Of a DNA stretch of 25,669 nucleotides, positions 1 through 25,669 are shown piece by piece. This stretch comes from a virus. The stretch spans positions 1-25,669 of the IMG/VR virus record IMGVR_UViG_3300026209_000010. One strand, written 5' to 3'. The notes beneath the pieces were generated by a model, which had not been told where the DNA came from, did no database searches, and was given only the letters and a program-made list of their open reading frames with translations. How positions within the stretch are numbered: the stretch's first letter is position 1; every line of letters starts with the position of its first letter. A program made the translations under genes and the position numbers.

Positions 1-1
1 A

Positions 2-160
2 GATGATAGATGGCAGCGTGTATGGGCAACCGTAACTAAAACTGGAACAGAGATAGTATTAGAAATTCGTAAGAAAGATGATGAAGGGTGGTGGTATAGT
101 ATGGTTGATAATAATGGTGAGGAATTCTATAGATATCTAAAAGTAAAACTGAATACTTAA
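2..160 (+). CDS. 3' end of an unrecognised protein (partial)
   Basis: This is the last 52 codons of a gene that begins before the window; the frame is open from base 2 to a TAA at 158-160. The visible part is rich in Trp and charged residues (for example KKDDEGWWYSMVDNNGEEF) and ends KVKLNT. It reads like a small beta-rich domain, but I do not recognise the family. The stop lies 8 bases before the next ATG, so the two genes are probably co-transcribed. Composition and spacing resemble the rest of the window, which supports a real gene end. Confidence 0.6.
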   Translation, partial: DDRWQRVWATVTKTGTEIVLEIRKKDDEGWWYSMVDNNGEEFYRYLKVKLNT

Positions 161-168
161 AAAAAATA

Positions 169-336
169 ATGTCCATAATACCACACAACAAAATACAATA
201 TTACTATCTTGATGTAGATGATGATGGTGTCCTTACCTTCCCCCCAGAACTTTTAAAACAGACTGGTTGGGAAGTAGGAGACTCTTTACAATGGACTGAT
301 AACGAAGATGGTTCTTTCACTATAAGGAAAGTATAA
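169..336 (+). CDS. small AbrB/SpoVT-like protein (55 aa)
   Basis: A 55-residue ORF starting at ATG 169. The core, FPPELLKQTGWEVGDSLQW followed by a short acidic turn and a FTIRKV strand, has the layout of the swapped-hairpin AbrB/MazE fold (strand, 'P..l....GW..GD.l' loop, strand). AbrB-fold proteins usually bind DNA as dimers, as transition regulators or as antitoxins. No toxin gene is visible beside it. The restriction-modification pair starts 80 bases downstream, so a regulatory role there is possible but unproven. The fold assignment is by eye. Confidence 0.6.
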   Translation: MSIIPHNKIQYYYLDVDDDGVLTFPPELLKQTGWEVGDSLQWTDNEDGSFTIRKV

Positions 337-386
337 GGACACCTGAGGAACTGTCCACTCTATCACTGTTTAGTTTCAATCTGCCT

Positions 387-392
387 TATAAT
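387..392 (+). promoter_or_regulatory. possible -10 element before the restriction-modification pair
   Basis: A perfect TATAAT lies 23 bases upstream of the ATG at 416, in the 79-base gap after the AbrB-like gene. I see no convincing -35 box at 16-18 bases spacing (the sequence there is CACTGT-like), so this is only a candidate. If real, it would transcribe the endonuclease and methyltransferase independently of the upstream gene. Confidence 0.3.
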
Positions 393-415
393 AGGTTCAT
401 ACGAAATTAAATGGT

Positions 416-952
416 ATGGCCCTCAAGTACATTGGATCTGTCTTAAACCTTGTTAACGGTTACTCGCAGGCAACTCGACCTAAGAATGTGGGTCAGATGA
501 GCGAACTGATTAAACAGTTTAGAAAAGAAGCTGATAGTCTTGGATTGGATGTGAATTCTGTTGAGGATTGGGAAAAATATTATGATGGTAAAGATAAGAT
601 TGATGCGGCAACGGATAAAGTTTGGGTAATGTTTCAAAACCTTGTCGAAAATGCCAAAAAGACAACAAAGGAAGACTGTCGTGAATGGGTTCAAGATCTT
701 GTTATTAACAAGACACATTCTGGTTTACAAATTCAAAATGACGTGCTAAAATCATGTGCTGATGGCAAATCCTATCGTCTTGCTAACGTAGAGGAAGAAG
801 CAAAAGGTATTGATGGTTTCATTGGTGATGAACCAGTGTCTATCAAAGAAAAAAAATATAAGAATAGTATTAATGCTGGTAAAGAAAAGATTCCTTATCG
901 CATCATCTATTATACTAAAACAAAAAAAGGAGTACTTAAGATTTATGAATGA
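416..952 (+). CDS. MjaI-family type II restriction endonuclease
   Basis: A 178-residue protein that I recognise as MjaI-like from two conserved blocks: ATRPKNVGQMSELI near residues 19-32 and KGIDGFIGDEPVSIK at 130-144. The second has the spacing of a PD-(D/E)XK active site (Asp132, an acidic pair at 138-139, and Lys144 in a SIK strand). MjaI of Methanocaldococcus cleaves CTAG; specificity here is not shown by the sequence. The ATG at 416 is the first usable start after an in-frame stop at 392-394. The final 8 bases overlap a DNA methyltransferase, the usual arrangement for a type II restriction-modification pair. Possible roles are cutting host DNA for nucleotides or excluding rival phages; both are inference. 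An alternative is an uncharacterised nuclease of the same family with another site. Confidence 0.78.
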   Translation: MALKYIGSVLNLVNGYSQATRPKNVGQMSELIKQFRKEADSLGLDVNSVEDWEKYYDGKDKIDAATDKVWVMFQNLVENAKKTTKEDCREWVQDLVINKTHSGLQIQNDVLKSCADGKSYRLANVEEEAKGIDGFIGDEPVSIKEKKYKNSINAGKEKIPYRIIYYTKTKKGVLKIYE

Positions 953-1694
953 AATCATCTGTTCAGATTCTCTCGTTGCACTGAAAGAAATGGATGATGA
1001 GTTTGTTGATATTGTTTTGACTTCACCTCCATACAATTATGGTATGGAGTATGATTCTCATGATGATGCTGGTGATGCTGATGAATATTTTGATCAGATC
1101 ATGGAAGTATTTGTTGAGTGTAAACGTGTTCTAAAGTCTGGTGGTAGGTTAATTATTAATATTCAACCAAATTATAAACAATACTCACCTACTCATCATA
1201 AAATTACTGAAAGAATGATTTCTGAAGGTATGATCTGGCGAGGTGAGATCATTTGGTTGAAAAATAATATTAGAAAACTAACTGCTTGGGGTAGTTGGAA
1301 GTCACCATCATGTCCTTATCTTTCATATCCATTTGAATTTATTGAGGTGTATAGTAAAGATACTTTGAAACATCCTGGAGATAAAGAGAATATTGACATT
1401 ACTAAAGATGAGTTCATCAAGTATGTTAATGGACATTGGTCAATAGCACCAGAAACAAAGATGAAAGAGTATGGACATCCAGCAATGTTTCCAGAAGAAC
1501 TGGTAGAACGTTGTTTGAAATTGTTTTCTTACAAAGATGATGTTGTTCTTGATCCTTTTAATGGAGCTGGAACTACTACATTTGTATCAAATAAATTAGG
1601 TAGAAAATATATTGGTATTGATATGAGTGAAACTTATTGTGCGATAGCAGAAAAGAGAATTGCAAAATTTAATCCTCTTGCCAAATTTTTATAA
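945..1694 (+). CDS. beta-class DNA methyltransferase (N4-cytosine type), partner of the MjaI-like endonuclease
   Basis: A 249-residue S-adenosylmethionine-dependent DNA amino-methyltransferase. The catalytic motif TSPPY is at residues 26-30 and the SAM-binding block DPFNGAGTT at 203-211, so the order is catalytic then SAM-binding, the beta class. SPPY is the form typical of N4-cytosine enzymes, although N6-adenine cannot be excluded. The frame is open further upstream, to ATG 810, but the extra residues overlap the endonuclease in another frame and look spurious. ATG 945 is preceded by AGGAG at 928-932 and overlaps the endonuclease stop by 8 bases. The expected job is to protect phage DNA from the neighbouring enzyme. 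Orphan methyltransferases are common in phages; the adjacent nuclease is what makes this a candidate full system. Confidence 0.88.
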   Translation: MNEIICSDSLVALKEMDDEFVDIVLTSPPYNYGMEYDSHDDAGDADEYFDQIMEVFVECKRVLKSGGRLIINIQPNYKQYSPTHHKITERMISEGMIWRGEIIWLKNNIRKLTAWGSWKSPSCPYLSYPFEFIEVYSKDTLKHPGDKENIDITKDEFIKYVNGHWSIAPETKMKEYGHPAMFPEELVERCLKLFSYKDDVVLDPFNGAGTTTFVSNKLGRKYIGIDMSETYCAIAEKRIAKFNPLAKFL

Positions 1695-1731
1695 GTAGGA
1701 GTAACCGTACCCTAAAAAAAGCAGTTTGTGC

Positions 1732-1768
1732 CATAAATATTGGTGGATGCCTTCGGGGTCTATAAAAT
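1732..1768 (+). promoter_or_regulatory. candidate promoter region for hsp20
   Basis: The 102-base gap before hsp20 contains CATAAATA at 1732-1739, one mismatch from the T4 late promoter TATAAATA, and TATAAAAT at 1761-1768, which could be a -10 box. A 7-base inverted repeat (AGTTTGT 1723-1729, ACAAACT 1769-1775) encloses them. Either element could serve; the sequence does not decide which. Confidence 0.35.
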
Positions 1769-1796
1769 ACAAACTCGCTTTTAAAGGAGAAGTTAA

Positions 1797-2267
1797 ATGA
1801 AAACAATACCAGGGATGGATTGGGCTAATATTTACAGCCCATTTAATGTAGGATTGGATGATATTTTCAATCGATTAGAATCGATGAGTGCTCATAATGT
1901 CACGTATCCTCCATACAATTTGATTAAATCTGATGATCATCATTTTGAAATAGAAATTGCTCTAGCAGGATTTGGTAAGGATGAGATTGAAGTGACGACA
2001 GAGACTAATGTTCTTCGGGTTTCTAGTAAATCTAAAGAGAAAGATAAACGAGAGGTTCATTATCTTCACAATGGATTATCGAAACGTGCTTTCCAGAATT
2101 CATGGCAGTTGGGTGATGATGTTAAAGTTTGTGACGTTACCTTCCGAGATGGTCTTCTTACTGTTAAACTGGAGAAAATTGTTCCGGAGCATCAGCGTCG
2201 GATCAGTTATGATATTAATAATACGATCTCCTCAAATGAGGATAGTAAGGTCTTATTGACAGAATAA
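1797..2267 (+). CDS. hsp20: small heat-shock protein (Hsp20/alpha-crystallin family)
   Basis: A 156-residue protein with a short N-terminal arm, an alpha-crystallin domain at about residues 40-135 (strands around HHFEIEIALAGFGKDEIEV, NVLRVSSKSK and GLLTVKLEKIVPE) and a short C-terminal tail. The A-G-F-x-K-D-E-I and G-L-L-T-V-K-L signatures are typical of the family. Small heat-shock proteins hold unfolding proteins in a refoldable state. T4-like cyanophages commonly carry one close to gene 43, as here, and a role in virion assembly or in stabilising replication proteins is often suggested. The ribosome-binding site AAAGGAGA lies just upstream of the ATG. A sigma70-type -35 box for the next operon sits inside the last codons. 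Confidence 0.9.
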   Translation: MKTIPGMDWANIYSPFNVGLDDIFNRLESMSAHNVTYPPYNLIKSDDHHFEIEIALAGFGKDEIEVTTETNVLRVSSKSKEKDKREVHYLHNGLSKRAFQNSWQLGDDVKVCDVTFRDGLLTVKLEKIVPEHQRRISYDINNTISSNEDSKVLLTE

Positions 2268-2284
2268 ATAAGGTGTGTTATAAT
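2256..2284 (+). promoter_or_regulatory. consensus sigma70-type promoter at the head of the replication operon
   Basis: TTGACA at 2256-2261, a 17-base spacer, then TATAAT at 2279-2284: all twelve consensus bases with optimal spacing. The -35 lies in the end of hsp20, and the predicted start near 2291 is just upstream of the GAGG ribosome site and ATG 2306. Use by host RNA polymerase in early infection is the likely role. Confidence 0.85.
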
Positions 2285-2305
2285 ACAAATGTTTGAGGTA
2301 ACTAA

Positions 2306-2911
2306 ATGGCTATAGCAATTGTCGTTCTCCAGTCGGGAGAACGTGTGATTACAGATCTGCAAGAGGTTCGTGAAGAGAATAAGGAGGATGGTAAACCCAT
2401 GTGCCTTATGTTTATTCGCCCATATAATTTGAATGTTGAGAGTACTGATGCTGCTGTAGTTAATCAGGAGGTTCAGGTTCGCTTTAGTAAGTGGGTTCCT
2501 TATTCTTCTGATACACAGTTTAAAGTTCCTTTTAGTTCTGTTACAGCAGTAGGTGCTCCTGATCCTGGACTTGCTCAAGCATATGAGCAGACAGTTCAGC
2601 AAGCAGTTGCCACAGAACAGGCTGCTGGTAATGCTCGTGAGGTTACTCAGGTTCCACCACCTGCTGCTGATACTGGATTCTCTTCTGGTCAAGGATTTGG
2701 TGGTGAAGATGAACAGCATGATGATCATATTCCTGGATATCCAGATACCACAACACTTCCTGATGGTAGTGTAGATTTGGATCACATGGAAGAGAATCTT
2801 CCTCCTGTAGATGAGAATGTTTCTGTTGATCCGGATAACTTCTCTCAAGCAATGGAAGAGACTGCTCCTCTAGTAAATGAAACTGAAGATGATCAAAATA
2901 CTACGACTTGA
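2306..2911 (+). CDS. conserved-type phage protein of unknown function upstream of gp43
   Basis: A 201-residue protein. Residues 1-95 look folded and strand-rich (AIVVLQSGERVITDLQEV; LMFIRPYNLNV; FKVPFSSVTAV). The rest is an acidic, Pro/Gln/Ala-rich tail, probably disordered, with many Asp and Glu. The folded part resembles the next, smaller protein in motif order, suggesting a shared fold. The start is fixed by GAGG at 2294-2297 and by the consensus promoter. It is the first gene of the replication operon, and genes of this kind often sit before gene 43 in marine T4-like phages. I cannot assign a function; its position suggests a replication accessory or regulator. Confidence 0.75.
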   Translation: MAIAIVVLQSGERVITDLQEVREENKEDGKPMCLMFIRPYNLNVESTDAAVVNQEVQVRFSKWVPYSSDTQFKVPFSSVTAVGAPDPGLAQAYEQTVQQAVATEQAAGNAREVTQVPPPAADTGFSSGQGFGGEDEQHDDHIPGYPDTTTLPDGSVDLDHMEENLPPVDENVSVDPDNFSQAMEETAPLVNETEDDQNTTT

Positions 2912-3122
2912 TGGTTCATGGGTCATTTCAGAAGTTGAAGAAATTCCTGGTGTTGAACTAGGTGATCCAGATTGTATGCTAAAATGTCCTCGTGAGATCA
3001 TCGATGGTGAATTGAAGCAATATCCTCCTTATTCAAAAGATGAGGATATTGCTGTCAGATCAACTGATATCTTTGTGATAACAGAACCGGATGATGATAT
3101 TTTAAATTTATATAATGGTTAA
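2877..3122 (+). CDS. small protein of unknown function, probable relative of its upstream neighbour
   Basis: An 81-residue acidic protein overlapping the previous gene by 35 bases and ending directly against the gp43 ATG. A second in-frame ATG at 2889 would give MIKILRLDGSW; neither start has a strong ribosome site, so translational coupling is likely. The pattern LRLDGSWVISEVEEI ... CMLKCPREI ... DIAVRSTDIFVITEPDDDIL parallels LQSGERVITDLQEV ... CLMFIRPYN ... FKVPFSSVTAVGAPDPGL in the neighbour. This suggests a small beta-barrel-like domain in both. The function is unknown. Confidence 0.7.
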   Translation: MKLKMIKILRLDGSWVISEVEEIPGVELGDPDCMLKCPREIIDGELKQYPPYSKDEDIAVRSTDIFVITEPDDDILNLYNG

Positions 3123-5615
3123 ATGAAGTTCTATACCAGTGTTGAGCAGGCAGGTGATGCAATTCTGGTTCGTGGTTATGAATATGGCAGATCATTCCAA
3201 GATAGGGTAAAGTTTAATCCTACTTTGTTCCTCCCTTCCCCCACTAAAGGGAAGTGGAAGACATTGGATGGTAAGAATGTTCGTGCTGTGAAGCAGGGTA
3301 CTATTAAGGAGTCTAAGAAATTTATTGAAGATCATAAAGGTCTTCCTGATTTTGAAATTTGTGGTCAGACTAGGTATGTGAATCAGTATATTTTTGAAGA
3401 ATATCCTGATGAAGATGTTAAGTTTGATATAAACCAGATTCGTATTTTTACTATTGATATTGAAACTGGTGCTGAGAATGGATTTCCTGATATTCGTAGT
3501 GCCGACCAGGAGATTCTTCTGATTAGCATTAAGGATTCATATTCTGGTAAGGTATCTGTATTTGGTACACGTTCTTTTGAGAATACTCATAAGGATGTAA
3601 ACTATATGCACTTCCAGACTGAGGAAGGTATGTTACGGGCATTCCTTCATTATTGGTCTTCTAATTACCCTGATGTAATCACTGGATGGAACGTTCAACT
3701 GTTTGATATACCTTACATTATTCGTAGGGTCGAACGGTTGCTTGGTGGTAGTGAATCAAAGATTATATCTCCATGGAAAAATGTTTATTTTCGTGAGATC
3801 TTTATCAAAGGTCGTAAGTATATTGCTTATGATATTACTGGTATTGCGACTCTTGATTACTATGAATTGTATAAGAAATTTACGTATACGAACCAGGAAT
3901 CTTATCGCTTAGATCACATTGCTTTTGTTGAACTGGGTGAGAAGAAATTAGATCACTCAGAATATGATACATTCAAAGAATTCTATGATAATGATTGGCA
4001 AAAGTTTGTAGAGTATAATATCATTGACGTTCGTTTGGTTGATAAACTAGATGATAAGATGAAACTTTTGGAACTTGCTATTACTATGGCATATGATGCC
4101 AAGATTAATTTTGAAGATGTATACTCACAGATTAGAATGTGGGATAACATCATATATGTTAATCTAGCACGTCAGAATATAGTAATTCCTCCTAAAAAGG
4201 AGAGTAATAAGGATCAGCAATATGTAGGTGCTTATGTTAAGGAACCGATTCCAGGAAAGTATGATTGGGTTGTTAGTTTTGACCTTAACAGTCTGTATCC
4301 CCATCTTATCATGCAGTATAATCTTTCACCAGAAACCTTATTATCAAAAAAGCACCCCAGTGCATCGATTGAACGGTTACTTTATAAGAAAGAACAGTTA
4401 GATAATTTAGATGGTGTTGCGTTATGTGCTAATGGCACGATGTATGACACTACATTTCAGGGTTTTCTTCCTAAACTTATGGAGAAAATTTATGAAGAAC
4501 GTACCATCTATAAGAAGAAGATGATCGAAGCAAAGAAATCTTATGAGAAGACTCCTAGTGTCGAATTAAAGAAGGAGATTGCCAGGTGTAATAACATCCA
4601 GATGGCACGTAAGATCCAATTGAATAGTGCTTATGGTGCTATTGGTAATGAACACTTTAGATACTATCGTTTGGAAATTGCAGAAGCAATTACTACATCA
4701 GGACAGTTATCTATTAGGTGGATTGGTAATAAGATGAATAAGTATCTTAACAGGGTACTTAAAACGGAGGATGTTGATTATGTTATTGCTTCAGATACTG
4801 ATTCCATGTATCTTAATCTCGGTCCTTTGGTTGACCGTGTATACGAAGGGAGAGAGAAAACTGATCAAGGCGTTGTCGCGTTCCTTGATAAGATCTGTCA
4901 ATTGGAATTTGAGCCGTATATTGAAAGTTCTTACCAAGAATTGGCCGACTACTTAAATGCTTATGAGCAGAAGATGGTCATGGCACGAGAGAATATTTCT
5001 TCTAAGGGTATCTGGACTGCAAAGAAGAGATACATTCTGAATGTGTGGGACAGTGAGGGTGTTAGGTACGAAAAACCCAAGATGAAAATCATGGGATTGG
5101 AGACACAACGATCTTCTGTTCCACAGTACTTTAGAGATAGACTTCTTGATGCATTTGAGATCATTATTGATGGTACTAATGAGGATATTTCTAACTTTAT
5201 TACTAAGGTAAAAAAGGAAACAAAGGAACAAGATTATTCAGATATAGCATTTCCACGTGGTGTTAATGGACTTGAAAAATATAAAGATCCTACTGATATT
5301 TACAGTAAGGGTACACCAATTCATGTGAGGGGTGCATTGTTATATAATTATTACCTCAAGAAGTATAAGATTGAACATAAACATCAGAAAATTCAAGAGG
5401 GAGAGAAGATCAAATACATGTATTTAAAGACACCTAATCCAATTCATGAGAATGCTATTAGTTTTTTTGGTGAATTGCCTAAAGAGTTTGGTGTTGAGAA
5501 ATATGTCGATTACAACGTACAATTCGAGAAGTCCTTTTACGAACCACTCAAAACTGTGCTACAATGCATAGGTTGGTTACCGGACGCACGAGTGTCATTA
5601 CTACAATTTTTTTAA
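3123..5615 (+). CDS. gp43: T4-like family B DNA polymerase gp43
   Basis: An 830-residue replicative polymerase with 3'-5' proofreading, somewhat shorter than T4 gp43 (898). Exonuclease motifs are IDIET with Asp112 and Glu114 (Exo I), GWNVQLFD with Asp195 (Exo II) and Tyr298-x3-Asp302 (Exo III). Polymerase motif A is FDLNSLYPHL with Asp387, motif B is KIQLNSAYG at 497-505 and motif C is SDTDS with the catalytic Asp pair at 558 and 560. All catalytic residues are present, so it should be active. The ATG abuts the previous stop. A single continuous ORF means it is not split, as some T4-like polymerase genes are. It would work with the clamp, clamp loader (outside this window), gp41 and gp61. Confidence 0.97.
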   Translation: MKFYTSVEQAGDAILVRGYEYGRSFQDRVKFNPTLFLPSPTKGKWKTLDGKNVRAVKQGTIKESKKFIEDHKGLPDFEICGQTRYVNQYIFEEYPDEDVKFDINQIRIFTIDIETGAENGFPDIRSADQEILLISIKDSYSGKVSVFGTRSFENTHKDVNYMHFQTEEGMLRAFLHYWSSNYPDVITGWNVQLFDIPYIIRRVERLLGGSESKIISPWKNVYFREIFIKGRKYIAYDITGIATLDYYELYKKFTYTNQESYRLDHIAFVELGEKKLDHSEYDTFKEFYDNDWQKFVEYNIIDVRLVDKLDDKMKLLELAITMAYDAKINFEDVYSQIRMWDNIIYVNLARQNIVIPPKKESNKDQQYVGAYVKEPIPGKYDWVVSFDLNSLYPHLIMQYNLSPETLLSKKHPSASIERLLYKKEQLDNLDGVALCANGTMYDTTFQGFLPKLMEKIYEERTIYKKKMIEAKKSYEKTPSVELKKEIARCNNIQMARKIQLNSAYGAIGNEHFRYYRLEIAEAITTSGQLSIRWIGNKMNKYLNRVLKTEDVDYVIASDTDSMYLNLGPLVDRVYEGREKTDQGVVAFLDKICQLEFEPYIESSYQELADYLNAYEQKMVMARENISSKGIWTAKKRYILNVWDSEGVRYEKPKMKIMGLETQRSSVPQYFRDRLLDAFEIIIDGTNEDISNFITKVKKETKEQDYSDIAFPRGVNGLEKYKDPTDIYSKGTPIHVRGALLYNYYLKKYKIEHKHQKIQEGEKIKYMYLKTPNPIHENAISFFGELPKEFGVEKYVDYNVQFEKSFYEPLKTVLQCIGWLPDARVSLLQFF

Positions 5616-5616
5616 T

Positions 5617-6636
5617 ATGGCTGATTTTTTAAAACAAGTGATTAAAGATAGCAAGAATGAGTTTGCTTCTCTTGCTTCTGATGGTATTGCTGCAGGTGAT
5701 GTAGAGTCTTTTGTTGATACTGGGAGTTATATTTTCAATGCTTTGGTTAGTGGCAGTATTTTTGGTGGTATTCCTTCTAATAAGATCACGGCCCTGGCTG
5801 GTGAGACCGGCACAGGTAAGACTTTTTTCTGTCTTTCTGTTGTTAAGTCCTTTCTTGATACTAATCCTGATGCTGGAGTCGTATATTTTGAAACTGAATC
5901 TGCCATCTCAAAAGAAATGGTTGAGACGAGAGGTATTGATTCAAAACGGTTAGTAATCTTTCCTATTAATACTATTGAAGAGTTTAGAACTCAAGCTGTG
6001 AGGATCATTGATAAATATATAGAGAGTTCAAAGGATGAGAGGAAACCTCTCATGTTTGTTCTTGATTCACTTGGCATGTTAGCGACTAATAAAGAGGTAG
6101 AAGATGCCTCTAATGAAAAGAATGTTCGTGACATGACTAAAGCACAACTAGTTAAGTCTTGCTTTAGACTTCTTACCTTGAAATTAGGTAAGGCAAATAT
6201 TCCCATGATAGTAACCAACCATACCTATGACGTTATTGGCTCGTATGTTCCTACTAAAGAAATGGGCGGGGGTTCTGGCCTTAAGTATTCTGCTAGTACG
6301 ATTGTATACCTCTCAAAGAAAAAAGAAAAAGAAGGAACCGATTTGGTCGGAAACATTATTAAATGTGAGGCGAAAAAGTCCCGTTTAACACGTGAAGGAT
6401 CCAAAGTTGAAACTCGTTTGTTCTTTGATTATCGTGGTCTTGAGCGTCACTATGGTTTGTTGGAACTTGGTGAGACTGCAGGACTATGGAAAAACGTTGC
6501 AGGACGATATGAAATCAATGGCAAAAAGATATACGCCAAGCAGATTTTATCTGACCCAGAAAAGTATTTTTCTAATGAAGTATTGCAAGCATTAGACGAA
6601 ACTGCTAGTAAGGAGTTTAAGTATGGAGAGGGTTGA
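5617..6636 (+). CDS. uvsX: RecA-like recombinase UvsX
   Basis: A 339-residue recombinase of the T4 UvsX/RecA family. Walker A is GETGTGKT at residues 62-69 and the Walker B strand is LMFVLD at 145-150. These flank the glutamate-bearing strand VVYFETESAI, and the conserved MGGGSGLKYSAS loop follows. It catalyses strand pairing on single-stranded DNA for recombination-dependent replication and repair. The gene begins two bases after gp43 and overlaps gp41 by 14 bases. No ribosome site is obvious, which suggests coupled translation. Length and motif content match the family. Confidence 0.96.
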   Translation: MADFLKQVIKDSKNEFASLASDGIAAGDVESFVDTGSYIFNALVSGSIFGGIPSNKITALAGETGTGKTFFCLSVVKSFLDTNPDAGVVYFETESAISKEMVETRGIDSKRLVIFPINTIEEFRTQAVRIIDKYIESSKDERKPLMFVLDSLGMLATNKEVEDASNEKNVRDMTKAQLVKSCFRLLTLKLGKANIPMIVTNHTYDVIGSYVPTKEMGGGSGLKYSASTIVYLSKKKEKEGTDLVGNIIKCEAKKSRLTREGSKVETRLFFDYRGLERHYGLLELGETAGLWKNVAGRYEINGKKIYAKQILSDPEKYFSNEVLQALDETASKEFKYGEG

Positions 6637-8005
6637 AGTAACAATTTTACGGAACCTTTTATGTACAGAAGAGTATTATCGTAAAGCAGTACCTTTCCTT
6701 AAACCAGAATATTTTGAGGAATTATCTGATCGAGTAATTTTTGAAGAGATTCAGAAATTTTCTGGTGAATATGATAGAGTTCCTACGCAAGAGATTCTGA
6801 TTGTTAATTTACAGGGACGTTCTGATTTGAATGAGGATGTATTTAAGGCATCTGTTCTTCAAGTTAAGGAGTTTAATTGTGATGAAGTAGATGGGGAATG
6901 GTTACTTGATACTACAGAGAAATGGTGTCAGGAACGTGCCGTATACAACGCTCTATTGCAGTCTATCAAGATTGCTGATGGTAGTGACGAGAGACTGAGT
7001 AAAGACTCCATACCGACCATCCTACAAGAGGCTCTATCAGTGTCTTTTGATGAGTATATTGGTCATGATTATATTGATAATGTAGATTTACGCTATGATT
7101 ATTATCATAAGAAAGAGACTAAGATTCCTTTTGATCTAGAAAAATTTAATCTGGTGACCAAAGGTGGAATATCTAACAAAACTCTTAATATATGTCTTGC
7201 TGGTACTGGAGTTGGTAAGTCTTTCTTCATGTGTCACATGGCTGCTAGTGCTTTACAGCAAGGAAAGAACGTAATCTACATCACATTGGAGATGGCAGAG
7301 GAAAAGATTGCAGAAAGAATAGATGCTAACTTATTGAATGTAAATATTAAGGATATTGCTTCTATTCCTGAACAAATCTTTACTTCTAGGGTGAAGGAGA
7401 TTGGTAGGAAGACAGAAGGTAAGTTGATTATCAAAGAATATCCTACTGCTAGTGCTCATGTTGGTCATTTTAAGTCACTTCTGTCGGATCTTAGGTTAAA
7501 GAAAGACTTTAAACCTGATATTATCTTTGTTGATTATCTTAATATTTGTGCATCACAGAGGTATAAGGGATCTGTAGTTAACAGTTATACTATTGTTAAA
7601 TCAATTGCTGAGGAATTAAGAGGACTTGCTGTTGAACACAATCTCCCGATTGTATCTGCCACTCAAACTACTCGTTCTGGTTTTGGTAATAGTGATCCTG
7701 GATTGGAGGATACTAGTGAGTCCTTCGGTCTTCCTGCTACTGCTGATTTTATGTTTGCGTTGATTAGTTCTGAAGAATTGGAACAATCTGGACAGATTAT
7801 GGTCAAGCAATTGAAAAATAGATATAATGATCCTACATATTATAAGAGGTTCACTATAGGTATTGACAGATCCCGAATGAAGTTGTATAATATAGAGAAT
7901 GATCCGGATCTACCTAGTGATGCGAAGGATCAATATGATAACGTCGATATAGATGACGTTGATAAACTTAACCGTAAAGATAAATTTAGTACTTTTGTGA
8001 TATGA
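6623..8005 (+). CDS. gp41: replicative DNA helicase gp41 (DnaB-like)
   Basis: A 460-residue hexameric helicase of the DnaB/T4 gp41 family. An N-terminal helical domain occupies about residues 1-140. The RecA-like motor has Walker A AGTGVGKS (193-200), the ITLEM strand, Walker B IIFVDYLN (300-307) and the ATQTTRSG sensor-like strand; the tail is acidic. It unwinds the fork ahead of gp43 and assembles with primase gp61, encoded further downstream. The ATG lies inside the uvsX end, and the gene shares ATGA with mazG. A consensus promoter is embedded in its last 50 codons. Confidence 0.95.
   Translation: MERVEVTILRNLLCTEEYYRKAVPFLKPEYFEELSDRVIFEEIQKFSGEYDRVPTQEILIVNLQGRSDLNEDVFKASVLQVKEFNCDEVDGEWLLDTTEKWCQERAVYNALLQSIKIADGSDERLSKDSIPTILQEALSVSFDEYIGHDYIDNVDLRYDYYHKKETKIPFDLEKFNLVTKGGISNKTLNICLAGTGVGKSFFMCHMAASALQQGKNVIYITLEMAEEKIAERIDANLLNVNIKDIASIPEQIFTSRVKEIGRKTEGKLIIKEYPTASAHVGHFKSLLSDLRLKKDFKPDIIFVDYLNICASQRYKGSVVNSYTIVKSIAEELRGLAVEHNLPIVSATQTTRSGFGNSDPGLEDTSESFGLPATADFMFALISSEELEQSGQIMVKQLKNRYNDPTYYKRFTIGIDRSRMKLYNIENDPDLPSDAKDQYDNVDIDDVDKLNRKDKFSTFVI
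7863..7891 (+). promoter_or_regulatory. consensus sigma70-type promoter inside the gp41 3' end
   Basis: TTGACA at 7863-7868, a 17-base spacer and TATAAT at 7886-7891, again a complete consensus match. The predicted start near 7898 is about 100 bases before the mazG ATG, so it could boost mazG and the following genes independently of the polymerase operon. It lies in coding sequence, so chance is possible, but a full match at the optimal spacing is improbable. Confidence 0.7.
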
Positions 8006-8406
8006 CTGTAAATTTTAAGCGTTATGAAGAATTTGTATCCGCTGTTACTTCGGATGCTTCAACCAATTTTGTCGATTTTGCTGACCGTATTGGTGAACTT
8101 GACAGACAGGGTGCCAATATTGAACGTCTTACCACTGCTGGTGTTGGGATTAATGCTGAAGGTGGTGAGTTCCTTGAGATCATTAAGAAGATGGTATTTC
8201 AAGGCAAACCATGGACCGATGATAATAGAGAGCATCTTATTATTGAGTTGGGTGATATTATGTGGTATGTGGCCCAGGCTTGTATGGCTTTAGAGGTTGA
8301 CTTTGATGAGGTTATTGAGACCAATATTAACAAACTAAAGAAGCGTTATCCAGGTGGAGAATTTGATGTACACTTTAGTGAGTGCCGTCATGTAAATGAT
8401 AGGTAA
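8002..8406 (+). CDS. mazG: MazG-type nucleoside triphosphate pyrophosphohydrolase
   Basis: A 134-residue all-alpha NTP pyrophosphohydrolase. The metal-binding signature appears as AEGGE (Glu53, Glu56) and IELGD (Glu82, Asp85), the ExxE...ExxD pattern of the MazG fold. The enzyme hydrolyses NTPs or dNTPs to monophosphates and pyrophosphate. Cyanophage MazG has been studied in connection with nucleotide pools and host (p)ppGpp signalling, with later work favouring dGTP/dCTP-type substrates. The gene shares ATGA with gp41 and has its own upstream promoter candidate. It is a compact single-domain form, as expected for phage members. Confidence 0.93.
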   Translation: MTVNFKRYEEFVSAVTSDASTNFVDFADRIGELDRQGANIERLTTAGVGINAEGGEFLEIIKKMVFQGKPWTDDNREHLIIELGDIMWYVAQACMALEVDFDEVIETNINKLKKRYPGGEFDVHFSECRHVNDR

Positions 8407-8415
8407 TTAAATGAA

Positions 8416-8628
8416 ATGATTAATTTAGATGAGAGATACCAATCATATATTGGTAATCCTGCTAAAGGATTGACTATAGATGGTATTAAAGAACAGGTGA
8501 CTGGGTATGGGTATCACTGTAATGGTGATGAAATTCTTGGTTACTATGTTATCACAAAAAACTATAAACTCTATTACAATAGAGATGAGCAGTTTATAAA
8601 GATGGAGCCACATGGAACTATCGATTGA
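8416..8628 (+). CDS. small hypothetical protein (70 aa)
   Basis: A 70-residue protein, charged and aromatic-rich, with likely strands LGYYVITKNYKLYY and FIKMEPHG. There is no signal peptide or membrane segment, and I do not recognise a family. It starts 9 bases after mazG and overlaps the next small gene by 17 bases, so it belongs to the same transcript. Composition and frame match neighbouring genes, which supports coding; function is unknown. Confidence 0.65.
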   Translation: MINLDERYQSYIGNPAKGLTIDGIKEQVTGYGYHCNGDEILGYYVITKNYKLYYNRDEQFIKMEPHGTID

Positions 8629-8803
8629 CGATAACGAATTGGAAGTTATTGTGAGACAATTATGGAAGTCACGCAAGAACGTAGGTGAACCATTGGTTGA
8701 TCCTTTATATGAGAAGATTAAATTGGTCAAGGAAGTACGAGATGCTAATCCTGGTGGACCATATAAGAAGATATTGCGGGAAGAACATGGTATGGTAATC
8801 TAA
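8612..8803 (+). CDS. small hypothetical protein (63 aa)
   Basis: A 63-residue soluble, helical-looking protein (MELSIDDNELEVIVRQLWK, then DPLYEKIKLVKEV). It starts inside the end of the previous gene and is followed by a 25-base gap to the next large ORF. It resembles short phage proteins found between mazG and later genes, but I cannot name a family. In the gap, TAAATAAG is a weak late-promoter-like sequence. Confidence 0.65.
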   Translation: MELSIDDNELEVIVRQLWKSRKNVGEPLVDPLYEKIKLVKEVRDANPGGPYKKILREEHGMVI

Positions 8804-8828
8804 ATAAGAGAAAGTATTCTTTTGTCTG

Positions 8829-10373
8829 ATGGCCAATAAACAAACAGAGTGGGGTATATTAACTGGTAATTGGGTTAGAAGAGCCACCGATGTAACTGAT
8901 TGTCTTATTGGTGAAGGATATAACTACCTATCTTTTAATATTAATAATGTAGCAGATCCCAAGAGTGGAAAGAAGATAGTTCTTGGTTTGAAGGTAGAAG
9001 TACCAGAAGCAGAAAGAACTAGAGCAGTTAATAATATTAAGAATGCTTTAGTAAATAAGACTGTAAGTAATTGGAATCAGGGTAAGTCAAAGTATAGTTT
9101 TCGTGAAGGTACTCCAGACAGGCAAATTGATATTCCTGTTACAGTAGGTAAGACTGAAAAATTATTTCGTATATATGTAAAACCACTAAAGAGTGGTGGG
9201 TCTGGTGGTGGTGCAGCACAAACTGCTATTAATGAATGTACTTTTGCTGTGTATGCTTCACTACGTTATAATGTTATTAAGGCAGATTTAGATCCTGAAC
9301 TAGGTATTAGTGAGGATCATTGGAATGAAGCATTTAATTATTGTAGACTTGATAAGAGTAAGGATAGGGTAGGGGTTCCTGATATGCTTTGGCACGTATC
9401 TCATTGTGCTGGAGTAAATAAACTTCATCAACGTGTGACGATGAAGGGTACTGGTAATGTTATATTCTATCGTGGCAAGGATATTGATGGTAAAAATACT
9501 GTTAAAGGAAGTTTATCGAAAGCATATAATAGGGTAAAGAGTGAAATTGGTGGTGTTTCCGAGGATAAGTGGAATCCTGCTGATGTGTGGATGTCAGTTG
9601 ATGGTTTTACATCTGATCTTGATTCCAAGCCGTTTATTGATGATGTAAATGATTACATTTTAAAACTTGCTGGTACAATCACAACAAATAAAATATCAGA
9701 TGCAACATTGGTTGGTATTTCTTTAAAGAAACTTGGTGCTAATGCTAACTTTTCTATACTTAATGCTGGATCATCACAAGATAGGAAGGATGCTGCTAAA
9801 TCTATAAAGTTTATTAATAAAAATCAACAAGGTGGGTATCAATTATTCTTTGAGAATAGAGGAGCAAATCCTATTGACTTTTATTTGTATTATAGTTCTG
9901 GATTCTATGATAAATTCCAGTGTAGAAACTTTGGTGGTAAGAAGGCATCGTGGCAGATAGAACTCAAGGGAGCAACAGCAGCACATGGTCGTGTTGGAGG
10001 TGAGCAAGTTGCTAACATAGTTAATAAGATAACAGGAAAAAATGCTTTCCCATGGAAAAACCAAACTTTCCATTCAGAATGTGGTAAAAAACATTCACAA
10101 GCTAATAAGATTACAAAAGAGATTGTTGATCTTTTAATAGATTTTGACGCACAGAATATTAAAAAGGGAGATTCTATTATCAAGGATAGAGATCAGTATA
10201 CATTTGAGATTTCTCAAAAGGAACAGGAGTGGAGGTATAGTAAATTGAATGGATTGCGTTTCTTGAAAGCATTGGGGGATAATTCTGAACATGCAGATCA
10301 AATAGTACAATCTCTTTATTTGTATGCTAGTTCACAACTAGATAAGTCATCTCTATTCGTTAAGATATACTAA
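8829..10373 (+). CDS. large protein with PD-(D/E)XK-like nuclease motifs
   Basis: A 514-residue protein I cannot name with certainty. It contains a glycine-rich loop followed by a glutamate (KSGGSGGGAAQTAINE, residues 121-136), then KWNPADVW (247-254) and GISLKK (296-301). The order Glu136, Asp252 and Lys300 in a short strand is that expected of a PD-(D/E)XK endonuclease; this is inference from motif spacing. No signal peptide or membrane segment is seen. The stop overlaps the start of the ligase/nucleotidyltransferase gene by one base (TAATG), so the two are translationally coupled and probably act together on nucleic acid. An alternative is a structural protein with coincidental motifs. GC content and codon use match the neighbours. 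Confidence 0.6.
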   Translation: MANKQTEWGILTGNWVRRATDVTDCLIGEGYNYLSFNINNVADPKSGKKIVLGLKVEVPEAERTRAVNNIKNALVNKTVSNWNQGKSKYSFREGTPDRQIDIPVTVGKTEKLFRIYVKPLKSGGSGGGAAQTAINECTFAVYASLRYNVIKADLDPELGISEDHWNEAFNYCRLDKSKDRVGVPDMLWHVSHCAGVNKLHQRVTMKGTGNVIFYRGKDIDGKNTVKGSLSKAYNRVKSEIGGVSEDKWNPADVWMSVDGFTSDLDSKPFIDDVNDYILKLAGTITTNKISDATLVGISLKKLGANANFSILNAGSSQDRKDAAKSIKFINKNQQGGYQLFFENRGANPIDFYLYYSSGFYDKFQCRNFGGKKASWQIELKGATAAHGRVGGEQVANIVNKITGKNAFPWKNQTFHSECGKKHSQANKITKEIVDLLIDFDAQNIKKGDSIIKDRDQYTFEISQKEQEWRYSKLNGLRFLKALGDNSEHADQIVQSLYLYASSQLDKSSLFVKIY

Positions 10374-12232
10374 TGGCAAACATAGAAAAGCTAAAACATT
10401 TAGAACATCTTGAGGATGAGATGCTTAACTATGGAGTTGAGGGTTGTAAGAGAATTGTTGGTGATCTTAAAGAACTTCGACAAATGTTAGGGTGTTCAGG
10501 AACGTCATATATACAGACCAAATGGGATGGTAAACCCGCTGTAGTATGTGGTGTTGATCCTATTACTAAATTATTTTTTGTTGGTACGAAATCTGTATTC
10601 AATAAAGATTTTCCAAAGGCTGCAGTGTCTGAAAGTGGAGTAGATTCTTACTACGGTGAGATACCAGACCTAGCAGAGAAATTAAAGATATGTTTGAGAC
10701 ACCTTCCCAAGTTAGGGATTAAAGGTGTGTTGCAAGGTGACCTTTTGTACACTAAATCTGACTTAAAAACAGAGAGAATTCATGGTCATAATATGCATGT
10801 GTTTAAACCAAATACAATTGCATATGCTATTCCTACAGATCATGAGATTGGTAGGAAAATAAAGGGATCCCAGATGGGAATAGTATTTCATACTCATTAT
10901 ACTGGTGATGATCTTCCTACAATGGTAGCAAGACCAGGCATTGGGGAGAAAATAGGTCAGTCTAAAGATATAGTTAACATTGATAATGATACTCCAATGC
11001 ATAACGTTGGTTTATCACCACAAGAGGAGAGAGAATTTGATCATACTGTTGCTAAAATTGGTGAAGAATGTAGGAAGTGTGGTGATTTTTTAGATGAACT
11101 TGTGTTATCTGGTGGTGGAAAAGGTAATCCAACAGGTGATGACAAGTTTAATATTGCACCATACGTTAAGAAGTATTTTAACCATGAGATATCACATGAT
11201 AAGGTGACTACAAAAGTTGATGATACTATGCAGGGTTTGCTTAATTTTTATTATCTCTCTGTAGAGAAAGAAATTATAAAAGGTAAGCAAGCAAAAACTG
11301 TTGCTTCAAAGTTAGCAATAGTTAAATCTGGTATGGAATATTTGATGGAGAATACTGCTAAATTTAAGTCAATGATAAACCTTTATAGGTTGATTCAAAA
11401 TTTAAAATTGCAGATCGTTAAGAAGTTAGATCCTCTTGAGAAGTTTCGTACCTTTGTTTTGAAAGATAATAAGTATGAGGTGACTAATCCAGAAGGGTAT
11501 GTCTTACATAGAGATGGTAACATGGTTAAGTTAGTTAACCGTCTTGAGTTCTCTAAAAATAATTTCATGGCAGGTGGAAATAGACCTAAAAAACCTGTAG
11601 ATGAGAGAATTTCATCTCTAGTATACTCTCAATACAAGGGTTATCCTGGAAAGAAAATAGTTATATCATTTGGTAGGTTTCAACCACCTACAAAAGGACA
11701 TCTTGCTAACCTTGATGAGTGTAAGAGGGTAGCACAACAAGAAGGTGCTCATGATTATAGAGTTTATCTTGCACAGAAACATCAATCAGATAGTAACTAT
11801 AAAGAAAAGCAGGGTACTGATCCATTACCACCAGATAGAAAGTTATATTGGATGGTTAAGATGTTTGGTAGTAGACATCCAAATAAGATATTTGGTGGTC
11901 ATAGGTTACCAAAGAATATGCTAGCAGAATTAATGATGCAGGGTTATCGTCATGTGATTTTTCTTGCTGGTCTTGAAGATTATAATACGTGGAATAATTA
12001 TTTGCCGAGGTATAATGGTATACCACCATGGGATTATACCTTTTTTACTTTTGAGATAAGGAGTTCTGGTGATAGACTAGAAGGAGTAAAAGGTACAAAA
12101 CAAAGAATTTATGCAGCAACAGGAGATTATAAAAATTTTGCTAGTAACATTGAAGGATTATCAGAAGCTGATAAAAAGAAATTTATGAAAGAACTACAAC
12201 AATATATACCTCCAACCTATAAAGGAAAATAA
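10373..12232 (+). CDS. fusion: polynucleotide-ligase-like domain plus cytidylyltransferase-like nucleotidyltransferase
   Basis: A 619-residue two-domain protein. The N-terminal half has hallmarks of the ligase/capping-enzyme superfamily in order: TKWDGKPAVV with the likely nucleophile Lys50 (motif I), GVLQGDLLYT at 118-127 (motif III-like), EGYV at 374-377 (motif IV, the same tetrapeptide as in T4 RNA ligase 2) and VKLV near 385 (motif V-like). The spacing between III and IV is long, suggesting an insertion. The C-terminal part, from about 425, has FGRFQPPTKGHL, the (H/T)xGH motif of NMN/cytidylyl-type nucleotidyltransferases, and GVKGTKQR near 571-578, similar to the SxTxxR motif. Separate proteins of each type occur in marine T4-like phages; here they are joined. 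RNA repair or nucleotide-cofactor metabolism are both possible. Confidence 0.75.
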   Translation: MANIEKLKHLEHLEDEMLNYGVEGCKRIVGDLKELRQMLGCSGTSYIQTKWDGKPAVVCGVDPITKLFFVGTKSVFNKDFPKAAVSESGVDSYYGEIPDLAEKLKICLRHLPKLGIKGVLQGDLLYTKSDLKTERIHGHNMHVFKPNTIAYAIPTDHEIGRKIKGSQMGIVFHTHYTGDDLPTMVARPGIGEKIGQSKDIVNIDNDTPMHNVGLSPQEEREFDHTVAKIGEECRKCGDFLDELVLSGGGKGNPTGDDKFNIAPYVKKYFNHEISHDKVTTKVDDTMQGLLNFYYLSVEKEIIKGKQAKTVASKLAIVKSGMEYLMENTAKFKSMINLYRLIQNLKLQIVKKLDPLEKFRTFVLKDNKYEVTNPEGYVLHRDGNMVKLVNRLEFSKNNFMAGGNRPKKPVDERISSLVYSQYKGYPGKKIVISFGRFQPPTKGHLANLDECKRVAQQEGAHDYRVYLAQKHQSDSNYKEKQGTDPLPPDRKLYWMVKMFGSRHPNKIFGGHRLPKNMLAELMMQGYRHVIFLAGLEDYNTWNNYLPRYNGIPPWDYTFFTFEIRSSGDRLEGVKGTKQRIYAATGDYKNFASNIEGLSEADKKKFMKELQQYIPPTYKGK

Positions 12233-12233
12233 A

Positions 12234-12509
12234 ATGAAGAACTTTAAAAAGATACGTGAAGAGGCATTGCGTCAACAGGTTAGACATGATGATGTCTTCC
12301 GAGAGGGTGATAACATTATGTCATCAAAGACTGGAGACAAGGGTACAATACATCGTATAGGTACTAACTATGTTATTTGTATTTCCGAGTATGGTGATAT
12401 GTTTCGTGCCTGGATTAAGGATGTGAGGCATATCAATTTGAATGAAAGCATAAATAAAGACAGAAAAAGTACTATTTTAAAACATGGAAAGGCAAAAACC
12501 AATCAATAG
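12234..12509 (+). CDS. small protein with SH3/KOW-like core (91 aa)
   Basis: A 91-residue basic protein. The central segment GDNIMSSKTGDKGTIHRIG followed by NYVICISEYGDMFRAWI has the strand pattern of a small SH3-like or KOW-like barrel (G-D at the start, G-x-I mid-strand, then paired strands). Similar short modules are recurrent in T4-like cyanophages without known function. The start is one base after the preceding stop, and the end overlaps the zinc-knuckle gene by 26 bases. A late-type promoter element lies in its 3' part. The fold is inferred by eye. Confidence 0.65.
   Translation: MKNFKKIREEALRQQVRHDDVFREGDNIMSSKTGDKGTIHRIGTNYVICISEYGDMFRAWIKDVRHINLNESINKDRKSTILKHGKAKTNQ
12449..12456 (+). 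promoter_or_regulatory. late-promoter-like element before the zinc-knuckle gene
   Basis: CATAAATA, one mismatch from the T4 late consensus TATAAATA, 27 bases upstream of ATG 12484. The distance suits a promoter for that gene. It lies within the preceding coding sequence, so confidence is moderate. Confidence 0.45.
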
Positions 12510-13134
12510 TGTTCAGCACAATGATGCCTATTCACAGGCGCTGATGGATTCTTATAGTCAGTGGATGAGTGGAAAAGGTTTTCAACAGTCTGATCCATTG
12601 ACAGAGGATGGTATTCCTGCTGAACAGAAACAAGGTGGTGAAAGTACAGGTGCATTTGTTACTCCTATAGGAACAGTTCCTGCTCCTGAGAGTGATGAAT
12701 CTTCTTCTATTCCAGAAGTAAAGAAGGAAGGTGGAGAGGATAATTTTTCAACTAAAGATCCTAAAGCAAATGCTGGATCACCTGATCCTGCTGTGAATCT
12801 TCGTGTTCGTGCTGGTGTTAAGCAGTCCCATGGTGCTACTATTAGGGACGTAACAAAGGTTGCTAAAGAAGAAGTTGAAGTTGAAGAGAGTCATGACTGT
12901 TGTAAGAAGTGTGGTAGTATGAAGCACACAACAAATGAATGTAAGGAAACGAAAGAGAAAGTTGAGTCTTATCAGTGGGATGTAGTTGGTGAAGCATTGG
13001 AAATTCTTGGTGAAATTACTGAAGCCAAGTACCATGTACGTGGTGTTAAGTTAAATGAACAACCACATAAGACTACTAGTAAGCTTCTTGCTTATAACAA
13101 GAGACTGCAGGAGAAGAACTCCGAAAAAAAGTAA
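12484..13134 (+). CDS. CCHC zinc-knuckle protein of unknown function, ending at a frameshift signal
   Basis: A 216-residue protein. Residues 1-135 are Pro/Ser/Glu/Gly-rich and probably disordered. Residues 140-153 (CKKCGSMKHTTNEC) fit CX2CX4HX4C exactly, the zinc-knuckle spacing known from retroviral nucleocapsids and nucleic-acid-binding proteins. The tail is Lys-rich and helical. Nucleic-acid binding is therefore likely; the partner is unknown. The gene ends in GAA AAA AAG TAA: the heptamer A AAA AAG sits immediately before the stop, and the -1 frame stays open for another 48 codons. The product may thus exist in two lengths. Possible roles include virion assembly or scaffolding. Confidence 0.75.
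   Translation: MERQKPINSVQHNDAYSQALMDSYSQWMSGKGFQQSDPLTEDGIPAEQKQGGESTGAFVTPIGTVPAPESDESSSIPEVKKEGGEDNFSTKDPKANAGSPDPAVNLRVRAGVKQSHGATIRDVTKVAKEEVEVEESHDCCKKCGSMKHTTNECKETKEKVESYQWDVVGEALEILGEITEAKYHVRGVKLNEQPHKTTSKLLAYNKRLQEKNSEKK
13109..13131 (+). promoter_or_regulatory. candidate programmed -1 ribosomal frameshift signal
   Basis: The Shine-Dalgarno-like AGGAG at 13109-13113 is followed, 11 bases on, by the slippery heptamer A AAA AAG (13125-13131) in the correct phase, then the zero-frame stop TAA. This matches the arrangement of E. coli dnaX (same heptamer, SD-like stimulator about 10 bases upstream). A weak stem (AGGC 13135-13138 with GCCT 13157-13160) may follow. An indel in the 7-A run would give the same appearance. 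Confidence 0.55.
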
Positions 13135-13154
13135 AGGCGGCAACTATCGAGATC

Positions 13155-13274
13155 ATGCCTGATATTAAGGATGGTGCCGAGAAGCAAGCCGAACGTAAAA
13201 AGAATAAAAAGTATGTGCAGTTGGCGGTAAAATCGCAACGTAAAGATACTGAAGGAAAAACTTCCGGAAGGTAG
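13155..13274 (+). CDS. basic 39-aa ORF, or -1 frameshift extension of the zinc-knuckle protein
   Basis: The frame is open from the slippery site to TAG 13272-13274. As a -1 extension, the residues after the shared Lys begin VKAATIEIMPDIKDG and run for 47 residues. As a separate gene it would start at ATG 13155 and give 39 residues, without a clear ribosome-binding site. The segment is very rich in Lys, Arg and Gln (KKNKKYVQLAVKSQRKD), like the tail of the upstream protein, which favours the extension reading. It fills most of the space before the next gene. A basic tail would suit nucleic-acid binding. The third explanation is a one-base deletion or sequencing error in a single longer gene. 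Confidence 0.5.
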   Translation: MPDIKDGAEKQAERKKNKKYVQLAVKSQRKDTEGKTSGR

Positions 13275-13282
13275 TATAAATA
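13275..13282 (+). promoter_or_regulatory. T4-type late promoter element TATAAATA
   Basis: A perfect match to the T4 late promoter -10 consensus, 25 bases upstream of ATG 13308. T4-type late promoters need only this element plus phage sigma factor gp55 and the clamp. It immediately precedes a strong inverted repeat. Confidence 0.7.
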
Positions 13283-13303
13283 ATATCATAATTTATGGTA
13301 TTA
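13281..13303 (+). repeat. inverted repeat (10-bp arms, 3-base loop) before a small gene
   Basis: TAATATCATA at 13281-13290 pairs with TATGGTATTA at 13294-13303 (one G-T pair), with the loop ATT. It overlaps the end of the late promoter element and stops four bases before the ATG at 13308. It could be an operator, or a hairpin hiding the ribosome site in transcripts from upstream. There is no T-run, so it is not a typical terminator. Confidence 0.6.
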
Positions 13304-13307
13304 GATA

Positions 13308-13529
13308 ATGTTAAAATCATTCCTTCCTTTTGCATCTAGGATTATTAAAGATGCTGTTGCTGCTATCCCAAATGATGCAGCAATTGGTGACCGATTAGTT
13401 GAGATTTGTCTGACAGTTCTTGCTAAAGCAGTTAAGACTACCAAGACTGATGTCGATGATCAGTTGTTTGAGCAAGTAGCTAAAGCGATTCGTAATCGTG
13501 AAGAAAAGGCAGATGATTTCGTATCGTGA
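13308..13529 (+). CDS. small helical protein (73 aa), late-expressed
   Basis: A 73-residue helical protein (FLPFASRIIKDAVAAI, then RLVEICLTVLAKAVKTTKTD and a charged C-terminus). The N-terminal helix is amphipathic rather than a clear membrane span. It has a T4-type late promoter and an inverted repeat directly upstream, and ends in a GTGA overlap with the next gene, so the two are coupled. I do not recognise the family. Pairing with a coiled-coil membrane protein suggests a structural or lysis-related role, which is inference only. Confidence 0.7.
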   Translation: MLKSFLPFASRIIKDAVAAIPNDAAIGDRLVEICLTVLAKAVKTTKTDVDDQLFEQVAKAIRNREEKADDFVS

Positions 13530-13729
13530 CTGACATAGGACTTGATGCATCACAGGAAGTAAAGATCACTGTGATGCAACTCAAGATAGAACGTCTTGAG
13601 GAGAAGCAAGAGGATTTGCGAGAGAGATTGAAGTCAGTAGAGAAGTGGGTCATTGGTGCTGCAGCAGTTTTGGCTGCTGGTGTTACCGTCATAGGATTCG
13701 CTACTAATATATCTAAGGCATACCTTTAG
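13526..13729 (+). CDS. coiled-coil membrane protein, XhlA/holin-accessory-like (67 aa)
   Basis: A 67-residue protein from a GTG start that overlaps the previous stop (GTGA). Residues about 12-40 form a charged coiled coil (MQLKIERLEEKQEDLRERL) and 41-59 form one membrane span (WVIGAAAVLAAGVTVIGFA). The N-terminal coil plus C-terminal anchor is the layout of haemolysin XhlA-type holin accessories and some spanin-like or virion membrane proteins. A later gene at 15972 has the same architecture. The lysis role is inferred from topology, not from sequence identity. Confidence 0.65.
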   Translation: MTDIGLDASQEVKITVMQLKIERLEEKQEDLRERLKSVEKWVIGAAAVLAAGVTVIGFATNISKAYL

Positions 13730-13744
13730 CAAATCATAGGCATT

Positions 13745-13764
13745 CAGTATTATTATAAATACTG
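13745..13764 (+). promoter_or_regulatory. late promoter TATAAATA inside a 7-bp palindrome
   Basis: CAGTATT at 13745-13751 and AATACTG at 13758-13764 are perfect inverted repeats. TATAAATA at 13754-13761, a perfect T4 late -10 element, spans the loop and right arm. It lies 27 bases upstream of ATG 13789, the Ig-like virion protein. The palindrome could be an operator overlapping the promoter. Confidence 0.7.
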
Positions 13765-13788
13765 GTAGAAATTAAAGAGTAGAGAGCC

Positions 13789-14856
13789 ATGCCCATACTT
13801 GGATCCATTGATAGTGCAACGTTCGCTAATGATGTAGCAGTCACTAATGATTCTGCTGCAGTAACTAGGAATGTTGCTGACGCTATTGCTGGGGGCGATG
13901 TTATTGTCCTTGCTAACGTGTCGTATTACGTTAAGTCAGTTGATGGTACTACTGTCACACTTGCACAAAAATATGCTGGAGCGACTGATGGTACTCTATC
14001 GGGTGCCAAGCGTCGTACACCACCAAAAGCACTGTCTGATTTTGTTCTGACACGTGCTACAGACCACCAGTCTTCTGTGGATACACAGATTGTTGCTGTA
14101 AGTCTTGCTGAAGCACAACTTTCCACTAACAAATCACGTGGTATTAGTAGTCCTGGATGGTGGGCATACAGGACATACACAGATGCCTCTGGTACTACTC
14201 GCCATAAGTCAGAATTGATTGCATCTTATAAAGATGGATCTGCTATTAGTGGTGACTTTACTGATGATGCTTGGGCTGGTGACGTTACTTCCTTGATTAC
14301 AATTTCCTCTCAACCTACTGACGCTACAGTATACTTCCCTGCTGGAGCAGTTGGTACATTCACCAGTAATGGTGCTGCTGATGGATCCAGAACTGCTGGA
14401 ACATACACAGTAACTGACGCTGCTGGTTCAGCATCTGGTGCTGGAGCAGACTTTACAGTTGTTGTTGCTGCTGATGGTACACCAACAGTTACATTAGTAT
14501 CTGGTGGTACAGGTTACGTTGATGATGAGACCATTACAATTGCTGATGCTTCACTTGGTGGAGGTGGTGGTGTTGCTGTTGTCTTAACAGTTACTGCTGC
14601 AACTGCTGCTAACACATTCAGTGTTACTGCATCTTCTACTGGTGCTGGTGCTTCTATCACCTATCAATGGCAGATCAGTACAAACAGTGGTACTAACTTC
14701 AGTGATGTTTCAGGTGCTACTAACCAGACACTTGCACTTACTGGACTTACAGCAACTGAAAATGGAAACCAGTATAGAGTTAAAGTCAACAACTCCATTG
14801 GTGGTGTTGAAGTGATCTCTACTGTTGTTACTCTAACTACAGACAGCAACGCATAA
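13789..14856 (+). CDS. probable virion protein with C-terminal Ig-like domain
   Basis: A 355-residue Gly/Ala/Thr/Ser-rich protein. It has an N-terminal domain (about 1-165), a middle region with the marine-phage pattern GSASGAGADFTVVVAADG ... GGTGYVDDETITI, and a C-terminal Ig-like domain (about 270-350) with ITYQWQISTNSGTNF and ENGNQYRVKVNNSIGG. Ig-like and glycine-rich beta modules are common on phage capsid decorations, tails and fibres, where they bind weakly to surfaces or carbohydrates. There is no signal peptide. A perfect late promoter lies directly upstream, in keeping with a structural protein. GC content is higher than its neighbours because of Gly, Ala and Thr codons. Whether it sits on head or tail cannot be told. 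Confidence 0.75.
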   Translation: MPILGSIDSATFANDVAVTNDSAAVTRNVADAIAGGDVIVLANVSYYVKSVDGTTVTLAQKYAGATDGTLSGAKRRTPPKALSDFVLTRATDHQSSVDTQIVAVSLAEAQLSTNKSRGISSPGWWAYRTYTDASGTTRHKSELIASYKDGSAISGDFTDDAWAGDVTSLITISSQPTDATVYFPAGAVGTFTSNGAADGSRTAGTYTVTDAAGSASGAGADFTVVVAADGTPTVTLVSGGTGYVDDETITIADASLGGGGGVAVVLTVTAATAANTFSVTASSTGAGASITYQWQISTNSGTNFSDVSGATNQTLALTGLTATENGNQYRVKVNNSIGGVEVISTVVTLTTDSNA

Positions 14857-14861
14857 AATAA

Positions 14862-15218
14862 ATGAAATTTGATGAATTGACACCAAGTAATTGGATCATG
14901 TTTGCTATTAAAAATTATGATAATCCAAATTCGGTTACTTATGAAGATTTTGAAAAAGATCTAAATAAGATTAAATATATCAAAAGATTATTTCGTCGTT
15001 ATGAAACACATAGTGAATTGAAAACTCATTTAATTCTTAATCATATCATTGTAATGTATAATGTGTTTGGTGATGCTGCAACTCCTCTATTATTTTATAA
15101 AATAGAGGCAACACATTGGCCAGCATTAAAAGCATTTATGTTGGTTTTGAATCGTTTACCCTCAACCCTTAATAAGGAAATTGATCCAGAATGTCTTCAA
15201 CAACTGAACCTAATATGA
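14862..15218 (+). CDS. conserved-type phage protein of unknown function (118 aa)
   Basis: A 118-residue helical protein beginning MKFDELTPSNWIMFAIKNYD, with the segments KYIKRLFRRYETHSELKTHL and LNHIIVMYNVFGDAATPLLF. The L-N-H-x-I-x-x-x-x-N-V-F-G block and a following W-P-A-L-K helix are familiar from T4-like cyanophage genomes, but without a known role. It starts five bases after the Ig-like protein and overlaps the next gene by 28 bases. No membrane segment or catalytic motif is visible. It probably belongs to the late, virion-related group by position. Confidence 0.75.
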   Translation: MKFDELTPSNWIMFAIKNYDNPNSVTYEDFEKDLNKIKYIKRLFRRYETHSELKTHLILNHIIVMYNVFGDAATPLLFYKIEATHWPALKAFMLVLNRLPSTLNKEIDPECLQQLNLI

Positions 15219-15967
15219 ATGAAATGATGGCTGGGGATGGATCTGGCTTGTCTATGCCACCTGCTTTTGTTTTTGTTAATACAAAAGCTCATCGTAAGTA
15301 TAAGAAGAAGGATAAGGATAAGGTAGACGGTCGCACCACAGGTGCAAAAACAATGCTCTCTCGTATTACTAAAAGGAAAATGAAAAAAGAAGAAACTATA
15401 CCTGCTGGATACACTGCAAGGGTTGATATAGAATCTATCGAACCTATTATTTCTGAAGGAGCTCCTTCTGAAACTGAACGTGCTCAAAAGCAAATTGGGC
15501 AGATGAAGAAACTTAAGAGGCAGAAAGGTCTTCAGAAGAAACGGGATGAAGCAAAGAAAAGTATGCAGGATAAAACTAAAGAGATGGATGTATTGATGAA
15601 AGCAAGGATGTCAGATTTTAAGAAGAAAGCATCTGATCAAACAAAGAAAGCATCCTCACAAAATAATTCTTATGAACCAACTGAAGGTGAAGTTATGACA
15701 GAAATAACTGCTACACATAATGATGTTATTAAAGTTGCAATGGATGTTGCGACAAGTGAACTCAATCCAAGTGGTGAGTCATCATTTGCACAGATTACAT
15801 TTAGTGATGGAAACAAACAGAACCTTGATAACTTTTCTGCCAAAAGAATTTCTGCATGTTATGCTCAATTAGATGATACTCATAAGCAACAGTTCCAAGC
15901 GTTGCTTAATAAAGATGCCTCTACATATCAGAGTGCTCTTGATTTTGCAGTTCGTAATGTTGGATGA
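15191..15967 (+). CDS. lysine-rich coiled-coil protein of unknown function (258 aa)
   Basis: A 258-residue protein. The N-terminal 100 residues are Lys-rich and polar (for example AHRKYKKKDKDKVDGRTTGA). Residues about 95-160 form a long, highly charged coiled coil (QIGQMKKLKRQKGLQKKRDE onward), and the C-terminal 90 residues look globular and helical. This layout resembles internal or scaffold-like virion proteins more than enzymes, but no family is recognised. It overlaps the previous gene by 28 bases and is followed, 4 bases on, by a coiled-coil membrane protein. Confidence 0.7.
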   Translation: MSSTTEPNMNEMMAGDGSGLSMPPAFVFVNTKAHRKYKKKDKDKVDGRTTGAKTMLSRITKRKMKKEETIPAGYTARVDIESIEPIISEGAPSETERAQKQIGQMKKLKRQKGLQKKRDEAKKSMQDKTKEMDVLMKARMSDFKKKASDQTKKASSQNNSYEPTEGEVMTEITATHNDVIKVAMDVATSELNPSGESSFAQITFSDGNKQNLDNFSAKRISACYAQLDDTHKQQFQALLNKDASTYQSALDFAVRNVG

Positions 15968-15971
15968 TTAG

Positions 15972-16364
15972 ATGAGTGAGCCTGAACAGAAGGCAACAGC
16001 GGCTATTCTAGAACGTTTAGAACGAATTGTCGAGAACCTTTCCACCAACTCTATTACCATGGGCAAACTTCTTGCTGTCCATGACGAAAAAATAACTCAT
16101 CAAGATACTATTGACGGTATTTTATTTGAGAAGATCGATAATTTAACTGCAAAGATGGACAAGTCTCATGCAGAAATCAAGGAAGGTTGTGAACGTGACA
16201 TCAGAAAAGTCGATGAACGTCTTCGCCTCATTGAAAAGAAGATGTGGTCTATTTTTGGTGCTCTTGCTGTTATATCTTTCCTCGTTAGCGTACCGGGACA
16301 AAAAGTGATGCAGAACATTTCTTTTCCAGATGCTTCGATAGCATCCTTGACATCAGGTAAATAG
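15972..16364 (+). CDS. coiled-coil protein with C-terminal membrane span (130 aa)
   Basis: A 130-residue protein. Residues about 8-90 are coiled coil (ILERLERIVENL; KIDNLTAKMDKSHAEIKEG; DERLRLIEKK). A single membrane segment (MWSIFGALAVISFLVSV, about 91-107) follows, with a short polar tail. The architecture matches XhlA-type and phage membrane-anchored coiled-coil proteins, and the 67-residue protein at 13526. A lysis or virion-membrane role is plausible but unproven. The last codons carry the -35 box of a sigma70-type promoter for the primase gene. Confidence 0.65.
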   Translation: MSEPEQKATAAILERLERIVENLSTNSITMGKLLAVHDEKITHQDTIDGILFEKIDNLTAKMDKSHAEIKEGCERDIRKVDERLRLIEKKMWSIFGALAVISFLVSVPGQKVMQNISFPDASIASLTSGK

Positions 16365-16375
16365 TCTGTTATACT
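16347..16375 (+). promoter_or_regulatory. near-consensus sigma70-type promoter for the gp61-nrdA-nrdB operon
   Basis: TTGACA at 16347-16352, a 17-base spacer and TATACT at 16370-16375: eleven of twelve consensus bases. The predicted start near 16382 is 15 bases before the gp61 ATG. The -35 overlaps the end of the preceding gene, the same design as the promoter at 2256. Confidence 0.8.
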
Positions 16376-16396
16376 GGCGTCATAAGAACTGAGTGA

Positions 16397-17395
16397 ATGA
16401 GTTTTATTGACGCAAAATATATAACTCTTGTATCTGGGCGACTGACATTGTTTAGTCGTAAGAAGGAAGGGTTGTATAATTTTAGGTGTCCTTACTGTGG
16501 TGATTCACAGAGGAAGAAGAATAAGTGTCGGGGGTATATCTTCCGGATGAAAAATGATTATGTATACAAATGTCACAATTGTGGTGTTGGTAGAACATTT
16601 ACAAATTTTCTGAAGGACCAGGATATTTTACTCCATGATCAGTATATTATGGAGAGATATAGGGAGGGACTTACTGGTAAAAATAGTCAGACACCTTCGC
16701 CTAAGTTTGATTTTAAAAAACCTGTCTTTAAAACAAAAAAGAAGATAGATTTACCAAAAATTTCTGAACTAAATACAACACATCCAGCGAGATTATATTT
16801 AGAAAACAGAAAAATAAATGATCTATCTCGCTTTTATTATTGCGAGAAGTTTAAGGAGTGGACTAATACTTTAAAGCATACCTTTCAGGATATGCGAGGA
16901 GATAATCCACGTATAATACTACCAATGTATACGGTAGATAATGATTTGTTTGGGTTTCAGGGTAGATCCTTGTCTCCCAATACAAATTTAAGATACATCA
17001 CTGTAATGTTAGATGATGACCACCCGAAAGTATATGGACTTGAAACAATCAACAGACTACAATCAGTATACATCGTCGAAGGACCATTTGACAGCACGTT
17101 CATTCGCAACTCGATTGCTATGTGCGGAGCTGATATTCATGTTGATGGTATCGGGATTAGCAGCCCTGTTTGGGTATATGATAACGAACCAAGAAATCCC
17201 GAAATCATCAAACGTATCAAGACTACTATTGCCGCCAAGCAAGGTAATCAAGTAGTCATTTGGCCGTCTAATATACAGCAAAAGGACATAAATGATATGG
17301 TCCTTGCTGGACATGATGTTCAATCTGTGGTAGAATCGAATACGTATTCTGGACTGGAAGCACAAGTAAAATTAAACACCTGGAAAAAGATATGA
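16397..17395 (+). CDS. gp61: DNA primase gp61
   Basis: A 332-residue primase of the T4 gp61 type. The N-terminal zinc ribbon uses Cys31/Cys34 (CPYCG) and Cys59/Cys62 (CHNCG). The Toprim region includes VYIVEGPFDS with the catalytic-type Glu and VVIWPSNIQQKDINDMV near the C-terminus. It makes RNA primers for lagging-strand synthesis on the gp41 helicase. Its length is close to T4 gp61 (342). The gene has its own near-consensus promoter and shares ATGA with nrdA, linking primer synthesis to dNTP supply in one transcript. Confidence 0.93.
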   Translation: MSFIDAKYITLVSGRLTLFSRKKEGLYNFRCPYCGDSQRKKNKCRGYIFRMKNDYVYKCHNCGVGRTFTNFLKDQDILLHDQYIMERYREGLTGKNSQTPSPKFDFKKPVFKTKKKIDLPKISELNTTHPARLYLENRKINDLSRFYYCEKFKEWTNTLKHTFQDMRGDNPRIILPMYTVDNDLFGFQGRSLSPNTNLRYITVMLDDDHPKVYGLETINRLQSVYIVEGPFDSTFIRNSIAMCGADIHVDGIGISSPVWVYDNEPRNPEIIKRIKTTIAAKQGNQVVIWPSNIQQKDINDMVLAGHDVQSVVESNTYSGLEAQVKLNTWKKI

Positions 17396-19737
17396 CGAAC
17401 GGCATTAATGTTGTTAAGCGAGATGCATCTGTTACGGCACTGAATTTAGATAAGATTCATAGGATGGTTGAAGATGCTTGTGAAGGATTGGCGGGAGTAT
17501 CTGCTTCGCAGGTGGAAATTCAATCTGGTTTGCAGTTCTTTGATGGTATTACTACACATGATATCCAAGAGATTCTTATCAGATCTGCGAATGATTTAAT
17601 TTCATTAGATAATCCTAACTATCAATTTGTAGCAGCACGTCTTCTGTTGTTTGGTGTTCGTAAAGAAACATTTAATAAGAATGTATGGAAGGATGGTATG
17701 CCATCTATATTTGATGTTGCTGCCTATAATGTTACAGTTAATGAAGTTTATGATGAAGAAATATTAGATAAGTACTCCGAAGAGGAATGGCAGAAGATAG
17801 ATAGTTGGATAGATCATGATCGTGACTATTTGTTTACATATGCTGGTTTACGGCAAGTTGTAGATAAATATCTGGTACAAGATCGTAGTACTGGGGAAAT
17901 CTTTGAGACTCCACAGTACATGTATATGATGATAGCAGCAACGCTGTTCACAGAATACCCACTCACAACACGTTTAGATTACATAAGGAAATATTATGAC
18001 GCAATCAGCAGACACAAAATCAACATCCCTACCCCGATCATGGCGGGAGTACGGACCCCTATTCGTCAATTTGCTAGCTGTGTTCTGGTTGATATTGATG
18101 ACTCCCTCGATAGTATCTTTAGTTCTGATATGGCTATTGGCAAATATGTCGCACAGAGGGCTGGTATCGGTCTTAATTCGGGTAGGATCAGAGGAATCAA
18201 CTCTAAAATCAGAGGAGGAGAAGTACAACACACAGGTGTGGTCCCCTTCCTCAAAAAGTTTGAGTCAACTGTTAGATGTTGTACTCAAAATGGCATCAGG
18301 GGTGGATCAGCAACTGTCCACTTTCCTATCTGGCACCAAGAAATCCGAGACATCCTCGTCCTCAAAAACAACAAAGGAACCGAAGACAACAGAGTCAGAA
18401 AACTAGATTATAGTATACAGATAAGTAAACTATTCTATGAAAGGTTTATCCAAAACGGAGATATTACGTTATTCAGTCCTCATGATGTCCCTGGCCTTTA
18501 TAATGCTTTTGGGACCGATAGTTTTGATGAGCTCTATGAGATATACGAATCTGATGATTCAATCTCACGAACATCAATCCCTGCCCAAGAATTAATTCTT
18601 GATCTATTAAAGGAGAGAGCAGAGACTGGACGGATCTATATCATGAATATAGATCACTGTAATAGTCACTCATCATTCAAGGATAAGGTGTACATGAGTA
18701 ATCTTTGTCAAGAGATTACTTTACCTACCACACCTATTCAACATATTGATGGTGAAGGTGAAATTGCATTGTGTATTCTTTCTGCCATCAACGTAGGTAC
18801 ACTACGTAAACTTGATGACTTAGAAGAATTGTGTGACTTAGCAGTACGTGGTCTGGAAGAACTTATTGATTACCAGAACTATCCTGTTATTGCTGCAGAG
18901 AAATCAACTAAGGAACGTAGGTCTATTGGTGTTGGGTTCATTGGACTAGCACATTATCTTGCTAAGAATGGTGTTAAGTATGAGGATCCTAAAGCATTGA
19001 AGTTGGTTCATGATTTATCAGAAGCATTCCAATTTAATCTTCTTAAATCTAGTAATCAATTAGCAAAGGAGAAAGGAGCATGTGGTGCATTTGCTAGGAC
19101 AAAGTACTCAGATGGTATTCTTCCAATTGATACATATAAGAATGATGTTGATGAGCTAGTATCTAATGACCTTAGTTTTGATTGGGAGACTTTACGGGGA
19201 GACATACAGTCCGATGGGCTTAGGCACTCAACACTGTCAGCACAAATGCCATCAGAGAGCAGTTCCGTTGTGTCAAATGCAACCAATGGAATCGAACCAC
19301 CCAGAGATTACTTGTCCATTAAAAAGTCAAAGAAAGGGCCTCTTAAGCAGATTGTTCCATCGTATGGGACTTTAAAGAATGCTTATACGCTCCTTTGGGA
19401 TATGTCTGGGAATACTGGTTATATTAATATTGTTGCTGTTATGCAAAAGTTCTTTGATCAAGCGATTTCTGGAAATTGGTCCTATAATCCGGAGCATTTC
19501 AGCAACGCTGAAGTTCCTGTTAGCGTAATGGCACAGGACTTGCTGACGACTTATAAGTATGGGTGGAAGACTTCTTACTATCAGAATACATATGATGCTA
19601 AGCGAGATGTAGATGAACCATCACATCCTATTGGATGGCATGATGATGTTGAGGAAGATAAACTAAAACAGGTAAAAGATTTGTTAGATGATATATTAAC
19701 TACAGAAGAGGAGGACTGTGATGCTTGCAAGCTCTGA
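17392..19737 (+). CDS. nrdA: class I ribonucleotide reductase large subunit NrdA
   Basis: A 781-residue alpha subunit that reduces ribonucleoside diphosphates. An ATP-cone-like N-terminus (VVKRDASVTALNLDKI) is followed by the (alpha/beta)10 barrel. The redox pair is Cys230 (ASCVLVD) and Cys461 (LCILSAINVG). The active site NLCQE gives Asn437, Cys439 and Glu441, and the radical-transfer tyrosines are Tyr729 and Tyr730 (YYQNTYD). The C-terminal CDACKL carries the thioredoxin/glutaredoxin-reactive Cys pair. All key residues are present, so the enzyme should be active with NrdB. The gene is coupled to gp61 upstream and overlaps nrdB downstream. Confidence 0.97.
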   Translation: MTNGINVVKRDASVTALNLDKIHRMVEDACEGLAGVSASQVEIQSGLQFFDGITTHDIQEILIRSANDLISLDNPNYQFVAARLLLFGVRKETFNKNVWKDGMPSIFDVAAYNVTVNEVYDEEILDKYSEEEWQKIDSWIDHDRDYLFTYAGLRQVVDKYLVQDRSTGEIFETPQYMYMMIAATLFTEYPLTTRLDYIRKYYDAISRHKINIPTPIMAGVRTPIRQFASCVLVDIDDSLDSIFSSDMAIGKYVAQRAGIGLNSGRIRGINSKIRGGEVQHTGVVPFLKKFESTVRCCTQNGIRGGSATVHFPIWHQEIRDILVLKNNKGTEDNRVRKLDYSIQISKLFYERFIQNGDITLFSPHDVPGLYNAFGTDSFDELYEIYESDDSISRTSIPAQELILDLLKERAETGRIYIMNIDHCNSHSSFKDKVYMSNLCQEITLPTTPIQHIDGEGEIALCILSAINVGTLRKLDDLEELCDLAVRGLEELIDYQNYPVIAAEKSTKERRSIGVGFIGLAHYLAKNGVKYEDPKALKLVHDLSEAFQFNLLKSSNQLAKEKGACGAFARTKYSDGILPIDTYKNDVDELVSNDLSFDWETLRGDIQSDGLRHSTLSAQMPSESSSVVSNATNGIEPPRDYLSIKKSKKGPLKQIVPSYGTLKNAYTLLWDMSGNTGYINIVAVMQKFFDQAISGNWSYNPEHFSNAEVPVSVMAQDLLTTYKYGWKTSYYQNTYDAKRDVDEPSHPIGWHDDVEEDKLKQVKDLLDDILTTEEEDCDACKL

Positions 19738-20878
19738 TGTGAAAGGAATGACCGTATTTAATACAAACAAAGTAAATACTCTCAAGCAACCTATGTTCTT
19801 TGGTGCTCCATTGGGAGTCCAAAGGTATGATGAATTTAAGTATCCAATTTTTGAACGGTTAACACAGACACAGTTAAGTTATTACTGGAGACCTGAAGAA
19901 GTTTCTCTTCAGAAAGATCGTGTTGATTATCATAGTCTTCGACCAGAACAAAAGCATATCTTTACTTCTAATTTGAAGTATCAGATCATGTTAGATTCTG
20001 TACAAGGTAGAGCACCTGGTATGGTATTCATGCCTTATGTTTCTTTACCGGAATTAGAAGCATGTATGAACATCTGGCAGACTATGGAGATGATTCACTC
20101 TAGGTCATATACGTATATCATCAAGAACGTGTACCCAGATCCTACTGAAGTGTTGGATACCATCATTACCGATGAACGTATCCTTGAGAGAGCACGAAGC
20201 GTCACAGAGGCATATGATGAGTTCTTGATGGTGGCAAATGAATGGGGTTCTGGTAATATGTGGAAATCTGATATGAAAGATTCTCCATCTGCCGATTGGC
20301 ACATGAAAGATATGAAAACAAAATTGTATCTTGCTGTTGTTAATGTGTATATTCTAGAAGCAATTCGTTTTTATGTGTCATTTGCATGTTCTTTTGCTTT
20401 TGGTGAGTTGAAGATCATGGAAGGTAACGCAAAAATCATTAGTTTAATTGCACGAGATGAGTCGCAACACATGACTGTCACTCAGAATATTATAAAAAAT
20501 TGGGTTAATGGTGATGATCCTGTCATGATAGATATTGCTAAGGAACAAGAAGAGAATGTCTATCGTATGTTTGAAAAATGTGTACAAGAAGAAGAAGTTT
20601 GGGCAGACTATCTCTTTAAGGATGGTAGTATGATTGGATTGAATGCTAAACTTTTACGTAAGTATGTTGAATGGATTGCTAATCGTCGTATGAAATCCAT
20701 AGGATTGAAACCTATATATGATGTACCTATGTCACATAATCCTCTTCCATGGACTGCACATTGGTTGTCTTCTAAAGGACTTCAGGTAGCACCACAAGAG
20801 ACTGAAGTAGAGTCTTATATTGTTGGTGGTATTAAGCAGGATGTGGAGAAAGATACTTTCGCTGGATTTAAATTATGA
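19721..20878 (+). CDS. nrdB: class Ia ribonucleotide reductase small subunit NrdB
   Basis: A 385-residue diiron-tyrosyl radical subunit. Ligands are visible as the Asp in LDSVQGR, the ExxH pair of EMIHSRSY with radical Tyr130, the Glu in SFAFGELK and RDESQH (Glu and His). The C-terminal tail DTFAGFKL would bind NrdA. ATG 19721 is preferred because GAGGAG at 19708-19713 sits at ideal spacing; GTG 19718 and ATG 19748 are alternatives. The presence of the radical tyrosine distinguishes it from Tyr-lacking class Ic forms. The gene overlaps nrdA by 17 bases and shares ATGA with the next gene. Confidence 0.96.
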   Translation: MLASSDVKGMTVFNTNKVNTLKQPMFFGAPLGVQRYDEFKYPIFERLTQTQLSYYWRPEEVSLQKDRVDYHSLRPEQKHIFTSNLKYQIMLDSVQGRAPGMVFMPYVSLPELEACMNIWQTMEMIHSRSYTYIIKNVYPDPTEVLDTIITDERILERARSVTEAYDEFLMVANEWGSGNMWKSDMKDSPSADWHMKDMKTKLYLAVVNVYILEAIRFYVSFACSFAFGELKIMEGNAKIISLIARDESQHMTVTQNIIKNWVNGDDPVMIDIAKEQEENVYRMFEKCVQEEEVWADYLFKDGSMIGLNAKLLRKYVEWIANRRMKSIGLKPIYDVPMSHNPLPWTAHWLSSKGLQVAPQETEVESYIVGGIKQDVEKDTFAGFKL

Positions 20879-21093
20879 AGAAATCAGTTTCACACTATCT
20901 AGAATTATTAGATCAGAAAGATGATGTTAATATGCATAAGATTTATTGGTGGACTAAATTAGATCAAGATCAAATGCTGAAAGTGATGCAACAATTTTGT
21001 TGGGATAATAGTATTGATTTTAATATGATCAATTGGGCTGATTTTCTTAACGGTAATAGTGTTACTAATGAAGTTCTGTGGAATAATGATTAG
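20875..21093 (+). CDS. small hypothetical protein after nrdB (72 aa)
   Basis: A 72-residue protein rich in Trp, Asp and Asn (HKIYWWTKLDQDQMLKVM; FNMINWADFLNG). No membrane span or catalytic motif is seen and no family is recognised. It shares ATGA with nrdB and ends two bases before the next ATG, so it is part of the gp61-nrdA-nrdB transcript. Small genes in this place in related phages may aid nucleotide metabolism, but nothing in the sequence shows this. Confidence 0.7.
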   Translation: MKKSVSHYLELLDQKDDVNMHKIYWWTKLDQDQMLKVMQQFCWDNSIDFNMINWADFLNGNSVTNEVLWNND

Positions 21094-21095
21094 AT

Positions 21096-21377
21096 ATGTT
21101 TAAACCTTTACAGTGGTTGATTAATTTAGATGACCGACTCCGAACAATGGCGAGAAGAGTACCAAGGAATGAAAGTCCTGAGTACGATGCAGATAGAATG
21201 TTTGAAGAATGGACCGAAGAGTCTTTCTCAGAGTTGGATGATGCAAGCTATGCACAACGACTGGAAGAAGAAGAAAGGGATCAAGGATCCAGAACCACCC
21301 GATTGCCAGTCAAGTCTGAAGGAGTTCTTCGAGCAGACGAAAGATCAGGGAATTTAATATCGGATCCGTGGTTATGA
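21096..21377 (+). CDS. small acidic protein (93 aa), overlapping another ORF
   Basis: A 93-residue protein beginning MFKPLQWLINLDDRLRTMA, with an acidic middle (EEWTEESFSELDDASY) and a polar tail. It starts two bases after the preceding stop, and its TGA overlaps the next gene's ATG (ATGA), both typical of true genes here. The stretch 21130-21357 is also open in another frame that encodes a natural-looking protein. Third codon positions in this frame favour A and T, as in neighbouring genes. I cannot be sure whether one or both are expressed. Confidence 0.55.
   Translation: MFKPLQWLINLDDRLRTMARRVPRNESPEYDADRMFEEWTEESFSELDDASYAQRLEEEERDQGSRTTRLPVKSEGVLRADERSGNLISDPWL
21130..21357 (+). CDS. 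alternative or nested ORF (75 aa)
   Basis: A 75-residue ORF lying wholly inside the 21096-21377 gene in a different frame. The sequence (MTDSEQWREEYQGMKVLSTM; ECLKNGPKSLSQSWMMQAMH; PEPPDCQSSLKEFF) has the balanced composition of a real soluble protein, unlike most shadow frames here. Against it, third positions are richer in G and C, and the ribosome-binding site is weak. It could be the true gene, a nested second gene or chance. Confidence 0.5.
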   Translation: MTDSEQWREEYQGMKVLSTMQIECLKNGPKSLSQSWMMQAMHNDWKKKKGIKDPEPPDCQSSLKEFFEQTKDQGI

Positions 21378-21709
21378 AAACACAATCAGCGAAGTCTAAA
21401 GGACGCTTACTCCAAAAATGGGTAAGAACCATGCTTATCGAGATACTTGATGTGCATCCAGAAGATCTTGAGTCTAGATCTATGGGTGCTGGTGGCGAAG
21501 ATCTTATTATGGCCCGAGCAGCAAGAAAAAAGTTCCCACATTCTATAGAATGTAAGAACGTAGAACGATTAAATGTCTGGGATGCATACGAACAGGCATG
21601 TGATAATGCTGGTGACTACGAACCGTTGGTTGTTATAAAGAAGAATAGAAAAGATCCATTGGTTGTAGTTGATGCTCAATATTTTATTAAACTATTTGAG
21701 GATAAATAA
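21374..21709 (+). CDS. PD-(D/E)XK nuclease-like protein (111 aa)
   Basis: A 111-residue protein with an N-terminal basic helix (KSKGRLLQKWVRTMLIEIL), then SMGAGGEDLIM (Glu42, Asp43) and SIECKN (Glu59, Lys61). Asp43, Glu59 and Lys61 have the spacing of a PD-(D/E)XK active site in a small endonuclease, similar to phage resolvase-like enzymes. It may process recombination or replication intermediates, or degrade host DNA to feed NrdA/NrdB; this is inference. ATG 21374 is chosen over GTG 21368 because it forms an ATGA overlap with the previous frame. It ends one base into the next gene. Confidence 0.75.
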   Translation: MKTQSAKSKGRLLQKWVRTMLIEILDVHPEDLESRSMGAGGEDLIMARAARKKFPHSIECKNVERLNVWDAYEQACDNAGDYEPLVVIKKNRKDPLVVVDAQYFIKLFEDK

Positions 21710-22176
21710 TGTGGAATCCATTCAGTAAAAATATGCCTGATAAAGAAAGTATTAAGGTTGATAATGAATCGGTTGAAAAGAAGAAAGGTACACTTGGTAA
21801 ATTAAAGGATAAGATTCTTCCTGATGAATCAGAAAAAGCAGCGATCATTTCAACAATGGTTAGACTTGGTGTATTGGTGTGGTCTGGGGGAATTTTGACA
21901 TTAAATTATGTTACAGTACCTGGTATACCACAGCAGAAAATTGATCCGACTTTTATAGCTTCAGTTTTTACAGGAGTTTTAGCTAGTTTCGGAATTCAGA
22001 CAGCATCTAAGAAGGGTGACGGCACAATGAAAATGGATGCTGCTAAGGCTGCTGCTGCTGCTAATAGTGGTGGAACAGTTCAAACTATTAGAATTGAACA
22101 ACTTCCATTAAAGATTATTGCTGCTGATATTCCATCTAATGATAAGAAATCAACAGAACCAGAACCTAAGGTTTAA
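21709..22176 (+). CDS. two-span membrane protein, holin-like (155 aa)
   Basis: A 155-residue protein with a charged N-terminus and two hydrophobic stretches: about 44-66 (AAIISTMVRLGVLVWSGGIL) and about 81-97 (FIASVFTGVLASFGI). An Ala-rich linker (AAKAAAAANSGG) and a polar Pro/Glu tail follow. Two spans with a short loop (VPGIPQQKIDP) resemble phage holins or small virion membrane proteins. The gene starts at the last base of the nuclease gene and converges on the minus-strand metalloprotease with an 11-base overlap. The holin role is a guess from topology. Confidence 0.65.
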   Translation: MWNPFSKNMPDKESIKVDNESVEKKKGTLGKLKDKILPDESEKAAIISTMVRLGVLVWSGGILTLNYVTVPGIPQQKIDPTFIASVFTGVLASFGIQTASKKGDGTMKMDAAKAAAAANSGGTVQTIRIEQLPLKIIAADIPSNDKKSTEPEPKV

Positions 22177-22840
22177 TATATCCCTTCTTTTCTAGAAATT
22201 CTCTAGTTAATGGAGTGGGTGGATATGTTTCCCACATAGGAATCTTACTAGCACATGATTTTAATGCTGTTAGGGTCATTTTTTCTTTTTCGTTCCCTGC
22301 CCAGAGTGCTTCTTGCTCCCATGGTAGGGAACTTTTTGGGTATGTACGTGTAGCAATATTTCTCCAGAACCAAGGAACATCTTCTTCGTTGTGAATAATA
22401 GCAATCATACTATTATCAATAGTACCTGCCATACAGTCTTGTGCAGCGTGCCATCCTTCATGTTTCATAACACTAATTAGTGTGCTTGGATCACTCATAT
22501 ACAAGGAATTTAGAAAGAAATTATTTCCTACAGTATAGTATACTCCACGATTTGAAGATACAAAATATTTTTTGTGACCTAGAAAGACTTTAACTCCGAG
22601 TAAATCCAAGGTGCTGATGAGCTCATCAAAATGGTCAGCAACAACAGTGTAATCAGAATTAGGATAGCGATTTTCAATGTCTTTGATCGATGTTATCGGT
22701 ATAACATTCTCTACACATTCTCTCATCATCATACATCCCATAGAGTCATGGGTGTTCCAACCTTTTACTCTAGGGTCAGCAACAGCAGTACCAGCAGTAA
22801 CACCGAAAGTGACTGCTAGTAGGGCAATAAATTTTTTCAT
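22166..22840 (-). CDS. exported zinc metalloprotease-like protein (HExxH)
   Basis: A 224-residue protein with a signal peptide (MKKFIALLAVTFGVTAGTAVA, cleavage likely after Ala21). The motif HEGWHAAQ at 127-134 fits HExxH, the zinc site of zincin peptidases, with Glu175 or Glu177 (PWEQEALW) as a possible third ligand. Four cysteines (36, 41, 136, 195) could form disulfides outside the cytoplasm. It is on the minus strand, following a 55-residue gene by 11 bases. An exported protease in a T4-like phage could act on the cell envelope during lysis or entry, or on a periplasmic target. The HExxH assignment is strong; the function is inference. Confidence 0.78.
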   Translation of the reverse strand: MKKFIALLAVTFGVTAGTAVADPRVKGWNTHDSMGCMMMRECVENVIPITSIKDIENRYPNSDYTVVADHFDELISTLDLLGVKVFLGHKKYFVSSNRGVYYTVGNNFFLNSLYMSDPSTLISVMKHEGWHAAQDCMAGTIDNSMIAIIHNEEDVPWFWRNIATRTYPKSSLPWEQEALWAGNEKEKMTLTALKSCASKIPMWETYPPTPLTREFLEKKGYIKP

Positions 22841-22851
22841 ATAATTTTATT

Positions 22852-23019
22852 TTAATAAGAATACTCTTCAACTACATCTAATATTTTATTTAAGTACTCA
22901 TCAGCACCTCTACATTCTTGTTCTGATAGTTCATGACGTTCACACCTATCATATAATTCGTTCTTAAGTTTGTATGCCCTAGATTGGATATCTATTTTAT
23001 TTAAGCTACCGCTACTCAT
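22852..23019 (-). CDS. small hypothetical protein (55 aa) upstream of the metalloprotease
   Basis: A 55-residue helical protein read on the minus strand from ATG 23019 to TAA 22852. It begins MSSGSLNKIDIQSRAYKLK and ends LDVVEEYSY, charged throughout, and looks like two helices. It is short enough to be missed by simple length cut-offs. It sits 11 bases before the metalloprotease and behind a minus-strand late-promoter-like element, so the two probably form an operon. The function is unknown. Confidence 0.7.
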   Translation of the reverse strand: MSSGSLNKIDIQSRAYKLKNELYDRCERHELSEQECRGADEYLNKILDVVEEYSY

Positions 23020-23044
23020 GGTTCGTATGGAAAACTACCATATT

Positions 23045-23052
23045 TATTTATG
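23045..23052 (-). promoter_or_regulatory. minus-strand late-promoter-like element
   Basis: Read on the minus strand this is CATAAATA, one mismatch from the T4 late consensus, 25 bases before the ATG of the 55-residue gene. It shares the 113-base divergent gap 23020-23132 with a plus-strand TATAAATA; nothing else is evident in that gap. Confidence 0.5.
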
Positions 23053-23103
23053 GGTTGTTGTGCTGGGGATGGCGTCCTAATTGTTAAGATTTGGATTTGA
23101 ACA

Positions 23104-23111
23104 TATAAATA
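23104..23111 (+). promoter_or_regulatory. T4-type late promoter element TATAAATA
   Basis: A perfect T4 late -10 consensus, 21 bases upstream of ATG 23133. It would drive the three-gene plus-strand module 23133-24553. Confidence 0.7.
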
Positions 23112-23132
23112 AGTTCACCTGTTAAAATTAAA

Positions 23133-23411
23133 ATGCAAAAAATTGTAAATGTCGTTGCACTGTCGTCTGGTATTGTATCTCTTGCCGTTGTTATCAGTGG
23201 CGTATACGTATATGTCAACAAGGATTCCATTGTTGACGGTGTTAAATCACAAGTTATGGAAGCTGTTACTGGATCACTCGGAGACCTTGGTGGGTTGGCT
23301 GGCGGCGGGCTGGGAAGCGGTTTGGGCGGTGGCGCATTAGTTCCTGAAGGTGGTGCTGGTATTGCTGGTGGTGCATCTGGTTCTGCTTCTATTCCGGGTC
23401 TTCCCTTCTGA
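23133..23411 (+). CDS. small membrane-anchored Gly-rich protein (92 aa)
   Basis: A 92-residue protein with an N-terminal membrane span or uncleaved anchor (IVNVVALSSGIVSLAVVISG), a short charged helix (NKDSIVDGVKSQVMEAV) and a Gly/Ala-rich tail from about residue 47 that ends IPGLPF. This layout is familiar from T4-like cyanophages, but its role is not known. It lies behind a perfect late promoter and shares TGATG with the next gene. I take it as a virion or assembly protein, inferred from promoter type and neighbours. Confidence 0.75.
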   Translation: MQKIVNVVALSSGIVSLAVVISGVYVYVNKDSIVDGVKSQVMEAVTGSLGDLGGLAGGGLGSGLGGGALVPEGGAGIAGGASGSASIPGLPF

Positions 23412-23671
23412 TGGATCTACAAAAAATGGCTACAATGGGAACAGCAGTTGCTGTTGTGGGTACTGGTACTGTGGTGGGTGGTGGTACTGCTCTTGATAGT
23501 ATGCGTGGTGGACCAGAGAAGAGAGAAGGTGCTCGTGTTACTGAGATAAGAGAGATAGTACGCGAGGAAGTTGCTAATGCTTTAATACAAGCTTGGCCAA
23601 CTACATCTGGACCTGTTAAAGGTACACCTGTTCCAACACAAAATTACAGACAGCAAGTTCCATTGAGGTAG
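23411..23671 (+). CDS. small protein with N-terminal hydrophobic segment (86 aa)
   Basis: An 86-residue protein. Residues about 6-28 (MATMGTAVAVVGTGTVVGGG) are small and hydrophobic and may insert in a membrane. A charged helix follows (VTEIREIVREEVANALIQAW), then a Pro/Thr-rich tail. The start overlaps the previous stop (TGATG), and the next gene begins three bases after the end. The three genes look like one module with related layouts (hydrophobic segment plus helix plus low-complexity part). No family is recognised. Confidence 0.7.
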   Translation: MDLQKMATMGTAVAVVGTGTVVGGGTALDSMRGGPEKREGARVTEIREIVREEVANALIQAWPTTSGPVKGTPVPTQNYRQQVPLR

Positions 23672-23674
23672 TAG

Positions 23675-24553
23675 ATGGATCCAATAAGTAATATACCTGG
23701 CATTGGTAGTGGGTTGCCTATCCTTCCTACTATTAATACAGGTACAATTAATATCAGATCACCTGGTATCACTGGTGTTGTTGTTAAAGATATTAAAATA
23801 TCAGATACTCGTATCTGGATGCAAACACCACCACAAGCAATACCAATAGAACCTCCTGTTGTTGTTCGTGCAGGTACACCTATTGTTAATATGCCTGGTT
23901 GTGTTGTAGTGAATAAGGAGAATGCTAAGAACCCTTCTAGCATTAATAATAATTTAGTTAATGATGATCCCAAACAGAACGTTGCTATATGTGATGCTGG
24001 GATGCCATACTACCAACCACCAGATTACCAAGCAAATGAATTGACTTGGAGAACAGTTTATATGGAGCCAGAGGAGCAGGAAGGGGGGGTTAAGACAGAT
24101 CCTCCAGAAGATGTTGAAGCACCTACTCCAGAGGCACCTGTGACCCCACCAACGAAAGAGGTAGAGGAATGTCCTTCACCTAATGCAAGACGCATTGGAG
24201 ACCTTTCTCAGAGTGGTAAGGAAAAGGTTTCTGGTTATGAATGGAATTCAACTAAAACTGAATGTATTACTTTGTGGGAAGATGTTCCATGGACTCAGGA
24301 ATTTTTTCCAGATCCTGGCATTGTCACTACTACTGCTACTATCGCCGCTGTGGCAACGACATCGGCTCTCCTAGCAAAGCCGCTCGCTGACCTCCTCCTG
24401 AAGGTTGTGAAACCGACTGTGAAGAAAGTGATTGCGAAGGTGAAGAAGATACTTGGGAAGAAGGAGAAGGTTTTGTCGAAGAAGGAGAGGTTACTTGCTC
24501 AGCGGGAGCGGAACCGAGCGGTGATGGCTTTACGGAAGGCTGTGAAAAAGTAG
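23675..24553 (+). CDS. probable virion structural protein (292 aa), antisense-overlapped at its 3' end
   Basis: A 292-residue protein. The N-terminal half is Pro/Ile/Gly-rich and strand-like (ISNIPGIGSGLPILPTINTG; GCVVVNKENA). The centre is Pro/Glu-rich. A hydrophobic helix (IVTTTATIAAVATTSALLA, about 216-234) follows, then a highly basic helical tail (KKILGKKEKVLSKKERLLAQ). Similar proteins occur in T4-like cyanophages, where I understand them to be virion-associated, but the exact role is unknown. The last 215 bases are also coding on the other strand. In that stretch third positions switch to G and C (GTG, AAG, CGG), unlike the rest of the gene. Confidence 0.75.
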   Translation: MDPISNIPGIGSGLPILPTINTGTINIRSPGITGVVVKDIKISDTRIWMQTPPQAIPIEPPVVVRAGTPIVNMPGCVVVNKENAKNPSSINNNLVNDDPKQNVAICDAGMPYYQPPDYQANELTWRTVYMEPEEQEGGVKTDPPEDVEAPTPEAPVTPPTKEVEECPSPNARRIGDLSQSGKEKVSGYEWNSTKTECITLWEDVPWTQEFFPDPGIVTTTATIAAVATTSALLAKPLADLLLKVVKPTVKKVIAKVKKILGKKEKVLSKKERLLAQRERNRAVMALRKAVKK

Positions 24554-25376
24554 GTTTGGGTAATTGATGTTCGTGTGGCAACAGTGTCCCACCTGGATTT
24601 GTTACTACTATATCAGCACATACAGAATAGTATGGACTTTTTGGGTGGAACATGATACCTGCTTTTTTGAGTTCCCCACAATTTTTCAAACGGGCTATCT
24701 CAAAATCTAATCTCTTGTTGGCAATTAATTGATTTTGCATATCAACTTGTGCTTGTGCTGCATCAGAACATTTCTTTTGCATACTTCTATTCAATGGTAT
24801 GGATAGGGTAGCAGACAAACCTAAGTTGAATGATTGATTAGATTTCATATCAGTACGTACAGGTTTCATCCATGTTATAGCACCTGGATTATCTGGGATA
24901 CCATCAGGACCATCAATATCTTGGATGATTGTCATGTCGGCACCATCCTCAAACCACCTTGTTTCTACTCCATCAACATCGTGTGTTCTGGTATCATACC
25001 AAGGTTCCCATGGATAGTTTTTAACTGTTACTGTTTGTTGTGTAGTACGACCAGTGAAGTCATTCATATCATATTGTGGTTCATTATAAAAATCTTCCCA
25101 AGGATCTTTCTGGGTTTGTGCAAATTGAACATAAGGTGTCATATTTAGGGTAGTACCCTGACATGACACTCCACCACCGTAGGTGTTAGTTACATATGGA
25201 CCTTGTAAAACCTGAATAGCCTGGTTGGTGACTGAGCCAGAAGAGTTGGCGATAGGATTAGCAGTTGCTGAGACACCGCCGACCCCTTCAGCATATACAG
25301 GACCGCTACTTGTAAAGGAAAACGCCAGTAATCCATATAGAACACTGCGTAAAGGTTTTTTATAAAAAGTGATCAT
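24339..25376 (-). CDS. exported protein (345 aa) with C-terminal tail antisense to its neighbour
   Basis: A minus-strand protein with a signal peptide (ITFYKKPLRSVLYGLLAFSF, likely cleaved after VYA). ATG 25376 is preferred because AGGA lies 8 bases upstream; ATG 25385 is the alternative and would add three residues. A conserved-looking core includes FNLGLSATLSIPLNRSMQKK and a helix with several Cys (CSDAAQAQVDMQNQL; RLKNCGEL). The C-terminal 80 residues are Ser/Pro/Gln-rich; the last 70 or so are encoded antisense to the basic tail of the plus-strand gene. It may be a virion or periplasmic protein. The family name is unknown to me. Confidence 0.75.
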   Translation of the reverse strand: MITFYKKPLRSVLYGLLAFSFTSSGPVYAEGVGGVSATANPIANSSGSVTNQAIQVLQGPYVTNTYGGGVSCQGTTLNMTPYVQFAQTQKDPWEDFYNEPQYDMNDFTGRTTQQTVTVKNYPWEPWYDTRTHDVDGVETRWFEDGADMTIIQDIDGPDGIPDNPGAITWMKPVRTDMKSNQSFNLGLSATLSIPLNRSMQKKCSDAAQAQVDMQNQLIANKRLDFEIARLKNCGELKKAGIMFHPKSPYYSVCADIVVTNPGGTLLPHEHQLPKPTFSQPSVKPSPLGSAPAEQVTSPSSTKPSPSSQVSSSPSQSLSSQSVSQPSGGGQRAALLGEPMSLPQRR

Positions 25377-25416
25377 CAGGAACATCCTATGAGGGATTAT
25401 TGCGTAGAGGTTAAGT

Positions 25417-25669
25417 TTATTGCGTAAATACTGAGGTAGTGTCAGTGACCGATTGAATTTCTGTTACTCTTTGTATGACTGTCTGATTGGTCATCCCTGG
25501 TCCTTGATAACTTTGGGTAAATTGGAATCCACTTGCTGGATCTGATATTGTGAAGTTCCCTGTGTTGTTGAAGTCCAAAGCATCGAAGGAACTTGTTACT
25601 GCTCCTGTCACAGTTCCTGCTGCGTCTGTTGCTGATGGACTCAATGTCACTGTTGATGTATTTACGTTG
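25417..25669 (-). CDS. beta-rich virion-like protein, C-terminal part (partial)
   Basis: The minus-strand frame is open from the window edge to TAA 25417-25419, giving the last 84 residues of a longer gene. The sequence is Thr/Ser/Gly/Val-rich (AAGTVTGAVTSSFDALDFNN; FTISDPASGFQFTQSYQG), ends VTDTTSVFTQ, and looks like beta-structured phage fibre or surface protein. A GTG at 25650 could in theory start a short protein, but codons before it also read sensibly (NVNTST), so a truncated gene is more likely. The gap to the next minus-strand gene is 40 bases. Confidence 0.65.
   Translation of the reverse strand, partial: NVNTSTVTLSPSATDAAGTVTGAVTSSFDALDFNNTGNFTISDPASGFQFTQSYQGPGMTNQTVIQRVTEIQSVTDTTSVFTQ

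Follow-up and report, generated by a model that had tools for sequence, protein, structure and literature searches.

Restriction–modification (R–M) systems directed at CTAG are known from MjaI, BfaI, MthZI and their relatives (PMC5867850, PMC4752239). The MjaI endonuclease has been cloned and characterized (PMC4752239), and M.MthZI, M.BfaI and M.MjaI are β-class CTAG m4C methyltransferases (PMC5867850). The locus described here lies in a 25,669-nucleotide stretch of viral DNA (hereafter the window). It resembles these systems in that the product of its nuclease gene (R) falls in the Pfam family of MjaI (PF09568), most phage genomes that carry R show a CTAG signature, and the methyltransferase gene (M) encodes a β-order TSPPY partner.

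Other described systems share parts of this arrangement. T4 DenA and DenB are alike in possible role, as phage nucleases that tell self from host DNA. T4 discriminates self by hydroxymethylcytosine, whereas the cyanophage R, an unrelated protein, is proposed to discriminate by CTAG methylation or absence. PacI-type solitary endonucleases (PMC3488263) occur without a methyltransferase in a site-free genome, as R does in cyanophage S-SM2 and its relatives; PacI is bacterial, whereas the solitary cyanophage R is found in lytic phages, with its M-containing ancestral state visible in the gene tree. In the part of the account drawn on here (PMC7253447), chlorovirus and marseillevirus R–M likewise sets a virus-encoded nuclease and methyltransferase against host or rival DNA, but the viruses are eukaryotic, the enzymes unrelated (CviAI-type, GATC, in marseilleviruses), and neither a site purge nor a solitary stage is described in that part.

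The nuclease–methyltransferase pair and its setting

The features of the locus are as follows.

416..952, plus strand: R, type II restriction endonuclease of the MjaI family (PF09568), 178 aa, predicted specificity CTAG
945..952, plus strand: 8-bp overlap of the R stop and the M start, seen in the sequence, R first and M second
945..1694, plus strand: M, β-order DNA methyltransferase, 249 aa, predicted to act on N4 of cytosine in CTAG
1797..2267, plus strand: hsp20, right-hand neighbour of the pair, given for context (Pfam HSP20, 1.9e-16)

The R open reading frame (ORF) runs from an ATG at 416 to a stop at 950–952. The original prediction, made from the sequence, had called 416–952 an MjaI-like nuclease, and the HMM search that it proposed bore this out: the 178-aa product matches Pfam RE_MjaI at 1.4e-44 (152.3 bits, above the curated cut-off of 22.7), residues 9–173 aligning to profile positions 3–162 of 164 in a whole-domain match. 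Further matches are to PADLOC REase_II (1.7e-45) and phrog_14722 (4e-77); a search of NCBIfam assigned no family. By these profile matches, R is a member of the MjaI restriction endonuclease family. It contains RPKNVGQMSELI and GIDGFIGDEPVSIK, both named in the prediction, and a PD-(D/E)XK-like motif, GID133G...S142-I-K144; R121, E127, E128, G131–G134 (including D133), K144 and Y148 are invariant across 47 homologues, the window R included. The R model (pLDDT 90.6) has a C-terminal α/β core. Against the PDB and viral models it gave no Foldseek match at E ≤ 0.001, the weak matches being to splicing endonucleases, restriction endonuclease 3ndh and Holliday resolvases, and the R profile found nothing relevant among solved structures. 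The modelled fold adds little to the identification.

M (ATG at 945, stop ending at 1694, 249 aa) matches Pfam N6_N4_Mtase at 1.9e-45. The two motifs expected of it are present, TSPPY (motif IV) at residues 26–30 in the N-terminal part and DPFNGAGTT (motif I) at residues 203–211 in the C-terminal part, and both are invariant across 15 homologues. Since TSPPY comes first and DPFNGAGTT last, M is, by its motif order, an N4/N6 amino-methyltransferase of the β group. The nearest solved structures are the putative modification methylase 2zie and the DNA cytosine-N4 methyltransferases 8s9m and 8s9n (1e-20); because they include N4-cytosine enzymes, N4-methylcytosine is the likelier product of M.

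The strong family matches indicate that R and M are true genes rather than chance ORFs. They are separate genes that share 8 bp (945–952), the predicted overlap of a restriction enzyme with its methyltransferase; most phage pairs likewise overlap slightly. The earlier description of a phage-borne type II R–M pair finds good support in the family matches, in the conserved motifs and in the close linkage of the two genes, which holds over dozens of contigs.

The phage pair differs from its cellular counterparts. Across 80 cellular loci, MjaI-family nucleases were accompanied, where a partner was found, by β-type methyltransferases of a TSPPYPMIEMWD type (~300–390 aa) or a TSPPYWQLKDYG type (~430–460 aa), and never by the phage-type M. 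Cellular pairs are often convergent or have M first, whereas in the phage pair R comes first and overlaps M. The phage M (TSPPYN[YF].M.YD, 249 aa) is 24–35% identical to the cellular partner types and, on these comparisons, is a third partner type of MjaI-family nucleases. It lies outside the TSPPYPMIEMWD group that accompanies cellular MjaI/BfaI-type nucleases (~24–31% identical, distinct motif context), a group that we read, independently of those enzymes' own sequences, as the M.MthZI/M.BfaI type; although outside it, the phage M may still act on CTAG. A more distant M (~56% identical) adjoins a different ~285-aa protein in other phages, indicating that partners are exchanged.

Two side observations concern such partners. 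The ~285–300-aa protein directly upstream of the ~56%-identical methyltransferase (L231:3838–4701, L235:4010–4870, L239:1509–2354 and L241:4962–5873) belongs to no Pfam family in the two cases tested and is a candidate new restriction endonuclease. Bacterial loci L041, L055, L058, L062, L072, L077, L082 and L114 carry two tandem MjaI-family nuclease ORFs with two β methyltransferases, one per type.

Downstream of the pair lie hsp20 and genes for a B-family DNA polymerase, UvsX and a gp41-type helicase; judged from these genes, the window is from a T4-like cyanophage. Among polymerases, that of the single-cell virus AG-345-P14 (79%) is the nearest to the window's, followed by that of S-CAM3 (76%). 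The pair had been placed in a T4-like replication region, and this setting is supported by the downstream genes, whereas the clamp-loader and regA genes are absent from the window; they sit upstream of the pair in S-CAM3. The pair had also been thought unusual. It is less so, being already annotated in S-CAM3, S-RIM32 and S-H9-2 (R alone in S-SM2), and the R–M gene pair itself is thus already known from kin. The S-CAM3, S-RIM32 and S-H9-2 pairs overlap in the same order and are 68–71% (R) and 87–89% (M) identical to those of the window. In S-CAM3 the pair stands between regA and hsp20, and the order R–M–hsp20–...–polymerase is that of the window, with hsp20 as common right-hand neighbour. In S-RIM32 and S-H9-2 it stands between psbA and a thioredoxin gene, and in S-CAM1 and S-PM2 regA is followed directly by hsp20, an empty site. 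The differing locations and empty regA–hsp20 sites indicate that the cassette moves, in keeping with the proposal that the pair is mobile.

A survey of viral contigs yielded dozens of R+M pairs that share one gene order and a short overlap; R occurs without M in several contigs, and M without R in two (L199, L200). Contigs L006 and L007 carry a pair identical to that of the window. The M-alone genes (L199:1423–2178 and L200:973–1728, 90% identical) are flanked by a purC-like gene on one side and the polymerase region on the other. Their contigs are CTAG-poor, and may represent an orphan-M stage or have R elsewhere. Upstream of R in the window, positions 169–336 encode an AbrB/MazE-like 55-aa protein, just under the Pfam cut-off, a possible regulator.

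CTAG content of genomes with and without R

Bacteria avoid CTAG more than any other tetramer, whether or not R–M is involved, and because many of them do so for other reasons (PMC4687349), R-less sister phages matter as controls. CTAG was counted over whole records, many of them genome fragments, and compared with a maximal-order (trinucleotide-based) Markov expectation. The seven R-less records gave observed/expected ratios (O/E) of 0.96–1.12 (S-CAM1 642/575, S-PM2 490/506, Syn1 631/651, S-RIM44 634/657, ACG-2014e 557/555, ACG-2014j 551/571 and AG-345-P14 253/257), and one further R-less fragment, the partial genome G012, was low (20/68, 0.30). O/E fell to 0.07–0.40 in eight of 12 R+M records (S-CAM3 76/424, S-RIM32 32/428, S-H9-2 61/450, G008 16/83, G009 73/202, G010 70/177, G011 10/131 and G015 6/48), the remaining four being little depleted at 0.65–0.85 (G014 63/79, G016 25/38, G017 23/27 and the window 50/58.8). 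N6_N4 methyltransferases of every kind are missing from the R-only records. In six of them, 635 kb in total, CTAG is absent against ~1,317 expected (S-SM2 0/290 in 190,789 bp, G002 0/106, G003 0/304, G004 0/165, G005 0/325 and G007 0/127); the seventh, G001, has 9/107, and these nine are confined to a single 2.8-kb stretch.

That stretch (G001:C1:19853–22623, L423–L424) of an otherwise CTAG-free contig fits what a recent import, or a chimera, would produce. The low R-less fragment G012 (L464–L465) has TGCA 23/203 alongside its CTAG deficit.

Of all tetramers, CTAG showed the strongest depletion in 7/7 R-only and 8/12 R+M records. Records with and without R differed (Mann–Whitney p = 1e-4), as did R-only and R+M records (p = 3e-4), residual CTAGs persisting with M; neither value is corrected for phylogeny. 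Codon usage as the cause of the depletion was ruled out by synonymous-codon shuffling, which gave 244 ± 13 CTAGs against 0 present in S-SM2 and 446 against 471 in S-CAM1. Phages with and without R are interleaved in the polymerase tree: S-CAM3 groups with S-CAM1 (O/E 0.18 vs 1.12), S-RIM32/S-H9-2 with Syn1/S-RIM44 (0.07–0.14 vs 0.97), and the window with AG-345-P14. This interleaving indicates that depletion tracks R rather than lineage in the first two groupings. The depletion or absence of CTAG in R carriers suggests that the phage R family is very probably active on CTAG and that M protects CTAG, for which the restriction of residual CTAGs to records with M is indirect evidence.

Could host restriction instead drive the depletion, the phage genes being merely acquired from such hosts? 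Phages commonly avoid the sites of host R–M (PMC6286503), and the avoidance of CTAG by bacteria irrespective of R–M points the same way. However, O/E is ~1 in R-less sister phages that share the host genera, and depletion is complete only where R stands without M. Among 386 sampled Cyanobacteriota genomes, moreover, we found no convincing MjaI-family nuclease (one weak partial match), so restriction by such a host enzyme is an unlikely cause; the search concerns the MjaI family, and CTAG nucleases of other families may exist. On these grounds we consider a host origin of the depletion very unlikely.

Loss of M, and the window as an exception

All cyanophage R proteins form one clade in the R tree. 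The R-only state arises at least twice inside R+M lineages (the S-SM2 group and L281/L282), and a third R-only group is distant. Solitary R has an ω of 0.07–0.11, indicating purifying selection and hence that the nuclease itself pays. The simplest reading of the order of events is that R+M was gained first, that imperfect protection then led to a partial purge of CTAG, and that M was lost once the genome was CTAG-free.

Selection on solitary R also bears on whether the pair is a selfish addiction element of the post-segregational killing type, of no benefit to the phage. R–M systems are known selfish elements, and the pair varies in location and moves horizontally between phage backbones. Addiction requires M, yet R persists without it under the same selection in at least three lineages, and with a lytic phage there is no segregating cell line that could be held hostage. 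We consider addiction very unlikely.

We lean, with some reserve, towards a broader reading in which a captured CTAG pair has repeatedly become a stand-alone weapon of lytic phages, marine and other. Methylation would have given way to a genome-wide purge (S-SM2 0/~290), after which M was dropped and R kept, self being marked by the absence of the site; in cyanomyoviruses without denA/denB the weapon would destroy host or rival DNA, and the window would represent an early, methylation-dependent stage. As far as we can tell, the CTAG purge with loss of M is unreported, a provisional statement of novelty: no link between cyanophage R and CTAG loss was found in a search of freely accessible published papers. 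The main text of the S-SM2 description does not mention restriction, and that of a study of viral site avoidance does not mention cyanophages.

Within the window, CTAG occurs 17 times in the first 8 kb, where at least 15 had been noted, and 50 times overall, a normal level against the 58.8 expected. The original prediction held further that, if CTAG is the site, the phage relies on methylation, not avoidance; this fits the window, whereas most R+M relatives avoid CTAG and R-only phages have essentially none. S-CAM3, S-RIM32 and S-H9-2 avoid CTAG strongly and the window does not, and the window R is far more divergent from theirs than is the window M. R of the window is ~67–72% identical to its clade-mates, which are mutually mostly 83–93% identical; its branch in the R tree is 0.48, compared with mostly 0.04–0.2, and its dN/dS is 0.14–0.31, compared with 0.05–0.08 in most clade-mate comparisons.

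The window R might thus be decaying or have switched specificity, leaving M as an orphan protective methyltransferase, a reading that we think unlikely but not negligible. The long branch and a dN of 0.20–0.24 against clade-mates, while M is normal, would fit it, as would a P145E change beside the catalytic-type K144 together with ten other departures from the phage consensus. Comparison with G016 (dS 0.19 for M, 1.19 for R) suggests that R was swapped or recombined; CTAG is not avoided, and orphan M genes without R exist nearby (L199, L200). On the other hand, R is intact and keeps all invariant residues (D133, K144, E127, E128 and R121), its ω is still well below 1, and an identical R occurs in three contigs (the window, L006 and L007). 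The G014 R is constrained (ω 0.06 vs S-CAM3) yet CTAG is unavoided there, a pattern that recent acquisition also explains. A search for another depleted motif as a changed site found none in the window, whose 25.7 kb give no power for six-base sites. We consider it probable that the window pair is a working one, either protected by methylation or recently acquired.

In contrast to most of the marine cyanophages examined, CCGG (12/13), GGCC (12/14) and GTAC (81/91) are not avoided in the window; its phage may have another host, or its DNA may be modified.

Proposed mechanism and biological role

Our overall explanation, which we hold to be likely, is that the window carries a phage-borne, CTAG-specific type II R–M pair with a probable use against unmodified host or rival DNA. 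From family membership, linkage, the CTAG depletion tied to R, nested loss of M and purifying selection on solitary R, we infer cleavage, methylation, the base modified, virion marking and the biological target in the following scheme. R, translated first and coupled to M via the 8-bp overlap, would cut unmethylated CTAG, while M would methylate CTAG in the phage's own DNA, probably to N4-methylcytosine, so that virion DNA would already be marked on entering the next cell. Unmarked host chromosomes (~0.9–2.3 CTAG/kb, thousands of sites) would be cut, as would the DNA of co-infecting cyanophages lacking the pair (~500–650 CTAGs each), supplying nucleotides, silencing the host or removing rivals. 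In most relatives, imperfect protection would also select CTAG out of the phage genome; with the purge complete, M would become dispensable and R would be kept alone, self now being marked by site absence. The window phage would have methylation-only protection, a recent pair or a changed R.

The most likely role of R is predicted to be degradation of unmodified host or rival-phage DNA. In host DNA chosen by psbA identity and genome size, CTAG density was 0.91/kb for sampled marine Synechococcus-like and 2.31/kb for Prochlorococcus-like sequences, close to expectation. The genes denA, ndd and denB are missing from cyanomyoviruses; according to one review, host DNA degradation in these phages may be inefficient or may proceed by a not-yet-described route (PMC2984593). 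Some of them degrade host DNA within hours of infection (PMC7852597). R may be one method of host DNA degradation in its carriers. It is neither necessary nor the only method, because host DNA is also degraded by phages from which R is not known, Syn9 among them.

Its main role might instead be the exclusion of co-infecting phages, or marker exclusion favouring the spread of the R gene, a possibility that we entertain tentatively. The many CTAGs of R-less cyanophages speak for exclusion, as does marseillevirus R–M, which degrades rival virus DNA and not host DNA (PMC7253447); in chloroviruses, by contrast, endonucleases packaged in the virion help to degrade host DNA (PMC7253447). CTAG is abundant in the DNA of marine Prochlorococcus and Synechococcus and cyanomyoviruses are without denA/denB, which also counts against exclusion as the main role. 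Rival exclusion and host breakdown appear about equally likely and are not mutually exclusive, and sequence alone does not separate them.

The pair is thus a candidate for self/host DNA discrimination in T4-like cyanophages, which lack the modified cytosine and DenA/DenB of T4, a question left open in the literature. Phages with no R, R+M and R alone form a natural series for measuring what a viral restriction enzyme costs its carrier and what it gains it, and cultured S-SM2 is a ready test case. The recognition site was predicted from genome statistics alone, and restriction-site avoidance by a phage may reflect its own enzyme rather than host defence.

Sites other than CTAG were also depleted in individual phages. 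ACG-2014j carries an overlapping pair annotated as R.RsaI and a methylase (L342:2508–3786), which was considered as an independent control and rejected: GTAC shows no depletion (0.41 vs 0.46 in ACG-2014e), whereas TGCA does (386 vs 727 expected from R-less phages). The R.RsaI site annotation is doubtful, and the real site may be TGCA. Syn1 (GU071105, L379–L388) and S-RIM44 (KU594607, L389–L398) contain no GTAC in ~191–193 kb, with 574–575 expected, compared with hundreds in S-PM2 and S-CAM1; this absence suggests either strong restriction by the host or a further solitary nuclease directed at GTAC. Finally, the R+M cyanophage contig G014 (L458–L459) has GACC/GGTC once in 40 kb against ~143 expected, which points to a second restriction activity.

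Follow-up and report, generated by a model that had tools for sequence, protein, structure and literature searches.

Bacteriophage T7 gene 10 yields a short main product (10A) and a C-terminally extended one (10B) by −1 frameshifting near its stop codon, and in dnaX the Shine–Dalgarno (SD)-like element and the hairpin are spaced about 10 nt and 5–6 nt, respectively, from the slippery site. The dnaX cassette combines an A_AAA_AAG heptamer, an upstream SD-like element and a downstream hairpin, according to PMC3711429, and PMC5009743 gives A_AAA_AAG as the natural dnaX shift site in Escherichia coli, which has a single tRNA-Lys. T4-like tail chaperones reportedly rely on another mechanism in place of frameshifting (Vladimirov et al. 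2022, as cited in PMC10885494), and the searchable part of the literature yielded no earlier report of frameshifting in cyanophages.

The 25,669-nt stretch of viral DNA analysed here (the window) comes from a T4-like cyanophage (Kyanoviridae), as a fragment encoding DNA polymerase, UvsX, a DnaB-like helicase, ribonucleotide reductase and Hsp20, with AG-345-P14 as its nearest named record. On its plus strand, the zero-frame open reading frame (ORF) of a modular cyanophage protein (PHROG 4359; 12484..13134, 216 aa) ends GAA AAA AAG TAA, with the heptamer A AAA AAG (13125..13131) in X_XXY_YYZ phase and abutting the TAA stop (13132..13134). An SD-like AGGAG (13109..13113) ends 11 nt before the heptamer, and the stem of a predicted hairpin (13138..13179) begins 6 nt past it, both on the same strand. 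The −1 frame is entered at GTA (13131) and continues, rich in Lys and Arg, for 47 codons to 13271, closing with TAG at 13272–13274; this extension, VKAATIEIMPDIKDGAEKQAERKKNKKYVQLAVKSQRKDTEGKTSGR (13131..13274, plus strand), belongs to PHROG 11250 and is followed immediately by TATAAATA at 13275–13282. A sequence-only reading of the window, which had proposed a programmed −1 frameshift here, had the ORF ending, the in-phase heptamer and AGGAG at 11 nt right to the base, and its open, basic −1 frame of 47 codons stands; the hairpin it had missed.

Very probably, this gene is decoded by programmed −1 ribosomal frameshifting of the dnaX type, a mechanism that appears to be the best explanation of the junction by a wide margin; we infer the slip itself from comparing sequences. 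On ...GAA AAA AAG, a ribosome would be paused between an SD-like contact ~11 nt upstream and the hairpin ~6 nt downstream; the two tRNA-Lys(UUU) on AAA and AAG would re-pair one base further back, on AAA AAA, and translation would pass the adjacent zero-frame stop. The complete genome of Synechococcus RCC307, a picocyanobacterial relative of the hosts that serves as stand-in for the host of this phage, contains one tRNA-Lys gene, with anticodon UUU, among the 41 tRNAs found by Rfam search; a single tRNA-Lys is also the setting in which A_AAA_AAG slips in E. coli. Both forms are most likely made: the 216-aa zero-frame product, ending ...NSEKK, and a 263-aa fused product that would add 47 residues of conserved, basic C-terminal sequence. 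Across many ocean cyanobacterial viruses, what is annotated as two adjacent genes appears to be a single one, giving the same protein with a short or a long tail.

The heptamer alone is common in the window, with 12 copies on both strands against 9.2 expected, and four besides the one at the junction lie in phase within other ORFs, so the case for frameshifting rests on comparison. Those inside other long ORFs lie at 4346–4352, 5210–5216 (DNA polymerase), 16735–16741 (primase) and 21526–21532. What beats chance is the conservation of the heptamer at this junction. We scanned IMG/VR DNA from the tail side for the −1-frame motif [VI][EQ][VI]MP[DE]..DG, with no heptamer required, and obtained, together with the first loci, 98 homologous loci with 66 distinct junctions. 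Four contigs (L104, L126, L141 and L159) were dropped as chance matches of the tail pattern within an unrelated gene. AAAAAAG in phase, abutting the zero-frame stop and accompanied by an open −1 frame, is present at all 66 junctions, although these sequences are mutually related and neither junctions nor loci count as independent trials. The zero-frame stop itself varies (TAA 41, TGA 18, TAG 7). The codon preceding AAA AAG is GAA in 53 junctions, TCA in 6, GCA in 5 and GGA in 2; the residue at this position can be Glu, Ser, Ala or Gly, and the codon's final A is invariant. Elsewhere in these ORFs, Lys-Lys is written AAGAAA 212 times, AAGAAG 160, AAAAAA 39 and AAAAAG only 24 (24/435), so codon usage does not explain an AAA AAG ending.

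From the head side, the N-terminal 70 residues served as query, and among the best 80 of 313 hits, 73 loci had the end of the ORF inside the contig; AAAAAAG, stop and open −1 frame are found together in 72 of these 73, a set that favours the group with MERQKP-type N-termini because only the best 80 of 313 hits were taken. The sole locus without the heptamer, L232, has a premature stop at codon 68, and another locus on its contig, L113, has the heptamer. The N-terminus of the zero-frame protein is conserved (MERQKPxNSVxHND..SxAL..SY..WM), with a CCHC zinc-knuckle-like module mid-protein. Approached from either side, then, the junction invariantly keeps an in-phase heptamer, a stop right behind it and a −1 frame that stays open, and in most members the SD-like element, a comparison that supports the sequence-only reading in its proposal of a programmed frameshift.

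The same comparison bears on two other ways of obtaining a split frame. Homopolymer runs are prone to sequencing error, and the split could in principle stem, at the A run, from an error of sequencing or assembly or from a mutation that broke the frame recently. The same state, however, recurs in separately sequenced isolates—S-PM2, Syn1, S-RIM32, S-CAM1, S-CAM3, S-H9-2 and the Sf phages—and in dozens of metagenomic contigs, and among the homologues found there is none with the continuous single frame that the sequence-only reading had named as the sign of an indel; refuted already by independent genomes, this explanation is vanishingly improbable. Transcriptional slippage, in which mRNAs gaining or losing one base would join the frames, could draw on the A7 run (A6 in some families) present at every site. 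Yet 6–7 A is short of the examples cited in PMC3711429 (An, n > 7), and slippage by the polymerase would require neither the final G, nor the phase, nor the adjacent stop, nor an RNA hairpin at fixed distance, which makes it highly improbable.

In the window, the SD-like element and the predicted hairpin are those expected of a dnaX-type cassette. An SD-like element of at least 4 bases lies 7–11 nt upstream of the heptamer in the window and in 51 of the 66 distinct junctions; it is missing in the remainder, and is absent in the TCA/GCA/GGA (Ser/Ala/Gly) families. Downstream, the stem of a predicted hairpin begins 5–7 nt past the heptamer (z averages −3.7 over the largest class and is −2.0 for the window itself), and in every class this position has the lowest mean folding energy among the tested offsets: in the main class the 46-nt mean is −19.4 kcal/mol, against −4 to −8 at other offsets. 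In a class of 26 sequences, 91.2% of stem cells are paired and five pairs are changed on both sides, with compensatory changes, for example from C-G to G-C at columns 5–44 and from A-U to U-A at 8–41; the stem pairs covary with a score of 0.265, compared with ≤0.151 in slid registers. In other tail families the hairpin is a different one, placed at a similar distance from the heptamer. The S-PM2/Syn1 class combines the best SD-like element (AAGGAGG) with the weakest hairpin (mean z −1.5); this weak hairpin, like the SD-like element lacking in the Ser/Ala/Gly families, weighs against the frameshift reading.

Selection on the −1 frame begins before any start codon. In the class with the window's spacing, the first four codons past the slip, which lie outside the search pattern, have an excess of synonymous change in the −1 frame only: single-base changes, counted pairwise and hence not independent, are synonymous to non-synonymous as 694 to 634 in that frame, whereas the other two give 340 to 973 and 12 to 1482. 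In S-CAM1-like and other tails, EACGCDDKP precedes the VE[VI]MP motif and resembles MKTFKQxREECGCKDK, the N-terminus of the separate ORF in the ATGA group described below, and in TAA members with EACGCDDKP (for example L093 and L135) no ATG, GTG or TTG stands ahead of those residues. In L128 and L150 the −1 frame carries the module KKKGLDGKACWKGYSQRGTKQKGGKTVDNCVK, which no ATG, GTG or TTG precedes, while S-H9-2 carries the module in the zero frame, with 87.5% identity over 32 residues to L128/L150. The synonymous excess and the start-less module both indicate that selection acts at the protein level on the −1 frame across the junction. A tblastn search with a short Lys-rich tail as query returned no matches.

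These observations weigh against a reading of the locus as two genes, in which the downstream frame would be re-initiated, by coupled termination and restart, at ATG 13155 or, at junctions that have one, at a stop-overlapping GTG. The sequence-only reading had raised ATG 13155 as a possible separate start, and the codon is indeed conserved; database annotations begin the second ORF at that ATG or at GTG. The ATG is, however, part of a motif in which the residues ahead of it are likewise conserved; in the largest class the hairpin's paired upper stem contains it, and by inspection no good SD stands before it. In 18 of the 66 junctions the stop is TGA and the −1 codon GTG, which could start a second protein; the other 48 have TAA or TAG and therefore no overlapping GTG start, and in the window TAA leads to the −1 codon GTA, with no start overlapping the zero-frame stop. 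Re-initiation would leave unexplained the invariant A AAA AAG and the invariant A before it, as well as the conserved residues upstream of ATG 13155 and the start-less conserved module. Even with a second part that has its own ATG in the relatives considered next, we regard two separate genes as an improbable account of this junction.

Six Kyanoviridae genera have isolates with the frameshift arrangement, S-PM2, Syn1 and S-CAM3 among them, and there it is annotated as two genes. Because the second ORF is annotated from an internal start in S-PM2 (gp142/gp143; L008), Syn1 (Syn1_163/164; L010), S-H9-2 (L007), S-RIM32 (L389) and Sf-CH11 (L394), the deposited proteins are without the conserved junction residues. 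In S-RSM4, S-WAM2 and ACG-2014e, with MKYQKP-type N-termini, and in S-MbCM7, the same parts are joined by an ATGA overlap that gives the second part its own ATG, and A AAA AAG is not present at the same place. The more distant L003 ends TAT AAG AAG TAG with a short open −1 frame; frameshifting is thus a trait of one group rather than of every homologue. We lean towards the view that related phage groups decode one coding pair in two ways, by a −1 slip (MERQKP) or by ATGA stop–start coupling (MKYQKP), forming a natural series between fused and separate proteins in which modules may also cross the junction between frames. In L004 (1501–2741), L102, L109, L127, L128 and L150, modules that are zero-frame in other phages sit on the −1 side of the junction, as though the site of slippage formed a constant seam where modules can be swapped. 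The −1-frame modules can vary among relatives: S-PM2 has a DUF3008-like end and S-H9-2 a GKKYERMVKHIKK end.

The protein itself is Lys/Glu-rich and built from interchangeable modules, which include CCHC or CxxC metal-binding motifs, DxDNDGDxD loops and Lys-rich ends. Its designation as a zinc-knuckle protein in the sequence-only reading holds for the spacing, C-x2-C-x4-H-x4-C, and falters beyond it, since the CCHC zinc knuckle family PF13917 scores 15.7 bits in the window and 20.2 in AG-345-P14 against a curated cut-off of 27, and the motif is absent from most relatives. The nucleic-acid binding that the sequence-only reading assigned to the two tails is a candidate property. The gene is flanked by cytidylyltransferase/T4-GC534 genes on one side and T4-GC424 on the other. 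T4-GC534 (12234–12509, 91 aa) is labelled NrdB, ribonucleotide reductase alpha subunit or cytidylyltransferase in public records; with the true NrdA/NrdB at 17392–20878, these labels look like propagated annotation errors. At 10373–12232, DUF6267 and cytidylyltransferase form a single 619-aa ORF in the window and two overlapping genes in most related phages. A tree of this neighbouring cytidylyltransferase has long branches, with a wrong segment as its S-PM2 row and a divergent window copy, and is uninformative about how many times the frameshift state arose. According to PMC3037559, purified S-SM1 virions contain the neighbouring T4-GC190 cytidylyltransferase, making a virion or assembly role plausible. 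As a best guess, the protein is associated with the virion or with assembly, and the slip would set its ratio of short to long forms.

If this reading is true, widespread viruses that infect ocean cyanobacteria, the model phages S-PM2 and Syn1 among them, carry a fixed and overlooked frameshift: the genomes of these two phages have been public for years with the gene split in two, an annotation that would now be corrected, and T4-like phages would gain a recoding site. The alignment of naturally occurring heptamers, SD-like elements and hairpins is also a resource for studying the switch between frameshifting and re-initiation on cyanobacterial ribosomes. The mechanism is a known one, dnaX-type, in a new gene. 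Like the dnaX signal of E. coli (tau/gamma), the cyanophage site has A_AAA_AAG with an SD-like element upstream and a hairpin downstream; unlike dnaX, it lies in an unrelated gene encoding unrelated proteins, lacks the SD-like element in some families, and has a stop abutting the heptamer, and the shift would give the longer product where in dnaX it gives the shorter. T7 gene 10 offers a phage gene with short and extended products made by −1 frameshifting near a stop, but at another site and in an unrelated protein, the cyanophage protein not being a major capsid protein. Tail assembly chaperones of the lambda G/GT type share with the proposed cyanophage cassette a conserved phage −1 frameshift that fuses two annotated ORFs, whereas the cyanophage gene lies outside the tail-chaperone position.
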